Positions 1-64,000 of a DNA stretch of 64,000 nucleotides are shown in pieces (within the stretch, counting starts at the first letter, position 1; every line of letters starts with the position of its first letter). The DNA is taken from NCBI GenBank assembly GCA_029213305.1, contig JARGPA010000011.1, positions 1 to 64,000 of the forward strand, written 5' to 3'. The notes under the pieces were generated by a model. The model was given only the letters and a program-made list of their open reading frames with translations. It was not told the origin of the DNA and did no database searches. Origin of the DNA: Phycisphaerales bacterium. Lineage in GTDB: Bacteria > Planctomycetota > Phycisphaerae > Phycisphaerales > UBA1924. The position numbers and the translations under genes are program-made.

Positions 1-588
1 GTAGAAGGAGTAGGTGCATGCGTCGCCGAAGGCGCCGATGCCTTTGCCGTTGTATTCTGCGAGATGCGCCTGAGCGCTGTCGTAGATGACTTTAAGGTTA
101 TGCTTTTTCGCAATCGCTTCGATCGCGTCGATGTCTACAGGGATTCCGTAGAGATGGGTGACTGCGATTGCTTTTGTATTTGGAGTGATCTTTGCTTCAA
201 TGTCTGCGGGGTCTGCTTGGTATGAATCTTCGAGACAATCACAGAAGACGACATTGGCACCAGCTGCAACGAGCATGGAGACTGTCGCGATGTAAGTCCA
301 TGCAGGAGCGATGACTTCATCTCCTCGCTCGAGGAGGCTGCCGTAGGCGAGTTGGAGTGCGCATGTGCCGTTTGCACATGTGAGTCCATGTTTTGCGTCT
401 GATTGCTTTGCAAACTCTTCTTCGAGTGCGGCACACTTGCTTGCTGCTCTGAGCATTCCAGATTGGAGTACTTCAGTCGCGGCTGCGATATCTTTCTCGG
501 TTAACCCGACCGCCATAAACGGGACATTTGATTCGAAGACTGGGGTACCGCCGTTGATGGCGAGGTTCGATTCGATTGCAGTGGTCAT
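1..588 (-). CDS. DegT/DnrJ/EryC1/StrS-family PLP aminotransferase, 5' part only
   Basis: The gene runs off the left edge: 196 codons are present in one frame from an ATG at 588 to base 1. Visible family landmarks are an N-terminal 'INGGTPVF' segment, the cofactor-loop motif ANGTCALQLA (about residues 70-79), and VIYDSAQAHLAEYNG followed by GDACTYSFY near the edge. The PLP-binding lysine would follow just outside the window. Family members transaminate keto-sugars or related substrates, often for polysaccharide or secondary-metabolite sugars; the substrate cannot be told here. 'AGGAAC' lies a few bases before the ATG. The family assignment is sure; the role is not. Confidence 0.9.
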   Translation of the reverse strand, partial: MTTAIESNLAINGGTPVFESNVPFMAVGLTEKDIAAATEVLQSGMLRAASKCAALEEEFAKQSDAKHGLTCANGTCALQLAYGSLLERGDEVIAPAWTYIATVSMLVAAGANVVFCDCLEDSYQADPADIEAKITPNTKAIAVTHLYGIPVDIDAIEAIAKKHNLKVIYDSAQAHLAEYNGKGIGAFGDACTYSFY

Positions 589-814
589 TTGTGTTCCTTC
601 TCATGGTCAAAGCCAAGATGTCGAAAACGAGTTCGTGGCATCAATCATACGCCTCTATCTAAAAAAAGAAACACTTTTTTAATCGCAAAAACCGCCTTCT
701 TATGGGCAAAAACGAGCCCATAACCCACTAGGCCCGAGAAAAACATATACATTGGCTGGCACATCAAAATTCCTGATGTACATTCAAGTTGTCAGTGGAA
801 ATCGCTGATAAAAA

Positions 815-921
815 CACGAATCCACGCTAGGTATACCAAGCTAGCGTTCAAAAACTCTCTTTCTCTCTCTGCCAAAATAGGCAAACGCAATCCGGATGAC
901 CCTCCGGATTGTTGTTTTTTT
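815..921 (+). ncRNA. candidate structured small RNA ending in a terminator
   Basis: Read on the + strand there are three consecutive hairpins: ACGCTAG/CTAGCGT (824-830 with 841-847, perfect 7 bp), TGCC/GGCA (870-873 with 880-883), and a terminator stem CAATCCGGA/TCCGGATTG (888-896 with 903-911) followed by a T-rich tail. No + strand gene lies upstream for this terminator to serve, because the gene to the left is read in the other direction. A short transcript starting around 800-820 is therefore a reasonable inference. No clear promoter was found, so this stays a candidate. It could instead be an attenuator in the leader of the gene at 1015. Confidence 0.4.
888..921 (+). terminator. Rho-independent terminator
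   Basis: A perfect 9-bp stem (888-896 with 903-911) with a 6-base loop is followed by TTGTTTTTTT. It has no + strand protein gene upstream in the window, which is why it is linked to the small RNA candidate. Confidence 0.7.
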
Positions 922-1014
922 GATTGTTATCACCCGGTATTTGGTTTGGCTTCAACTCCCTCTGGGAATGGACGATAACTCGTCAAACGGACGAGCTACA
1001 ACCGGGAGGCTGAG

Positions 1015-1341
1015 ATGACAGATTCAACAACTTCGAATCCAACTACAGAGGCTATTTATAAGGACGCTTCTGGATACTGGAAGCTCTGCACTTGTGTGCT
1101 CGGACTCGGATTCCTGATCGCGATTGCAGCGAACACGACTCCGAACAGTGCGAGTGCTCATGAGCCTACAAACTTGCTCGCGTTCCATCAATCCCAAGCT
1201 GCGGCGATCAAAGCTGCTGATGCAGATCAACAATTGAAGATCGGTGGATTTGATTCCGTAAATGGAAACCCTGTATTTGTTATCGTAAATGAAAACGGAC
1301 AACAAGTAGGAACTCTCCCAATGAGTTCAATAGAAGACTAA
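1015..1341 (+). CDS. small membrane-anchored protein of unknown function
   Basis: 108 residues. A single hydrophobic stretch at about residues 24-40 (LCTCVLGLGFLIAIAAN) would anchor the protein, leaving a C-terminal domain of about 60 residues with a short beta-rich segment (GNPVFVIVNENGQQVGTLP). It could also be a long uncleaved signal sequence. The start is supported by GGGAGG at 1004-1009, six bases before the ATG. The stop codon overlaps the convergent VOC gene stop by 3 bases. I do not recognise a family. Confidence 0.7.
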   Translation: MTDSTTSNPTTEAIYKDASGYWKLCTCVLGLGFLIAIAANTTPNSASAHEPTNLLAFHQSQAAAIKAADADQQLKIGGFDSVNGNPVFVIVNENGQQVGTLPMSSIED

Positions 1342-1871
1342 TTGTCTATGTTTGATTCGGAATCGAACTGATCAATAGCGTTTTGAATACTGCGATCAGT
1401 TTCAATATCTGCTTGTATCGCATCTTCTTCGTTCACACTTGAGTCATGGCAGATGAGTTCGAGTCGGTTTCCTTCAGGGTCTTGGAAGAAGATCGCTTTT
1501 GCTCGCACATGTTTAAATTGAACGAGATTCGTAGAGATATTGAGAGAGTTCAATCGAGCGTTTTCTGTTTCATACTCAGCTTCATCAATCTCGAATGCGA
1601 GATGATTCAATGAGAATGCTCGATTCGTCGGCGGATCAAACTTCCCGCGTGCAGAGGGATGACGATCCGGATCGATCAGAACCAACATCGATGGATGAGC
1701 AGTGCCCAATGGGGAATCGCTCGACGAAATTTCTAGAAATACAATGGTCGGATTCTGCTTTGGGTATTGGTTGTGAAACCCAAAGCCCATGACATCTTTG
1801 TAAAATCGCACGAGCGCATTGAGATCCTGAGCGTTGAGTACAACTTCTGCAACACTACGGATCGCGCCCAT
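1338..1871 (-). CDS. VOC (glyoxalase/bleomycin-resistance) superfamily protein
   Basis: 177 residues with the vicinal-oxygen-chelate pattern: an N-terminal 'EVVLNAQDLNALVRFYKDVMGF' type strand-helix, a central 'NHLAFEID' with a metal-ligand-like His, and a C-terminal 'FFQDPEGNRLELICH' with the typical Glu before a final strand. A 35-residue acidic tail follows the domain. Proteins of this family are metal-dependent lyases, epimerases, dioxygenases or binding proteins; the substrate is unknown. It starts 15 bases after the accC stop, so it is probably co-transcribed with accB-accC. Confidence 0.85.
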   Translation of the reverse strand: MGAIRSVAEVVLNAQDLNALVRFYKDVMGFGFHNQYPKQNPTIVFLEISSSDSPLGTAHPSMLVLIDPDRHPSARGKFDPPTNRAFSLNHLAFEIDEAEYETENARLNSLNISTNLVQFKHVRAKAIFFQDPEGNRLELICHDSSVNEEDAIQADIETDRSIQNAIDQFDSESNIDN

Positions 1872-1886
1872 GTTGAACCCTTTGTG

Positions 1887-3230
1887 TTACCCTTTAAGCA
1901 GTCGCTCAAGATAGTGGATGTCCACGCCGCCTTTTTTGAAGTCGGAGTTTTGCATCAGTTCTTGATGCAATGGGATTGTTGTTTTGATTGGACCGATTTC
2001 GAACTCATGAAGAGCGCGAGAGGCGCGTGTGATTGCAGCTTCGCGAGATTCTGCATGAACAATCAGTTTGCCGATCATCGAGTCGTAGTTGGGTGGGACT
2101 CTGTACCCTGCACATACATGAGAATCAATGCGAACACCAAGTCCTCCAGGAGCGCGATATGTTTCGATCAGCCCCGCAGAAGGGCGGAAGTCTTTCGTAT
2201 GATCTTCGGCATTGATTCGACACTCAATTGCGTGTCCGTTGACTTTGATATCTTTTTGCTTGTGTGCTAGTTTTTCCCCCGCGGCGACTTGTATCGAAGT
2301 CTTGACGATGTCGACCCCTGTAATCATCTCAGTAATCGGGTGCTCAACTTGAACGCGAGTATTCACTTCGAGCATATAGAAATTCTGATGATCGTCCATC
2401 AAGAACTCGACGGTTGCGGCGCCGCTGTATTCTGCGGATTTGACAAGTTTCGCGGCGGCTTCACAGACCTTTTCGATTTTCTTGCGTTCGATCAATGGCC
2501 CGGGCGCTTCTTCGATGATCTTCTGATGTCGGCGTTGCATTGAGCAATCACGTTCCCAGAGATGGATTGCATTTCCGTGTTTGTCACCGATGACTTGGAC
2601 TTCGACATGTCTTGCGTGCTCGAGGAATTTTTCTACGAAGACTCCGCCGTTACCGAAAGCGGCGAGCGCTTCTTGTTGGGCTTTGGCAACATTCGTTCTG
2701 AGTGATGCTTCGTTGCGACAGATGCGCATGCCTCGGCCGCCGCCGCCTGCGGACGCTTTGATGATGACGGGATACCCGATCTCTGCGGCGACTTCGACTG
2801 CTTCTTCGAGTTCTTCGATTTCGCCTTCGGTACCTGGGAAGACTGGGACTTTAGCAGCTCGAGCGTATCGCTTTGCTTCAATTTTGTCACCGAGTTTGCC
2901 CATTGCTTCTGGGGATGGGCCGATGAACTCGATTTTGCAATCTCTACAGATTTCGGAAAAATCTGCACGCTCTGAGAGGAATCCATATCCTGGATGGATC
3001 GCGTCAACATCAGTTACTTCAGCGGCTGAAATAATTCGAGAGATATTGAGATATGAATCCTTAGAAGGACCAGGTCCGATGCAGATTGCTTCGTCTGCAT
3101 CTTTTAGATACGGAGCATCCTTGTCTGCAGTTGAATATACGCAAACAGTCTCGATTTCGAGTTCACGACACGCACGCATGATACGTTGTGCGATCTCTCC
3201 ACGATTAGCAATCAAAACGCGACTAAACAT
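1887..3230 (-). CDS. accC: acetyl-CoA carboxylase, biotin carboxylase subunit
   Basis: 447 residues, the normal length for the family. It carboxylates biotin on BCCP using ATP and bicarbonate, the first half-reaction of acetyl-CoA carboxylase in fatty-acid synthesis. The N-terminal fold begins LIANRGEIAQRI. The ATP-grasp glycine-rich loop KASAGGGGRGMR is near residues 160-171, and the EVNTRVQVEHPITE block carries the catalytic Arg and Glu residues. The biotin carboxylase C-terminal domain (about 335-440) is complete. It sits 110 bases after accB. Confidence 0.97.
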   Translation of the reverse strand: MFSRVLIANRGEIAQRIMRACRELEIETVCVYSTADKDAPYLKDADEAICIGPGPSKDSYLNISRIISAAEVTDVDAIHPGYGFLSERADFSEICRDCKIEFIGPSPEAMGKLGDKIEAKRYARAAKVPVFPGTEGEIEELEEAVEVAAEIGYPVIIKASAGGGGRGMRICRNEASLRTNVAKAQQEALAAFGNGGVFVEKFLEHARHVEVQVIGDKHGNAIHLWERDCSMQRRHQKIIEEAPGPLIERKKIEKVCEAAAKLVKSAEYSGAATVEFLMDDHQNFYMLEVNTRVQVEHPITEMITGVDIVKTSIQVAAGEKLAHKQKDIKVNGHAIECRINAEDHTKDFRPSAGLIETYRAPGGLGVRIDSHVCAGYRVPPNYDSMIGKLIVHAESREAAITRASRALHEFEIGPIKTTIPLHQELMQNSDFKKGGVDIHYLERLLKG

Positions 3231-3340
3231 GATCTCTACGCTCGACTTTCAAACACTCCATACAGATATGGGTGTAGTTCAACAGAAAAGAGTTTGTGAG
3301 AAATACAGGATGAGGGGCAATCCGAAAAAAAGAACTGAGT

Positions 3341-3826
3341 TTACTTGAGCAGGAAGAGCTTTTGTCCAAACTCTACTGCGTCTCCGTCATTGACGAGGAT
3401 TTTTTCAATCACCCCCGATTGCTCTGCTTTGATCTCGTTGAAGACTTTCATAGCTTCTACAAGGCAAACGACAGTATCTGGTCCGACTGAATCACCCACT
3501 GAAGCAAAGCACTTAGCATCTGGGTTTGCTTTTGCGTAGTAAGTACCGACCATTGGAGATTCGATCGCTTTGAGGTTCGCGTCGTCATTTGCAGGCGCTG
3601 GAGCAGCGGCAACAGCAGGAGCAGCGTGCGCTGGGGCTGCTTGCGCATCTGCAGTGGCAGCTCCTCCGCCTCCGCCGTAGATCACGGGTTGATGTTGGAC
3701 GACTGTCCCTTGATCGCTGCCTCTTTTAATTGTTACAGTTTCTTGTTGATCGTGCAGGTCGATTTCTGTGAGTTCATTTTCAACCATTAATCGAACGAGT
3801 TCTTTAAGTTTGCGGATATCTATCAT
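3341..3826 (-). CDS. accB: acetyl-CoA carboxylase biotin carboxyl carrier protein
   Basis: 161 residues. The N-terminal helix-rich segment (1-40) matches AccB proteins. A flexible Gly/Ala/Pro-rich linker (about 51-80) leads to the biotinyl domain, where Lys127 in the motif EAMKV is the expected biotin attachment site. It carries carboxybiotin between AccC and the carboxyltransferase; accA and accD are not in this window. It is the first gene of accB-accC-VOC. A biotin importer (BioY) is encoded at 40469-41134. Confidence 0.96.
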   Translation of the reverse strand: MIDIRKLKELVRLMVENELTEIDLHDQQETVTIKRGSDQGTVVQHQPVIYGGGGGAATADAQAAPAHAAPAVAAAPAPANDDANLKAIESPMVGTYYAKANPDAKCFASVGDSVGPDTVVCLVEAMKVFNEIKAEQSGVIEKILVNDGDAVEFGQKLFLLK

Positions 3827-4033
3827 GGTATATAGTCTGTTGTGTACTGGTTCTCATCAACCGTAGTGTATTCTCGTGTCCCCGATCAGCTTGCATGAAC
3901 AAATCGACGGATCTTTGATCGCCTTGCTTGCTGAATAGTAATCATACCCTCTAATGTCGATCAACGCGAACTGAACCGATCTTCTCTCGATCTGTGACGA
4001 TCTTTGATGATCCTGAGAGGGTAGACTCTGGAT

Positions 4034-5677
4034 ATGCCCGTACAAGACCCTCGCAAATCGTTCTCATGGAATCGGCTCACATATCTGCCGATGGTTGTTT
4101 TGATTGCGATGGTTGTTCTTTTGTCATCTTCCACCTTAGTTGAGATCATTCGATCGATTAAATGGGGCATTCAACATTCCGATTTGATCGATTTTGCAGA
4201 AATTGGACTGAGCTTCAGTAGGTTAAGTTTGCTCTTTCGTTCAATATCTGTTGCAGGGCTTATCGCTTTGATCGGTGTGTGCATGGGTATCCCATTGGGT
4301 CGAGTGCTTGCGTCTCGATCTGGGAATTCTCGTCGACGATTCATTGCAGCATTGTTAATTCTCCCTATCTGGCTCCCTTCTACGATGGTTTATGCAGCTG
4401 GGAACCTTATAAGAGATCCAGGTTCAATCGTTGGACACGCATTATTGAGCTTTGCAACGAGCTCCGATTCACATCGTTGGGTCACAATTTGGGTTGGATA
4501 CGCGATTGCGATCATTGGTTTGGGTATATGGAGTGCGCCGATAGCGGGGGTATTCATCGCATCGAGTTTTGGGCGTCAATCCAATCTCTTCAACGAAATG
4601 CTCGCGTTAGAACCTCTTGGAAGACTCGGGCGATTGATATTCTGGGTTCGTCTACATCTGCGTGTGCTTATTCGCGCCTGGATTTTGATTTTGATCTTGA
4701 TGTTTGGTTCTGCAACCGCGCTGCATCTTGCTCAACTAGAAACTTGGTCGATCGTGATTTGGAGACAACTCGCAGAAAAACCAGTTGATCAATGGGGGGG
4801 GATCTGGTTGAGCGCTTGGCCGACTCTCGTTGCAGGGATCATTGGAGCACGTATTCTTACGAAGAACTTTGTTCACAAAGAGGCTGAAACGATAGAAGAT
4901 GATCGCGGGCAACGAGATGCAATCGTTCCTAAATCAATACTCGTCCTTTCTTATGTTGTGTTCTTTCTTGGGGGATTGTTTCCCATACTCATGATGTTGA
5001 TAAGTTTGGATGATCTCCGTTCATTGATACATTTCTGGAGGCTTGAATCCGGAGCAGTACGAGATTCAGGGTTAATCGCGATTGCGACTGGGGGCGCTGT
5101 GTTCTTGCTCACGGTTCTCGTTGCGATGAATCTTGGTCATCAATCTGTATTTATCCGAAGAGTGACATCAGTTGTTGTCTTTGTGATCTGTGTACTTGGG
5201 CTCATCCCTGGGGTGCTTATTGGAGCTTCGATTGCTCGATCTCCCTTTGAACTGATCTCAACAGGATGGGTCGGAGCATTTCTTGCTTCTTGTATTCGAG
5301 CGTCGTTCCTTGGAGTCTTGGTTGGCGCGTTGTGTGCGTCTTCGGAATCTTTAGAACGAAAATCTCTTCGTTGGCAAATCGCCGGCGGCGGGATCAGCGG
5401 ATGGGTCTTGACTGTCTGGCCGAGTGTTTGGATGCCAATTGTCGGTGGTTCACTCATCGCGGGGCTCTACTCGTTCTATGAGATAGAAGCATCTGTGATT
5501 GTGCGTCCTCCTGGGATGAATAATTTGCCACAACAACTTCTCTCTGATCTTCATTACGCTCGATTGGAGCAACTCTCCGCAGCGGGGGTGAACCTGCTCT
5601 TGATCGGATTATTAGGTTCATTGGGTGCGATGCTCTTGTTAGTTAGTTTTGGCAACTCAGAGCGCACAAGGCGGTAA
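4034..5677 (+). CDS. two-domain ABC transporter permease (FbpB/ThiP-like)
   Basis: 547 residues with about a dozen hydrophobic segments in two similar halves (about 20-280 and 295-540), the layout of fused inner-membrane permeases of iron(III)- and thiamine-type ABC importers. An arginine-rich turn after 'GIPLGRVLAS' and similar loops fit cytoplasmic contact sites for an ATPase. No ATPase or substrate-binding protein is encoded nearby. It is followed after 8 bases by the NHL lipoprotein, so it is probably the first gene of the long operon ending at 12370. The substrate is unknown, and a non-import role within this operon is possible. Confidence 0.8.
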   Translation: MPVQDPRKSFSWNRLTYLPMVVLIAMVVLLSSSTLVEIIRSIKWGIQHSDLIDFAEIGLSFSRLSLLFRSISVAGLIALIGVCMGIPLGRVLASRSGNSRRRFIAALLILPIWLPSTMVYAAGNLIRDPGSIVGHALLSFATSSDSHRWVTIWVGYAIAIIGLGIWSAPIAGVFIASSFGRQSNLFNEMLALEPLGRLGRLIFWVRLHLRVLIRAWILILILMFGSATALHLAQLETWSIVIWRQLAEKPVDQWGGIWLSAWPTLVAGIIGARILTKNFVHKEAETIEDDRGQRDAIVPKSILVLSYVVFFLGGLFPILMMLISLDDLRSLIHFWRLESGAVRDSGLIAIATGGAVFLLTVLVAMNLGHQSVFIRRVTSVVVFVICVLGLIPGVLIGASIARSPFELISTGWVGAFLASCIRASFLGVLVGALCASSESLERKSLRWQIAGGGISGWVLTVWPSVWMPIVGGSLIAGLYSFYEIEASVIVRPPGMNNLPQQLLSDLHYARLEQLSAAGVNLLLIGLLGSLGAMLLLVSFGNSERTRR

Positions 5678-5685
5678 ATGTTCGT

Positions 5686-6921
5686 ATGATTCGCGATATG
5701 AAGATGGAATCTCGATTATGGGGACATCTCGTTTACAGCTCAATTGTTGCTATCTCTGCGCTCTCTTTGTTCGGGTGCGGAGACGAAATTTATGATGCAG
5801 ACGCTGATCCGACACTTCGAGTAAATCGTATCTTAGGTGAATCTGGTTCGCAACAGGGTCAATATGTGTATCCCAGAGCAATGGATGTCTTTATTGAGAA
5901 CGATCATCCTTTTGCAGCGATCATTGACAAAACTGCACGAGTTCAAATCTTGGATCTCGAATCAGGGTCTGTGATTGGATCAGTCCATACTCCAAGATGG
6001 GACAGAGGTAAACCTACTGGTGTGACGGTTGGGCCGTCAGCAATTGACGGTTCCAATCTCGCAATCTACATCGCAGATACCCATGAACATCGCGTGTTGA
6101 TGTACGAGCTTCCATTGCCTGATGTTGATATTGCAGTTGCAACTGAACCTGACATCATGTTTGGATCATTTGGAGAAGGTCCAAGTTACTTTGTTTATCC
6201 AACAGATGTTGCTGTAGAAGTTGATGAAAATGGGGAAGTGAGTCATCTCTATGTATCAGAATACGGCGGGAACGATCGGATCAGTCGATTCAAAGTGATC
6301 CGTCAATCGAATGTGAACACGATTGCTCCAACTGAAGGTCCTGGGTTTGTGTTTGAATATCAAATCGGGACTGCAAGCGAGGAAGTAGATGCTTCTGATG
6401 GTCCAGTCGCATTAAGTCGGCCTCAATCGATTGCTCTCTGGACAAATCCTCAAGGAGTTCGAGAACTGATCGTTACAGATGCGAGTCATCATCGAGTTGG
6501 GCGATTGCAGATTGCAAACTTTGAGAACAGTCAATCTCAGCTCATTCAATGGTTTGGACATCCGCTCAATGTTTCTAATGATGCATATCGATTCCCGTAT
6601 GGATTGACAGTTCTCGATGATGGGACGGCATTGATCACCGAGTTCGGCGCAAATCGGATACGATGTATCAATATTGAATCCGGAGAACTTCTCTGGAAGT
6701 ATGGAGTTGATGGAAGAGCAGAAGGACAGCTTGCTCAACCATGGGCATGTGGCGTGATTACAAACTCAGAGAATAAGGATCAGATTGTGATACTCGATTC
6801 AGGGAACAATCGATTGCAGATATGTGATCTCCCACTGGGAGTATCCCAAATCGGACATGAGCTCGATCAATGGGATTTGGTTGTTGATCGATTCGGTATC
6901 AACGGGAGTGAATCTCCTTGA
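5686..6921 (+). CDS. NHL-repeat (beta-propeller) lipoprotein
   Basis: 411 residues. It has an N-terminal signal peptide with lipobox LFGC, Cys31 being the likely lipidated residue. Repeated segments of the NHL type, such as YVYPRAMDVFI, YFVYPTDVAVE, LSRPQSIALW, YRFPYGLTVLDDGTALITE and LAQPWACGVI, predict a six-bladed propeller anchored on the outside of the cytoplasmic membrane or outer membrane. A start at Met5 (5698) is also possible. Its stop overlaps the next ATG by one base (TGATG), so it is translationally coupled to the VWA protein. NHL propellers usually bind proteins or RNA; the ligand is unknown. Confidence 0.8.
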   Translation: MIRDMKMESRLWGHLVYSSIVAISALSLFGCGDEIYDADADPTLRVNRILGESGSQQGQYVYPRAMDVFIENDHPFAAIIDKTARVQILDLESGSVIGSVHTPRWDRGKPTGVTVGPSAIDGSNLAIYIADTHEHRVLMYELPLPDVDIAVATEPDIMFGSFGEGPSYFVYPTDVAVEVDENGEVSHLYVSEYGGNDRISRFKVIRQSNVNTIAPTEGPGFVFEYQIGTASEEVDASDGPVALSRPQSIALWTNPQGVRELIVTDASHHRVGRLQIANFENSQSQLIQWFGHPLNVSNDAYRFPYGLTVLDDGTALITEFGANRIRCINIESGELLWKYGVDGRAEGQLAQPWACGVITNSENKDQIVILDSGNNRLQICDLPLGVSQIGHELDQWDLVVDRFGINGSESP

Positions 6922-9900
6922 TGTTTTCCAATCTACAACTTGCAAATCTATCGCTTGGTCCGATTCAGTTTGGACTTGAGATCTATCTATTGCTCATTCC
7001 AATATTTGGTTTTTTAACGATTTTCATCGCGAGAAAGAGTATCTCGGGTTTAGGAAATGGGTCTCGGGTTGCTGCGCTCCTGATTCGGCTCTTTGCGATA
7101 GTGTTCATTGTTGGAGCGCTCGCGGAACCGTCGCTCAAAAAGACATCAGAAGATGTCGGCGTAACAGTCATTGTTGATGCTTCACAATCAATCCCGATAG
7201 GAGCTCAAGAACAGATTGATCAATATATTGCTCAATCACAACCCAACTCGCGAAAAGCTGATGATGAGCTTGGAGTGATTACAGTTGCAGAAAATGCTTA
7301 TACACAATCATTGGTTTCCAGAGCAACAACTCGAGTAGATCGTCAGTTCATCGGGGATACCGATGGCACGAATCTGATGAAAGCAATTAGTCTTGCGATT
7401 GCTTCTGCTCCTGATTCAGTTGCAAATCGGATTGTGTTGATCTCAGACGGTAACGAAACAGATGGTTCATTGTTACGCGCCGCACAAGCAGCGAAAGCTC
7501 AAGGGATCCCGATTGATGTACTTCCGGTTGAGTTTGCGTACGCAGAAGAAGTGATATTAGAAGCAGTTCAGACTCCTGCAAATGTGCGTGTTGGGGAAAC
7601 CATCACACTCAAAGTGGTACTCAGTTCGACAGTACCCGCGATTGGTCGATTGCTGATTTCACAAGATGGGACAATCATTGATCTCAATGCAGCGTCCGAT
7701 GAACTTGGAAAAATTGTTGAACTCAAAGAGGGACGCAATGTACTCGCGGTTTCTGTTGAAGTTCAACGTCCAGGAGCAGTATCGTATGAGGCGGTCTTTG
7801 AGCCGTTAACCGCGTTGACTCAAGATGGTGAGCAAGCAAGCACAATCGGAGACTCGATCCCAGAGAACAACCGAGGGAGCGCTATCACCTTTGTCGGATC
7901 AGAAGGTAGTGTCCTTATCGTTGCTGAAACTGACGATGAAGCAGAGCAGTTTGAAAAAGTTCTTGCCAAAGCAGGACTAAAGTCAGTCCGAATTACTTCA
8001 GCTCAGTTCCCATCGACTCTACCTGAACTCGCGTCATACGAAGCTGTAGTCTTCCTTAATCAATCCGCGTATTCGTATTCAGAAGCTCAACAAGAGATCA
8101 TGCGTCAATACATCAAAGATTCGGGTGGTGGACTCGTGATGGTTGGTGGTCCAGAATCGTTCGGCGCTGGTGGATGGATTGGGTCGCCGTTAGCTGACGC
8201 ATTACCGATCCGTCTGGATCCGCCGCAAAAAAGACAGATGCCTCGCGGAGCGCTGGCGCTTGTTATTCACTCTGTAGAAATTCCGCGCGGCGTATTTTAT
8301 GGCAAACAAATTTGTAACTCAGCAGTGGATACTCTTTCAAGACTCGATCTAGTCGGGATCATCGAGTATCAAGGTTTTGGGGGAACAGATTGGATCTATC
8401 CACTCACTCCAGTTGGAGATCGTAGTTCTGTAAAACGTGCAATCCAGAATTTATCCTTCGGAGATATGCCTAGCTTTGACCCCTCGTTACAACTCGCGCT
8501 TAGTGGGTTATCCAATGCGGCAGCAGGGCAAAAACACTGTATTGTAATTTCAGACGGCGATCCTTCAATGTCACGATCGTTGCTTCGCAAGTTTAAACAA
8601 GCAGGTATCACGATCTCAGCAGTTGGAGTGAATCCACATTCTCCAAACGATACGAATACGCTTCGCACAATGGCACAAGTTACAGGCGGAAACTACTACG
8701 CAGTTGCAAATAATGCACTCGCAACACTCCCTCAGATTTTCATCAAAGAAGCGCAAACGATCCGTAGAGCATTAATCTGGGAAGGGGAATCATTTTCTCC
8801 TGCACGCACGGGTGTTCCGACAGAAACAATGCGTGGGATTACTTCAGTTCCTGAGATTAACGGCTATGTAGTGACTGCGCCTCGTGAAGGATTGAGCTTG
8901 GTGACTCTGAGAGGGAAGGAAGAGGACCCGATCGCAGCTCAATGGCAACACGGCCTAGGCCGAGTCGTTACATTCACTTCTGACGTTTCTACACGGTGGA
9001 CACCTTCGTGGGTTGGTTGGTCAGGTTTCGATCAATTTTGGGAACAACACATCCGTTGGGCAATGCGTCCAAGCGGGAGCGCAACAATGCGCGTGTCGAC
9101 AGAAAACATGGGAGACAAGACGAGAGTCATCGTCGAAGCATTTGATCCTGAAGGTGAACGACTCAACTTCGCAGATTTCCAAGCTAGAGCAGCAACCCCA
9201 GATGGGCAAGGACTCGGAATTGAAGTCCAGCAAGTCGGTCCAGGACGATACGAAGGTGAATTCAATAGTGATCAAGCAGGCGCATATGTAATAAACCTTC
9301 AATATCGTGCAGCGAACAGTGATGGGGGAGTCCTTGCAGGGAGCGCACAAGCAGCAGTGACTCGTCCGTTCGCAGATGAGTTCAAAGCACTCTCAACTAA
9401 TCTTCCCTTGTTGCGACAAGTTGCGTCGATCACAGGTGGACGAGAACTTTCAACTGATCCAATGAGCGCGGATCTCTGGTCCCGAGATGGTGTTAAAGTG
9501 CCAGTTGCGCTGACTCCGGTTTGGCTTGTCTTCGCGATGATCGGGATCGGTGTGTTTCTAATGGATGTTGCGGTCCGAAGAGTCCGGATTGATCCCGCGA
9601 TGATCGCTGCATTTGTACGAAGAGGCGCATCGAAGGAAACTGATCGATCGACGGATTCAACTCAAGCAATGCGAGCAGCACGCACAAGGGCGTCATCACG
9701 AACAGGTGATGATGATCGCATGTCATCATCTCGCAAGTTTGAAGCGCCAATTGATGCTCCAAAGACGAGCGAACCAATCGCAATGTCGGGAGAAGAAGAG
9801 ACTACTAAACCCACGATTGGTAAACCGAAGAGGACAATCGAGAAGGATACAGAACCAATGGATGCGCTTAGCGCATTGCGAGCAGCAAAGAAACGTGCTC

Positions 9901-9923
9901 GTGACGATATAAACGAATCATAA
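6921..9923 (+). CDS. large VWA / glutamine-amidotransferase-like membrane protein
   Basis: 1000 residues from the ATG at 6921; a TTG one codon earlier is an alternative. Three N-terminal hydrophobic segments precede a first VWA domain starting VTVIVDASQSIP (a D-x-S-x-S metal site). A class-I glutamine-amidotransferase-like fold follows, with GGGLVMVGGPESFGAGGW but no obvious catalytic Cys. Then comes a second VWA-like region around 'HCIVISDGDPSMS', a beta-rich section, a membrane helix near residue 865 (VWLVFAMIGIGVFLMDV) and a charged cytoplasmic tail. This architecture is common beside MoxR/DUF58 genes in Planctomycetota. It probably works as a periplasmic scaffold or metal-dependent binding protein with the MoxR ATPase. 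Confidence 0.85.
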   Translation: MFSNLQLANLSLGPIQFGLEIYLLLIPIFGFLTIFIARKSISGLGNGSRVAALLIRLFAIVFIVGALAEPSLKKTSEDVGVTVIVDASQSIPIGAQEQIDQYIAQSQPNSRKADDELGVITVAENAYTQSLVSRATTRVDRQFIGDTDGTNLMKAISLAIASAPDSVANRIVLISDGNETDGSLLRAAQAAKAQGIPIDVLPVEFAYAEEVILEAVQTPANVRVGETITLKVVLSSTVPAIGRLLISQDGTIIDLNAASDELGKIVELKEGRNVLAVSVEVQRPGAVSYEAVFEPLTALTQDGEQASTIGDSIPENNRGSAITFVGSEGSVLIVAETDDEAEQFEKVLAKAGLKSVRITSAQFPSTLPELASYEAVVFLNQSAYSYSEAQQEIMRQYIKDSGGGLVMVGGPESFGAGGWIGSPLADALPIRLDPPQKRQMPRGALALVIHSVEIPRGVFYGKQICNSAVDTLSRLDLVGIIEYQGFGGTDWIYPLTPVGDRSSVKRAIQNLSFGDMPSFDPSLQLALSGLSNAAAGQKHCIVISDGDPSMSRSLLRKFKQAGITISAVGVNPHSPNDTNTLRTMAQVTGGNYYAVANNALATLPQIFIKEAQTIRRALIWEGESFSPARTGVPTETMRGITSVPEINGYVVTAPREGLSLVTLRGKEEDPIAAQWQHGLGRVVTFTSDVSTRWTPSWVGWSGFDQFWEQHIRWAMRPSGSATMRVSTENMGDKTRVIVEAFDPEGERLNFADFQARAATPDGQGLGIEVQQVGPGRYEGEFNSDQAGAYVINLQYRAANSDGGVLAGSAQAAVTRPFADEFKALSTNLPLLRQVASITGGRELSTDPMSADLWSRDGVKVPVALTPVWLVFAMIGIGVFLMDVAVRRVRIDPAMIAAFVRRGASKETDRSTDSTQAMRAARTRASSRTGDDDRMSSSRKFEAPIDAPKTSEPIAMSGEEETTKPTIGKPKRTIEKDTEPMDALSALRAAKKRARDDINES

Positions 9924-9971
9924 ACTCAGTTGATGATGAATCGGCGTGGGAATCGCCGCAAGGAGTGAACG

Positions 9972-11021
9972 ATGGCAATGAACGAATCAATGGATACTCC
10001 ACAAGAGGTAAAAGCAGAATGCGATGCATTCCGTGAAACATTTTCTAATCTCCGTTCCGAGATCGGAAAGGTCATGGTGGGACAACAGCAAGTCGTTGAC
10101 GCGGTTCTTGTTTGTCTCTTCGCAGGTGGTAATGTATTGCTCGAAGGCGTCCCGGGTTTAGGTAAAACATTGCTCGTCCGGACACTCGCAAAGACACTGT
10201 CACTCCCATTTAATCGGATACAGTTTACCCCTGACTTAATGCCTGCAGATGTCATCGGAACCAACATTGTCTCTGAAGATCCTGACAGCGGTAAACGATC
10301 TTTTGAGTTCCAAAGAGGTCCGATCTTTGCGCAGATTCTGCTTGCAGATGAGATCAATCGTGCGACTCCCAAGACTCAATCTGCATTACTCGAAGCAATG
10401 CAAGAGCACTCGGTAACAGTTGCAGGACATACCTACACGCTCGATGAACCTTTCCTCGTGTTAGCAACTCAAAATCCAATTGAACAAGAGGGTACTTACC
10501 CACTCCCTGAAGCTCAGCTTGATCGTTTTCTACTCAAGGTTGATGTAGGGTATGCAGGGCTTGCAGATTTAATGGAGATTATTGATCGAACCACAGGGGC
10601 GCATAATCCGGAAGCTTCTGCGATCGTTGATGGCCAACGCATCTTGGACATGCAGGGGCTCGTTAAATCTGTTGTCGTTGCGCCACATGTGAAGCAATAC
10701 GCAGCGAGATTGGTTCTTGCGACTCACCCTGAAACGGATACCGCGGCGGGCGGTGCAAACGGTCCTACCAATCGCTATATCCGATGTGGTGTATCTCCAC
10801 GTGGCGCTCAAGCGTTGATCCTTGCAGGTAAGGTTCGAGCGCTGGTCGATGGCAGGTTCCATGTGAGTTATCAAGATATTCAAGATGTCGCAATGTCTTG
10901 TCTTCGTCATCGAATCTTGCTCAACTTTGAAGCAGAAGCAGATCGAGTAGATAGTGATGCACTTGTACAAGAGATCTTGAAACTCACTCCTACACAACCC
11001 ACCGCGATGGCGGGGATCTAA
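9972..11021 (+). CDS. MoxR-family AAA+ ATPase
   Basis: 349 residues. Walker A GVPGLGKT is at about residues 60-67, Walker B is LLADEIN, sensor 1 is ATQNPIEQEGTYPLPEAQLDRF (also a MoxR signature), and a C-terminal lid domain is present. MoxR ATPases act as chaperone-like remodelers that mature or insert metal cofactors into partners carrying VWA or DUF58 domains. AAGGAG at 9960-9965 precedes the ATG. A small GGCG/CGCC hairpin sits just before this site in the 48-base gap after the VWA gene. The DUF58 gene follows after 3 bases. Confidence 0.95.
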   Translation: MAMNESMDTPQEVKAECDAFRETFSNLRSEIGKVMVGQQQVVDAVLVCLFAGGNVLLEGVPGLGKTLLVRTLAKTLSLPFNRIQFTPDLMPADVIGTNIVSEDPDSGKRSFEFQRGPIFAQILLADEINRATPKTQSALLEAMQEHSVTVAGHTYTLDEPFLVLATQNPIEQEGTYPLPEAQLDRFLLKVDVGYAGLADLMEIIDRTTGAHNPEASAIVDGQRILDMQGLVKSVVVAPHVKQYAARLVLATHPETDTAAGGANGPTNRYIRCGVSPRGAQALILAGKVRALVDGRFHVSYQDIQDVAMSCLRHRILLNFEAEADRVDSDALVQEILKLTPTQPTAMAGI

Positions 11022-11024
11022 TCT

Positions 11025-11972
11025 ATGTTGCGATCAGAAAATCCAACTCGTCCAACAACAATCGATGAACTACTCTCGTCTCAGCTTATCGCGAAGATTT
11101 CTCAACTGGATGTGTCGTCGAAGAAGATCTTTGCAGGGAAACTCAAGGGCGAACGCAGAAGCAAGAAACGAGGAGAATCCGTCGAGTTCGCGGATCATCG
11201 ACCTTACGCAACTGGAGATGATCTTCGTCATATTGATTGGAATATCTACGCGCGTCTCGATCGATTCTTCATGAAACTCTTCATGGAAGAAGAGGATTTG
11301 TCGCTTCATATCGTTATTGACGCGTCTGCCTCTTCAGATTGTGGCGAACCCAACAAGTTTTATTACATGCAACAAGTCGCAATGGCGATGGGATACATCG
11401 GGCTCATTAATCTGAACCGAGTTGCAGTGACTGCGGTTGGGCTTCGCGATGAGCTTGTTATTCCAGGAGGGGATAAGTCAATCGCAGGGAACATCCGAGA
11501 CCTTCGAGGCCGACGAAGAACGCATGATCTTGCTCGATTCCTCTGTTCGATCGAACCCGAAGGGTCTACCGATTTCGCACAAGCATGCAAACGGATCGCG
11601 ATGACAAGACGAGGGAAAGGTGTGATGATTGTTCTCTCAGATTTCCTGATGAAGGAAGGATACGAGACGGGACTCCGGATGTTGGTGGGACGCGGGTACG
11701 ATGTCTTTGCGATACAGACGCTCTCGCCTCAGGAAGTTGAACCTGACATCGCGGGAGATCTTCAACTTCGTGATGTCGAAGATGGAGATATGGCTGAAGT
11801 GACTATTTCCGCTCCATTACTCAAGAAATACAAAGAGAACCTCGCTGCGTATTGTCAAGGGTTAAGAGATTTCTGTGCTCGCAGAGAAATCACCGCGTTA
11901 ACAATCCAGACGGACACTCCAATCGACACGCTCCTGCTCGACTATCTCCGTAAACGTGGCGTACTTCGGTGA
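11025..11972 (+). CDS. DUF58 domain protein
   Basis: 315 residues. The family hallmark DDLRHIDWNIYARLDRFFMK is at about 67-86, followed by a degenerate VWA fold with HIVIDASASSD as the metal-site loop. DUF58 proteins are usual partners of MoxR ATPases. It begins 3 bases after moxR and its stop overlaps the start of the barstar-like gene, indicating one transcript. Confidence 0.93.
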   Translation: MLRSENPTRPTTIDELLSSQLIAKISQLDVSSKKIFAGKLKGERRSKKRGESVEFADHRPYATGDDLRHIDWNIYARLDRFFMKLFMEEEDLSLHIVIDASASSDCGEPNKFYYMQQVAMAMGYIGLINLNRVAVTAVGLRDELVIPGGDKSIAGNIRDLRGRRRTHDLARFLCSIEPEGSTDFAQACKRIAMTRRGKGVMIVLSDFLMKEGYETGLRMLVGRGYDVFAIQTLSPQEVEPDIAGDLQLRDVEDGDMAEVTISAPLLKKYKENLAAYCQGLRDFCARREITALTIQTDTPIDTLLLDYLRKRGVLR

Positions 11973-12370
11973 ATATGCATGATCCTCTGCAAAATACTCG
12001 AATTGAGTTTGACGGCGCTTTAATCCAATCGACGGAAGATTTCTATCAAGTAATAGGGGTGGCAGTAGGTGGCGATGGAAACTACTTCGGATCAAATCTT
12101 GATGCGCTCTACGATTGTCTATACGGTGGGTATGGTGTCGAGCCGCCTTGTGAGTTTGTATGGCACAATCACCGAGCATCACAACTCGCTTTGGGATTTC
12201 CAGAAACAATAAGGCAGCTTGAGATTCGGCTCACGGGTTGGCATCCAACCGCAAGAGGCCAGATTGCTCAAGAAATTAAATGTGCAAAACGAGGTATAGG
12301 AACTACAGTGTTTGACTGGTTTGTCAGTGTCTTCGAAGATGCCGAAGGGGTGAATCTTGTTCTCCACTGA
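11969..12370 (+). CDS. barstar-like protein
   Basis: 133 residues from a GTG at 11969; the ATG at 11975 is equally plausible. The segment GNYFGSNLDALYDCLYGG (about residues 29-46) is the characteristic barstar (barnase inhibitor) core, and a C-terminal helix-strand pair follows. Classical barstar neutralises a secreted RNase, but no barnase-like gene is visible in this window. The start overlaps the DUF58 stop by 4 bases, so it is tightly coupled to the MoxR operon. It may be an immunity protein without its toxin, or a domain reused for binding another partner. Confidence 0.75.
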   Translation: MNMHDPLQNTRIEFDGALIQSTEDFYQVIGVAVGGDGNYFGSNLDALYDCLYGGYGVEPPCEFVWHNHRASQLALGFPETIRQLEIRLTGWHPTARGQIAQEIKCAKRGIGTTVFDWFVSVFEDAEGVNLVLH

Positions 12371-12530
12371 TTAGAGCGAATCATCTTAACTTTGGGAGAC
12401 CGTCTCTGTTCATTCTTCGATATCAGAGTATCACACAATAGAATTTATGAAAATTCTACCTTTCATGCAACGAATCACACACATTCTCATGTATCTTCTC
12501 ATTAGAGCCAATCGATCTAAAGGCTTAAAA

Positions 12531-12554
12531 GAAGAGTGAAGAGAAGAGTGAAGA
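12531..12554. repeat. two tandem 12-bp repeats just before a ribosome-binding site
   Basis: GAAGAGTGAAGA occurs twice back to back (12531-12542 and 12543-12554) and runs into GAGAGG, the ribosome-binding site of the PEP-CTERM gene. Slippage here would change the leader without shifting the frame of the mature protein. Confidence 0.8.
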
Positions 12555-12565
12555 GAGGAAATCGA

Positions 12566-13252
12566 ATGAATAAGCTCGCTACAGTCGCAGCATTGTCATG
12601 CACCGCGACGATTGTTTCTGCACAATCAACAGTCGATTACACAACTACAGGTTGGTCAGAATTTGGTACTTCGAGTACGACAGGTGTTGCAGGCAACTTC
12701 CTTCCGGGATGGACGACTATAAACGCAACTCCAGATGTTGGGTATGACTTGTTCTTTGTGCCCACAACAACATTGTCAGGTGCGGCAGATGACGCGGGGC
12801 TTTGGCTCAATCAGTTTGACTTAGCAAGCCCAAATGCGATTTCCAACGAAGTCGCACGTCTCTCGTTATCAGGATTCACAATCGGCGAAACTTATAGTCT
12901 TGATTTTTATTCAACCCTGTATTGGTCAACCCCATCTGGATGGATCGGGAATGACGACGCACTCGATGTTGCGATCGTTGGAGCAAGTATCAGCGATTGG
13001 GATTCAACAATCCTAAGTGACCCGGGTGATATTGACGGATTAAACACTTGGGAATCGCAGTCACTCGTCTTCACTGCAACAAGCTCGATCGTTACTTTTG
13101 ATTTCGGAGGGAACGCGTCGTATCACTCAGATATTGGGACTAATGCAACGAGGATCGGGATTGATGGTTTCTCGGCGCGTGCTGTTCCTGCACCTGCTTC
13201 GGTGGTTCTTATGGGGATGGGTGGTTTGCTTGTCGGTCGCCGACGTCGTTGA
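12566..13252 (+). CDS. PEP-CTERM-type exported protein
   Basis: 228 residues from the ATG at 12566, chosen because AGAGAGGAA precedes it and because it gives a clean signal peptide (MNKLATVAALSCTATIVSA). The mature part is a beta-rich, Thr/Ser/Asp-rich domain of about 180 residues with no cysteine motif. The C-terminus has the sorting signal pattern: VPAPAS, a hydrophobic helix (VVLMGMGGLLVG) and RRRR, which the exosortase system recognises. It is probably exported and anchored or released at the cell surface. A strong terminator follows. Confidence 0.85.
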   Translation: MNKLATVAALSCTATIVSAQSTVDYTTTGWSEFGTSSTTGVAGNFLPGWTTINATPDVGYDLFFVPTTTLSGAADDAGLWLNQFDLASPNAISNEVARLSLSGFTIGETYSLDFYSTLYWSTPSGWIGNDDALDVAIVGASISDWDSTILSDPGDIDGLNTWESQSLVFTATSSIVTFDFGGNASYHSDIGTNATRIGIDGFSARAVPAPASVVLMGMGGLLVGRRRR

Positions 13253-13277
13253 AATCTTTAACCATGACCAAATGTAA

Positions 13278-13306
13278 CAACGGGTTGAATCAACCCGTTG
13301 TTTTTT
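13278..13306 (+). terminator. Rho-independent terminator
   Basis: A perfect 10-bp stem CAACGGGTTG/CAACCCGTTG (13278-13287 with 13291-13300) with a 3-base loop is followed by six T. It ends the PEP-CTERM gene transcript. Confidence 0.93.
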
Positions 13307-13400
13307 CATATGGACTCTGGATCGCATGTGCATCCATTTGGTCTCATTCAGAGTATACTTAACATCGGATCCACACATTGCTTCGGAGTACCAATCTTTC

Positions 13401-15524
13401 ATGACATGGGCAACCCCAATGCTTGCTGCAATCGTCGCTGCTATTGCTATCCCTGCGCTTGTGATACTTTATTTTCTCAAGCTCCGGCGGATCCCACGAG
13501 AGGTGTCTTCGACATTGCTCTGGAAGAAAGCGATTCAAGATCTTCAGGCGAACGCGCCTTTTCAAAGACTCCGTAAGAACTTGCTCTTGTTTCTACAACT
13601 CATTGTTCTTGGATTGATCATTTTTGGTCTTGCTCAACCTCGTTCTGCGTCATCTGTTTCATCTGGTCAAAAATTTATTCTGATGATCGATCGCTCTGCT
13701 TCGATGGCATCGGTTGATGGGCAAACTGATCTCGGAAAGCAAACTCGTTTCGAAGAAGCAAAGAAACAAGCTATCGAACTCGTGCAATCCATGCGAGAGC
13801 CTTCAATGTTCTCGCAAGGTGAGAAAGCAGACGAAGCGATGATCATCGCATTCGATGCAAACGCTGAGATCATTACATCGTTTACGAGCGATCAATCTGA
13901 ACTGATCAACTCGATCAACTCAATCACACAATCAGATGCCCCTTCTTCAATTGCAGAAGCGTATCGTCTCGCTCAAGCACAACGGCCTAAAAGAATTGTG
14001 AACGCAACGAACGAGGCGGGGGAGATAACAGAGTCTCATGAACTTGATGAACTCAAAGGGGGAGAGCCGTATTTCTTTCATTTGTTCTCAGATGGCCGAG
14101 TTTCTGATATAGATTCGGTTCGAGCAGAAGAAGTAGATGCTCAAACAACATTTGAGTATCATGCGATTGGTTCACAGTCTTCAAACAATATCGGGCTCGT
14201 TGCACTTCGCTCAGAGAGAGACTATGACACGCCTTCAAAACTCTCGATATTTGTAGCAGTTCAATCAACAGATAGTATCGAACGCACAATCGATGCAGAG
14301 CTCATTATTGACGGATCTACTCGTTCTGTACGCTCGATTGATTTGCCCGCTGCAACGATTGACGAAACCACAGGACAACGAACTCCGGCATCTGGAGGCG
14401 TTATCTTTGAGCTTGATGAACCCAATGGGATTATCGCTCGCGTGCGACTTGATACAAACGGAAATGAGAACCCTGAAGCTGATGTGTTACTCAGTGACAA
14501 TGAAGCAACGCTTGTTGTGCCTCCTGCAAAGCAAGCAGCAGTCGCATTGATCTCAACTGGAAATCTATTTGTTGGTTCTGCGATTCAGGGGATGCCATTA
14601 TCTCGTTTTGATACGATTACTCCCGCGCAATACGAAGAGAACCGAGTATCCGGAGAAAACGATGTCTACGACTTGATCATCTTGGATGGATATCTTCCCA
14701 AGAAAGATGAGTTTGGGAGCATCCTTGACCCTGGTCGATATCTGATCCTTGGGGAAGTGGTGCCGCCTCCATATGGAGTTGTCGACAAGGGGGTGGGGTC
14801 TGGTGGATCAATTATAGATTGGCGCCGCACTCATCCTGTCTTGCGTGATTTGACACTCGACGCATTGCTTCTTGCAGAAAACCCTATTGTTGAAATTCCT
14901 GAAGATTCAGGAGTGATTTCTCTTGCAGAGACTGCGTCAGGTCCTGTGATACTCGAAACGAGTGATGCAGATGTTCGCGCGATTATGGTTCCATTCGAGC
15001 TAACAAAAACGAACTGGCCATTCGATGTCAGCTTTGTTGTTTTCTTAGCGTCAACAGTCGATTATCTTGCAACAGGATCAACAGTCGCAGTAGATCAAAA
15101 CGAACGACAGATTGTCCCAGGGAATGTACTCAGTGACCGAATCCCTGCAGATGCATCTGGGGTTCGGGTGTTACTCCCTGACGGGTCTCGCTCTGAGGAG
15201 TTGATTCCAACTGCGGATGGGCGCGTTGTATACGGGCCTATCACAAATGCAGGCTTGTATCGACTACGATGGAGAGGAACGAGTGCGCCTACAGATGTGG
15301 TTGAAGATGGAACGAACTATCGAACATTCGCAGCAAACTTACTCGATCCGACTGAGTCGAATGTGTCTACTCAATCCACAATCGCATTGGCAAATCAAAT
15401 TGTAACTGCGGATTCGAGCACTCAACGAAAGAGAATCAAAGACTGGTGGCCGTATTTCTTAATGGGCGCTCTCTTGATTCTGTTGTTCGAATGGTGGGTG
15501 TACAACAAAAAAATGTATCTCTGA
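13401..15524 (+). CDS. BatA-like N-terminal / VWA membrane protein
   Basis: 707 residues from the ATG at 13401 (MTWATPML...), preferred over an in-frame codon at 13326 because it directly precedes the first membrane helix. The protein starts with the BatA N-terminal two-helix module and its 'LYFLKLRRIPREVSSTLLW' linker. A VWA domain with metal-site loop MIDRSASM follows, then a long beta-rich periplasmic part, then a final membrane helix (WWPYFLMGALLILLFEWWVY). It fits the same MoxR-associated pathway as the operon at 4034-12370, but it is separated from it by the PEP-CTERM gene and a terminator. Confidence 0.85.
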   Translation: MTWATPMLAAIVAAIAIPALVILYFLKLRRIPREVSSTLLWKKAIQDLQANAPFQRLRKNLLLFLQLIVLGLIIFGLAQPRSASSVSSGQKFILMIDRSASMASVDGQTDLGKQTRFEEAKKQAIELVQSMREPSMFSQGEKADEAMIIAFDANAEIITSFTSDQSELINSINSITQSDAPSSIAEAYRLAQAQRPKRIVNATNEAGEITESHELDELKGGEPYFFHLFSDGRVSDIDSVRAEEVDAQTTFEYHAIGSQSSNNIGLVALRSERDYDTPSKLSIFVAVQSTDSIERTIDAELIIDGSTRSVRSIDLPAATIDETTGQRTPASGGVIFELDEPNGIIARVRLDTNGNENPEADVLLSDNEATLVVPPAKQAAVALISTGNLFVGSAIQGMPLSRFDTITPAQYEENRVSGENDVYDLIILDGYLPKKDEFGSILDPGRYLILGEVVPPPYGVVDKGVGSGGSIIDWRRTHPVLRDLTLDALLLAENPIVEIPEDSGVISLAETASGPVILETSDADVRAIMVPFELTKTNWPFDVSFVVFLASTVDYLATGSTVAVDQNERQIVPGNVLSDRIPADASGVRVLLPDGSRSEELIPTADGRVVYGPITNAGLYRLRWRGTSAPTDVVEDGTNYRTFAANLLDPTESNVSTQSTIALANQIVTADSSTQRKRIKDWWPYFLMGALLILLFEWWVYNKKMYL

Positions 15525-15526
15525 AA

Positions 15527-16183
15527 CTACTCAACGAACACTGAGATTTCATCGATTGATTTTCTCTCTAGATCAGGTACGGTGCAGTCATCCGCAGGAT
15601 ATCCCATCGGGATAACCATATAGGGGCGCTCGTTCTCTGATCGTCCAAGCACTTCGCGAAGGAAATTCATCGGACTCGGGGTATGCGTGAGTGTTGCTAG
15701 TCCCGCATGATGTGCAGCGGTAAGGAGCATTCCCGTCGCGATACCTACAGATTCGTTGAGATAATATACTTGATCGCCTTCGTCAGTCTTTCTGAGCGCC
15801 ATGACGACAATCAACCATGGAACGGTATCGATGTAGGATTTGTCTGCGTTGGTTTCAAAGTCTTCAAGATCTTCCAGCCACCGATCAGAAGCTCGATTCT
15901 CATAGAACTCTGTTTCCACTTCTTCGATGGCTGCTCGGATCTTGTGTTTGATCTCTTTGTTCGAGATTGCGACGAATCGCCAAGGTTGTTTATGGGCACC
16001 CGATGGAGCAGTCCCAGCAGCAAGAATCACGGATTCAATAACGCTACGGGGGACTTCGCGATCTGAGAACATCCGAACCGTTCGTCTCTTAGAGATCACA
16101 TCGTAGAAATCTTGGGCAGAGTCAAGAGCTGGTTTGCTCGGAGCATACGGGTGATGTTTCACTTGCGGTGCATGATTGCTCAT
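15527..16183 (-). CDS. nitroreductase-family flavoprotein
   Basis: 218 residues from the ATG at 16183; a TTG at 16225 would add 14 residues. Nitroreductase/FMN-reductase hallmarks are ISKRRTVRMFSDREVP near the N-terminus, GTAPSGAHKQPWRFVAI (FMN-binding loop) and a C-terminal MGYPADDCTVPDL. Such enzymes use FMN and NAD(P)H to reduce nitro compounds, quinones or flavins; some relatives dehalogenate iodotyrosine. It converges on the VWA gene with only 2 bases between stops. Confidence 0.92.
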   Translation of the reverse strand: MSNHAPQVKHHPYAPSKPALDSAQDFYDVISKRRTVRMFSDREVPRSVIESVILAAGTAPSGAHKQPWRFVAISNKEIKHKIRAAIEEVETEFYENRASDRWLEDLEDFETNADKSYIDTVPWLIVVMALRKTDEGDQVYYLNESVGIATGMLLTAAHHAGLATLTHTPSPMNFLREVLGRSENERPYMVIPMGYPADDCTVPDLERKSIDEISVFVE

Positions 16184-16313
16184 AAAGTGGGTCTCGATGG
16201 GAACAGAGTTGAGCCGAGAAGACAATCTATCTTAGGGGCTTCTTATTTGGAATCGAGCAGGAAAAACGAAGGCTTTTTCGTGAATATTCACTCAGAATGC
16301 CGATATCTGACTG

Positions 16314-19190
16314 ATGTTTCCGCGCGATCAATTTATCTTTACCTCTGTCCGGGTTGCAAAGTACTCCTCCGGACTCCTCGCATTGCTCATCGGGCAATCG
16401 ATTTGCTTTGCTCAACCTGCTGAGTCAAACAATCTTGCAAATGGGCAGGGTGGCGCTTTACATGAACCCACTGAGGGGGATCGTCCTGCATCTGCAGGCC
16501 GGGTTGTGCGAGCATTCGACTTTGAAGAAAAAGATTACAACCCCCTTCCTGTCCCTCTGGGTTGGATTCGCGCTCAGGAAGATCCTGAAGTGCCACGCAT
16601 TCGTCCTGGATTTCCGATTTGGAACGGTGCACTCCTTGATTTTAAAACTCCTGCTTATTCGGGGATCGGTTCAGTCATTCTCCCTACTGCAGGGGGATCG
16701 ACGAGTTTGATCCTTCGCAGAGGGGAAATCAATATTTTTCCAAACGCGGATTACATCATTAGTGTTCGAACACGAACCAGTGGTCTCAAGTTTGCTAAAG
16801 CCCGTGTTGTTGCTCGATTGCTCGATCAGTTTGGAGAGCAAATCGAATCTGCAGAATCTGCTTCGGAACTTGTGAGCACTGATGGAGAGTGGGAACAAGT
16901 CGCGATCGAAATCGAAGGCGTCTATAACGAGGCAGCGTTCATCCAAGTGGAGCTCCAACTTTTGCAACCAAAGCAACAGTTTGAAGCAAACGCGATTGTA
17001 CCATTCGCGGTCTGGGAACAAGATTACAGCGGGGCTGCATGGTTTGACAATCTCATTATTGCTCAGCTCCCTAGGTTGGAAATCTCTACAGGAACTGACG
17101 GGAACATTATAGAATCTGACACTATTCCCGTGCTCAAACTACTTGTGCGTGATCTTACCGGCGATCAAATCGTTGCAAAGATTCGTGTCTTTGATGTACA
17201 TTCCAATCAAGTTGATTCTGAAACACTTGTCGATGGATCGAAGCGTGTTCGACTCGATTGGGTACCTAAACTGCCTGGGTTTGGGTGGTATCGTGCAATG
17301 CTCGAAGTCGAAGTCGACGATCAACTCGTCGGGGTTCGGACACTTGATTTTATCTGGACATCTCCGAACAGTTCGAATAACGACTCGGGGATGTTTGGAA
17401 TCCAAGCAGATATTACAAACCCAAAGGTTGCACAATCTGCATCAGTTCTAATCAAGGGGACTGGGGTTACGAATGCGTCGATTGAGCTATGGAATGAGCG
17501 CACAACGCTTGCGAGTCTTGATAAAGAATCCATTGAGATGCAAGCAATAAGTGAGCTCATCGATATGGGGACAGATCTACGGATCACAGTTGCTCAGTTA
17601 CCTGCGCAACTTGCTATTGATCTTGCAAAGGACACGCACGAAGTTCTTCCTGTCTTTGCAGGAGATTCAAAGTCCTGGGTTCAATGGGGTAGCGGCATGT
17701 TCGATCAGTTCGGGCAAGCAGTCCAGAAGTGGCAGTTCAGCGACATCCCAACCCAGGAAGATGCAGTTATACTTAACGGCTATCTTGATTCCATCGCAGA
17801 CTCATTGACAGGGTATGTGCCTGGTCCGATCCTTGTCACTCCTTGGTCGATTGATCGTCCCATTGAATCACAAGCAGTCAGCTCTTCTCAAGAAATCTTG
17901 ATTATCGATAACAACGCAACAAATGATAAATCAATGGAAATTGTTGTTGAAGATTGGATTCAAGCAGTTGATGAAAACAAGAATACAGAACCAGGATACT
18001 CTCCTTCGCTTGGTATGGTGTTAAGCCCGCTTCATCAACCTGGGCAATGGTCCGGAGTCGAGTCTTGGTCATCTGTCGGGACACTCGCGAGAAAAGCAAT
18101 CTCCTTCTGGTGGCATGCAAGCTTGAGTCAACATGCAAATGAGCGATTCGATCTCGAACTCAAAGACGCATGGTGGATATCCCCGGGTAAACGAGGCCAG
18201 GTGATGCCTGCGCCTGAGTTGGTTGTGTGGAGAACACTCGCGACACATTTAGGTTCACGCGAAGCAATCCAAGAACTTAGCTTTGTCCCGGGTGTTCGAA
18301 TGCTCGTCGCGGGCGATAAGATTAGTGATGGCACCCAAGGTCAGGGAATTCTTGTCGTTTGGCTTGATGATCCAGCACTTGATTCAATCACACTGAATCT
18401 GCCTCTCGCAGATGGACCGGTTTCACAGTTTGATATGTTCAACAACGAGAAGGTTGTGCCTTTAGATTATGTTGGGGGGCTGGGTCTTCCTGTTCATCAA
18501 ATCAAAGTAGGACGTTCTCCTTTGATTATTCATGGGATCAATACACAACTTGTTCGATTCCTTAACTCGATTGAGTTGAGCCCGAACAAGTTGCAATCTC
18601 AATCGGGTGTGCATAAACATGAGTTGATGCTGCACAATCCTTGGCCTCTCACTATTCGTGGGAAGATCTACATCGTAGAACCGGGGGGATATACCGGGAG
18701 TAGCGGGGATATAGATCGTTCATGGGAAATTCAACCCAGAGTCGTTCCATTCGTGCTCGATGCGGATGAATCAAGGAATGTACCGATTGACATTGCATAC
18801 TCACTTGGTGAGCTCGCAGGGATGAAGGCACTCACATATGATGTTGAAATCAGCGCTGACACTGATTATCCGTTGATGAGAGTCCAGAGAGAAATCGAGC
18901 TCGGACTCGAAGGTATCGATATGCGTCTCGCAGCTCGCAAGGGCGCAGACGGGATCACTGTCGTGACAGTGCAAGTAACAAACAGTCTTAGTGTAGAACA
19001 AGACTTTGAAGTTACTGCGATCCCCCCAAATGAAGCTCGTCTTCGCAAGTCAATCAGTGCTATAAAACCAGGTGAAAAGATATCGCGAGAGTTTGCTTTT
19101 ACAAAGGCAAACTCAGGTGATCAGATCATCGTCGCATTGATTTTGCGTGAATCTTCGATCCGATTGAATAAATCAGTTATCGTTCCTTAG
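16314..19190 (+). CDS. large secreted protein of unknown function
   Basis: 958 residues. A hydrophobic segment near residues 17-33 (SSGLLALLIGQSICFAQ) is a likely signal peptide. A jelly-roll-like region (about 110-250, with WFDNLIIAQLPRLEI at its end) resembles carbohydrate-binding modules. The middle is unassigned, and the C-terminal 350 residues look like beta-sandwich domains (HNPWPLTIRGKIYIVEPGG; VTVQVTNSLSVEQDFEV). No catalytic motif was recognised. It follows the BatA/VWA gene in the same direction across the opposing nitroreductase, so it has its own promoter. A role at the cell surface is an inference. Confidence 0.65.
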   Translation: MFPRDQFIFTSVRVAKYSSGLLALLIGQSICFAQPAESNNLANGQGGALHEPTEGDRPASAGRVVRAFDFEEKDYNPLPVPLGWIRAQEDPEVPRIRPGFPIWNGALLDFKTPAYSGIGSVILPTAGGSTSLILRRGEINIFPNADYIISVRTRTSGLKFAKARVVARLLDQFGEQIESAESASELVSTDGEWEQVAIEIEGVYNEAAFIQVELQLLQPKQQFEANAIVPFAVWEQDYSGAAWFDNLIIAQLPRLEISTGTDGNIIESDTIPVLKLLVRDLTGDQIVAKIRVFDVHSNQVDSETLVDGSKRVRLDWVPKLPGFGWYRAMLEVEVDDQLVGVRTLDFIWTSPNSSNNDSGMFGIQADITNPKVAQSASVLIKGTGVTNASIELWNERTTLASLDKESIEMQAISELIDMGTDLRITVAQLPAQLAIDLAKDTHEVLPVFAGDSKSWVQWGSGMFDQFGQAVQKWQFSDIPTQEDAVILNGYLDSIADSLTGYVPGPILVTPWSIDRPIESQAVSSSQEILIIDNNATNDKSMEIVVEDWIQAVDENKNTEPGYSPSLGMVLSPLHQPGQWSGVESWSSVGTLARKAISFWWHASLSQHANERFDLELKDAWWISPGKRGQVMPAPELVVWRTLATHLGSREAIQELSFVPGVRMLVAGDKISDGTQGQGILVVWLDDPALDSITLNLPLADGPVSQFDMFNNEKVVPLDYVGGLGLPVHQIKVGRSPLIIHGINTQLVRFLNSIELSPNKLQSQSGVHKHELMLHNPWPLTIRGKIYIVEPGGYTGSSGDIDRSWEIQPRVVPFVLDADESRNVPIDIAYSLGELAGMKALTYDVEISADTDYPLMRVQREIELGLEGIDMRLAARKGADGITVVTVQVTNSLSVEQDFEVTAIPPNEARLRKSISAIKPGEKISREFAFTKANSGDQIIVALILRESSIRLNKSVIVP

Positions 19191-19323
19191 CCTTGTATTC
19201 GCGAATGAACAAGGAAAATGCGGTGTATTTTAGGGTGCTGTGTGAACAGTACTTGCGTTGCTTTTTCACTATTTCCGAATAAAAACACTTCAAATACAGT
19301 GTATGATTCTGATAGGTACACTT

Positions 19324-19905
19324 ATGCCCAGACCAAAGTCCTTTGATCCTGATACTGTCCTCGCTAAGGCGATGGTTGTCTTTTGGGAGAAGGGATATGA
19401 CGCTGCGAGCATTTCTGACCTAACCGAAGCAATGGGAATCAACAGGTTCTCGCTTTACGACACCTTTGGTGACAAACACACACTCTATCTCAAAACACTC
19501 GATGCCTATTCACAACGAGTCGCAGATCCCATGATTCTTAAAATGAATCAGATTACATCTTTGAGTGAACTTGAAGGTTTTTTCTCGATGTTCATCGAAT
19601 ATCAACACTCTTGTGAATGCTCGCCGTGTTGTATGATGCATCGTGCAGCGATCTCGCTTGATCCTGTTGATGATGAAGCAAAGGAACGCGTTCAAAACGC
19701 ACGCGCCCGATTCCACAAAGCTTTCTTAGAAGCATTCGAGCGCATGAACGATTTGGGAGAACTTCGGAGTGATCTAAATCTCAATGATGCAGCATGGATC
19801 GCAATGATTGCTCAAGCGGGAATCGCATCCCACGCGTCATCCCCGATTCCTGAATCGGACGCAAAGTCTGCAATCAAAACGATGCTCATGTCGTTTCAGG
19901 CCTAG
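19324..19905 (+). CDS. TetR/AcrR-family transcriptional regulator
   Basis: 193 residues. I use the ATG at 19324 because family members begin with the 'MPRPKSFDPDTVLAKA' segment. The helix-turn-helix spans about residues 27-48 (ASISDLTEAMGINRFSLYDTFGDK). The C-terminal ligand domain has a Cys-rich stretch (HSCECSPCCMMH), a feature of LmrA/NemR-like redox- or electrophile-sensing relatives. An inverted repeat AGTGTA/TACACT (19298-19303, 19317-19322) just before the start may be for autoregulation. The likeliest target is the AhpD/SDR operon at 22433-23806. Confidence 0.9.
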   Translation: MPRPKSFDPDTVLAKAMVVFWEKGYDAASISDLTEAMGINRFSLYDTFGDKHTLYLKTLDAYSQRVADPMILKMNQITSLSELEGFFSMFIEYQHSCECSPCCMMHRAAISLDPVDDEAKERVQNARARFHKAFLEAFERMNDLGELRSDLNLNDAAWIAMIAQAGIASHASSPIPESDAKSAIKTMLMSFQA

Positions 19906-20037
19906 CAAACAATCCGTACTGAACCAGAATGAACTTTGAGAGTTTGAGATACCTACCTAATCGTGAAGTGTCACTTTACGCGATAGATTCCGGTATACAT
20001 TTAGTTGTAATTATTCATGAATGAGAGATAGAGAGAA

Positions 20038-21309
20038 CTATTGAACAGGAGCAGATGCCCAACTTGCAATTTCAGGGTCACTGCACTGAAGTACATACCG
20101 TTCGTCATACCAGCAACGACGAGGTCGTCCGGCGAGTCGAGCTTGAATCAGTTCTTCATCAGGATCTCGCATTTCAACAGGTTCATGTTTAACTGATACT
20201 TCTTGTTTGAATCGACGTGATGCTTGAAACTGCTCAATAACAGGTTCAAGATCGCCGTACTTAGAAGCAAGATCAAGATCAAAGATCTTTGCATATGACG
20301 GAGGTAACCACATCGTTCTAAGCGGGTGCCGAGCAGCGACACGCTCCCATGCTGTATCCAAATGAATCTGATCCCACACATCAGGGGCTCGTTCACATTC
20401 TTCTACCCAAGCATCAAGAACGCGTTGTCCGTTCTCTGTTCGATTGAAATACGCTGTCGCGCTATTGAACTGCCAACCTCGTGCCTTTGAAACCGCAAAG
20501 TCCATCTCTGCGCCACCGAGCAGATTGGGCGCCGATGCAAGCGTCGCATCTGCATCAACCCAAAGCACAGGGCGAGTGAAGCGATCCGAACACTCTTTGA
20601 CAAATCGAGCTTTCATCGCACAGTTTCGTTCCCAGCTGCCAGCCGATGCTCGGCCTTCGATTACATGATCGATCCCAAGCTTCTCGCAAGAAGCTCTTAG
20701 TCGTTTTACTTCTTCTTCGTATGGAGTATCAAGGGTAAAGTATGAGATAATCAACGGGGCGGATGCTTCACTCATTGTGTTTCTTTGAGTGTCTATTCCG
20801 CCAAACCAGAGCATCGGCCCGGCATAATCTTCACAGGATCCGATAGTTCCATGTTCGATAAAGTGACTCTTTGCATCATCGTACCAATGTCTTTGCGCAT
20901 CATGGATGAAGATAGTTCCACCGTCCGTTGAGAGGAGTTGCTTTGCATGGATCATGCATGAGTTACGAGCAACTCCATCAACGATAATGACATCGAATTG
21001 TTCACCGTCAACTGCGTGGATGTATTTGCTCAGATGGGTAGGGTCCTCTTCTGCGATTGTTGCGTTCTCTCCGATCTCAGCTTCAGGAGGACAACAGATC
21101 ATTCGTACATTTTTTCTATTTCCGATTTTTCGAACAACGGTCTGATACCATCCTTCATGATGTTCAATACTCGTTAGTTTTGCACCATCAGGAAGATGTT
21201 CTGCGAGCCAAAGTGTTGAACCTCCAGAACCCCATTCAAGCACACGACTACCCGCTTTGATCCGTCTTAAAATAAACTCGCGATGATCTCGGCCTGTTAT
21301 ACATCTCAT
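20038..21309 (-). CDS. methyltransferase-like / glycosyltransferase-like fusion protein
   Basis: 423 residues with two parts. Residues 1-160 form a Rossmann-type SAM-binding-like domain: VLEWGSGGSTLWLAEHL at 23-39 is motif I, SIEHHEGWY follows, and FDVIIVDGVARN resembles motif IV. From about 180 on, a nucleotide-diphospho-sugar transferase-like fold is suggested by LIISYFTLDTPYEEEVKRL, VLWVDADATLA (a D-x-D near residue 248), FNSATAYFNRTENG and a W-D-Q substrate loop. Both halves are inferences from motifs. It is divergent from a methyltransferase gene, which suggests glycan modification. Confidence 0.7.
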   Translation of the reverse strand: MRCITGRDHREFILRRIKAGSRVLEWGSGGSTLWLAEHLPDGAKLTSIEHHEGWYQTVVRKIGNRKNVRMICCPPEAEIGENATIAEEDPTHLSKYIHAVDGEQFDVIIVDGVARNSCMIHAKQLLSTDGGTIFIHDAQRHWYDDAKSHFIEHGTIGSCEDYAGPMLWFGGIDTQRNTMSEASAPLIISYFTLDTPYEEEVKRLRASCEKLGIDHVIEGRASAGSWERNCAMKARFVKECSDRFTRPVLWVDADATLASAPNLLGGAEMDFAVSKARGWQFNSATAYFNRTENGQRVLDAWVEECERAPDVWDQIHLDTAWERVAARHPLRTMWLPPSYAKIFDLDLASKYGDLEPVIEQFQASRRFKQEVSVKHEPVEMRDPDEELIQARLAGRPRRCWYDERYVLQCSDPEIASWASAPVQ

Positions 21310-21373
21310 AGTCCAATCATCGACCTTGTCGCGTGATTCACCCTCTCAAAAACCTCAAGATTTTGCAGTATTT

Positions 21374-22117
21374 ATGTCGATGTCTCAAGATCCAAGGAGA
21401 TCTAAATTGAACAGCCTGCTCGCCGATACGCCGCAATCAGATTTTCACTCTTGGCGATACCTCAGGAACACCGCTCGTAGGCTTGAGCATCTCGCGACAC
21501 TTGGGTTGAATTTTTCAAACTCATCAATCCTAGAACTTGGCGCTGGGATCGGTGATTTGACCACTTTCTTCTTAGATCGAGGCGCCACTGTCCACGCGAC
21601 TGAAGGTAGGCCAGAAAACTATGCGTTCCTGAAAGATCGATTCGACGAAGAACCCAATGTAACCACTCAGATCATCAACCTTGATCCTCCGCCGAAGGAT
21701 TTTAACAACACATATGACACTGTCATTTCCTACGGCCTTCTCTACCATCTCTCTGATCCGATCGAAGCACTCAATTTCATGAGCAACGCAGCTCAAGACA
21801 GGCTGCTGCTTGAATCAATCTGTGTTCCAGGGGATCATCTCGCGATCAATCCACACAAAGAAATACAATCTCAAGCAGGGTCCGCATACACAGGTTTAGG
21901 ATGCAGGCCGACGAGAACGTGGGTTTACGAACAACTCAAAGAGCGGTTCGAGTTCGTTTACTTGCCGACAACTCAACCTTCTCATATCGAGTTTCCAACA
22001 GACTGGACTCAAGCGAGCTACCCTGCGGCGACTCGAGCGATCTTCATCGCTTCGCGCACCCCAATCCAGAATTCTCGGCTCACTCAAGAACTTCCAATGA
22101 TTCAGAATGCAGTCTGA
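21374..22117 (+). CDS. class I SAM-dependent methyltransferase
   Basis: 247 residues from the ATG at 21374; ATG 21380 or TTG 21326 are alternatives. Motif I ILELGAGIGDLTTFF (about residues 52-66) is followed by VHATEGRPENY with the acidic ribose-binding residue, and DTVISYGLLYHLSDP is typical of methyltransf_11/12/25 families. The substrate is unknown. It is transcribed away from the fusion protein gene across about 65 bases, so the two may share a control region. Confidence 0.88.
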   Translation: MSMSQDPRRSKLNSLLADTPQSDFHSWRYLRNTARRLEHLATLGLNFSNSSILELGAGIGDLTTFFLDRGATVHATEGRPENYAFLKDRFDEEPNVTTQIINLDPPPKDFNNTYDTVISYGLLYHLSDPIEALNFMSNAAQDRLLLESICVPGDHLAINPHKEIQSQAGSAYTGLGCRPTRTWVYEQLKERFEFVYLPTTQPSHIEFPTDWTQASYPAATRAIFIASRTPIQNSRLTQELPMIQNAV

Positions 22118-22432
22118 TTGCATTTGTATTTGATCATTCAGTTCTGACATACTTGCAAAATTCTTAGTAGCGCGCGTTTCAAACTAAACGCTGAAGTCAA
22201 AAACGGGAAGAGCGGATCCAGAAATCCAATCCACTTTGGCGCTGACTGTGCACAAAAGTAATATCAAATTTACGGTAATAAAACAGCGTTTTTAGCCTTT
22301 AAAGGCTGTTTAATCGTTCTGGTTAAAAAATAACTAACTAATCAGTTGGAAATTTTGCATTATACCGGAACAATCAGTTGGTTATCAAAGTTCTCTTTAT
22401 TCAAGCGAACACTGAACACATTGGAGCACATC
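22118..22432. other. 315-bp intergenic region with operator-like repeats
   Basis: No credible coding frame. It contains a GCCTTTAAAGGC palindrome within an A+T-rich tract and, near its right end, the candidate TetR operator (22334-22381). It is probably the promoter region of the AhpD/SDR operon. Confidence 0.55.
22334..22381. promoter_or_regulatory. candidate TetR-family operator pair
   Basis: CTAACT-AATC-AGTTGG (22334-22349) is a 16-bp imperfect palindrome, one mismatch between half-sites, of the type bound by TetR dimers. AATCAGTTGG is repeated exactly at 22340-22349 and 22372-22381, 32 bp apart (about three helical turns). It lies 52-99 bases before the AhpD-like gene start. A TetR gene lies 2.4 kb upstream; the pairing is an inference. 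Confidence 0.45.
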
Positions 22433-23005
22433 ATGAACAACGGATACACACTTAAAGATCCATCGAATGTTACTGGGGTAACCAAAGAGGTATTCGAACT
22501 TGCATCGGAACGATTTGGAGGCCGAGTCCCAAACATCGTTAACGCATTTTCAGAGTCACCCGTTCTTGCGAACTCCATGATTGAGCTCTACTCCAAGATT
22601 GGAGAAACAGGGTTTACTCCAACTGAGTCACATGTGGTTATGCAGACTGCGAATGTGTTAAACCAATGTCAATACTGTGTCCCAGCCCACTCAACAGGAG
22701 CACGAGCGGGAGGTGTAGATGCTGGTCTCGACGAATCGCTGCGAAATAGCCAACCAGTTGATGATCCAAAGCTCGAAGCGTTGAGATTGTTCACGACAAG
22801 TGTCGTTGTTAATCGTGGGAATCTGTCATCATCAGAGTTCAACTCGTTTATCGATTCAGGATGGTCAAGGAAGCAAGCGCTCGATGTCATTTTTCTTGTC
22901 ACTGTTAAAACTCTCACAAACTATGGGAACCATCTGACAGGTCCTGATCTTGATGATGTATTCGAATCACATGAATGGAATCCAGTATCTGCAGCATCAG
23001 TATAA
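22433..23005 (+). CDS. carboxymuconolactone decarboxylase / AhpD-like protein
   Basis: 190 residues. I chose the ATG at 22433 because TTGGAG precedes it; an in-frame start at 22346 would cover the candidate operator. The motif QCQYCVPAHSTGAR places Cys79, Cys82 and His86 in the C-x-x-C-x-x-x-H redox arrangement of AhpD-like alkylhydroperoxidases. The helical CMD fold fits the rest. It forms an operon with the SDR gene 36 bases later. The likely role is detoxification of peroxides or electrophiles under TetR control, by inference. Confidence 0.9.
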   Translation: MNNGYTLKDPSNVTGVTKEVFELASERFGGRVPNIVNAFSESPVLANSMIELYSKIGETGFTPTESHVVMQTANVLNQCQYCVPAHSTGARAGGVDAGLDESLRNSQPVDDPKLEALRLFTTSVVVNRGNLSSSEFNSFIDSGWSRKQALDVIFLVTVKTLTNYGNHLTGPDLDDVFESHEWNPVSAASV

Positions 23006-23041
23006 AACAAGCACTCATTTGAAAGAAAAGGAACTGTTCAT

Positions 23042-23806
23042 ATGTCACAAAGACTCTCAGGAAAAGTTGCAATTGTTACTGGTGCATCATCAGGGATCGG
23101 GCAAGCCGCCGCGATCGCACTCTCGCAAGCTGGAGCTTCAGTTGTTCTCGGTGCACGCCGACAAGAGCACGGCGAAGCAGTTGCAAAGCAAATCACAGAC
23201 AATGGTGGAAAAGCAGTCTTCATCAAAACCGATGTCACAAAGGCGCAAGACGCACAAGCAATCGTTGATCTTGCAGTATCCGAGTTCGGAGGACTCGATA
23301 TCGCGTTCAACAATGCAGGGACAGAAGGAACACCAGGCCCTATCACAGATTCATCTGAAAGCAACTTTGATCTGATCTTCGATACGAATGTTAAAGGGGT
23401 TTGGAACTCAATTCGAGCACAACTCCCAGCGCTTCGTCAACGGGGTGGGGGATCAATCATCAACACATCATCGATCCTCGGATCCAGAGGTGTTGCAGGG
23501 TTCAGTGAGTATGTCGCGTCGAAGTTTGCTGTCGAAGGGTTAACCCAATCGGTAGCGCTTGAAGTTGCGAAAGAAAACATTCGGGTAAATGCGATCGCAC
23601 CAGGTCCGATCCAGACTGACATGCTCAATCGCGCTACCGGAGGGAATCCAGACGGGTTCAACGGGATCATCGCGATGGGCCGATCAGGAACTACTGAAGA
23701 AATCACTCCCGCTGTGCTCTTTCTCGCGTCCGATGAATCAAGTTATATCACTGGACACTCATTGCCAGTTGGTGGGGGCGCGAAAGCTGGGTTCGTCACG
23801 GGTTAA
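23042..23806 (+). CDS. short-chain dehydrogenase/reductase (classical SDR)
   Basis: 254 residues, full length. Cofactor motif TGASSGIG at 13-20, NNAG at 90-93, and the catalytic Ser143/144, Tyr157 and Lys161 (SEYVASK). The arginine pair at 39-40 (GARRQ) suggests NADP(H) preference. It ends with the SDR substrate-loop and the 'GGGAKAGF' C-terminal segment. It follows the AhpD-like gene in one operon and is followed by a structured 3' element and a terminator. Confidence 0.95.
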   Translation: MSQRLSGKVAIVTGASSGIGQAAAIALSQAGASVVLGARRQEHGEAVAKQITDNGGKAVFIKTDVTKAQDAQAIVDLAVSEFGGLDIAFNNAGTEGTPGPITDSSESNFDLIFDTNVKGVWNSIRAQLPALRQRGGGSIINTSSILGSRGVAGFSEYVASKFAVEGLTQSVALEVAKENIRVNAIAPGPIQTDMLNRATGGNPDGFNGIIAMGRSGTTEEITPAVLFLASDESSYITGHSLPVGGGAKAGFVTG

Positions 23807-23821
23807 TCAGAACTGAAATTT

Positions 23822-23885
23822 AATGCGATGTCGGATGTGTAACCAAGGAAGGGCACCCCTCATTTCTTCCTCTCCGACTCGCATT
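23822..23885 (+). ncRNA. structured 3' untranslated element
   Basis: AATGCGA (23822-23828) and GTCGGA (23830-23835) pair with TCCGAC (23873-23878) and TCGCATT (23879-23885), giving a 13-bp stem with one bulged T. Inside it, AGGAAG (23846-23851) pairs with CTTCCT (23866-23871). The element lies between the SDR stop and its terminator. It could be a 3'-derived small RNA or an mRNA-stabilising structure. The pairing is direct; the function is inference. Confidence 0.5.
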
Positions 23886-23907
23886 TATGGAACATCCGTT
23901 TCCTCTC

Positions 23908-23945
23908 GAACCGCCCGGGTGTGTTGCCCGGGTGGTTCATTTTTG
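23908..23945 (+). terminator. Rho-independent terminator of the AhpD/SDR operon
   Basis: A 12-bp stem GAACCGCCCGGG / CCCGGGTGGTTC (23908-23919 with 23927-23938, one G-T pair) with a 7-base loop is followed by ATTTTTG. Confidence 0.9.
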
Positions 23946-24012
23946 CGTATTGTTTGGAGTTAAATTTTCAAAGATAATTGAAAATTAGATAATTACATCA
24001 CAAAATAATTAC

Positions 24013-24954
24013 ATGAGCCAATCAAAAAAACATGCGGTAACTGGAGCATTTGGGTACACAGGAAAGGCGCTCGCAGAGCAGTTAATTGCACGCGGAGATC
24101 GCGTTTGCACTTTGACTAACTCTCCAAACCGTGAAAATCAGTTCGGGAATCAGATAGATGTCTATCCATTCGATTTTGACGATCAAACAAAGCTCGAAGA
24201 ATCACTCAGGGGCGTAGACATTCTCCACAACACATATTGGGTGCGATTCAATCACAAGTTGTTTAGTTTCGACCAAGCAGTAGAGAATACAAAGATTCTT
24301 TTTAACGCTGCCAAAGCTGCAGGGGTACAAAAAATTGTTCATGTATCAATTTTACATGCAGACCAAGCGGACGATTTGGGATACTACAAAGGAAAGCATC
24401 AACTGGAAGATGCTCTGAAAGAACTCGATCTTCCATTCACGATTGTTCGCCCTGGCGTGCTGTTTGGAAGAGGAGATATTCTGGTCAACAACATCGCATG
24501 GACACTCCGTAGTTTACCATTTTTCGGAACTTTCGGAGATGGTTCGTACAAACTGCGGCCGCTTCATGTTGAAGATATGGCATCACTCATGCTTCATGCT
24601 GCGGACCAGGCTAGTTCTTCGACCGTGGATGCTGTAGGACCTGAGTCTTTTACATATCGAGAACTTATTGAACTCATCGGTTCAATCGTCGGTATTTCAA
24701 AGCCAATCTTTTCGGTGCATCCAACACTCGGTTACCTAGTCAGCAAGCTTGTGAATGTAGCAAAGAATGATGTTGTGATTACTCGTCAAGAAATTGAAGG
24801 GCTGATGAGAGGACTCCTTGATTCATCCGCACCATCAGCTGGTGAGACAAAGCTGTCTACTTATATAGAAGGACAGAAAGAAACTCTTGGGATTCGCTAT
24901 GCAAACGAAATCAAGCGACGATCAAATCGACGAATGGCATATTCAGACATTTAA
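24013..24954 (+). CDS. atypical SDR / NmrA-like NAD(P)-binding protein
   Basis: 313 residues. The Rossmann loop is TGAFGYTGKAL (residues 9-19), the G-x-x-G-x-x-G form of extended/atypical SDRs such as the NDUFA9-like and NmrA-like groups. IVHVSILHAD and YYKGKHQLEDAL carry the positions of the active-site Tyr and Lys (Y-x-x-x-K). The C-terminal half has the 'IVRPGVLFGRGD' block. It could be a redox enzyme or an NAD(P)-sensing protein. It follows a terminator and starts its own transcript. Confidence 0.88.
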   Translation: MSQSKKHAVTGAFGYTGKALAEQLIARGDRVCTLTNSPNRENQFGNQIDVYPFDFDDQTKLEESLRGVDILHNTYWVRFNHKLFSFDQAVENTKILFNAAKAAGVQKIVHVSILHADQADDLGYYKGKHQLEDALKELDLPFTIVRPGVLFGRGDILVNNIAWTLRSLPFFGTFGDGSYKLRPLHVEDMASLMLHAADQASSSTVDAVGPESFTYRELIELIGSIVGISKPIFSVHPTLGYLVSKLVNVAKNDVVITRQEIEGLMRGLLDSSAPSAGETKLSTYIEGQKETLGIRYANEIKRRSNRRMAYSDI

Positions 24955-24987
24955 TTCGTGTTTAGGAAACAATGAGAACTGATTCAA

Positions 24988-25755
24988 TCAAGGACAGCCG
25001 TCGCCGTACTGCGCGAGGTACGCGGAAATGTCAAAGAAGTTGAATGAACCATCACCTGTGAAATCTGCTTGTGGATCCATCGCGTTGTAGGCTGCAAGGA
25101 ATGCAGAGATATCAAAGAAGTTGAGCGATCCATCACAGTTGATATCAACATCACAAAGATTGATTTCATGAACTGAAACCATGACATCGTCCATCCCATT
25201 CAAAAAATCACCATTACCCAAAGGGGTTACAACAACTTTGCTGACTCCTTCGCGAACAATAAACCCTGCAAAGCAACCTGCAATGATTGGTTGTGCATCA
25301 ACACTGACAATTAGTTCATCATTTGCATTAAATCCTTCAATTCGAACCCAGTCCCCTTGTGCATTGACTTGTCCAAACGCGTAGATTAAATCGCTCGGTT
25401 CATCAGGACGGATTACCCAGCCTGAGCCAGCGGGTCGACCCGGCCCAAAGTTGGCCATCCATCGTGAACCAGACGGAGCTCCCGCAAATGAAAGTGCATA
25501 CGGTAAGGGAGCAACGCTTCCATCTGTAAACTCTTCTGCAAAGCGAGCGTCATTGTTGGGCATGTCCCCAACCTGATCGTTGCCGTTAAAGCTTTCGAAG
25601 TCTTCGAGTAGGGCAAGCCCATTGGAGTCTGCGACAAACTGGGATCTCGTTTCAGTGAGCGGTCCAGAATACACAACAACATCTGCAGTTGATCGTGTTC
25701 CAAATAGTGAGATGAGTAATGTGCACACTGAGAGTTGTGTATTTGGTTTTAGCAT
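24988..25755 (-). CDS. secreted protein with paired dockerin-like C-terminal repeats
   Basis: 255 residues. A signal peptide (LSVCTLLISLFGTRSTA) precedes a beta-sandwich-like domain of about 170 residues. The C-terminus has two dockerin-like calcium-loop repeats, DINCDGSLNFFDISAFL and DFTGDGSFNFFDISAYL, and ends in GDGCP. NCBI families describe similar ends in Phycisphaerales as 'GC-type dockerin' anchors. The exposed position and calcium binding are inferences. A second protein of this kind is encoded at 35723-36460. Confidence 0.8.
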   Translation of the reverse strand: MLKPNTQLSVCTLLISLFGTRSTADVVVYSGPLTETRSQFVADSNGLALLEDFESFNGNDQVGDMPNNDARFAEEFTDGSVAPLPYALSFAGAPSGSRWMANFGPGRPAGSGWVIRPDEPSDLIYAFGQVNAQGDWVRIEGFNANDELIVSVDAQPIIAGCFAGFIVREGVSKVVVTPLGNGDFLNGMDDVMVSVHEINLCDVDINCDGSLNFFDISAFLAAYNAMDPQADFTGDGSFNFFDISAYLAQYGDGCP

Positions 25756-25878
25756 AAAGTACTCTTGCAGAATCGATTCTTCGTGTCAAGATTCTCTCGT
25801 TGGGAGTATGGTAGAAGTGTTTTTTGAGTTACAATGGACTCTCTGATCTCGTCCGATAATCGAAAGGTTTAGTCACCA

Positions 25879-26367
25879 ATGCAAGCTTCCGCACCACATA
25901 CTGTTCTTCTCGCTCATGATCGCTGGGCGAACAATCATCTGTACAATACATGCAAAGGATTAACTAGTGAACAGTTCAATCAAACCTTCGAGATGGGAAC
26001 TGGATCACTGAGTTCAAACCTTGTACACAATCTTGGTGCAATGCAAGGTTGGACTGATGTGCTCAAAGAAACACCTTCGCGTCCCAGACTTGAACAGAAG
26101 GGTCGATCGCTCGATGAGATCATTGAGCTTCACGACCCAATCTCAGACGCATTCGAAGCAGCAGCGCTTGCTCGGCCGTTTGATACAGTTATTCATCGTG
26201 AACGTGGAGATCAAACCTACACATTCACTGTGGGTGGGATCCTTACACATGTCACAACCCACTCGATGCATCATCGCGCACAATGTCTCAACATGCTTCG
26301 TCAGCTCGGAGTAGATGTGCTTCCGATGTCAAGTGTGATGGATTGGATGCTGACGAGTGATGATTGA
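25879..26367 (+). CDS. DinB-family (YfiT/bacillithiol-transferase-like) four-helix protein
   Basis: 162 residues. The conserved start 'LLAHDRWANNHLYNTCKGL' and three metal-ligand histidine regions (VHNLGAMQGW; THVTTHSMHHRAQ) fit the DinB superfamily, whose members bind Ni/Zn and often act as thiol transferases. The function here is not known. It stands alone. Confidence 0.87.
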   Translation: MQASAPHTVLLAHDRWANNHLYNTCKGLTSEQFNQTFEMGTGSLSSNLVHNLGAMQGWTDVLKETPSRPRLEQKGRSLDEIIELHDPISDAFEAAALARPFDTVIHRERGDQTYTFTVGGILTHVTTHSMHHRAQCLNMLRQLGVDVLPMSSVMDWMLTSDD

Positions 26368-26583
26368 GCAAAACGTAACAAATCAATCCCCAACACGCAG
26401 AAATCCTCTTTAAACCTGCAACCAAAGTCAAACTACATGTTAACTTAATGGTATATCCCGGCGATCATAACTCACTCGTCCAAACAAATGCCCAAGCTCG
26501 TCGGGACCTGATCACATTCTTTCAAACACATCTTTCTAGGGATTGAGAATCCAACAACGCACACTCGTGCAGATAGAGAACAT

Positions 26584-27060
26584 ATGACCAGCGCAGTACA
26601 TCGTCGAGGATTCCTCGCAGCTAGCACGCTCGCTATCCCTGCGATCGCATTGGGATCGATCTCAAACACCAAATCACTGGATTCAGGTGATTCTGAGTTC
26701 GACAACTACATGAAACAAGCAAACCAGCACCTTAAATCATTGAGAACACCCATGCGAACCCTCACTGAAGATTGGCATTGGGGAGATTCTGCATTCGCAG
26801 CAAACCAAATCGCAATCCTTCTCTTGCAATCAGCTGAAGTCGCGAGCCAAGCGCCGATCCCGGAAAGACACAAGGAAAAATACAAAGGTAAAGATTCAGA
26901 GTTCGAGCGTGATCTTCGTCTTCAGCTTGCTGATGGCGCTGCAACTTGCATCGCACTCTCAAAGGCTCTGTGGAGTAAGGATCGCGAGGTTGCAATGGAA
27001 AAATACAACAATCTTCGTTCGATTAAAAAGTTGGGTCACGAAGAGTTTACTGAAGATTAA
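26584..27060 (+). CDS. Tat-exported protein of unknown function
   Basis: 158 residues. The N-terminus HRRGFLAASTLAIPAIALGS has the twin-arginine (R-R-x-F-L) export motif, so the protein is probably folded before export and may carry a cofactor. The mature part is helical, with WHWGDSAFAANQ and several conserved-looking charged residues, and resembles small helical cytochrome b562-like bundles. No haem motif C-x-x-C-H is present. It lies 20 bases before the DUF2231-cytochrome gene, so a shared redox role is likely. Confidence 0.7.
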   Translation: MTSAVHRRGFLAASTLAIPAIALGSISNTKSLDSGDSEFDNYMKQANQHLKSLRTPMRTLTEDWHWGDSAFAANQIAILLLQSAEVASQAPIPERHKEKYKGKDSEFERDLRLQLADGAATCIALSKALWSKDREVAMEKYNNLRSIKKLGHEEFTED

Positions 27061-27080
27061 CCCTCTTTTAACTGGTGCTT

Positions 27081-27923
27081 ATGCTCAACAATCTCATTGA
27101 GTTCGTTGCTCGAACACATCTCGTAGTCCTTCACTTTCCGATCGCGCTGATTATCTCTGCAGCGATCGTAGATTCTTCTCGACTGCTCTACTCGAAGCTT
27201 TCCGGTAAATCTATTGGAGATCATTTTCATCCGAGTAATACTGCTTCGGTTATGTTCATTTTTGCGTTCGCGTCAACACTGGTTGCGATTGCAACTGGTT
27301 TAGTGCTTGGATTTGACTATGGTAAATCTGCGGATCTCCATCGAACTCTTGGTATCGTCTCGGGAGCACTCATTCTCATAACCGCAATCGCTCTTTTGAT
27401 TGCTCGAAAGAATTCAGGTACGAAATCTGCTCTCGTATACCTTGTGTTCCTGTGTGTCTCTGCACTTGGTGTTTCGATTACCGGTCACTTAGGTGGAAAT
27501 CTCACGCACGGCGAAGGATTTCTCACAGATCCAATCAAGCAACTCTTTAGCACTCAACCCGAACCTGAACCTGAACAACTCACAGTGGAACAAGTTGCAC
27601 AACAAGCACAAGAGTTGAATATCACAATCGCAGCGTTCGAGACTTATCGCTCTGAGATCCAACCGCTCTTAGATTACTCTTGTATCAAATGTCACGGCGA
27701 GAAAAAGCAGAAGGGCGATGTCCGTCTAGACACTGTTGCTTTTACCCTTGATGTAGACGCAGCAATGATCGAACGCGGAGACCCAGATGCGTCCGAAATA
27801 ATCTATCGAGTCGAACTCCCATCGAACGATGATGATGCGATGCCTCCATTAAATGAGTCTCATCCTTTCACGCCATCGCAAATCGAATCCGTTCGCGATT
27901 GGATCTCATCGTTAACGCCCTGA
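27081..27923 (+). CDS. DUF2231-type membrane protein fused to a planctomycete cytochrome c domain
   Basis: 280 residues from the ATG at 27081; a GTG at 27075 is an alternative. The N-terminal half has four membrane segments, beginning HLVVLHFPIALIISAAIVD, as in DUF2231 proteins. A Pro/Glu-rich linker leads to a C-terminal haem domain with SCIKCHG (C-x-x-C-H) and GDVRLDT, typical of the planctomycete PSCyt1 domain. It is probably a membrane-bound electron-transfer protein facing the periplasm. It is co-directional with the Tat protein gene. Confidence 0.85.
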   Translation: MLNNLIEFVARTHLVVLHFPIALIISAAIVDSSRLLYSKLSGKSIGDHFHPSNTASVMFIFAFASTLVAIATGLVLGFDYGKSADLHRTLGIVSGALILITAIALLIARKNSGTKSALVYLVFLCVSALGVSITGHLGGNLTHGEGFLTDPIKQLFSTQPEPEPEQLTVEQVAQQAQELNITIAAFETYRSEIQPLLDYSCIKCHGEKKQKGDVRLDTVAFTLDVDAAMIERGDPDASEIIYRVELPSNDDDAMPPLNESHPFTPSQIESVRDWISSLTP

Positions 27924-28072
27924 CTCAACTGTATACGACAGTTTCGGGATTCATCATTTCGGGCAGTTCGATACGATTGTAATCGTTCAAGATTAATCGC
28001 AAAGACTGAGATCGAAAAGAGTTCTTGTTCACATTCAGATCACAACCAATGCTTGCGTGGGATGCACAAGTA

Positions 28073-28570
28073 ATGACAAACAAGATCGAAATCAACCTCT
28101 CGCAAGTTGCTGAGTTCATCGCTCGATTTAAGGAAATAAACCCACTCGACGATTCGGATATCGAATCCAAGCTTGTCGATACAGATTACTTCGGAGACTC
28201 TCCAGAGATGGCGGATAATCTCCTGGGACTTGTCATTGCGGGTACAAAAACCGCTACTTGCTCATCCCTTTGGGAATGGGAGCACGAACGAGAGACTCCA
28301 CTCGAACCTGGATATCTTGCCGCCATCATTGACGGCTGTGGAAACGCACGCTGCATCATTCAAACTCTCGAAGTCAAAGTGACACCATACAATCAGGTCA
28401 CTGCAGAGTTTGCGAAAGCCGAAGGCGAAGGGGATCTTACATTAGAATGGTGGCGCAAGGCGCATTGGGATTTTTTCTCACGGACTCTCCCAAGAATCAA
28501 CAAGTTACCAACTCAAGACATGCCCCTTCTCTGTGAACGATTCAGAGTAATCTATCGAGAAGATATTTGA
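28073..28570 (+). CDS. ASCH-domain protein
   Basis: 165 residues from the ATG at 28073; ATG 28025 or 28049 would add a tail unlike the family. The ASCH fold is shown by IAGTKTATCSSLWEWEHE, PGYLAAIIDGCGNARCIIQT and GEGDLTLEWWRKAHWDFF. ASCH proteins are PUA-like and are thought to bind RNA or hydrolyse modified nucleosides. The function is not established here. It converges on the zinc-ribbon membrane protein gene. Confidence 0.85.
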   Translation: MTNKIEINLSQVAEFIARFKEINPLDDSDIESKLVDTDYFGDSPEMADNLLGLVIAGTKTATCSSLWEWEHERETPLEPGYLAAIIDGCGNARCIIQTLEVKVTPYNQVTAEFAKAEGEGDLTLEWWRKAHWDFFSRTLPRINKLPTQDMPLLCERFRVIYREDI

Positions 28571-28593
28571 AAATATGGGTCACTTATAGATGT

Positions 28594-29223
28594 TTATTCT
28601 GTCGGGTTTGCTGAAGATACCGATCCACACTCAGGGCAAGTGTCGAATGATTCGATCTGGTACCCGCACCAGACGCATCGTCCTTGCTTGTCGCGATTTG
28701 CTCGAACAACAAGACGGATACACACAGGAAGCACACAAGCTAGCAGCCAAATCGGAAGTCCAACGAATAACGGATTGAAAACAAGGCCGATCGGAAGAAG
28801 CTTTGGCGCAGGGTTCGACTCAGGGCCGACGAATGCTGGGTTATCCCAGTCCCACCACATTTCTCTTTCCTCGATCACAGGCAAAGGCCATCCTAAGTGC
28901 TGGGTCATCATCAAAAAATTGTTTCCGTCCTCACGGATTTTCGGAGCTGAAATGTAGTATTCGCGAAAAGCGAACTTCGTTTCCTTCATCCAATGATTCG
29001 GATCAGGCCATTCAACATCATGGGGGGGATTTGAAGCCCATCCACGCGCAGCTGCTTCTTCATCCTCAAACATGACGCGGTTCGTAGCATGCGCCCCAGT
29101 ATGAGATCGCATCTTCGTCAATGCAAAGGGGACATTAATAGTTGCAGCCAACAGAACAAGCACAATTACTGATCTCGCCAGCCAACGAATCTCATCCGGT
29201 TTCAATCTCTTTATGATTTTCAT
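28594..29223 (-). CDS. membrane protein with C-terminal zinc ribbon
   Basis: 209 residues. Two hydrophobic segments are seen, one near the N-terminus (SVIVLVLLAATINVPFA) and one near residue 155 (FNPLFVGLPIWLLACVLPVCI). The C-terminus has a C-x-x-C...C-x-x-C zinc ribbon (CVWCGYQIESFDTCPECG). The middle is a periplasmic-type hydrophilic region. I know no function. A related zinc-ribbon membrane protein, in the reverse order, is encoded at 35040-35690. Confidence 0.7.
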   Translation of the reverse strand: MKIIKRLKPDEIRWLARSVIVLVLLAATINVPFALTKMRSHTGAHATNRVMFEDEEAAARGWASNPPHDVEWPDPNHWMKETKFAFREYYISAPKIREDGNNFLMMTQHLGWPLPVIEEREMWWDWDNPAFVGPESNPAPKLLPIGLVFNPLFVGLPIWLLACVLPVCIRLVVRANRDKQGRCVWCGYQIESFDTCPECGSVSSANPTE

Positions 29224-29326
29224 ACTGTTGTATCCGTTCTAATAAATACATGCTGACAAGAATTTGAATTCAGTCCCTTATTTTAGCTCTAATCAACCCT
29301 TCGCAATGAGCCTACAATACCCTCAA

Positions 29327-29459
29327 CTGCTCGGGGCGCAACAAAAGTTGCTGAGAAGGACCCGTAGAACCTGATCCGGCTCGCACCGGCGGAGGGAATG
29401 CAGACAGTCGATCTTTGCAGACTGCTCGCGCATGATCCCCTCGGTGCTTAACACTGAGG
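29327..29459 (+). promoter_or_regulatory. TPP riboswitch with ribosome-site-hiding hairpin upstream of thiC
   Basis: The aptamer is at about 29327-29403: P1 CTGC/GCAG, GCTCGGGGCGC, CTGAGA, GAACCTGATC and GGAGGGAA are the conserved THI-box elements. Downstream, CCTCGGTG (29439-29446) pairs with CACTGAGG (29452-29459) as an 8-bp stem with one G-T pair. Its 3' arm contains GAGG, eight bases before the thiC ATG at 29468. The hairpin has no T run, so translational control is more likely than termination: bound TPP would favour the hidden site. Confidence 0.93.
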
Positions 29460-29467
29460 TATATCGC

Positions 29468-31486
29468 ATGACTGACCAGACAACCTACCCAAAAACAACG
29501 CCGTCCCATTTGGATATCACTTCACCCGCAGGGAAAGCGGTCGCGTTGACTTCAAGATTCAAAACCGCCGACGATATGAAGCTTGCGTTCCGAACAGTGC
29601 AAGCGGGTCCTGCGATCTCAGGGAGTGAATATCCACTCCCTGTACACGGCGCTTACAACCCTGGGTCAGATACAACTGCTCCAACCCCAGGATCGTTCGC
29701 ACACAAACCAGACATTGGAGGCCCGTACACATTCTCATCCCCGGACACTCCTGGGATGCCAAAGCCTTCAAACAAAACTGCTTGGGACTTCCTCCCTTCT
29801 GATTGGACTTGTGAAATCCTCACAAGCGCGTGCGACGCAAACGATGAAACCCCAAGCAATGTCTACACATTCACCGATGCACTTGGAACAACTCGTCGGG
29901 TCGTTACTCCTGAAGGGTTTGCTCCGATCACCCAGATGGAATCTGCACGACTCGGAATCATCACAGCAGAGATGCATCGAGTCGCAGAGCGCGAACCGCA
30001 TCTTACTGCACAACAAGTTCGCGACGAGATCGCGGCTGGCCGTTTGATCATCCCTGCGAACATCCATCACCTTGCGAAGAACCTCGACCCGATGGCCATC
30101 GGCCGAGCATCCAAAACCAAAGTCAACGCAAACATGGGCGCGTCTCCAATCTCCTCAGGGACTGACCAAGAAGTCGAAAAACTCCAATGGGCAGAGCAGT
30201 GGGGCGCCGACACGGTTATGGATCTTTCGACAGGTGGAGATCTCGACGCGTGCCGCGAAGCAATCATCGAAAACTCCACCGTCCCAATCGGGACAGTTCC
30301 AATCTACTCGATGATCATCGGGAAAAAGATCGAAGATCTCGATCACGATCTCATCATGGAAACCCTCGACAAGCAAGCAAAGCAAGGGGTTGACTACTTC
30401 ACGATCCACGCAGGGATCCAACGAGCGCATCTCAAGTTCGTGAAGAACCGAGTCATCGGGATCGTCTCACGCGGCGGCTCACTCCTCGCGAAATGGATGC
30501 TCGTCCACAACCAAGAAAACATCATGTACACGATGTGGGATGAAATCTGCATGCTCATGCGTGAGCACGATGTCGCCTTCTCAATCGGAGACGGCCTACG
30601 TCCGGGTGGACTCGCAGACGCGACCGACTTCGCGCAACTTGCAGAACTCCAAGTCATCGCAGAACTCACAGAACGCGCATGGACCCACGGCCTCCAAGTC
30701 ATGGTTGAAGGTCCAGGACATGTCCCGTTCGATCAGATCGAATACAACGCGAAGCTCCAACGCACACTCTGTCACGGCGCTCCATTCTATGTGCTCGGTC
30801 CACTAGTCACTGATGTCTTCCCAGGGTACGACCATATCACTTCTTGCATCGGCGCAACTTCGATCGCATACCACGGCGCTTCGATGCTTTGCTATGTGAC
30901 TCCGAAGGAGCATCTCGGACTCCCGAAGAAGGGTGATGTGAAAGAAGGATGTATCGCATACAAAATCGCAGCACACGCCGCGGATGTCGCGCTCGGAATT
31001 CCAGGAACTCGCGATTGGGACGACGAGCTTACCAAGGCGCGTGCAGCGCTCAACTGGAACAAGCACTTTGAACTCGCGTTCGACGAAGACACCGCGCGTG
31101 CGTACCACGATGAAGATCTCGATGTCGATACAGACTTCTGTGCAATGTGCGGCCACGACTGGTGCTCAGTTCGCATTAGTAAAGAGATCAAAGAGTTCCA
31201 ATCAGGAAACGCAGAAGGATTCGAACGAGGCGCCGTCGTCAAGTCCGCCGCACTCACTCCTGAGCAACAACAAATTCTCGAACAAAGAGGATACCTCTCC
31301 CCAGAAGAGATCCACAAACTCGCGAGTAAAACCAAGAAGGCTGTTGGTGCAGATGAAGGCGAAAAAGCTTCCTGCCACTCCGATTATGTCGATCCAGACT
31401 CAGCACAACAAGTGCAAGGAGAGGTGTTAGTTCAACTCAATACTGCTCCTGCTCATGGGATCGCGAGTGATGATCGGTTAATATAG
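29468..31486 (+). CDS. thiC: phosphomethylpyrimidine synthase
   Basis: 672 residues from the ATG at 29468; ATG 29432 lies upstream of the hairpin and lacks a site. ThiC converts aminoimidazole ribotide into hydroxymethylpyrimidine phosphate for thiamine synthesis, using SAM and a [4Fe-4S] cluster. Family features are PSNVYTFTDALGTTRRV, MDLSTGGDLDACREAI, ENIMYTMWDEIC, MVEGPGHVP and the C-terminal cluster motif CAMCGHDWC with Cys558, Cys561 and Cys566. Regulation is by the TPP riboswitch. No other thi genes are nearby. Confidence 0.97.
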   Translation: MTDQTTYPKTTPSHLDITSPAGKAVALTSRFKTADDMKLAFRTVQAGPAISGSEYPLPVHGAYNPGSDTTAPTPGSFAHKPDIGGPYTFSSPDTPGMPKPSNKTAWDFLPSDWTCEILTSACDANDETPSNVYTFTDALGTTRRVVTPEGFAPITQMESARLGIITAEMHRVAEREPHLTAQQVRDEIAAGRLIIPANIHHLAKNLDPMAIGRASKTKVNANMGASPISSGTDQEVEKLQWAEQWGADTVMDLSTGGDLDACREAIIENSTVPIGTVPIYSMIIGKKIEDLDHDLIMETLDKQAKQGVDYFTIHAGIQRAHLKFVKNRVIGIVSRGGSLLAKWMLVHNQENIMYTMWDEICMLMREHDVAFSIGDGLRPGGLADATDFAQLAELQVIAELTERAWTHGLQVMVEGPGHVPFDQIEYNAKLQRTLCHGAPFYVLGPLVTDVFPGYDHITSCIGATSIAYHGASMLCYVTPKEHLGLPKKGDVKEGCIAYKIAAHAADVALGIPGTRDWDDELTKARAALNWNKHFELAFDEDTARAYHDEDLDVDTDFCAMCGHDWCSVRISKEIKEFQSGNAEGFERGAVVKSAALTPEQQQILEQRGYLSPEEIHKLASKTKKAVGADEGEKASCHSDYVDPDSAQQVQGEVLVQLNTAPAHGIASDDRLI

Positions 31487-31517
31487 TCACACACATTTGG
31501 ATTTATGGGGAGAGCAC

Positions 31518-32549
31518 ATGTTTCAGCTTAAAGAGGGCAAAACCACACTCACTGACAGTGGGATGATAGCGATCGAGAAACACCTCGATCGTCGACTCAA
31601 GAGATTAGCTGCACCTGTCGTTGGAGTTACGATGCTCGTGTCCGGGGCTGTGGGCTGGGGTGTTAGTTCAGTTTTGAATCATGCTAAAATAACAACTATG
31701 GTGCAAGAAGAAGAAAAAGCAAAACAAAAACTCGCAAACATAGAGAGGGATTATGAAGTTGAACTTTCAAGTGTAGAATCGCGATTTAATAATTTGTTTG
31801 AAAAAATATATTATGATGCATACACCAATAACATTCAGCTACTCGCGCTCCAAGAGTCGGTAGTGCAAAAATCGGCAAAAGTGGAAGTTGCTAGGCTAAC
31901 GGCGCAGAATGCTGTTGATAATCTTACAAAATTATCTGTAAACGCCGATCAGCTAACGAAGGCGATTACAAGTTTAGAGTCTGCAAAAAATGATATTGTT
32001 AATACTGTAACAGATAATCTAAAATCTGATTTTGAAGATGACGAAACTTTAACGAAATTATTCTCGCTCATGCCAATCGGATCTGTTATAGCATGGCCGG
32101 GAAATAGCTCTCCGGCCTACAACTGGAGAGAATGCAAGGCAAACGCAACAGCTCCGTATAATGAAAAATTAGCTAGCGCTCTATCCAATTTGTATGGTAA
32201 TCCGCCAACAATATCGGATAAATCTTCAATCAAACTACCCAATTTTGAAGGCATGTTCTTGCGAGGCGCAGGCGGATTGTCGAAACCAGTTGGAAAACAA
32301 CAAGGCTACACAACAGCTATGCCTTCGGATAAATTTAGATTAAACGATAGTCATGATGCCACAAAGAACGGAACTCATGCTCACGGCGGTGGGGGGGCTG
32401 GTGGTCAAGGACTCATCAGAAATGATGGCGGCGGAACGGAGGGTGATAGCTCGACGAGTGGATCAGCGCATACTCATGGTATTATGGGGGGTGATCCGGA
32501 AACACGCCCCGACAACTATGCAGTCGTTTGGCTCATTCGTGTGGAATAG
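31518..32549 (+). CDS. membrane-anchored phage-tail-collar-domain protein
   Basis: 343 residues from the ATG at 31518 (GGGGAGAG at 31507-31514). A membrane helix is near residues 33-52 (VGVTMLVSGAVGWGVSS), then a long coiled-coil-like region (about 60-175, VQEEEKAKQKLANIERDYEV). The C-terminal part, starting MPIGSVIAWPGNSSPAYNW and including LPNFEGMFLRGAGG, a His/Gly-rich loop and RPDNYAVVWLIRVE, matches tail-collar/tail-fibre tips. No other phage gene is present. Codons are A+T-richer than in neighbouring genes, suggesting transfer. Confidence 0.78.
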   Translation: MFQLKEGKTTLTDSGMIAIEKHLDRRLKRLAAPVVGVTMLVSGAVGWGVSSVLNHAKITTMVQEEEKAKQKLANIERDYEVELSSVESRFNNLFEKIYYDAYTNNIQLLALQESVVQKSAKVEVARLTAQNAVDNLTKLSVNADQLTKAITSLESAKNDIVNTVTDNLKSDFEDDETLTKLFSLMPIGSVIAWPGNSSPAYNWRECKANATAPYNEKLASALSNLYGNPPTISDKSSIKLPNFEGMFLRGAGGLSKPVGKQQGYTTAMPSDKFRLNDSHDATKNGTHAHGGGGAGGQGLIRNDGGGTEGDSSTSGSAHTHGIMGGDPETRPDNYAVVWLIRVE

Positions 32550-32574
32550 TGCGGAGTACTCAAAATTTTAAACA

Positions 32575-32606
32575 GGAAAACCTCATGTTAATATTGAGGA
32601 TTTTCT
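32575..32606 (+). terminator. weak terminator-like hairpin
   Basis: CCTCA/TGAGG (32581-32585 with 32595-32599) flanked by AAAA and ATTTTCTTT follows the tail-collar gene. The stem is short, so this is a weak call. Confidence 0.4.
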
Positions 32607-32662
32607 TTGGCTTCATCTCTTTGTACCGCCGGGTGCCATGTAGACGACGAAGTCTCCCGCAT

Positions 32663-32774
32663 GCTCTTCTCAATCCATAACACAAAAACTTCTCCCCAAC
32701 TGCCACCCCGTGCGCAAAATCCCTGCACTCCACCCTTTCTCCCTTGTGCCGCAAAACAGCCATGCGGTATTTCC
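32663..32774. repeat. 112-bp imperfect direct repeat, copy 1
   Basis: It aligns over its full length with 33357-33468 (about 87 percent identity by eye, with two compensating 1-base indels). The central 25 bases, starting GTGCGCAAAATCCCTGCACT, are identical in both. It lies just upstream of a small gene (32778). It is not a known insertion sequence to me and has no clear terminal inverted repeats. Confidence 0.85.
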
Positions 32775-32777
32775 ATC

Positions 32778-32954
32778 ATGGAACACAAATCGCAAACGAA
32801 AAGCACAATCGAAAACCAGCAACCAACCCTCACCAACGAGCTCCTCGAAGACCTGGCCAATCCTTCGATGTCCGCTTTCGAGATGTGCCAGATCCATCAG
32901 CTCACGCTCATCGAGCTGGCTGATTTGCTGAAATTATCCGCAGGTAGGAAATGA
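32778..32954 (+). CDS. small helical protein of unknown function
   Basis: 58 residues from the ATG at 32778. An earlier in-frame start at 32607 would translate the 112-bp repeat, so the later start is preferred. The C-terminal 35 residues (TNELLEDLANPSMSAFEMC...LTLIELADLLKL) read as two or three short amphipathic helices, compatible with a small helix-turn-helix. There is no strong ribosome-binding site. Evidence that it is expressed is limited. Confidence 0.45.
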   Translation: MEHKSQTKSTIENQQPTLTNELLEDLANPSMSAFEMCQIHQLTLIELADLLKLSAGRK

Positions 32955-32983
32955 CGCGAGAATCCATCCGATTCGGGCTCGCC

Positions 32984-33262
32984 CTATTCTGCTGAGATCA
33001 ACTTCCAATGCCCGTTCGGGCCGTTTTCTATTTCCTCTCTAATATCCTGGAGCACTCGTCGGATCAAGTGTTGGTACTCGGGATCAGGTGCGGGGTTGCT
33101 CGGACACATCACATCGGGCAGGCAGCGTTCATCCCCAAAGTGTGCAAGGGCGCTTGAGTACAGCGTTTGCACATCAATCGGTTCCGTACCCAGTTGCCCG
33201 CGGACCCAATCTTTGAGCTCCCCACGACGATCATCAGAAAGTGGGATTCGGTTACAAGCCAT
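32984..33262 (-). CDS. small hypothetical protein
   Basis: 92 residues. An excellent ribosome-binding site (AAAGGAGACC) precedes the ATG at 33262, which is the main reason to accept it. The sequence is acidic and helical (DDRRGELKDWVRGQLG; LIRRVLQDIREEIENG) with no signal peptide or membrane segment. No family is recognised. It is read against the surrounding genes and is enclosed by the two 112-bp repeats. Confidence 0.65.
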   Translation of the reverse strand: MACNRIPLSDDRRGELKDWVRGQLGTEPIDVQTLYSSALAHFGDERCLPDVMCPSNPAPDPEYQHLIRRVLQDIREEIENGPNGHWKLISAE

Positions 33263-33566
33263 AATGGTCTCCTTTTGTTTGTATTGATTTAATCAGATAT
33301 CAGCATACCATAGATCTCCTTCACCTCTTACACAAAGAGGGAATGGAGATCGCGAAGCTCTTCTCAATCCAAAATAGAAAATCTTCCCCCCAAGTACCGC
33401 CCCCGTGCGCAAAATCCCTGCACTCCACCTTTCCCCCTTGTGCCGCAAAACAGTCATGCGATAATTCCCGCATCCAACACCCTATCAGAGACGAATCCAC
33501 TCGTCCGCAACCATGTATTGTGGGATCTGGTACCATCGAAGGTATATCAAAGTGGAGGGCTCGCTG
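33263..33566. other. 304-bp intergenic region holding the second 112-bp repeat
   Basis: It contains the ribosome-binding site of the gene at 32984-33262 at its left end, copy 2 of the direct repeat in the middle, and GTGGAGGG just before the EF-hand gene. I see no credible protein-coding frame. Confidence 0.6.
33357..33468. repeat. 112-bp imperfect direct repeat, copy 2
   Basis: Direct copy of 32663-32774 with the same length, differing at about a dozen positions plus two 1-base indels. Read on the minus strand both copies contain a fragment coding VECRDFAHG or its frameshifted form, but the frame is not kept between copies, so this is not a protein gene. Confidence 0.85.
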
Positions 33567-34517
33567 ATGAACACGAAATCGATCGCTGCTGTCTTAACGC
33601 TCGTCGCAGGGTCGGGTGTGATCGCCGCCGCGTGGTTGATGACTCGCGATGAAGTTGTCGAGACTCAACCGATACCTGAGCCTCAACCAATCGCTCGGCC
33701 TCAATCATCCGAACTATTCAGCGCCTCGTTTACTCCAAGTCCTGCGAGTGTGTTCATCAAGAGCGCCGCCGGACAACCGATCCCCGCGCAATCACGCACT
33801 CAGATTGAAGGGATGGTCGGGATGATGGCCTCGCTCATCGGACGCATGGATGAGTTCGACGCGAACGGTGATGGGATTCTCTCCGATCTCGAAAAGATCG
33901 CGATGGGTTTCAAGCTCCGAAAAGAGTTTCTCGCAGATCACGATCTTGACGGCGACGGTGACATGTCTCGCGAGGAATGGGGTGCCTTCCAACGATCTAT
34001 GTTCGAGCAAACCCCCCAAGGTCAACTGTTGATGAATCAGTTTGACGCCGACGGTGATGGGGTGCTCAACGATGAAGAGCAAGCAGCGCTCGATGCGCAT
34101 CTTGATCAACGGGAACAAGAACGCAAAGCTGAAGAACGCGCACGCATGGATACCGACAACGACGGAGAAGTTTCAGAAGACGAACGCGTCGCAGCGCGTC
34201 AACAAGAACGAGAGTTCTGGCAAAACCAGATGCGCACCGCAGAAAGCAATTTCGACTACGACGATGACGGCGAACTCAACATCGAAGAAACCGGAGACGC
34301 ATGGGATGCATGGGTTGAGTATCAAACCGTCGATAGTTTCATTACTCGATATGATTCGAACGGCGATCATCGCATGGGCCCAAGTGATTACGAACGGTTC
34401 TTGTATCAGTACGATCGAAAGAACGATCATGCAGATGTGAACAACGATGGAAAAGTCGATGTTGCAGATATCTATAGTTTTCGTGATCTTGTCTTGCGAT
34501 CAAGATACATCAACTAA
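33567..34517 (+). CDS. EF-hand calcium-binding exported or membrane-anchored protein
   Basis: 316 residues from the ATG at 33567, preceded by GGAGGG. An N-terminal hydrophobic segment (IAAVLTLVAGSGVIAAAWLM) is a signal or anchor. Six to seven D-x-[DN]-x-D-G calcium loops follow, for example DANGDGILSDLEK, DLDGDGDMSREEW, DADGDGVLNDEEQ, DTDNDGEVSEDER and DYDDDGELNIEE, with a last NNDGKVDVADIY resembling a dockerin or EF loop. It presumably binds calcium outside the cytoplasm; a partner is unknown. Confidence 0.85.
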   Translation: MNTKSIAAVLTLVAGSGVIAAAWLMTRDEVVETQPIPEPQPIARPQSSELFSASFTPSPASVFIKSAAGQPIPAQSRTQIEGMVGMMASLIGRMDEFDANGDGILSDLEKIAMGFKLRKEFLADHDLDGDGDMSREEWGAFQRSMFEQTPQGQLLMNQFDADGDGVLNDEEQAALDAHLDQREQERKAEERARMDTDNDGEVSEDERVAARQQEREFWQNQMRTAESNFDYDDDGELNIEETGDAWDAWVEYQTVDSFITRYDSNGDHRMGPSDYERFLYQYDRKNDHADVNNDGKVDVADIYSFRDLVLRSRYIN

Positions 34518-34569
34518 TCTCGTTCCTGCATGCTCAATGTTCAACACAGGTACAAAGATCCAAAGAATC

Positions 34570-34578
34570 TGGTATTAT
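34570..34578 (+). promoter_or_regulatory. possible extended -10 promoter element
   Basis: TGGTATTAT (TG-N-TATTAT form) lies 61 bases before the ATG at 34639. No good -35 box is at the right distance, so this is tentative. Confidence 0.3.
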
Positions 34579-34638
34579 CTTTCATAACACGCGTCGTGCT
34601 GAAATTCGTGACGCTCATTCTCGAATGAAGGAATACTT

Positions 34639-35037
34639 ATGATTATCACTCTCGCACAGAATAGTCCTGGAAACTCAATCGCAATCGCGATCGGTGGTTT
34701 GGTCTTCGGATTGATCTATCTTTCGATAATTGTACTTTTGATCGTGGGTGCTTGGAAGATGTTTGTCAAAGCAGGACAACCAGGTTGGGGTGTTCTTATT
34801 CCATTCTTTAATCTCTATCTTGTTCTCAAAATCTGCGGCCGACCTGGATGGTGGTTGATTCTCTTCTTTGTTCCGATTCTCAATATTGCTTTCTCGTGTA
34901 TCGTCTCGTTGGATCTGGCGAAGTCATTTGGAAAAGGAATTGGTTTTGGGATCGGACTCTTCTTTCTCAACTTCATCTTCATACCAATCCTTGGATTCGG
35001 GAGTGCGGAGTATGAAGGCCCTGCAGGTGCTTATTAA
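34639..35037 (+). CDS. DUF5684-type small membrane protein
   Basis: 132 residues with three or four membrane helices. The block WKMFVKAGQPGWGVLIPFF and LKICGRPGWWLILFFVPI is characteristic of DUF5684 proteins, small multi-span membrane proteins of unknown function. It ends two bases before the next gene, indicating an operon. Confidence 0.85.
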   Translation: MIITLAQNSPGNSIAIAIGGLVFGLIYLSIIVLLIVGAWKMFVKAGQPGWGVLIPFFNLYLVLKICGRPGWWLILFFVPILNIAFSCIVSLDLAKSFGKGIGFGIGLFFLNFIFIPILGFGSAEYEGPAGAY

Positions 35038-35039
35038 CC

Positions 35040-35690
35040 ATGCCCAAGAAGAGAAGAACACTCAATCCGCCAACCTTGCGAGAAGCGTTTGAGGATTGTC
35101 TGAGTTGTGGATACTCGCTCGAAGGAATTCAAATCCCAGGTCATTGTCCAGAGTGTGGGCTCAAGATTTCTGCAGGGAGATCGACCCTTCATATCATGGG
35201 AGTCGCAAAGGGAATGCCGGGTCCACTTTGGCGCAAAGCTGTTTGGGTTGGGATCGGAGTTTTTGGGTTTTTCTATAGTCAAGTCTGGATGATCGCACTC
35301 ACTGGTGGGTTTGCATGGTTCACTGCGATTGGATTTGTCATGCTCATCGTTTCCATTCTTGCGATGTTGTTGACAACCAAGCAACGAAAGAGCGGCACTG
35401 AACATTTTGCGATAACTGAAGAAGGGTTTTCTCGTTGGACAATTGGATCTGATGCGACAACCCGAACCTTCACTCCTTGGCCAGGGATTAAGCAAGGAGC
35501 TACGGTAAAACGCGTGAGCAGTGTCTGGGCTTCAATCAAAATCGTAGTGGTCGAAGATAACGGACAGCATATTAAACCATTGCAAGTTGGTTTCCGTTGT
35601 TTACAAAGAGATATCCCAATCGTCCAACAAGTGTTCGACGCGTTCTTCGCGTACGAACCAATCGATTCAATCGAAGGATTGAATAACTAG
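35040..35690 (+). CDS. membrane protein with N-terminal zinc ribbon
   Basis: 216 residues. A C-x-x-C...C-x-x-C zinc ribbon (CLSCGYSLEGIQIPGHCPECG) is near residues 20-40. Two membrane helices follow at about 65-105, and a C-terminal soluble domain of about 100 residues may be PH-like (beta-rich; FAITEEGFSRWTIG). Function unknown. It starts 2 bases after the DUF5684 gene. Confidence 0.75.
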   Translation: MPKKRRTLNPPTLREAFEDCLSCGYSLEGIQIPGHCPECGLKISAGRSTLHIMGVAKGMPGPLWRKAVWVGIGVFGFFYSQVWMIALTGGFAWFTAIGFVMLIVSILAMLLTTKQRKSGTEHFAITEEGFSRWTIGSDATTRTFTPWPGIKQGATVKRVSSVWASIKIVVVEDNGQHIKPLQVGFRCLQRDIPIVQQVFDAFFAYEPIDSIEGLNN

Positions 35691-35722
35691 TTGCTTGCAC
35701 CTTCAGAGATCTTGGTTTAGAT

Positions 35723-36460
35723 TTACGGGCATGAAACAGTCAGCGCATTCAAAAACGCACTCACATCGAAGAAGTTGAACTGTCCATCATCAGTAAAGTC
35801 TGCGCGATCATCTTCTTCACTAAAGAAACTTAAGAAGGCACTGACATCGAAAAAGTTCTGTTGGCCGTCTTCGTTGATATCCGCAGGGCATGCAACAAAG
35901 TCTGCGCCAAAGGTCATGTTGTTGATAGACAGAAAATCAAATGATGAGTGCGTAATCACGACGCGTGAGATCCCCGTTGTTGGAGCTTGGTATCCTGTGA
36001 AGTATCCAGTGTTCGATGGTTTTTCATACGACTCGATTAGTCCATCAGCTCGATCGTACACCTCGATTGTGTACGAGTTATCAGTATTAAACCCAATGAG
36101 ATCAAGTCCAAATGCGACTTGACCTACATCGAATCGAATCTCTATGCCGTCATACGATCGAAGATACACATCATCTTCTCCCCCGATGAACCCTGCATGT
36201 ACTGCTAATCGAGTAGCGGATTCATATGTCACGCCATCCTCGATCACCCAGTTCCATGGTAACTGATCAACTGTCACAGAGTTGAGCGGGTTCGGGACAT
36301 CTAATGTTGATCCGCCGTGTAAACTGATGCCCTCAAAGTCCTCGATAATAATCTGATCGTCGAGTATCAGTTCAAGTTCGGTAAAGCTCGTGATCGGTTG
36401 TGCTCCAACCGATCCTCCCAACACCATCATCGCGCCAATAACTATGTTTGCAAAGTACAT
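35723..36460 (-). CDS. secreted protein with paired dockerin-like C-terminal repeats
   Basis: 245 residues from the ATG at 36460, chosen because GGAGGA lies 8 bases upstream and because it gives a clean signal peptide (MYFANIVIGAMMVLGGSVGA). A beta-sandwich-like domain is followed by two repeats, DINEDGQQNFFDVSAFL and DFTDDGQFNFFDVSAFL, ending in SCP. The ending matches the protein at 24988-25755, although the main domains differ in sequence. Confidence 0.8.
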   Translation of the reverse strand: MYFANIVIGAMMVLGGSVGAQPITSFTELELILDDQIIIEDFEGISLHGGSTLDVPNPLNSVTVDQLPWNWVIEDGVTYESATRLAVHAGFIGGEDDVYLRSYDGIEIRFDVGQVAFGLDLIGFNTDNSYTIEVYDRADGLIESYEKPSNTGYFTGYQAPTTGISRVVITHSSFDFLSINNMTFGADFVACPADINEDGQQNFFDVSAFLSFFSEEDDRADFTDDGQFNFFDVSAFLNALTVSCP

Positions 36461-36592
36461 TCGGGATCCTCCTCTAGATAGTTGATCATGAAACACTTTA
36501 ACTCAGTATCGATATTTCTAAACGAGAACTTAGTTGATGAGATGCAAAAACACCATTTGGCCAATCATGTCACCAGCTGGCAAACTCTGGCC

Positions 36593-36621
36593 AACTGAGC
36601 TGATACACTCATAGCTCAGTT
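36593..36621. promoter_or_regulatory. perfect 9-bp inverted repeat before the aldo/keto reductase gene
   Basis: AACTGAGCT (36593-36601) and AGCTCAGTT (36613-36621) flank an 11-base spacer and are followed by TTATATA. TTGGCCAA (36557-36564) and TGGCCAA (36588-36594) lie just upstream. It may be an operator for a regulator of the reductase gene (start 36656) or a leader hairpin; which one is not known. Confidence 0.4.
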
Positions 36622-36655
36622 TTATATACAAAAACCATTCAAAGGATTTCATCCC

Positions 36656-37684
36656 ATGCGTATGCGAGAACTCGGTCAATCTGGTATTCAAGCGTCAACA
36701 GTTGCAATTGGCACCTGGGTTATGGGTGGTTGGATGTGGGGTGGTGCAGATGAAAACGATTCAATCAAAGCAATTCATGCAGCGCTCGATGCAGGGATTA
36801 ACTTGCTCGATACCGCGCCGATTTACGGGTTTGGGCATTCTGAATCTGTCGTTGGGAAAGCAATCAAAGATCGCCGCGACAAAGTGGTAATCGCAACAAA
36901 GTGTTCAATGGTTATCAATGCGCCCGGTGGCCGATCCGTCGGCCGATCAACCGCTGCGGGACCCTCAGAGCATGGTCATCTCGAAATCAAAATCTACAAC
37001 AACCCTGAATCTATCCGCAATGAAGTAGAACTCTCACTCAAGAGACTCGGGACTGATCACATCGACCTATATCAGACACATTGGCAAGAACAAGAAACCC
37101 CTATCGAAGATACGATGGGTGCACTGGTGAGACTTAAAGAAGAAGGCAAAATCAGAGCAATCGGAGTATGTAACGCAACAACAGATGAGATGGATCGATA
37201 CCGCTCGGTAGGACAAGTTGATTCAGATCAAGAACAATACTCTATGATCCATCGCAACCTTGAAGGCGATGACTCAGGCGCTGTCAATCAACTCGGGTGT
37301 TGTAAAGACTACAAGATTTCGGTCCTTGCGTATTCACCATTAGTGCTCGGATTGTTAACAGGAAAAGTGGGACCAGATCGGAAGTTTGCAGAATCAGATT
37401 TACGATCATCACAGAAACGATTCTCACAAGCGAATCGTCAAAAGATTGCAGAATTACTCAAAGGGTTCGCACCAATTGCTGAAAAACATAACTGCACAAT
37501 TGCACAGTTAGTTATCGCATGGACTATCTCACAACCCGGACTGACACATGCACTCGTTGGTGCAAGAACTCCCGAACAAGCGATCGAAAATGCTGGCGCC
37601 GGGAATATCGAACTTGATGCAAGTGAGTTAGCTCAGATGGACGCTGCTGTACGATCTGGAGCAACCCAACTCGATATGTCCTAA
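36656..37684 (+). CDS. aldo/keto reductase
   Basis: 342 residues, a full (beta/alpha)8 barrel. The catalytic tetrad is visible: Asp and Tyr in NLLDTAPIYGFGHSE, Lys in VVIATKCSM, and His in LYQTHWQEQ. The C-terminal NADP-binding region contains ALVGARTPEQAIEN. It reduces carbonyl substrates with NADPH; the natural substrate is unknown. Some relatives form potassium-channel beta-like or general stress proteins. It stands alone. Confidence 0.95.
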   Translation: MRMRELGQSGIQASTVAIGTWVMGGWMWGGADENDSIKAIHAALDAGINLLDTAPIYGFGHSESVVGKAIKDRRDKVVIATKCSMVINAPGGRSVGRSTAAGPSEHGHLEIKIYNNPESIRNEVELSLKRLGTDHIDLYQTHWQEQETPIEDTMGALVRLKEEGKIRAIGVCNATTDEMDRYRSVGQVDSDQEQYSMIHRNLEGDDSGAVNQLGCCKDYKISVLAYSPLVLGLLTGKVGPDRKFAESDLRSSQKRFSQANRQKIAELLKGFAPIAEKHNCTIAQLVIAWTISQPGLTHALVGARTPEQAIENAGAGNIELDASELAQMDAAVRSGATQLDMS

Positions 37685-37800
37685 TCTGGTATACTCAGTC
37701 TCCACAAATGTCAGCGCTGGGTTGACAAACGATTCGCTCGTTCTCCGGATTTGCTCAAATGAGATAATGTCTGGATAGGTTATCTTGAAGGGGACTGAAC

Positions 37801-38292
37801 ATGCTACGAAATATCCTTGCTGTCATCGCGGGTTACATCACTATGGGCGCACTGGTTTTTGTTGGCCTCACATCTGCTTATCTGATCATGGGCGCTGATA
37901 AAGCCTTTGAGCCGGGGACATACGAAATCACTACTCTATGGATTGTAGTTATGGCCTCAATCGGGCTATGTAGCGCCTTCGTTGGTGGAATTGTTTGCGC
38001 CCTCATTTCTAAGAGTTCGAAAGGCGCTGTGATGTCGCTCATGACTTTGATGGTCATTCTGAGTGGAATCAATATTGTTTCAATCGCGATGAAAGAGGCG
38101 CCCGCTCCCGAAGATCAAATTCGTAGCGAGTCCACCTCAAACATGGATGCGATGATGAAAGCTCAAACCCCAGTTTGGGTTGCAGGGATTGATCCAATCG
38201 TTGGAGTCATCGGAGTTATGCTTGGCGCAATGGTAATCTGCCCAGACCGAAAGAAGTCACAATCAAATACAGTCGACTCCTTTTCGGAATAA
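37801..38292 (+). CDS. four-helix membrane protein of unknown function
   Basis: 163 residues with about four hydrophobic segments: NILAVIAGYITMGALVFVG, WIVVMASIGLCSAFVGGIV, VMSLMTLMVILSGINIVSI and DPIVGVIGVMLGAMVI. The soluble loop between helices 3 and 4 is about 40 residues. I do not recognise a family. It precedes the OsmC gene by 30 bases and may be co-transcribed with it. Confidence 0.7.
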   Translation: MLRNILAVIAGYITMGALVFVGLTSAYLIMGADKAFEPGTYEITTLWIVVMASIGLCSAFVGGIVCALISKSSKGAVMSLMTLMVILSGINIVSIAMKEAPAPEDQIRSESTSNMDAMMKAQTPVWVAGIDPIVGVIGVMLGAMVICPDRKKSQSNTVDSFSE

Positions 38293-38322
38293 CTTTGTTC
38301 GATCGCTCGTTTATACTGTACT

Positions 38323-38730
38323 ATGAGCGATCAATCAATTACTACTGTCCGAATCGGGAACGAGAACTATCGAACTCAAATTACTTCGCGTGGCCATACA
38401 TTTTACATCGATGAACCAGGAGGGCTTGGAGGCGCCGATACTGCACCCACTCCATACGAAGCGCTCTTGGGTGCGCTTGGTGCATGCAAAGCGATTACTG
38501 CGAAGATGTATGCACAGCGCAAGGGGTGGGAGCTCGATGAAGTTCAGCTCGATCTGATCCACTCAAGACCCAACGGCCGGGGGAAACCTGAGCTCATCGA
38601 AATCTCCATGAGTTTCACAGGAGATCTTGATGACACTCAACGCGCAAGACTCAAAGAGATCACCAACGCGTGTCCAGTCCAAAAAACCATTCTCAATGAG
38701 TTAACAATCGACGCGATACTCGAAGATTGA
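38323..38730 (+). CDS. OsmC/Ohr-family peroxidase-like protein
   Basis: 135 residues. The first redox cysteine is in LLGALGACKAITAKMYA and the second in ITNACPVQKTI, the arrangement of OsmC and Ohr proteins that reduce organic hydroperoxides. GGADTAPTPYE is another hallmark of the family. Together with AhpD, DoxX and the DCC protein, it adds to the thiol-redox content of the window. Confidence 0.93.
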   Translation: MSDQSITTVRIGNENYRTQITSRGHTFYIDEPGGLGGADTAPTPYEALLGALGACKAITAKMYAQRKGWELDEVQLDLIHSRPNGRGKPELIEISMSFTGDLDDTQRARLKEITNACPVQKTILNELTIDAILED

Positions 38731-38810
38731 AAATAAAGCAAAGCTCACAGGTTGCACATAAGTTTTGTGTCTTGAGATGATCTGTCGTCGATGTATGCTT
38801 AGTGTTTAAA

Positions 38811-39230
38811 CTATTTTTTGGATGGATCGATCGAACACGCATCGCTTTCGCAAGTGTTCTTTTTGAACCATCGAAGTCGATTGCGTGCAAACAATAGATA
38901 CAACGAATCAACTATCGGCTTGATGATCATCCATTTGGTCCACGCGAATTGTCTTCCTTTGCCCATAGCGCTCATCGCATGTCGGATTGCATCTGGACCT
39001 GAATAGATATTCCCATCGGGTGTTCTCGTATGGAGTGATGTTGCGAGTTGTTCGACACTCATCCCTGTGAGTTGAATCCGTTCATCATCGGATCGCAAAT
39101 CAACGCAGACTACAAGGTTTCGATTGTTGTCAATTTTGCGAAAATACTCCGCAGAACGGATACACACAGTGCACCATCCATCAAAGTAAACAATCGTTGG
39201 GTCGCAAAGATGATCTGAATCGGTAATCAC
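38811..39230 (-). CDS. DCC-family thiol-disulfide oxidoreductase-like protein (DUF393)
   Basis: 139 residues. The defining D-x-x-C-x-x-C motif is in VYFDGWCTVCIRSAEYFRK, and the rest (DLRSDDERIQLTG; GPDAIRHAMSAMG) is typical of DUF393. It is presumed to be a redox protein of unknown substrate. It starts 8 bases after the prepilin-like gene stop, so the two are in one transcript. Confidence 0.9.
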   Translation of the reverse strand: MITDSDHLCDPTIVYFDGWCTVCIRSAEYFRKIDNNRNLVVCVDLRSDDERIQLTGMSVEQLATSLHTRTPDGNIYSGPDAIRHAMSAMGKGRQFAWTKWMIIKPIVDSLYLLFARNRLRWFKKNTCESDACSIDPSKK

Positions 39231-39238
39231 AACTGATT

Positions 39239-39769
39239 CTATGGAAGTGCTTTGATGATTTCATCCGTAACCTTCTCAACGGAATCACCAGAGGATTTAT
39301 ATCCAGTTGCGCCTGATAGATGATCGGGTTGGATTTGCCCTGTGTTCGTGTCATAGCGCCACCCGTGCGTATTCGCGCCTGCAGCAGCCGCGCCTCTGCG
39401 CCATGTCGCGAGACCGTTAATCTTGTTCTCAGGCAATCCATTGATATATGGGCCGTAGATTCCCGAATCGTTTAGGGTCCCGTCAAGATCAGTCTTTTGA
39501 AGCAATCGCAAGTAGAGTGTCTTGATTGTTCCAGCGCCGACATGAGCCATAACACCCTCGTGCTCAACTTCATAGAGATCCAGTGCGCGTTGTATCGCGG
39601 ATTGATCACCGATCACTGCATTCTTCGCAGCGTTGTCTGCAGAACTCGACATTCGTGGAATCGCAATCGCACTAATGATCCCGATGATGACAACCACTAT
39701 CACAAGCTCGACAAGCGAAAAAGCTTTTCTTGATTTGAGTGTGGGATGAAAATCTGGGAAGGACTGCAT
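39239..39769 (-). CDS. type II/IV prepilin-like protein
   Basis: 176 residues from the ATG at 39769; the ATG at 39826 is an alternative and lies inside a palindrome. The N-terminal methylation signature KAFSLVELVIVVVIIGIISA includes the Glu at position +5 after the peptidase site, and a single long hydrophobic helix follows. The C-terminal part resembles pseudopilins and planctomycete DUF1559-like proteins, with a GIYGPYINGLPENKINGL loop. It is exported and assembled by a type II/IV pilus-like system whose machinery is not in this window. Confidence 0.85.
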   Translation of the reverse strand: MQSFPDFHPTLKSRKAFSLVELVIVVVIIGIISAIAIPRMSSSADNAAKNAVIGDQSAIQRALDLYEVEHEGVMAHVGAGTIKTLYLRLLQKTDLDGTLNDSGIYGPYINGLPENKINGLATWRRGAAAAGANTHGWRYDTNTGQIQPDHLSGATGYKSSGDSVEKVTDEIIKALP

Positions 39770-39819
39770 CTCCACTAGATCGACAAATATCCGTTTCAAG
39801 TTTGAATCGCAAGATGAAT

Positions 39820-39851
39820 GATCCATAAGTAGGGAATTTTACTTATGGATC
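39820..39851. promoter_or_regulatory. perfect 12-bp palindrome near the prepilin gene start
   Basis: GATCCATAAGTA (39820-39831) and TACTTATGGATC (39840-39851) flank an 8-base spacer. The upstream candidate ATG (39824-39826, minus strand) lies within the left arm. It could be an operator for a dimeric regulator or a hairpin that controls translation. Confidence 0.55.
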
Positions 39852-39926
39852 GATTCCTACGAATAGTTTAAACAGATACAAGTTGCGTCCGAGAAGCATG
39901 AAATCTAATTCAATACAAAGAGGTCG

Positions 39927-40400
39927 TTAGAGTTCGGTTGAACCAGTTGAAATTTGTGATCCATTCGATTTCGAGTCGAGGGACCATGCCCCTGCTCCTT
40001 TGATTAGGACATACACAGAGAACAATATAATCACAACAGCCATGACCATCATGGGGACATACGGATTTGGATTTGGCGCTGTTTCAACAGGGATCGGCCA
40101 AGCATCACTTGGAATTTTTATATGCGTCACCACAGCGCCGAGCATTGTTCCGATCGCAATGACCGCACCTACTCGAGCATGCATTCCAAAAAGCAAAAGA
40201 ACCCCTGCAATGATTTGTGCAAGAGGGCCAACGATTGACATGATATCGGGAAGTGGTAACCCTGCTGCTTCGACAAGGGGTTTCATCGGGAGCATCCCAG
40301 TGATGTGCATGACACCAAACGCGAAGAGTGGGGCGCCCGCGATGATCCGAAGAATTGCGATATGCTTTGAGTTCGATGTCTTTGTGAGTGCATTGTTCAT
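39927..40400 (-). CDS. DoxX-family membrane protein
   Basis: 157 residues with four membrane helices. The beginning ILRIIAGAPLFAFGVMHITG and the middle GVLLLFGMHARVGAVIAIGTMLGAVV fit the DoxX family, small quinone- or redox-associated membrane proteins. A P-N-P-N-P-Y loop precedes the last helix. It is transcribed in the same direction as bioY. Confidence 0.88.
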   Translation of the reverse strand: MNNALTKTSNSKHIAILRIIAGAPLFAFGVMHITGMLPMKPLVEAAGLPLPDIMSIVGPLAQIIAGVLLLFGMHARVGAVIAIGTMLGAVVTHIKIPSDAWPIPVETAPNPNPYVPMMVMAVVIILFSVYVLIKGAGAWSLDSKSNGSQISTGSTEL

Positions 40401-40468
40401 GAACTGAACAACGGGAGTATTAGTCTAATTATTCCAGTACTACCTATGAACATCATTTCAAGGGCTAA

Positions 40469-41134
40469 TTACCACAGTTTTCGTGCAACAGATGGTAAGA
40501 ACCAAACTGCGATACCTGCTGCGATCCCGGATTTGAGCAACATCCCTGGGATGAATACAACGAATCCATGATAAACAGCGAATGAAAGTTTCATTGGAGC
40601 CGCTTCGGGATCAATATTGTGGATCCACCAGAGCCATGGGACTCCGAAGAGGAAAATAACCATGTGTACCGCGAGGCCTGCGAAGAAAAGTGCGATCCAA
40701 CCTCTGATTTCACCCTTGCGATTCTTAATCAAGTAGTGCGCAACAGGTTGACAGATGATAAAGCCCAGTAGATACCCACCGGTTTGTCCGATGATTGTTT
40801 GCCAACCTGCGTTCCCTTCTGCAAAGACACCAAATCCGATGATGCCCATGAATAGGTACAGAATCATGCTCGCTGCGCCAAGGCGTGGGCCGAGCGACAT
40901 CGCTGCGAGAAGAACGACCAGTGTCTGGAGCGTAACTGGAATCCCAAAGGGGGGGGTAGGTACTGCAATCTGAGCACCAAAAGCTGTAAACATGGCAAAG
41001 AGTGGGATTGCGAAGAGTCGCATGAGCGTTTTATCGATCTCAACCTGTTGAGTGATCTTGCCTGATTCGGTATCAAGAAGAGTGCGACTCTCAGTTGGAG
41101 CTTTAAGAGTATCAAAGAGAGATCTGTAGTTCAT
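40469..41134 (-). CDS. bioY: biotin transporter substrate-binding membrane protein
   Basis: 221 residues, longer than typical BioY (about 190) because of a 40-residue hydrophilic N-terminus. Six membrane helices and the family blocks PFGIPVTLQTLVVLLAA, GPRLGAASMILYLFMG and QTIIGQTGGYLLGFI mark the S-component of an energy-coupling-factor biotin importer. BioY may work alone or with a shared EcfAT module, which is not seen here. It supplies biotin needed for AccB. Its start is 3 bases after the stop of the zinc-ribbon bactofilin gene. Confidence 0.95.
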   Translation of the reverse strand: MNYRSLFDTLKAPTESRTLLDTESGKITQQVEIDKTLMRLFAIPLFAMFTAFGAQIAVPTPPFGIPVTLQTLVVLLAAMSLGPRLGAASMILYLFMGIIGFGVFAEGNAGWQTIIGQTGGYLLGFIICQPVAHYLIKNRKGEIRGWIALFFAGLAVHMVIFLFGVPWLWWIHNIDPEAAPMKLSFAVYHGFVVFIPGMLLKSGIAAGIAVWFLPSVARKLW

Positions 41135-41137
41135 GGC

Positions 41138-41764
41138 TTAGCGTACGACTCGAAGTTTGGGAAGGTGAGGATCAAATCGATAATTTGATTCGTAGGGAAC
41201 TGAAAGAGTATCTAGTTGTCCGTTAACGGGTGCTTCTTGATCCGGTTTAAACTCAATCTCCGCAGCGGGTCCAGTCCCGGGTCTTGCGCGTGATGCAGCG
41301 TCTACATCAAGTTTCCCAAGAGCACAAGAAGGTGATTCGAAGATCGAACCCTCGATTGTTGCACCCGGTTGGATAACCAATGTGTTTGCTCGAACTCCGC
41401 CTTTGAGTTGAGCAGTCGGACTCAGTGTTGCAGTTCCGCCGCAAACACACATGCTGTGAACAGATCCTTCGATCAAGATATCATGTGATGCAACCATGAG
41501 ATTGGCAATGACCTTTGCCTCTGGATGAACCATGATGGACTCAGTGGTCATCAATGATGATCCCCAATGTCCCTTTGTGATCTCAATTGGTATGAGTCTT
41601 AAATTCCCAGCGCAGTGTGGACAAGACGCCGATTCTGCAAACCCAGAAACAACAGCAGTTTGAGCGCATCGGTAACAAGTCACTGTGCGTGATTCGTAGT
41701 TGGGTGATCGAGCAGCGCCGCGATCACGCATCAAGAAACGAGGTGGCTTGAAGAACGAGGCCAT
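41138..41764 (-). CDS. bactofilin-like protein with N-terminal zinc ribbon
   Basis: 208 residues. A C-x-x-C...C-x-x-C zinc ribbon (CYRCAQTAVVSGFAESASCPHC) occupies about residues 29-50. A right-handed beta-helix of bactofilin type follows (about 85-150: VHPEAKVIANLMVASHDILI, GVRANTLVIQPGATIEGSI). The C-terminal 60 residues are unstructured. It is probably a cytoskeletal or scaffold protein that polymerises. It lies between a classical bactofilin and bioY. Confidence 0.82.
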   Translation of the reverse strand: MASFFKPPRFLMRDRGAARSPNYESRTVTCYRCAQTAVVSGFAESASCPHCAGNLRLIPIEITKGHWGSSLMTTESIMVHPEAKVIANLMVASHDILIEGSVHSMCVCGGTATLSPTAQLKGGVRANTLVIQPGATIEGSIFESPSCALGKLDVDAASRARPGTGPAAEIEFKPDQEAPVNGQLDTLSVPYESNYRFDPHLPKLRVVR

Positions 41765-41859
41765 AAAATCGGCCGCTTCGGTGCTTACCGAACACGGCCA
41801 GGGATGGGTGTTTCAGTACGAGTCCTCAATAAATCTGAGTGATACTCGAATGTAGTTTG

Positions 41860-42351
41860 TTATGCGACGCTCGAACCTGAGTTCTGTTGAGCCCAAGGTG
41901 GAGTCAGATCAATCTGTGTGGTGATATTTGCTTTAGGTTCAGTTGTCGTTGACTGTGTTTGGTTCGACTGTGTGTTCTGAGTCGAGTTCCCAGTCATGTC
42001 GTTTGCTCGTGGACCCACGTTGCAATGGCCTACGAAACTCGCGCCTTCTGCGACGACCAAAGTCCCTGCGGTAAGATCGCCTTGAACTTGAGCATTCGCG
42101 GTAAGTGTGAGTCGATCGCGTGCAAGGAGTGGTCCTTGGACTGATCCGTCAACAATGATTTGCTCAGCTTCGACAGCTGCATTGCAGTTTGCGCCGTTTC
42201 CGATTTGTACTTCACCCTGTGCGGTGATTTTGCCTTCGAAATGCCCGAGGATTCGTGCTGATTTTTCGAAAAACATTTCACCCTTAATTCGGGTGTCATT
42301 ACCGATGACGGTCATCTCAGGTGTGTTCGTTGGGTTTTGTTGGTTTGACAT
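41860..42351 (-). CDS. bactofilin (DUF583)
   Basis: 163 residues. A short N-terminal tail precedes a beta-helix (about 12-110) with repeated signatures VIGNDTRIKGEMFF, ARILGHFEGKITAQGEVQI and DLTAGTLVVAEGASFVGH. Bactofilins assemble nucleotide-independent filaments that scaffold cell-wall, stalk or chromosome-segregation processes. A Thr/Gln/Asn-rich C-terminal tail follows. It may act together with the zinc-ribbon bactofilin 95 bases downstream. Confidence 0.93.
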   Translation of the reverse strand: MSNQQNPTNTPEMTVIGNDTRIKGEMFFEKSARILGHFEGKITAQGEVQIGNGANCNAAVEAEQIIVDGSVQGPLLARDRLTLTANAQVQGDLTAGTLVVAEGASFVGHCNVGPRANDMTGNSTQNTQSNQTQSTTTEPKANITTQIDLTPPWAQQNSGSSVA

Positions 42352-42715
42352 ACAAAGATCCTTCCCTATCCCTAAATTCTGTGTCTGACATGAGATCGCA
42401 GGAACAGTTGTTCAGATATCCAAAGATGGATTCCGATTCGATCGTGGGGTCCTACTGAATCCCATACTTCAATTTTGAGCATCCTTGCTGCTTGAGTGCC
42501 ATCCTTGGCTTGGTAGTGCATCGTCCAGATAAGCAGGGTGGCTGAAGTATGGATTGTACAGATTAGTGAAATTGTGCGGATTATGCCGAGTCGTGCCAAT
42601 TCCCTTGTGATTTCTGTTTCACAAGCAATGAAATCCCGGTTGGATGGGCTTTTTCATCAATGAATCTTGACGGATTGTGTCCAGTTTTGAGACGATGAGC
42701 CGATATTGATGAGAT
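42352..42715. other. 364-bp intergenic region upstream of ftsK
   Basis: It separates the divergent bactofilin and ftsK genes and must hold both promoters. A 75-codon minus-strand frame at 42372-42599 begins with TTG, has no properly spaced ribosome-binding site and resembles no family, so I do not annotate it. No strong hairpin was found. Confidence 0.5.
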
Positions 42716-45700
42716 ATGGCTAAGTCATCAAAGAAGACAACGAAGAAGAGTAAATCCTCACGTCCCTATCGAGTAAAGGACCAAGGATACGAACCGACCG
42801 AGCAACAAATCCTTGTTGCTCGAATTGGTTGGTTGGCGCTGGGTGCGATTTGGGTCTTTGTGCTAGCCGGATTAGTCAGCTTTGACGCTGGAGATTCCCC
42901 TTCGCACGCTGTTTGGCCAAACAACGCGAACACTCAGAACTGGACTGGACCAATTGGAGCTCATATCTCCTATGGCCTATTGCGTACCTTCGGTATCGGA
43001 GTCGCAATCCCGATGCTCTTTACAGGGGTGTTGCTCACTTTGCGCGTAATCCGTAGGCCGATGACACAACCCATCATCCGAGGGTTGGGCGCATTTATTC
43101 TTACAACATCACTATGTGTGCTCCTCGGAGTGCTATTTCCCAAAGCAGGCCCACTTCCAGGAATGGTTGGAGGAACCCTTGGGCTCGTTGGTGCCAATCT
43201 CTTATTGCCGTCATTTGCAATGGCTGGATCACTAGTCTGGATCCTCCTTGCAACCATCGTTGGATTACTAGTCTGTTGTGACAAATATGTCTGGCTCGTC
43301 CCCATCGCAATCTGGAACAAGTTGTTGCCTGCACTCAGTGTTACAGGAGCAAAGGCAAGCGAGATTGCAGGGAATACCGCGATTCGTGCAAATGCGAGTG
43401 CAGATCGTGCAAGTGAGAACAGCCGTCTAGTTGGGCGCAAAGCAAGCGGGGGAGTACTCTCAGGTCTCAAAGGCATGATGAGCAAGAAACCAAAACCGGT
43501 TCTAGTTCGTGTGAACGATATAGACGAAGAAATGGTTGAGGTAAAACCAATCCCAACTGACGAGGAAGTCGAAGCTCGTCGTCGTGCGAAACCAAAGCGG
43601 ACTGTGAAACCAGTGCCGCAACCGATTGAAGATGAAGTTGAGGACGAAGACGGCCCAGGTGCGCCCCAAGTCTTCTCGCAAGAAGATCTACGGGAGAAAA
43701 TTGCGAAACTCCCAGTTCGATTCGCTCAAGCAAACAAAGAGCTTGCGACCGACGAAGACCTTGCGGAGTTCCAAGATGTGCAATCACTGGAAGGATACAA
43801 GTTCCCGAGAATGGATTTGCTCGTTGAACCTGAAGTCGGATTCAATGAAAAACTCGAAACACTTGTTCGCGATCAAGCAGAAGCCCTAGAGCACGCACTC
43901 CAACAGTACAAAATCAATGGCGAAGTTGTCGATATCGAATCAGGGCCCGCGATTACACTCTATCACATCCGTCTCGCACCTGGTACAAAGGTCTCGCAGA
44001 TCAATGCGATTGAGAGCGATCTCGCACGCGCTCTCAAAGCAGTCAACATCCGTGTTGTCGCAAACATGATTGGGCGCGACACGATTGGTATCGAAGTTCC
44101 GAATCCAACGAAAGAGCGTGTTCGCCTCAAAGAGTTGATGGCGAATCGGGCGCTCTTTGAAGACATGAAGTTGCCAATGTTCTTGGGTAAGGATGCCGCG
44201 GGGGAACCGCTGATCTCAGACTTGACCAAGATGCCTCACATGCTGATTGCGGGTACCACTGGTTCTGGTAAATCCGTTTGTATGAACACAATCATTATGA
44301 GCTTCTTGTATACCAAGAAACCCAACGAGCTCAAACTTGTTCTTGTTGATCCAAAGATGGTTGAAATGTCACAGTTCAAGGACATTCCTCATTTGATGTG
44401 TCCAGTAGTTACTGAAATGCCCAAAGCAGCGGCGATATTGGAATGGGCAGTTACAAAGATGGACGAGCGATACGAGTTGCTCGCAAAGGCAGGTTGTCGC
44501 GATATCGCAGGGTACAACGAGCTTGAGTGGGATGAACTGAAGGAGCGTTTGGAAATTCAAACCGAAGAGCAAGCAGCTCGGGTTCCAAAGCAACTCCCGT
44601 ATATGGTGTTCATCATCGATGAACTTGCAGACTTGATGATGACTACGAAAGAGGTCGAGGGCGCGATCATTCGAATCGCTCAGAAAGCTCGTGCGGTTGG
44701 TATTCATCTGATCCTCGCAACCCAGCGTCCACAAGCAAATGTTGTAACAGGTTTGATCAAATCGAACATGCCTTGTCGTATTGCATTCAAAGTTGCATCT
44801 GGTATGGATTCTCGAATCGTGCTCGATCAAAAGGGCGGCGAACTCTTACTCGGACAAGGTGACATGTTGCACCTTTCCCCGAGCAGTCACGAGCTAAGCC
44901 GCGCGCAGGGTACGCTGGTAGACGATAAAGAAATTCGCAAGGTTGTGAAGTTCCTCAAAGAGATTGCAGCGCCAAGTTTCGAACGATCCTTGATGCAAGT
45001 CAAAGGTGGAATGGACAGCGACGAAGAACGCGTGTTCTTGTCTGAGAACAACTCGTCTGCGTCGCTCAAAGCAGCAGAAGAAGATCCGATGTTCGATCGT
45101 GCGGTTGAGATCGTACTCGAAACCAAACGCGGATCGGTATCACTCCTTCAACGCAGACTCGCGATCGGATACACACGCGCGAGTCGATTGATCGATTTGA
45201 TGGGAATCGCGGGGATCCTCTCAGATCACAAGGGATCAGTTGCGAGAGATGTGTTAATCTCGATTGATGAGTGGGATGCGATGAAGGATTTGGTTGCGGA
45301 AGATGCGCGCCAAGCTCAACTCACCGATCCTGAAGATCCACATCAGGAGATGATGTTCGAAACAGACTCAGAATCTGAAGAAACCGATGTGATCGAAGAA
45401 GCTCCCTTTGATGATGATGAGTCCGCCGCGGTAGAAGTCCTTGGGACAATCGTTGACGACGATATTGAGCAAGAAGTCGATGTCGATGAGGAGGAAGAAG
45501 AACTCGATCCTGAAGATGAATACGAAGAAGACTCGGTTGATGAAGAGGAAGAGGATTACGAAGACGAATATGAAGTTGAAAATGAGTCTGAGGATGATTT
45601 AGAAGACGAGGATGAAGACGGCGAAGAAGTTGACGAAGTCGAAGATGAGCTCGAAGAAGAGGAAGAAGAAGTCGAGTACGAATATGTCGACGAAGATGGA

Positions 45701-45850
45701 AACCCGATCGATCCAGAGGATCTCGAAGAAGATGAATACGAGGTTGATGGGGAAGATGAGGATTCAGACGAGGACGAAGAATACGAAGTGGATGAGTACG
45801 AAGATGAGGAGCTTGAAGAAGAGGAAGCCTCCGAAGAAACAGTTGTGTAG
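42716..45850 (+). CDS. ftsK: DNA translocase FtsK/SpoIIIE with acidic C-terminal tail
   Basis: 1044 residues. An N-terminal part has about four membrane helices (35-210), then a charged linker. The motor domain carries Walker A GTTGSGKS near residues 513-520, IIDELADLMM as Walker B, and ATQRPQANVVTG. The winged-helix gamma domain (about 790-860: LLQRRLAIGYTRASRLIDLMG) recognises KOPS-like sites. FtsK pumps DNA at the septum and activates XerCD recombination. The last roughly 170 residues are almost all Asp/Glu, which is unusual for FtsK. Confidence 0.96.
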   Translation: MAKSSKKTTKKSKSSRPYRVKDQGYEPTEQQILVARIGWLALGAIWVFVLAGLVSFDAGDSPSHAVWPNNANTQNWTGPIGAHISYGLLRTFGIGVAIPMLFTGVLLTLRVIRRPMTQPIIRGLGAFILTTSLCVLLGVLFPKAGPLPGMVGGTLGLVGANLLLPSFAMAGSLVWILLATIVGLLVCCDKYVWLVPIAIWNKLLPALSVTGAKASEIAGNTAIRANASADRASENSRLVGRKASGGVLSGLKGMMSKKPKPVLVRVNDIDEEMVEVKPIPTDEEVEARRRAKPKRTVKPVPQPIEDEVEDEDGPGAPQVFSQEDLREKIAKLPVRFAQANKELATDEDLAEFQDVQSLEGYKFPRMDLLVEPEVGFNEKLETLVRDQAEALEHALQQYKINGEVVDIESGPAITLYHIRLAPGTKVSQINAIESDLARALKAVNIRVVANMIGRDTIGIEVPNPTKERVRLKELMANRALFEDMKLPMFLGKDAAGEPLISDLTKMPHMLIAGTTGSGKSVCMNTIIMSFLYTKKPNELKLVLVDPKMVEMSQFKDIPHLMCPVVTEMPKAAAILEWAVTKMDERYELLAKAGCRDIAGYNELEWDELKERLEIQTEEQAARVPKQLPYMVFIIDELADLMMTTKEVEGAIIRIAQKARAVGIHLILATQRPQANVVTGLIKSNMPCRIAFKVASGMDSRIVLDQKGGELLLGQGDMLHLSPSSHELSRAQGTLVDDKEIRKVVKFLKEIAAPSFERSLMQVKGGMDSDEERVFLSENNSSASLKAAEEDPMFDRAVEIVLETKRGSVSLLQRRLAIGYTRASRLIDLMGIAGILSDHKGSVARDVLISIDEWDAMKDLVAEDARQAQLTDPEDPHQEMMFETDSESEETDVIEEAPFDDDESAAVEVLGTIVDDDIEQEVDVDEEEEELDPEDEYEEDSVDEEEEDYEDEYEVENESEDDLEDEDEDGEEVDEVEDELEEEEEEVEYEYVDEDGNPIDPEDLEEDEYEVDGEDEDSDEDEEYEVDEYEDEELEEEEASEETVV

Positions 45851-45906
45851 CGCGATCCATTCCCTTTGATCCAACCATCTGTAAAATTGACTATATATAG
45901 ATACGG

Positions 45907-45941
45907 AATACACCCTGAGTAGATTACCAGGGTGTATTTTT
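45907..45941 (+). terminator. Rho-independent terminator of ftsK
   Basis: A perfect 11-bp stem AATACACCCTG / CAGGGTGTATT (45907-45917 with 45928-45938) with a 10-base loop is followed by TTTTTCT. Confidence 0.93.
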
Positions 45942-46092
45942 CTGTAATGAATGGGAGAAAATGAGGTTTTTGAAAATTCTCAAAGAGAAGCAGTGGTTGG
46001 GTTGAAACTTTCGACTGCTTAACCCGAACAACCTAGGATAGAAACCTATCCGCGGCGCTGCGGGTACAAATGCACCTTGAAAGGATACACAT

Positions 46093-47838
46093 ATGCAGGT
46101 TCGTGCTTGTTCGACTCGACTGAATGGTTCAAAACTCGGTTTATCATTGGTAGCCGGGTTCGCGGCTTTGCCGGCAATTGCAGGGACACCTGCAGTTTTG
46201 GATCGAGTTCCCACAGACGCCCAGGGGGTAGTTGTTGTTTCCAACTTTGGTGGACTCTTAAACGATATCAACACAATCAACGGATTGATGGGAGAGCAAG
46301 GCGAACCCATGATTATGATGGTGACCTCGATGGTACGAGGGATGCCTGGACTCAACCTTGAAGGTTCAATGGCTGGTGTTCTGAGCTTCGAAGAGGGTGA
46401 AGAGGAACCAGAAGTTGTATTGCTCGTCCCAGTTGCTGACTTTGAAGCATTCTCAGAAGGGCACGCATTTAATGATGGACTCTACGAGTTCAATACAGGT
46501 GATTCTGTTATGTATTTCCGTGACGCTAGCCGTGGATTTGCGGTAATGGGTGAAAGCGGAGATTTAGTCGCGGAATACGATTCCACTCCGGGACAACTCA
46601 AGACGCATACTCAACTCCTCGGAAAATCCGGTGGTAGAGTCGCAGATTCAAACGATGCATTCGTCTACTTCAACTTTGATGCATTCTCAGATCAGATCGA
46701 AGCAGGGCTCGAAGAGATGGAAGCCGAAGGCGAAATGGTTGAAATGATGGGTGGCGCCGAAGCCGCTGCAGGGTTCGATGCAATGATGGATGTTGCTCGC
46801 TCAATCGCTAACGATGGTGCTTCATTCGTTATGGGTATCAACTTTGACGAGGAACTTGGATTCGCATTCGACCTTGGAATGCAGTTCAAAGAAGGATCAA
46901 GTTCTGCTTCTTACCTTCAAAATGACGGCGACTCAAGCAAGTACTTGAACAACATCCCTGCGATGGACTACTTCATGGCGTCCTCATACGACATCTCAGG
47001 TGATGGTATTCGCAAACTTGCAACTGATTACATGGACTTTATCGAACAGTTCGATACAACTGGAATGGTAAAGGATATGGATTTGGGCAACATGCTCAAC
47101 GGATTCAACGGTGGTATCCAAGTAATGGGCGCATCAGACAATGTCATGGGTGGCCTATTCAATAAGACAATGTACTACATTGATGTTGATGAACCAGATC
47201 GATACATTAACTTCATCCAGGGCATGTATGAAGGAATGAATGAGAGTATGGCCGAGCTCGAAGAAGTCGGAGTCACAGTAGACGCGAAGATGGATGCTGA
47301 GCCGACTGAAATCAATGGCGTAGAAGCATACGGCTACTCGTTTGCGATGGATATGTCGCAAATGGAAGGTATGGATGCAATGGGTGGTCCAAACCCAATG
47401 ATGATCATGAGCATGATCTTCGGCGGCGAAGGTGGCCCAAGCGGATATATGGCAAAAACAGGGAAAGGTATTGTTTCGACCCTCTCAAAAGATGCTGACT
47501 TCTTCACGATGGCTGTAAACGGAGCAAACGGTAAGAACTCAATGTCCGGGAACAAATCGATTGCGACTACCGCTGCGATGCTCCCAAACAATCGGATCAT
47601 GGAAACTTATATCGGTGCGAATCATCTCGCGAATACCGCAGGACCAATGATGATGATGTTTGGACTCATTCCTGAGTTTGAACCGATCGGATCACTCCCT
47701 CCAATTGGTATGGGTCTCACAGCAGACGGCGGAGGGATCCTCTTCCGAACTGCGATCCCGCTCGAAACAATTGGAACAATAATGGAAATGATTCCAGAAG
47801 ACGCATTCGAGTCAGATGACGAAGAAATGGACTTTTGA
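46093..47838 (+). CDS. secreted Met-rich protein of unknown function
   Basis: 581 residues. A signal peptide (LGLSLVAGFAALPAIA) precedes VLDRVPTDAQGVVVVSNFGGLL, which recalls DUF3352-type secreted proteins. The mature part is acidic and very rich in Met, for example in the GEPMIMMVTSMVRGMPG stretch. A membrane anchor is not evident. GAAAGGA precedes the ATG. Function unknown; a role in metal or redox buffering is only a guess from the Met content. A small GGATAG/CTATCC hairpin (46036-46051) lies in the leader. Confidence 0.7.
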   Translation: MQVRACSTRLNGSKLGLSLVAGFAALPAIAGTPAVLDRVPTDAQGVVVVSNFGGLLNDINTINGLMGEQGEPMIMMVTSMVRGMPGLNLEGSMAGVLSFEEGEEEPEVVLLVPVADFEAFSEGHAFNDGLYEFNTGDSVMYFRDASRGFAVMGESGDLVAEYDSTPGQLKTHTQLLGKSGGRVADSNDAFVYFNFDAFSDQIEAGLEEMEAEGEMVEMMGGAEAAAGFDAMMDVARSIANDGASFVMGINFDEELGFAFDLGMQFKEGSSSASYLQNDGDSSKYLNNIPAMDYFMASSYDISGDGIRKLATDYMDFIEQFDTTGMVKDMDLGNMLNGFNGGIQVMGASDNVMGGLFNKTMYYIDVDEPDRYINFIQGMYEGMNESMAELEEVGVTVDAKMDAEPTEINGVEAYGYSFAMDMSQMEGMDAMGGPNPMMIMSMIFGGEGGPSGYMAKTGKGIVSTLSKDADFFTMAVNGANGKNSMSGNKSIATTAAMLPNNRIMETYIGANHLANTAGPMMMMFGLIPEFEPIGSLPPIGMGLTADGGGILFRTAIPLETIGTIMEMIPEDAFESDDEEMDF

Positions 47839-47888
47839 TTCCGGTTTCGACTCGTTCAAGCTTTAAGTGATCATCTTCCTATTATTGA

Positions 47889-48809
47889 ATGATGGATCAG
47901 AGTCATACAAAAAACTTGAATGAATCAACGAAGCACAATACATGGCGAGTAAGTTCTCAGCGGACGATCCAACTGGATCGTCCGCTTTGCATAGGTATCC
48001 TGAATATCACACCAGATTCATTCTTTGATGGCGGAGAACTCTCATCACAATCGAAAGCTGTCGATAGAGCAAAGTCCATGATCGACGATGGAGCAGACGG
48101 ACTCGATATCGGTGGGGAATCAACCCGGCCTGGCGCTGAACGAGTCAGTGAGCAAGAGCAAATCAACCGAGTTGTTCCAGTCATCAAGTCAATTCGAAGT
48201 GCTGGGATTGAGATATTGATCAGTGTCGATACCACACGAGCAAAGGTTGCTCTCGCCGCAATCGACGCAGGGGCAGACGTAATCAACGATGTCTCTGCAG
48301 GATCTGAAGACGAAGAGATTCTAAATGTTGCATCCAAACAAGATTGTGGTTTGATACTCATGCATCGAGCAATTCTACCTGAGCTCGATCAGTATTCTGA
48401 TCAATACGAAGATGGACAGCGCCCAATATCAGATTCAGTAGTGGATCGTGTCGTCAAAGAGCTCTCGGTTCGTAGAGAATTTGCTCTTCAAGCGGGGGTT
48501 GGGAATACCAATATTGTGCTTGATCCGGGATTAGGGTTTGGGAAAGATGTTGATCAGAATTTGGCATTGATACGTCAAACTGGGCAATTTCTCAAACTCG
48601 GGCACCCCGTAATGAGCGCACTGAGCAGAAAGAGCTTTGTAGGTCGCCTGAGTCTCGATAGGGATTCAACCCCTAAGGAACGACTTTGGGGGACAATTGG
48701 ACTCTCTGTTCTGCATTTGCAACTCGGAGCGAGGATATTTAGGGTGCACGATGTCGCTGCTCATCGGGAATCGCTCGACGCATCTTGGAGGCTGATTGGC
48801 GAGGGTTAA
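47889..48809 (+). CDS. folP: dihydropteroate synthase
   Basis: 306 residues with a 30-residue N-terminal extension. The two signature blocks are NITPDSFFDGG (about residues 39-49) and DIGGESTRPGA. Phosphate- and pterin-binding residues continue in INDVSAG, ILDPGLGFGK-like 'VLDPGLGFGK' and SALSRKSFVG. The enzyme joins p-aminobenzoate with dihydropterin pyrophosphate in folate synthesis. The start is 50 bases after the Met-rich protein gene. Confidence 0.95.
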   Translation: MMDQSHTKNLNESTKHNTWRVSSQRTIQLDRPLCIGILNITPDSFFDGGELSSQSKAVDRAKSMIDDGADGLDIGGESTRPGAERVSEQEQINRVVPVIKSIRSAGIEILISVDTTRAKVALAAIDAGADVINDVSAGSEDEEILNVASKQDCGLILMHRAILPELDQYSDQYEDGQRPISDSVVDRVVKELSVRREFALQAGVGNTNIVLDPGLGFGKDVDQNLALIRQTGQFLKLGHPVMSALSRKSFVGRLSLDRDSTPKERLWGTIGLSVLHLQLGARIFRVHDVAAHRESLDASWRLIGEG

Positions 48810-48962
48810 CTTCCTGATGGAATGTGAGTCGTGACGCGATTAATTCTCTTCTCATGACGGATTGATCAGCCTTGAGTCCTACCATCATCCAGATAGATAA
48901 CATCATCAACGAGCGGCTCAGTCGTTCGGGAAAACAGATATACCTCGAAAGGATACAGAGTT

Positions 48963-49292
48963 ATGGCAAGTGCGAATGTGATGGAGTTCACGGACGGTAA
49001 CTTTGAAGCTGAAGTGCTCAGTTCGGATAAGCCTGTGCTTGTTGATTTCTGGGCAGAATGGTGTATGCCTTGTAAGATTTTGGCACCAACCATTGATGAT
49101 GTTGCTGACAGTAACACCGATTCACTCAAAGTTGGAAAAGTCGATACTGATGCGAATCGTGAAATCTCCATGAAATACGGTATCAGCGCGATCCCAACTG
49201 TCATCATCTTCAAAGGTGGCGAAATCGCAAAGAAGTTCGTCGGGCTCACAAAGAAAGAAGACATCGAAGCCGCGTTGTCAGAGCTTGCATAA
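48963..49292 (+). CDS. trxA: thioredoxin
   Basis: 109 residues, typical length. The active site is W-C-M-P-C-K (Cys34, Cys37) rather than the usual WCGPCK, and the cis-proline Pro78 is in SAIPTV. It reduces disulfides in cytoplasmic proteins. GAAAGGA lies before the ATG. The Met in place of Gly may alter redox potential, which is an inference. Confidence 0.95.
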   Translation: MASANVMEFTDGNFEAEVLSSDKPVLVDFWAEWCMPCKILAPTIDDVADSNTDSLKVGKVDTDANREISMKYGISAIPTVIIFKGGEIAKKFVGLTKKEDIEAALSELA

Positions 49293-49363
49293 GAATCGAA
49301 TAATCCGATCAGACAGAGTGATCGAAACTATATTTTTTAACAACCATACGATCGAGAATCAAC

Positions 49364-50446
49364 ATGAGTACTGAATCGAGTAACCGTCCGCTTCGTTGCG
49401 GAGCAGTCGGAGTAGGGCGGATGGGCCAACATCACGCGCGTGTATATGCGCAGATGGAAGGCGTAGAGCTCGTCGGTGTAGTTGATGCAAACTTTGATCG
49501 TGCCAAAGAGATCGCTGAGAAGTTTGGTTGTCCTGCGTTTGCAACTGAAGAAGAGCTTCTCGCCGCGGGTGTTGAAGCAGTTTCAATCGCTGTGCCAACA
49601 ACATACCATCTCAAAAGCGCTAAACCATTCCTCGAAGCAGGGGTTGCATGTTTGATTGAAAAACCACTCGCACAAGGCGGTGAAGAAGCGCAACAAATCA
49701 AAGAGATCGCAGAAGCAAACGATGCATGTCTCATGGTTGGACACATCGAACGATTTAATCCAATCATGCGTGCGATGCAAAAAGCAACCGAAGGCAACGG
49801 CGAACCGATCACTCCGAGCTTCATCGAAGTTCATCGTGTGTCGCCGATGACTTTCCGTTCGATCGATATCGGAGTTGTCATGGACATGATGATTCACGAT
49901 CTCGATGTTGTCCTGATGTTGATGGGCGGTAGAGAACCTGACGAGATCCAAGCTTCAGGGGTTGCAGTTGTTTCCGAGTTTGAAGACTTGTGTAATGCTC
50001 GTCTGGTATGGAATCGGACTGAAGAAGAGGGCGGCGGTCAATGCGTTGCGAATGTAACCGCTTCGCGTCTTGCAATGAAGACTGAGCGAGTGACTCGAAT
50101 CACAGGTGAAAACGGGTATATCAAAATCGATTATGCCGCCAAAACAGGCACTCTGATTCGCCGAACTGCAAATGAGATCCAGATGCGCGAAGTTCGTGAC
50201 CAGTTGCGTCAAGGGCATGATCTGACAGATATGGACTGGACAGAGCTGATCAACATCGAACCACTCGAAATCGATAACGGCGAACCAATCGTCAAAGAAA
50301 TCGAAGCCTTCTTAGAAGCGGTTCAGACTGGAAATCAGCCTGCGATCAATGCTGAGGCGGGATTCGCGAATGTTCGGACCGCCGAGCGAATTGTCCAAGC
50401 TATCGCAGAATCCATCGGAAATCGTGCGACAGCTGCATTGTCCTAG
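49364..50446 (+). CDS. Gfo/Idh/MocA-family oxidoreductase
   Basis: 360 residues. The N-terminal Rossmann domain has GAVGVGRMGQHHARVYA; the family E-K-P motif is in LIEKPLAQGGEEAQ; and VGHIERFNPIMRAM and VMDMMIHDLDVVLML carry the conserved active-site residues. Members oxidise or reduce sugars, inositols or UDP-sugars with NAD(P). The substrate is unknown. It could serve lipopolysaccharide or capsule sugar synthesis. Confidence 0.94.
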   Translation: MSTESSNRPLRCGAVGVGRMGQHHARVYAQMEGVELVGVVDANFDRAKEIAEKFGCPAFATEEELLAAGVEAVSIAVPTTYHLKSAKPFLEAGVACLIEKPLAQGGEEAQQIKEIAEANDACLMVGHIERFNPIMRAMQKATEGNGEPITPSFIEVHRVSPMTFRSIDIGVVMDMMIHDLDVVLMLMGGREPDEIQASGVAVVSEFEDLCNARLVWNRTEEEGGGQCVANVTASRLAMKTERVTRITGENGYIKIDYAAKTGTLIRRTANEIQMREVRDQLRQGHDLTDMDWTELINIEPLEIDNGEPIVKEIEAFLEAVQTGNQPAINAEAGFANVRTAERIVQAIAESIGNRATAALS

Positions 50447-50563
50447 AGAATAGATCACCCCGATCATGATCCTCTTCAATCACATCTTAATCATAAATGG
50501 TAAAACCTTGACCGGCGGGTCATTGGACTCTCGTCCTTTGGTCTTGTGCGGCTAGACTAGCGT

Positions 50564-50588
50564 AAAGCCTTGTATTTGCAATGGCTTT
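50564..50588 (+). promoter_or_regulatory. hairpin in the leader of the S1 gene
   Basis: AAAGCCTTG (50564-50572) pairs with CAA-T-GGCTTT (50579-50588), a 9-bp stem with one bulged T, 61 bases before the S1 start. E. coli rpsA is autoregulated through leader hairpins; a similar role here is only an analogy. Confidence 0.35.
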
Positions 50589-50648
50589 GATGTACGATCC
50601 CACTCAGAACCGTATTCGAATTGAACAGTAACAGGAAAATGTCAGACT

Positions 50649-52070
50649 ATGACTGATCAGCCTCAAACAACACCGAACGATCCAGCAACTCCTTCAACTG
50701 AAGCACCAAGCACGACTGCTTCAACTCCAATGACTCCGCCTGCGAGCAGCAGTGCGGAACTCGATGCACAAACAAATGCAGAGATCGAAGCAGCAATGGC
50801 AGATCTCGCAGATGCGGGGGCTGCAGAAGAAGGAGCATCAAACGGGAAGATTCGTGGGCCTCGCGTAGTTCGTGGCGGCCGCGAGCATCGTACTGGCAAG
50901 GTTGTCTCTGTTGGCGCGACTGATCTATTCGTCGAGTTTGGTCCAAAAGAACTCGGTGTCATTGATGTAACCCAGTTCAAAGAAGAGAAACCCAAAGTCG
51001 GAGATGCTCTTGAAGTCGCAGTTCAGAGATTTGACAGCGCTGAATCATTGTACATCTGTGCGTTGCCTGGTGCCGTCCAAAAAGCAGACTGGGAAATGCT
51101 CGAGCAAGGACAAGTTGTCGAAGCTCGAGTAACTGGGACGAACAAGGGTGGACTCGAGCTTGAAATCGCAGGCCATCGTGCTTTCATGCCTGCATCACAA
51201 GTTGATATCAATCACATCGCAGATCTCTCCGTGTATGTTGGAGAGAAGATCACTTGTGAAGTGCAGAAGATTGATCGTCGCGGTCAAGGCAATATCGTTC
51301 TCTCTCGCAGAGACATCATTGCAAAGGAAAGAGCAAAGGCCGCGGAAGGGCTCAAAGAAGCGCTCAACGAAGGTGATACAATCGAAGGTACCGTTCGCAA
51401 GATTATGGATTTCGGCGCATTCGTCGATATCGGTGGCGTTGACGGACTCATCCACATCAACGATCTCTCGCATGATCGAGTGAATCACGGTGCAAAGGGT
51501 GTCGCACAACATGTATCTGAAGGCCAAAAAGTCACTGTTCAGATTCTCAAGATAGATTGGGAAGCAAATCGCATTGGTTTAGGTCTCAAGCAACTACAAG
51601 CAGATCCATTTACCGCTGCGGCAAGTGAAGTAGTTGAAGGTGCAGAGATGACAGGTAAAGTCACCAAAATCCTCGATTTCGGTGCATTCATCGAAGTCGC
51701 ACCTGGAATCGAAGGCTTGGTCCATATTTCAGAACTCGAATGGCGCCGAGTAAATGATGTCAACGAAGTCCTCACTGAGAACGAAGTCGTTCAAGTGAAA
51801 GTACTCAAAGTCGACTCAGATGATCGCAAGATATCACTTTCGATCAAACAACTCAAAGATCGTCCTCAACAACAAGGTGGCGGCGGTCGCGGACGCGGCG
51901 GCAAAGGTGGAGGCCGCGGTCGCGACGATCGTGATCCCGCAGAGATCCTCAAAGAAACCCCACAACTCCGTCGTTTGCGTGAGCAATCGAAGAAGAGCAA
52001 GCCAAAGGGTGGAGGCGGGATCGGCAACGCCGGGGGACTCGGTATCGGGCTCGGCGATCTGAAGCTCTAA
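50649..52070 (+). CDS. rpsA: ribosomal protein S1-type protein with four S1 domains
   Basis: 473 residues. After an acidic low-complexity N-terminus (1-65), four S1 RNA-binding domains follow at about 75-140, 148-225, 238-315 and 325-400. The third and fourth have canonical signatures: IMDFGAFVDIGGVDGLIH and ILDFGAFIEVAPGIEGLVH. The C-terminus is Gly/Arg-rich (GGGGRGRGGKGGGRGRDD), like RGG-type RNA-binding tails. It is shorter than six-domain E. coli S1 but normal for many phyla. A strong terminator follows. Confidence 0.93.
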   Translation: MTDQPQTTPNDPATPSTEAPSTTASTPMTPPASSSAELDAQTNAEIEAAMADLADAGAAEEGASNGKIRGPRVVRGGREHRTGKVVSVGATDLFVEFGPKELGVIDVTQFKEEKPKVGDALEVAVQRFDSAESLYICALPGAVQKADWEMLEQGQVVEARVTGTNKGGLELEIAGHRAFMPASQVDINHIADLSVYVGEKITCEVQKIDRRGQGNIVLSRRDIIAKERAKAAEGLKEALNEGDTIEGTVRKIMDFGAFVDIGGVDGLIHINDLSHDRVNHGAKGVAQHVSEGQKVTVQILKIDWEANRIGLGLKQLQADPFTAAASEVVEGAEMTGKVTKILDFGAFIEVAPGIEGLVHISELEWRRVNDVNEVLTENEVVQVKVLKVDSDDRKISLSIKQLKDRPQQQGGGGRGRGGKGGGRGRDDRDPAEILKETPQLRRLREQSKKSKPKGGGGIGNAGGLGIGLGDLKL

Positions 52071-52097
52071 TCTCAAGATATCAACATACAAATCATC

Positions 52098-52132
52098 AAA
52101 AGCCGCCCTCGATTGACGAGGGCGGCTTTTTT
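52098..52132 (+). terminator. Rho-independent terminator of the S1 gene
   Basis: A perfect 14-bp stem AAAAGCCGCCCTCG / CGAGGGCGGCTTTT (52098-52111 with 52117-52130) with a 5-base loop continues into T residues. Confidence 0.96.
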
Positions 52133-52351
52133 ACAGCTCAAGCGTACTGCTCAATCTGTAGTCACCTTTTCTAATCGTTACAAACCACAAGGTTTCGTCA
52201 GAGTACATATCTAGAGCATGAGCAACGGTAGTTCGCAAATTGAGTTGCTCCATGCATATTCAAAATGGACATATGGTATGTGACTCCTAGATCTGGGGAC
52301 GAGGTGATCACTTCATGCTGTTTGTGAGAGTTTTAGAACATACTATTTGGT

Positions 52352-53737
52352 ATGAAAAACCTCAAGCAACTACAACGAATCAGACTCTCTGGAGGCTTCA
52401 TGTTCACCAATATCACCACCTTAGTTGCTGCTTGTTCAATGATTTCCTGTGCATCGCTCGCAGTTGGAAGCGATGGGAAACGACCGACCAGTGGAAATGA
52501 CTCGCCTCTCACGAGAGGGAATGGTGCAGGCTCAGGTTCAAACTCCGGAAGCGATAGAGGTAACGATGGAGATCGCGATCACGGTCTAAACGGCGAACGC
52601 TGGCAAGATCGAATCCCTCGTCAGCCGATGTGGTTCATCAGTGCGGGGACCGCAAATCGATCAAGCAATGTGCATCCTGAGGATAACTCCAGAGGACTCG
52701 CAGTTTGGTGGCGCGGCGAAAACGCAGTAGATGAGCTCGTTCGTCGAATGCACAATGGGTATGACAACGGAGCTCGTTGGTTCTTTATCAATCGACCAAT
52801 GGGGACACCGGGAAATACAGAAGTCCCAGGCGCAAGTTGGTTAACGATGGATTCAAACAAGCGTGATGATCTACCAATGAAACTCTCGAAAGAGTTACTT
52901 GATGAGTTTGATGAACCAGTTCATGTCGTTTGGTTTATCGGATCTGAAATGTCGGATCCTCGCGAGTACCCAGGGCGTACACCAAATCGCGCCTCGGATT
53001 TCTACGAACTTGGTAAAAACGATACATGGGAACAACTTGTCGGTTCAAGAGTCACACTCGGAGGGTGGATCTCAACAGGAGCAAGCGGTATTGCATTCGA
53101 CGCATCTTCCCCGCTCGATGAACGCCAGCACTTCATTGATCTCTTTGAACAACTCAATGGAGCGCCATTTAATCTCGGTATCTACGGCGAAGCTTACCCT
53201 CTGATGTACAGTAACAATCGTTCAACACGAGACGGGCATGGAACCCCGATTCTTGATGTGGATGCAATCGAATCAATGCCTTGGATTGGTACTACGAACT
53301 ACATCGACGGACGCTGGCCAAATGGAGGCCAATCCGATTCATTCCCGCTCGATGAAGATCTAACACGAATGTTTGTTTGGTTCGAGAGATCAAATCTCGG
53401 ATATGGAAACGAAAATCAACGAATCGATCTGGTCAACGCATATATGGATCGTGGTTTGATTCCGATTACCCGTGATCCAGTGATGTTCCGTGAAGCGATC
53501 AACCGCATGAATCCTTCGTATTCAAGAGCCGGCAATGATTCGAACAGTTCAAACTCATCAAGGCCGCAAGCACGATCAAGCAGCCGTCGATCGAATGCGA
53601 GTAGTCCGAGCAGCCGTACAGGTTCTCGAACCGCGGGACAAAGCACCGTTCGCAACAAAGGGACTTCAAAGATCGTTCCAAGTCAGACATTGCCACAACG
53701 GTACCAGCACATTCCGGCTGCGACAGACACAGAGTGA
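52352..53737 (+). CDS. secreted protein of unknown function
   Basis: 461 residues from the ATG at 52352; the ATG at 52400 has a good GGAGG five bases upstream and is a real alternative (445 residues). A hydrophobic segment ending near LAVG is a likely signal peptide. Then come a Gly/Ser/Asn-rich stretch and a domain (about 85-370) with FFINRPMGTPGNTEVPG, VHVVWFIGSEMSD and GIAFDASSPLDERQ that may be a TIM-barrel. The C-terminus is Ser/Arg-rich. It converges on dut. Confidence 0.65.
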   Translation: MKNLKQLQRIRLSGGFMFTNITTLVAACSMISCASLAVGSDGKRPTSGNDSPLTRGNGAGSGSNSGSDRGNDGDRDHGLNGERWQDRIPRQPMWFISAGTANRSSNVHPEDNSRGLAVWWRGENAVDELVRRMHNGYDNGARWFFINRPMGTPGNTEVPGASWLTMDSNKRDDLPMKLSKELLDEFDEPVHVVWFIGSEMSDPREYPGRTPNRASDFYELGKNDTWEQLVGSRVTLGGWISTGASGIAFDASSPLDERQHFIDLFEQLNGAPFNLGIYGEAYPLMYSNNRSTRDGHGTPILDVDAIESMPWIGTTNYIDGRWPNGGQSDSFPLDEDLTRMFVWFERSNLGYGNENQRIDLVNAYMDRGLIPITRDPVMFREAINRMNPSYSRAGNDSNSSNSSRPQARSSSRRSNASSPSSRTGSRTAGQSTVRNKGTSKIVPSQTLPQRYQHIPAATDTE

Positions 53738-53753
53738 TTACATTGTTGAACTC

Positions 53754-54296
53754 TTAAAGCCCGGTTGATCCGAAACCTGAGCTGCCCCGATCCGTGTCGT
53801 CGAGTTCTTCGACTTCATGGATTGTTGCATGCGCAACTGGAGCGATGATCATCTGAGCGATGCGATCACCGTGACGGATCGTGTACGATTCCGATCCTAG
53901 ATTGATTAGCGCAATGAACATCTCTCCACGATAGTCTGCGTCGATCGTCCCTGGAGCATTGGGCAAACTAATCCCATGTTTAGTTGAGAGACCTGAACGA
54001 GGACGGACTTGTCCTTCGTGTCCAAATGGAATCGCACACGCATATCCAAGTGGAATTTTGACAATCTCACCAGGTTGGATCTTCACCGCTGCAGGCATGT
54101 CATGCCGAGGCAAACACGCCGCGAGATCTAGCCCTGCAGCATGAGCAGACTTATACGCAGGAAGAGTCGCTCGATCATCGAGTCTCTTCACACGAACCGC
54201 AGTAGCAGTCACTCGTCCTACACCTGGAACTTTGATTTCTGAGATCAGATCAGTAGTACTTGGAATCTTGGAAGCGTGTGTAGGAGATATTGTCAT
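53754..54296 (-). CDS. dut: deoxyuridine 5'-triphosphate nucleotidohydrolase
   Basis: 180 residues, about 30 longer at the N-terminus than typical trimeric dUTPases. The five motifs are present: AAGLDLAACLPR (1), RPRSGLSTKHG (2), GTIDADYRGEMFIAL (3, catalytic Asp/Tyr), HGDRIAQMIIAPV (4) and RGSSGFGSTG (5, the C-terminal P-loop-like motif). It hydrolyses dUTP to dUMP, keeping uracil out of DNA. Confidence 0.95.
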   Translation of the reverse strand: MTISPTHASKIPSTTDLISEIKVPGVGRVTATAVRVKRLDDRATLPAYKSAHAAGLDLAACLPRHDMPAAVKIQPGEIVKIPLGYACAIPFGHEGQVRPRSGLSTKHGISLPNAPGTIDADYRGEMFIALINLGSESYTIRHGDRIAQMIIAPVAHATIHEVEELDDTDRGSSGFGSTGL

Positions 54297-54384
54297 GTGA
54301 TGATACTAATGCGTGCAACAACTCTTGTCACGCTTGAATAGGCGATGATCAGAAAAAGAATCTTGTTGTGAATAGAAACTTGGT

Positions 54385-54684
54385 TTATCCGAACGCGATA
54401 TTTGGTTCGATAGATCCGATAATTTCAATATCCTCATCAGTGAGGTTTCTGCGCAGATCATCAAGGATTCGGTTAAACGAATCAATAAGTCGGCGAGTAG
54501 ACGCGATCGCGTTGTCCATTGAGCTTTTGCCTGTGACTTGTTTGACAAGATCGGGTTGATGGATCTCTGCGAGGTTTCGTTCAGAGATCGATTTGGCATC
54601 GAGGAGTGATCGGAGCAGTGTCATTGCTTCATCTCTTCTCTGAGTTGTTTCTTGAATCATGCGCTGTTTCGCAGTATCAAGCAT
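54385..54684 (-). CDS. small coiled-coil-like protein of unknown function
   Basis: 99 residues, predicted almost fully helical (TQRRDEAMTLLRSLLDAKS; ASTRRLIDSFNRILDDLRRN). The ribosome-binding site TAGGAGGCC before the ATG at 54684 is strong, so the gene is accepted. No family is recognised. It lies 88 bases upstream of dut in the same direction and may share its transcript. Confidence 0.75.
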   Translation of the reverse strand: MLDTAKQRMIQETTQRRDEAMTLLRSLLDAKSISERNLAEIHQPDLVKQVTGKSSMDNAIASTRRLIDSFNRILDDLRRNLTDEDIEIIGSIEPNIAFG

Positions 54685-54859
54685 TGAGGCCTCCTATGCC
54701 TTTGAAATAATCAGATCCGTATCTGTATATTGTCGCATTGTTTATGCGTTGAGTCAAATCGTGTCCCTCGTTGACTTTCTGTCATTACGGCTGGCGTTGA
54801 TCCTAGATGCACCAACTGCGGGAAAAGCTCGATGATCACGAGAAAATAGATCCGATGGG

Positions 54860-55807
54860 TTAATCGTCTCCATCATCAGACGATGGTGATGTTCGTTGTT
54901 TGTTCGAGTTTTTCGAGAGGAACCCGAGCTGAACCATCAATCCAATGATCGTGAGAATGACCCATGCAACTGCCCAGATGACTGCGCTTTGATCCAGGAA
55001 ATCTGGGCGCTGTCCAGTCCGAGCAGTAAGCAATGCAGAAGTAGATGCAATACACACTGCGGATCCGAACAAACTGGTGACTAATGCCGTGGTTCTTTTA
55101 GGCATCACAACTCCGATTAGGAGTCCAAATGCGAGCCCTGCGAATCCTGCACTCAGTGCGATCAACTTGTCGCGTGTTGGGCGCCGATCGAGATCTGCTT
55201 TGATTGTGTTGTACATCTGCTCAACAAACTCTTTTGAACGGGTTGCAGCATCCTTGAGTTGTTGCTTTGTGTCATCGTCGAGGACTTTATTATCTTGGTC
55301 TAAAAGATTCACAGATCTCTCTGCGGCTTGACGCGTGATTTCATCATTGAGTGACGTTGCGATTCCTGCAACAGATTCCCCAGATTCGACGAGTGCTGCT
55401 TGTGTTTCACTTGGGATCTCATCGGAGACAGTTGGATTGAAATGAAGGAATATCATCGCGCCCAACACCCCGGCGGCTGCAAACGCAAGAGATGAAGTCA
55501 TCGCAATGACAAGTCGGAACATCGCAAGCGAAACGAGTGATCCGAGGATACCCCCTGTGATGAGTCCAGTGACTCCAGGAGTGATTGTGATCCCCCCAGG
55601 ATGGAATGATGGAAGTCCTGTGAGTGGGAGGATTGTCGTTCCCACAAATGCACCAATCGCGAGTCCAAAGAGGAAGAACACTGGTTTGATTACACGCGCT
55701 CCGACGAGCCAAAGCATGAGCCCAGCCATCAGCGCCATTCCAAGTGGAACCGAACCGCCTTCAGGGAGTGATTGAGCAAAGAGAATGGTTGATTGAGTTG
55801 GTTCCAT
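54860..55807 (-). CDS. polytopic membrane protein of unknown function
   Basis: 315 residues. Several membrane helices surround a central soluble helical region of about 80 residues (about 150-215: NEEITRQAAERSVNLL-like, rich in charged residues). Glycine-rich helices such as VTGLITGGILGSLVSLAM and TSSLAFAAAGVLGAMIF resemble DUF4203-type proteins. A charged C-terminal tail ends the protein. It is divergent from pheA with a promoter region of about 186 bases between. Confidence 0.75.
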   Translation of the reverse strand: MEPTQSTILFAQSLPEGGSVPLGMALMAGLMLWLVGARVIKPVFFLFGLAIGAFVGTTILPLTGLPSFHPGGITITPGVTGLITGGILGSLVSLAMFRLVIAMTSSLAFAAAGVLGAMIFLHFNPTVSDEIPSETQAALVESGESVAGIATSLNDEITRQAAERSVNLLDQDNKVLDDDTKQQLKDAATRSKEFVEQMYNTIKADLDRRPTRDKLIALSAGFAGLAFGLLIGVVMPKRTTALVTSLFGSAVCIASTSALLTARTGQRPDFLDQSAVIWAVAWVILTIIGLMVQLGFLSKNSNKQRTSPSSDDGDD

Positions 55808-55993
55808 ATGCGGATCTTATTGGGATGTATTCACATTGGCTTTCGCGAATACTGTATGAAGGTAAGCTGAATCGGTTGTGTTTGCGCTTTGTTTGAGCGA
55901 ATTTGCGTTTTTCCTTGCTCCTATCGGACAATCCTTGTCCAACTCACCATCCGGGTTGAGCCTTGAGCACACAATTGGCGATATCCTGAGCGT

Positions 55994-57184
55994 ATGTCAG
56001 GTAAATCATCAAAGAACACAAATGCAGCAGAAACCCAAGATTCAGGGGATGCGCGATCAGAATCGGTCCAAGCTTCACAGGATCTCGGAGAGTTCCGTGT
56101 GCAGATTGATCAGATTGATCAAAGGCTTGTCGATCTTCTCAACGAACGAGCAAAGCTCGTCGTTGAAGTTGGAACGCTCAAACGAGGATCAGATACACCT
56201 ATCTACGCGCCACATCGAGAAGCGCAGGTCCTTGAAAAAGCGATCGATCGTAACGAGGGCCCATTACCCGATCGAACGATCGAAGGAATCTATCGCGAGT
56301 TGATGTCTGGATCGTTTGCGCTTGAGCATCCTTTACGGATTGGGTACCTTGGACCTCCAGGTTCTTACTCACATCAAGCATCTGTCAAACAGTTTGGATC
56401 TTCTGTCGATTATGAAAACCTTCAACTCATCGGCGGAGTTTTTACCGAAGTTCGAAGAGGACATGTCAACTACGGACTCGTCCCAATTGAAAACTCAATC
56501 GGTGGCGGAATCACTGAAACCCTAGATGCGCTCGCGTCTAATGCTGGACATGTTTGGGTATATGCAGAAGCACAAATTGCGATTAAGCACATGCTTCTTA
56601 CAAACTGCAAGCCGCACGATGTCCGTCGGATTCATTCAAAACCAGAAGTCTTTGCTCAATGTCGAAACTGGTTGACAACACAGTATCCAAATGCGGCGTT
56701 GTTGCCTGATGCGTCAACGAGCCAAGCGGTAAAAACCGCAATCAAAGAGAATCAACTCGCAGTTGAGATTGGCGCGGAGCCCGGTTCTGCGGCGATCGCA
56801 TCCGAGCTCGCGGGAGAGCTGTATGGGTTACCTGCGCTGTTTACCAATATTGCAGACAACCCGGACAATATCACCCGGTTCTACATCATCTCGAAAGAGA
56901 AAGCGCTCGCAACAGGGGACGACAAAACCTCAATTATGTTCGCGACTGAAGATAAGCCCGGCGCTTTGGTTGAAGTACTCCAAGCATTCCACAGCGAAGG
57001 AGTAAACCTAAGTCACATCGATAAACGCCCATCAGGACGAGAGAACTGGAGTTACGCGTTTTATATTGATGCATTGGGCCACAGTGCAGACGAATCAATG
57101 AGACGAGCAATTGCAAATGCTCAAGAGCATTGCAAAGAGCTCCATGTGCTTGGGTCGTATCCGAGATCAAAACGAATACTCTGA
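55994..57184 (+). CDS. pheA: bifunctional chorismate mutase / prephenate dehydratase
   Basis: 396 residues. Chorismate mutase (AroQ type) occupies about 30-115 (IDQIDQRLVDLLNERAKLV). The dehydratase starts at RIGYLGPPGSYSH and includes IGGGITETLD and the catalytic TRF in DNITRFYIIS. A C-terminal ACT domain (KPGALVEVLQAFHSEGVNL) would sense phenylalanine. The usual E-S-R-P of the ACT domain is D-K-R-P here. The enzyme converts chorismate to phenylpyruvate. Confidence 0.96.
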   Translation: MSGKSSKNTNAAETQDSGDARSESVQASQDLGEFRVQIDQIDQRLVDLLNERAKLVVEVGTLKRGSDTPIYAPHREAQVLEKAIDRNEGPLPDRTIEGIYRELMSGSFALEHPLRIGYLGPPGSYSHQASVKQFGSSVDYENLQLIGGVFTEVRRGHVNYGLVPIENSIGGGITETLDALASNAGHVWVYAEAQIAIKHMLLTNCKPHDVRRIHSKPEVFAQCRNWLTTQYPNAALLPDASTSQAVKTAIKENQLAVEIGAEPGSAAIASELAGELYGLPALFTNIADNPDNITRFYIISKEKALATGDDKTSIMFATEDKPGALVEVLQAFHSEGVNLSHIDKRPSGRENWSYAFYIDALGHSADESMRRAIANAQEHCKELHVLGSYPRSKRIL

Positions 57185-57208
57185 TTGAGTTCGTGCGTAT
57201 GATCTTAG

Positions 57209-58255
57209 GTGGATAACAAACCAACCATCTCAGTTTCATTGGGCGACCCCGGCGGCGTAGGCCCTGAGGTTATCCTGCAAGCACTAAGTGATAAATCTCG
57301 TCGCATAAGTGCACGATATCTCATCCACGGTTCTTCACACGCAATGCATCTTGCTGCAGAAGCATTGGGGATAGATCCATTTTGGTGGCGTGTGGATGCT
57401 CGATCCCCGATCGCATCGACGGCCGATGCGCATGATGTTGTTCTACTCGATTCAGATCCTGAACTCATCGACGAAGGTTTAAACATCCGGTTTCCCAAGA
57501 TGCCCAACAAACTGAGTGGGCGATTGAGTTTCGAATGGGTTGAACGAGCAATTGCAGACACGAAGAGAGATCAACGCGATCCACTTAGATCTGATGCAAT
57601 TGTGACAGGTCCAATCAACAAACAAGCGTGGGCAATGGCTGGAAAAAAACGATATCCAGGACATACTGAACTGCTCGCTCAAAGATTGAACGCGAAGTAC
57701 CACGCGATGATGTTTGTGGGAGACAAACTCCGCGTTGTTCTCGCGACGGTGCATATCCCAATCAATGAGATCAAAGACAAACTCACAATCGGAGCAGTGC
57801 ATACCGCGATCGATCAAGGGCATCAAGCGTGTGTTCAACTCGGGTTTGCTCGTCCCAGAATCGCAGTTTGTGGCCTCAACCCACACGCAGGTGAAGACGG
57901 GTTAATGGGGGATGAAGAGTCTCGGATCATCTCTCCTGCGATCGATCACGCCGTAAACTCAGGGATCCTTGCTTCTGGACCATACCCTGGAGATACGATT
58001 TTTAACGCTGCTATTGCGGGCAAGTTTGATCTTGTCGTCGCGATGTATCACGATCAGGGTTTAATCCCAGTTAAGTTGCTTGAACGTGATCTCGCAGTGA
58101 ATGTCACACTTGGATTACCAACTGTCCGGACGAGCCCGGATCATGGAACAGCCTTCGATATTGCAGGAAAAGGAATCGCAGATCCTGGGTCGATGAGTCA
58201 TGCGATTGACCTTGCGATCAAGATGTGTACCGAATCCCCAGAGGTTGTTGAATAA
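57209..58255 (+). CDS. pdxA: 4-hydroxythreonine-4-phosphate dehydrogenase
   Basis: 348 residues starting with GTG at 57209; no in-frame ATG gives a complete N-terminus. Family hallmarks are SLGDPGGVGPEVIL near the start, TGPINKQAWAMAGKKRYPGHTE, the metal-ligand histidines in YPGHTEL, LNPHAGEDGLMGDEE and MYHDQGLIPVK, and RTSPDHGTAFDIAG. It oxidises 4-phosphohydroxy-L-threonine on the DXP-dependent vitamin B6 route. It lies 24 bases after pheA. Confidence 0.96.
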   Translation: MDNKPTISVSLGDPGGVGPEVILQALSDKSRRISARYLIHGSSHAMHLAAEALGIDPFWWRVDARSPIASTADAHDVVLLDSDPELIDEGLNIRFPKMPNKLSGRLSFEWVERAIADTKRDQRDPLRSDAIVTGPINKQAWAMAGKKRYPGHTELLAQRLNAKYHAMMFVGDKLRVVLATVHIPINEIKDKLTIGAVHTAIDQGHQACVQLGFARPRIAVCGLNPHAGEDGLMGDEESRIISPAIDHAVNSGILASGPYPGDTIFNAAIAGKFDLVVAMYHDQGLIPVKLLERDLAVNVTLGLPTVRTSPDHGTAFDIAGKGIADPGSMSHAIDLAIKMCTESPEVVE

Positions 58256-58262
58256 AGATCAT

Positions 58263-58288
58263 TCAATCAATTCTGACGAGTTGATTGA
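58263..58288. repeat. perfect 8-bp inverted repeat between pdxA and the MATE gene
   Basis: TCAATCAA (58263-58270) and TTGATTGA (58281-58288) are separated by 10 bases. No T run follows, so it is not a classical terminator. It might be an operator or a weak 3' structure. Confidence 0.4.
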
Positions 58289-58478
58289 CAGACGCTTGAA
58301 ACTGTGCAACACTCTGAGCACTATGAAGAATCAACACTGACATATTGAGCGTTCATTTATATTCTGTTTTCGCAACAGAATTGAATCGTGGCCGCAGCCT
58401 TCCTGCCCACGCGTTGGTATCAGACTCATTCTGATGCCTGATCAATCGACTGATCTTCAAAAGCACAGGTAAAACGAA

Positions 58479-60152
58479 ATGACTGATACGCACGACACCC
58501 ATCAGGGTGGGGTTGAGCGCCGCGATGATCGCGTAGATCAAAGTTCGCAGGCATCATCCAGACAATCCGAATACTCTTCAGCGCCATTAAATGCGTCTGA
58601 TTCAGGTGCGCTCAAAGAAATGCTCACGATCGCGATCCCTTCAGTCGCGACGATGACTTCATATACCATTATGGCATTCGTCGACAAGCTCATGGTCAAA
58701 GACATCGGGGAAGACCCTGTCTATATCTCTGCGCAATCAAACGGGTCAATGCTCGTATGGATGCTCATGGCGTATGTACTTGGAATGAACGGCGTGATCA
58801 ACTCGTTTGTTTCTCAGAACTATGGGGCAAACAAACCCGAACGAGGCGCTGCATACACATGGAACGGTTTGTGGATCGGAGCGTTCTTCTACATCACCAT
58901 CATGATCCCGATGATATTCGTGATACCGAGTATCTATACGAGAATACATGACGGTAACCAACAGTTGATCGATTTGGAATCTCAGTATGCTGCGATCATG
59001 CTTTTGGGTGGATTCTTTGTAATCTCAGCGCGATCAATCCATCATTATTTTTACGGGTTGCATCGTCCAAATGTCGTTCTAGTCTCGGCGCTTGTTGGGA
59101 ATGTTACAAACATCATTCTCAACATATTGTTCATCTTCGGTGATGCAGGAATGCCGATCGCAGACAACTGGTTCGGACAAGCAGTTGTGTCTCCAGTATC
59201 GAGTTCTATCGCATGGATCGCGTCATTGCTTGGTATCTCTGCGATGGGTATCAAAGGCGCCGCGATCGCGACTGCAATCGGTGGTGCCATGGAGTTCTTT
59301 ATTCCATTCGGATTGTTTGTAAGCGCGAAGTACGCAAGGTTATTTGGTACACGCGAAGCATGGAGAGTCTCACTCAAGTGTCTCAAGGACTTGTTTCGTG
59401 TCGGATTTGCTCCTGGGATGATGTTTGCAAATGAAATGATCTGTTGGACAATCCTCATGATGTGGCTCGTCCCAATGGGAGGAGAAGCAGTCGGGGATGA
59501 TCCTGTCCTTCACAACACGGTTGGATGGATCGCGCTCCAATACATGCATCTCAGTTTCATGCCTGCTGTTGGGATCTCGATCGCGACTCAAGCAATGGTT
59601 GGGAAAGCAATGGGCCGAGGTCGTCCAGATATTGCTGTTTCTCGTACCATGCTCGCGCTCAAAATCACAGTTGGGTACATGGGGTTGTGCGCGCTGTGCT
59701 TTGTATTGTTTCGAGAGCAGTTAGTAGATGTATTTATCAATGAGGGGACATCTGATGCAGAACGAACAAGACTCCTTGAGATTGGTGTCATTATTATGAT
59801 CGCCGCAGCGGTGTTTCAGATATTTGATGCATTTGCAATCACTATGACTGGTGCGCTCCGAGGCGCGGGCGACACCGTCTGGCCAGGTGTGCTCACGATC
59901 ATTTTATCATGGGTGTGCATCCCTGGGGTTGGGCTCGCGTTGATTAAGCTGGCGCCAGATCTGGGGTCGATTGGGCCTTGGATTGGCGCATCTCTTTACA
60001 TCATCTTGCTTGGGATCTTGCTCGGATACCGATTTAAAGGCGGTAAATGGAAATCCATCTCGCTTGTTGATCGGGACGAGAATGTACCCAAATCCATCGA
60101 TCTGGACCCATTCGACGATGTGATGCCTGATCCGACCATAGGAGCGGTGTAA
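58479..60152 (+). CDS. MATE-family multidrug/metabolite exporter
   Basis: 557 residues with twelve predicted membrane helices and a 45-residue hydrophilic N-terminal tail. Two repeated halves start at LKEMLTIAIPSVATMTSYTI and LFRVGFAPGMMFANEMICW. VLGMNGVINSFVSQNYGANK is the MATE motif (Q-x-x-G-A-x), and GALRGAGDTVWPGVL is the second-half equivalent. It is a sodium- or proton-coupled exporter; substrates are unknown. Confidence 0.94.
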   Translation: MTDTHDTHQGGVERRDDRVDQSSQASSRQSEYSSAPLNASDSGALKEMLTIAIPSVATMTSYTIMAFVDKLMVKDIGEDPVYISAQSNGSMLVWMLMAYVLGMNGVINSFVSQNYGANKPERGAAYTWNGLWIGAFFYITIMIPMIFVIPSIYTRIHDGNQQLIDLESQYAAIMLLGGFFVISARSIHHYFYGLHRPNVVLVSALVGNVTNIILNILFIFGDAGMPIADNWFGQAVVSPVSSSIAWIASLLGISAMGIKGAAIATAIGGAMEFFIPFGLFVSAKYARLFGTREAWRVSLKCLKDLFRVGFAPGMMFANEMICWTILMMWLVPMGGEAVGDDPVLHNTVGWIALQYMHLSFMPAVGISIATQAMVGKAMGRGRPDIAVSRTMLALKITVGYMGLCALCFVLFREQLVDVFINEGTSDAERTRLLEIGVIIMIAAAVFQIFDAFAITMTGALRGAGDTVWPGVLTIILSWVCIPGVGLALIKLAPDLGSIGPWIGASLYIILLGILLGYRFKGGKWKSISLVDRDENVPKSIDLDPFDDVMPDPTIGAV

Positions 60153-60297
60153 TTCGTCTGGGTAAACTCAGTGAATACCTGTAGTTGGGACGGTTTTGAG
60201 ATGATTGTCGACACTTCGAGGGTCTTGAGGATTCAAGGATCCATGCCTATGATCTTTTTCGCTCGGATGCGCCGAGTTGAGTACTGGAAATAGCACG

Positions 60298-60331
60298 GAT
60301 CAGGAAATTAGATCAGGAACACTGATCAGGA
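60298..60331 (+). repeat. three 8-bp repeats at 13-bp spacing before a start codon
   Basis: GATCAGGA starts at 60298, 60311 and 60324, a period of exactly 13. The third copy overlaps AGGAG, the ribosome-binding site 7-8 bases before the ATG at 60339. It could be an array of binding sites for a protein on DNA or on the mRNA leader, or decoy ribosome sites. Confidence 0.8.
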
Positions 60332-60338
60332 GATTTTT

Positions 60339-61283
60339 ATGACGACCGATCCCATGGATATGGTGGTTGGTGCCTCTGGCACCGCTTCAGTAGATGCATC
60401 AGCAACCAATGAGTTGATGAGCAAGGCCGCCGAGATTTTGGCGACCGGCGATCGCGACGCCGCGATCAGTGCGTACCGAAATGTGTTTGCTGCAAACCCA
60501 ACCAATCTCGATGCTGGATTCCAGCTCGCTTATCTGCTCGATCTGGGTGGTGAAGAAGAAGAAGCACTCTCGCTCTACGAACGAGTTTGTGAATCATCAC
60601 CTGCTCCGATTAACGCACTAATGAATCTCGCAGTTCTCTACGAAGATCAAGGTGACAATGTTCGTGCAGAGCGTTGCTTGCGCCAGATTCTCGATACAAA
60701 CCCGAATCATGCACGCGCACGTTTGTATATGAAAGATGTCATCGCTTCGAAGAGCATGGTCATCGAAGAAGAAAACGAGCGCGATGTGCTCAAGCGCCGC
60801 GCGTTGCTTGACACTCCGGTAACCGATTTCGAACTCACTGTTCGTGCTCGTACTTGTCTCAAGAAGATGAACATCCGCAGCCTCGGCGATCTGATCCGCA
60901 TCAATGAAGCGGAACTGATGAGCTACAAGAACTTCGGTGAATCCTCACTCGATGAGATCAAGCGAATGCTCGAAGCGAAGAACCTTCGTTTGGGTCAAGG
61001 CCGTGAAGATGCACATCGTGTTGCTCGTCGTCAGATCCTTGAAAAACTCAAGGGCACAGGCAAGGAAAGCTTGCTTAACAAACCTGTCTCAGAACTTCAA
61101 CTTTCTGTTCGTGCACGCAAAGCACTCCAGATGCTCAATATCCAATCAATCGGCGATCTATGTTCTCACACAGAAGCTGAGTTGATGGGAGTGAAGAACT
61201 TCGGTTCGACATCACTCGTTGAAATCCATGAGAAGTTGACCAACTGTGGACTCACTCTCCGGATTCTTGATGACGACGAATAG
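60339..61283 (+). CDS. TPR protein with two RNA polymerase alpha-C-terminal-like domains
   Basis: 314 residues. Three TPR-like repeats cover about 20-125 (AAISAYRNVFAANPTNLDAG; ALSLYERV; AERCLRQILDTNPNHARARL). Two copies of the alpha-CTD helix-hairpin fold follow: LTVRARTCLKKMNIRSLGD...NFGESSLDEIK (about 165-220) and LSVRARKALQMLNIQSIGD...NFGSTSLVEIHE (about 250-305). Similar proteins occur in Planctomycetota. It may bind RNA polymerase or DNA UP-like elements, linking a TPR partner to transcription; this is inference. Confidence 0.88.
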   Translation: MTTDPMDMVVGASGTASVDASATNELMSKAAEILATGDRDAAISAYRNVFAANPTNLDAGFQLAYLLDLGGEEEEALSLYERVCESSPAPINALMNLAVLYEDQGDNVRAERCLRQILDTNPNHARARLYMKDVIASKSMVIEEENERDVLKRRALLDTPVTDFELTVRARTCLKKMNIRSLGDLIRINEAELMSYKNFGESSLDEIKRMLEAKNLRLGQGREDAHRVARRQILEKLKGTGKESLLNKPVSELQLSVRARKALQMLNIQSIGDLCSHTEAELMGVKNFGSTSLVEIHEKLTNCGLTLRILDDDE

Positions 61284-61315
61284 TCGTATTGAGTTATGAA
61301 AATCAGATTTGAATC

Positions 61316-61339
61316 AAGCCCGGATTTATCCGGGTTTTT
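61316..61339 (+). terminator. Rho-independent terminator of the alpha-CTD/TPR gene
   Basis: CCCGGA/TCCGGG (61319-61324 with 61329-61334) with a TTTA loop is followed by TTTTTC. Confidence 0.88.
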
Positions 61340-61512
61340 CTTTGCACACCTTAATCGGATGGGATACCATGCGTTCTATGACAGAGCTTGTTTGAAACTT
61401 ATCGTTTTATTCTCGTACTACTTCGAGTGTTGATTACTCTTGACAATGAGTGATCCATTCGGATGGTTATGCCGTCGCTTAATTCTATTGACGGCACGAT
61501 AAGGACTTTCAG

Positions 61513-61890
61513 TTGAAACATTTTGATAAGAACTCCCGTCAAAAGGGCGGGTTCAATTGCATACATTGCAAAGGGCATATCCCATACCAGTCATTCGGCA
61601 CAAAGCAACGGAATCACTGTCCGATGTGTTTGTGGTCAAAGCATGTAGATGATCGCATTGGTGATCGTCGATGTTCATGTCAGCAAAAAATGGAACCAAT
61701 CTCCATCGCGGCGAAATCCGACGGCGAATGGTCGATCGTGCACAAATGTGTTGGATGTGGTCAAATGAGAACGAACAGGATTGCTGGTGATGACAATGAG
61801 ATGGTTCTCTTGTCATTAGCACTTAGGCCTATCTCAGCGCCCGCGTTCCCGTTAGATATGTTGCCTGGAAACTATGGGTATTCTCAATAA
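61513..61890 (+). CDS. RNHCP-domain zinc-binding protein
   Basis: 125 residues starting with TTG at 61513 (AAGGA at 61501-61505). The name-giving motif RNHCPMCLWSKHVD is at about residues 35-48. It has several more C-x-x-C pairs (CIHCKG, CSCQQ, CVGCGQ), so two zinc sites are likely. The domain is widespread but its function is unknown. A terminator follows. Confidence 0.9.
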   Translation: MKHFDKNSRQKGGFNCIHCKGHIPYQSFGTKQRNHCPMCLWSKHVDDRIGDRRCSCQQKMEPISIAAKSDGEWSIVHKCVGCGQMRTNRIAGDDNEMVLLSLALRPISAPAFPLDMLPGNYGYSQ

Positions 61891-61925
61891 CAAATTTTGA
61901 GATCAGGAACCTATGTAATCAAAGC

Positions 61926-61960
61926 AAGCGGATCTTGGTGAAAACCACGATTCGCTTTTT
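61926..61960 (+). terminator. Rho-independent terminator of the RNHCP gene
   Basis: AAGCGGATC pairs with GATTCGCTT (61926-61934 with 61949-61957), with an inner TGGT/ACCA, then a T-rich tail. The tail reaches the stop of the opposing [2Fe-2S] protein gene. Confidence 0.8.
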
Positions 61961-62234
61961 ACTCTTTTCTTTTGCCTGATTCTTTGAACTGGAGGCGTCC
62001 CTCTCTGTAGTCTTGTGCGCTCCCTTCAATGGTGGGGAGTTGTCCATTTGAACCATTTTCTCGATGTTGTCGATGCAGATCCTTGAGATATGGAACGCAC
62101 CAGCCGCACCCGGTTCCGGCGCCGAGACATTCGGATATCAATGACGCGACTTGAGGGTCTTCTCGCTTGAGATAGTTCTGAATCTTCCCAAGTGATACTC
62201 CAAAGCACAGGCACACATGATCGTTTGGTTGCAT
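61959..62234 (-). CDS. BFD-like [2Fe-2S] protein
   Basis: 91 residues from the ATG at 62234. Longer starts up to 62402 would overlap the next gene's start region, and the family domain begins at this Met. HVCLCFGVSLGKIQNYL and GCGWCVPYLKDL give the four cysteines (C-x-C and C-x-x-C) of bacterioferritin-associated-ferredoxin-like [2Fe-2S] domains. The C-terminal tail is charged. It may release iron from bacterioferritin or be an accessory electron carrier; the partner is not in this window. Confidence 0.83.
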   Translation of the reverse strand: MQPNDHVCLCFGVSLGKIQNYLKREDPQVASLISECLGAGTGCGWCVPYLKDLHRQHRENGSNGQLPTIEGSAQDYREGRLQFKESGKRKE

Positions 62235-62328
62235 TTCTTGACTCTCGATCGCTTGAGATTCGGTTTCCACGGCGCAGAGGGACTGTTTTGACCCTATTGT
62301 AGTGTCTATTCCCGTTGAAGGAGCGTGC

Positions 62329-64000
62329 ATGATCATTGTGTTTACATTAACGGTTTTCCTATCTGCGGGGCTGTTGTTCTCAGTCCAACCGATGGTTGCC
62401 AAATCGCTTCTTCCCGCATTTGGAGGGGGTTCATCAGTCTGGACAACATGTATGTTGTTCTATCAAGTGCTCCTTTTGCTTGGATATCTTTACGCACATG
62501 TGCTGATGACACGATTCAGCCGTCGATCTCAGTTAGTCATTCATTCGATTCTGCTTGTCGCCGCGATCACGATCGGAGTGTTGTTTGACACCCCTGTTGC
62601 ACCAGAGAATGCATCAACATTCCCTGTCCCTTGGTTAATCCTTCAACTCTCACTTATATCTGGTTTGCCGTTCTTTGCGATTTCAAGCGCAGGACCATTG
62701 ATCCAGGGTTGGTTTGCTCGGACCGGGCATGAACGCGCACACGACCCATACTTTCTCTACGCCGCGAGTAATGCGGGAAGTCTCATTGGGTTACTTGCTT
62801 ATCCGTTTCTTTTTGAACCAAATCTAGGGATTGCAGCTCAAAGACAATACTGGCTCATCGGATTTGGAGTCTTTATTTTACTTGCGATGTACGCTGCGAG
62901 TCGGACTCAGAAAGCAACCAAAGAAACTCCAAAACAACGTAAGCGCCGCCTCAAAGAAGAAGCAAGGCTCACGGTGGTTTCTCCCGGGGATGATGATCGA
63001 GCAGTAGATGATGTCATTACATTCAAGCGCCGATTATTCTGGATCTATCTTGCGTTTATTCCATCGACAATGCTTTTGGGAGTTACGACATATATCACGA
63101 CTGATGTTGTGTCATTGCCATTGTTGTGGATTTTGCCCTTAGTGCTCTATCTGATCACGATGATTATCGCATTTGGTTCGAAGTCTCAAAGAGCGGTAAA
63201 GGATTTCACCCGTCCTATGGTCCTCTCCACGATCGCTGCGATGATCCTCCTGATGGCAAGTGAAATGAGCGCTGAGCTTTCGATGGTCATGGTGATCCTC
63301 ATCGAGCTCTTACTTCTTACTTCCGTTGGAATCGTCTGCCACGGACGACTCGCAATGAACAGGCCAGCTGCGAAGCATCTAACAGAGTTTTATTTACTCA
63401 TGTCAGTCGGCGGCGCATTGGGAGGTTTTTTCAATGGGATCATTGCTCCATTGTTCTTCATCACAAACTTTGAATATGCGATTGCGCTCGTGCTCGCAGT
63501 TTCAGTACTCCCTTGGTCCGCGGATCTAGTCAATCTTACAAAGAAAAAAGCTCGTTTTGTTAAAATCCGTAGACGAGTCGGGTATCCGTTGTGCTTATTG
63601 CTTTATGTATTGGTAGTAGGATTCTACGGAACAGAGATAACCAACTTTGTAAATCAGTTCCTTCCAACATCAATCAGCGAAGGTTTTACAGTCAACATGA
63701 CAATGGTGTTCCTTATGACTGTTGTGCCATCAGTTATGATCTATCTTGCTTGGAAAGATGGGCTCGCATGCGCAATAACGATATTCTTGCCTTTGTTTGC
63801 GATTCAGTACAACTCTGTAAACACGGATAGCGTCATTTACATTGCCAGAACTTTTTACGGCACTCACGAAGTTCACCAAGATTTTTACCCCGATACAGAA
63901 CTCGGACGGCTTGTCAAAATTCATACTCTCAAGCATGGTACAACAAAGCATGGTGTTCAATTTCTTGATCCCGCATTCGAGCTTGAACCACTCGGGTATT
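62329..64000 (+). CDS. fused MFS / spermidine-synthase-like membrane protein, 5' part only
   Basis: 557 codons are present before the right edge. GAAGGAG at 62317-62323 marks the ATG at 62329. About twelve membrane helices are seen, with the family start FLSAGLLFSVQPMVAKSLLP and PYFLYAASNAGSLIGLLAYP. The last 60 residues enter a soluble region (YIARTFYGTHEVHQ; HTLKHGTTKHGVQ) that begins the spermidine-synthase-like domain. The catalytic residues lie outside the window. Function of the fusion is not established. Confidence 0.9.
   Translation, partial: MIIVFTLTVFLSAGLLFSVQPMVAKSLLPAFGGGSSVWTTCMLFYQVLLLLGYLYAHVLMTRFSRRSQLVIHSILLVAAITIGVLFDTPVAPENASTFPVPWLILQLSLISGLPFFAISSAGPLIQGWFARTGHERAHDPYFLYAASNAGSLIGLLAYPFLFEPNLGIAAQRQYWLIGFGVFILLAMYAASRTQKATKETPKQRKRRLKEEARLTVVSPGDDDRAVDDVITFKRRLFWIYLAFIPSTMLLGVTTYITTDVVSLPLLWILPLVLYLITMIIAFGSKSQRAVKDFTRPMVLSTIAAMILLMASEMSAELSMVMVILIELLLLTSVGIVCHGRLAMNRPAAKHLTEFYLLMSVGGALGGFFNGIIAPLFFITNFEYAIALVLAVSVLPWSADLVNLTKKKARFVKIRRRVGYPLCLLLYVLVVGFYGTEITNFVNQFLPTSISEGFTVNMTMVFLMTVVPSVMIYLAWKDGLACAITIFLPLFAIQYNSVNTDSVIYIARTFYGTHEVHQDFYPDTELGRLVKIHTLKHGTTKHGVQFLDPAFELEPLGY

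Follow-up and report, generated by a model that had tools for sequence, protein, structure and literature searches.

The two direct repeats at positions 32663 to 32786 and 33357 to 33480 of the 64,000-nucleotide window are probably diverged sister copies of a 5' module, comprising the promoter region and start codon, of a previously undescribed gene family with multiple copies. The window corresponds to contig C8 in a 2.93-Mb genome assembled in 38 contigs; features named below lie on the forward strand unless otherwise indicated. The copies are 86% identical across 124 bases, with 107 identical bases of 123 in their alignment, and both contain the 25-mer GTGCGCAAAATCCCTGCACTCCACC (32710 to 32734 and 33405 to 33429), for which the chance expectation is 0.00, up to 3 mismatches allowed. 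The repeat pair is real and far above chance. The initial annotation had described two similar direct copies 694 bases apart, with a 25-base identical core and two compensating indels, and the coordinates bear this out: the offset between the copies changes from 694 to 695 and back to 694, as expected of two 1-base indels. Its extent of 112 bp holds as far as it goes, but the similarity continues to 33480, 12 bases past the earlier end. Tandem duplication of the entire 694-base unit was considered and dropped, because the sequence 3' of copy 2, an EF-hand protein gene, is unrelated to that 3' of copy 1.

The affiliation of the repeats with a gene family comes from their relatives. When 60 related genomes were searched with the interval, 20 of 61 genomes proved to contain matches. 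Almost all of these genomes belong to the same genus, and the matches cover the repeat, the 58-codon open reading frame (ORF) that follows copy 1, or both. When copies from relatives are oriented, a start codon marks the end of the repeat, and the gene comes next. A profile of the encoded core finds 1 to 11 members per genome in 20 of the 21 genomes of the genus; no match outside it is as strong, other genera of the same family have up to 10, and weaker ones also occur in other families of the order. Further copies, which the initial annotation had suggested looking for, thus exist both in nearly all same-genus genomes and in the genome under study, where they lie on contig C30 and, in divergent form, on C21 and C1. 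The earlier idea of a dispersed repeat family is correct insofar as the repeat supplies the promoter and 5' end of genes that form a dispersed family with multiple copies; these two copies, on the other hand, arose by local duplication in this lineage. In 21 of 21 core pairs dN is lower than dS, so the family gene is taken to be real, and the core reading frames are uninterrupted across family members. The named loci that carry the family belong to uncultured Phycisphaerales. No Pfam, NCBIfam or PHROGs entry matches the family protein above cut-off, and a literature search found no paper on this gene family. The family is undescribed and lineage-restricted, occurring mainly in one family of Phycisphaerales-type bacteria.

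The module comprises, in order, a GTGCGC box, a TTG(T/A)GC -35 box, a 16-base spacer, an A-rich -10 box (for example, GATAAT) and a start codon 6 to 7 bases later. The distance from GTGCGC to TTG is 34 bases in 28 of the 32 measured modules and 33 to 35 in all 32. In a strict scan, a promoter plus in-frame ATG is present in 38 of 78 family copies, versus 0.26% of shuffled upstream regions, and the exact geometry is found in 34 of 78, versus 0%. Many of the other 40 copies, but not all, are accounted for by repeat insertions, longer 5' UTRs and other forms of the -10 box. Solo modules, from which the gene is absent, occur in five relatives (G009, G011, G013, G015 and G018). The family therefore resembles paralogous families with co-duplicated promoters and solo promoter relics, in that dispersed copies share a promoter and an N-terminal core, and some promoter copies have no gene. 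In contrast to general paralogous families, however, it has an unusually rigid promoter-to-start geometry, a predicted leaderless start, and a distribution mainly within one bacterial family.

The leaderless prediction follows from the spacing. Because the -10 box ends 6 to 7 bases before the ATG, transcription is predicted to start at, or one or two bases from, the start codon, if sigma-70-type promoter geometry is assumed. A comparative study reported a nucleotide bias near Planctomycetes start codons that hints at leaderless mRNA, S1-dependent initiation or both (PMC5397173). We also considered whether the module is a general housekeeping promoter. An exact-geometry scan of this genome yielded family modules and otherwise only chance-level matches, a control pattern giving a similar number of unrelated matches in the same genome, and the module is therefore tied to the family.

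Modules were recognized by a GTGCGC box 33 to 35 bases before TTG, a 16- to 17-base spacer, a -10 box, and a start codon 6 to 9 bases farther on. Copy 1, which has homologous modules in same-genus genomes, conforms in everything except the -10 box. Its GTGCGC box lies with the shared 25-mer (32710 to 32734) and its -35 box, recognized from sequence and module geometry, is TTGTGC (32744 to 32749), but the -10 position reads GGTATT (32766 to 32771), lacking the position-2 A that is retained in every gene-bearing module. This change would be expected to weaken transcription from copy 1. The 58-codon ORF behind it (32778 to 32954), whose start was read from the sequence, covers the first 38 positions of the family profile (E 4e-14) and is cut after LTLIELADLL. 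Its 29 N-terminal core codons, compared with the ortholog in the relative G005, have a dN of 0.03 and a dS of 0.51. Judged by its sequence, then, this ORF is an orthologous family member that has been truncated at its C terminus, and of the two small genes that were initially called orphans, only the 92-residue one between the repeats retains that status.

Copy 2 is a solo module with no family gene behind it. The GTGCGC box with the shared 25-mer (33405 to 33429), the -35 box TTGTGC (33438 to 33443; again from sequence and module geometry), the 16-base spacer and an intact -10 box, GATAAT (33460 to 33465), are all in place, but the start codon has changed from ATG to ATC (33472 to 33474). An inverted repeat, ATGCG-8-CGCAT, spans the -10 box (33456 to 33473), an arrangement that was tested for covariation across the family, as described below. 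The predicted transcription start at about 33472 is 95 bases upstream of the ATG of the EF-hand gene at 33567, so copy 2 might now provide that gene with a promoter and a 5' UTR of roughly 95 bases. The EF-hand gene has its own Shine-Dalgarno sequence, GGAGGG (33554 to 33559), and the 60 bases that follow copy 2 may have diverged without constraint. Copy 2 could also be a decaying remnant without a role.

Tree building with the modules pairs the two window copies as sisters (support 98/90), with the G005 ortholog next (98/89). This topology indicates duplication within this lineage and, as far as the sequences tell, the two copies then suffered complementary damage. Of the two modules at the locus, copy 1 kept a truncated gene but has a damaged -10 box, and copy 2 lost the start codon and the gene but keeps its promoter intact in front of the EF-hand gene. 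A competing view, to which we give somewhat less than an even chance, is that the local duplication was neutral and left two decaying relics, with the 58-codon ORF a pseudogene and copy 2 driving nothing. The truncation of the gene and the damage to the copy 1 -10 box and to the copy 2 start codon are all consistent with this view, and the solo modules of relatives likewise resemble leftovers of lost genes. However, the low dN relative to dS over the 29 retained core codons argues against it, as does the survival in copy 2 of box, -35, -10 and inverted repeat despite loss of the gene.

The locus is otherwise conserved. In orthologous loci, the order is thiC, module with gene, and EF-hand gene. 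Here, thiC (29432 to 31486) is the upstream syntenic anchor, and it precedes the module also in G002, G006, G011 and G016; the EF-hand protein gene (33567 to 34517), assigned from its Pfam EF-hand match and from synteny, has orthologs after the family gene in G005, G010 and G011. A TPP riboswitch (70 bits; 29322 to 29415) lies directly 5' of thiC and is the sole match in an Rfam search of the window, which returned no RNA family over the repeats. Between thiC and the repeats is a 350-residue ORF (31497 to 32549) with a weak match to a phage tail collar domain (E 9e-4, below cut-off). Farther downstream, a gene on the reverse strand (35723 to 36496) encodes a secreted protein whose dockerin-like C-terminal segment, NGDGxxNFFDVSAFL, recurs in many genes downstream of family loci.

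Relatives at the syntenic locus have a single module with the full gene directly after it. The initial annotation had proposed checking whether the interval between the copies is sometimes missing, and these relatives indeed have no 92-residue interval. The corresponding 92-codon ORF (32984 to 33262, reverse strand) has the Shine-Dalgarno-like sequence AAAGGAGACC upstream of its ATG. No convincing relative was found in its own genome's contigs, 150 relatives, Pfam, NCBIfam, PADLOC or phages, and its best match (E 0.005 at 29% identity) was treated as chance. As to a toxin-antitoxin or defence role, neither the 92-residue protein nor the family core protein has a match above cut-off in Pfam, NCBIfam or PADLOC. 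Adjoining the 5' edge of copy 1 is a short palindromic dispersed repeat, GCCGGGTGCCATGTAGACGACGAAGTCTCCCGCATG (32628 to 32663), with arms around GACGAAGTCT. A pattern search found one copy of it here, up to 9 in a same-genus genome, and none in 8 genomes from other families of the order.

It is quite improbable, but worth weighing, that the 92-residue gene is an inserted cassette bounded by the two modules, which would serve as recombination or insertion sites of a mobile element. The absence of the interval from relatives and the palindromic repeat beside copy 1 are in keeping with this idea. At the same spot, between module and EF-hand ortholog, G002 carries the genes of a mobile mystery protein A/B pair (XRE and Fic; TIGR02612/TIGR02613; L180, contig C150 of G002, about 88 to 91 kb), whose protein B passes its cut-off with 156 bits. 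An additional solo module is present at this locus in G011, beyond a minus-strand gene. The spot therefore takes insertions, but there is no sign that modules cause them. The A/B module is absent from the window, where the insert is the unrelated 92-residue ORF, and the G002 insert is accompanied by one module only. Moreover, modules elsewhere are promoters of family genes and not cassette ends. No transposase or recombinase is among the named ORFs near the repeats, no inverted repeats of 20 or more were found in 31500 to 34800, and plasmid and phage searches gave no match, so a plasmid or phage origin was dropped. Of the earlier suggestions, recombination sites find no support, and mobile-element remnants fit the missing interval but gain nothing from the transposase, plasmid and phage searches.

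More tentatively, both the GTGCGC box and the inverted repeat that spans the -10 box are candidate sites of self-regulation by the family. The inverted repeat straddles the -10 box family-wide, with loops of 8 to 20 bases, and its arms vary among copies (CATGCG, GATCTGCA, GTCTGC, GTCATCAT, CATCATCA, TTCATC, CGTCTTCA, GCGATCA, ACCAT and GCGTC). The arms pair with their own partners at 174 matched bases, versus 140 +/- 5.3 when arms are swapped among 38 non-redundant copies, and 0 of 20,000 permutations reach 174, in a test that included 8 manually placed rows and related, hence non-independent, copies. Perhaps the repeat acts as an RNA or single-stranded-DNA hairpin, in translation control or as an open-promoter structure, and not as a protein operator, a possibility that we put forward tentatively. 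Self-pairing by at least 10 different arm sequences is suggestive of such a hairpin, and the variable loops suit it more readily than they do a fixed-spacing dimer site. However, the 5' arm would be outside the RNA if transcription begins at the start codon, the -10 box falls within the loop, the covariation rests on copies that are related and not fully independent, and template-switch repair could likewise perfect the repeats.

The family protein consists of a five-helix core of about 100 residues and a disordered tail. In an AlphaFold2 model from 18 sequences, the five helices have a pLDDT near 90 in residues 21 to 90, and the tail is disordered. Searches of PDB folds gave no confident match, and Foldseek had no match below E 2. 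Helices 1 to 3 overlay weakly on the helix-turn-helix regions of TetR-type, SlmA and phBC6A51 proteins (Z 2.2 to 2.5 over 39 to 48 residues, with a partial model). In contrast to this overlap with phBC6A51-like and TetR-type proteins (PDB 2ao9, 3mvp and 5hbu), no sequence match of the family reaches the cut-off in Pfam, NCBIfam or PHROGs, and its long fourth helix and disordered tail are left unmatched. The model is thus weakly suggestive of a DNA-binding, helix-turn-helix-like core. Because of these fold overlaps, the multi-copy spread and the palindromic promoter, our functional guess, which is more likely wrong than right, is an autoregulated DNA-binding protein. Similarity to TAL effectors was rejected: the PDB matches are sums of many sub-threshold repeats, not one stretch of which is significant alone, and the core has a single segment of the kind that TAL effectors carry as tandem 33- to 35-residue repeats.

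Past the core, the reading frame stays open for at least 68 codons in all 49 non-redundant genus copies. Its median open length is 204 codons (other frames, 74 and 48), and in 37 of the 49 copies it exceeds both other frames (p 2e-9). Among the family loci L026 to L173, open frames past the core often cross neighboring genes read in another frame or antisense and reach, for example, 629 codons (L077) and 652 codons (L103). The tails enter downstream genes in frame (those for the EF-hand protein in G005 and G010 and for secreted proteins at other loci), or they cross them out of frame or antisense, whereas in more distant relatives they comprise about 27 to 85 residues and end in a normal stop. 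Selection for a long disordered tail accounts for the minimum open length but not for the excess.

GC-rich palindromic repeats (CTCCCCCGGG..CCGGGGGAGGTG..GCGAAGCGGACGGAGGGGGTCTTC) also occur as in-frame insertions flanking the core, in the N-terminal region at loci such as L033, L046, L047, L054 and L060 and after the core at loci such as L028, L040 and L055. Rickettsia palindromic elements and REP/MITE repeats are the comparison systems for such sequences. As with Rickettsia palindromic elements, short palindromes lie inside family frames without breaking them, and one also adjoins copy 1. In contrast to these elements and to REP/MITE repeats, the 112- to 124-base repeat itself lacks palindromic symmetry over its full length and belongs with a single gene family.

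A broader and rather unlikely scenario is that the family is self-dispersing, leaderless and autoregulated, that the distinct covarying palindrome of each paralog, across its -10 box and start site, would allow separate regulation, and that the frame is selected to stay open, giving a long tail or a fusion to the next gene. Whether or not this is so, an anonymous repeat pair becomes a testable, undescribed, multi-copy and lineage-specific protein family. Its promoter-to-start architecture, predicted to be leaderless, is among the more rigid bacterial ones seen without experiments, and the covarying palindrome across the -10 box and the missing stops behind the core are two features that have no ready explanation. 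The arrangement at this locus also offers a reason why a gene for a calcium-binding EF-hand protein may have gained a promoter from a dead neighbor.
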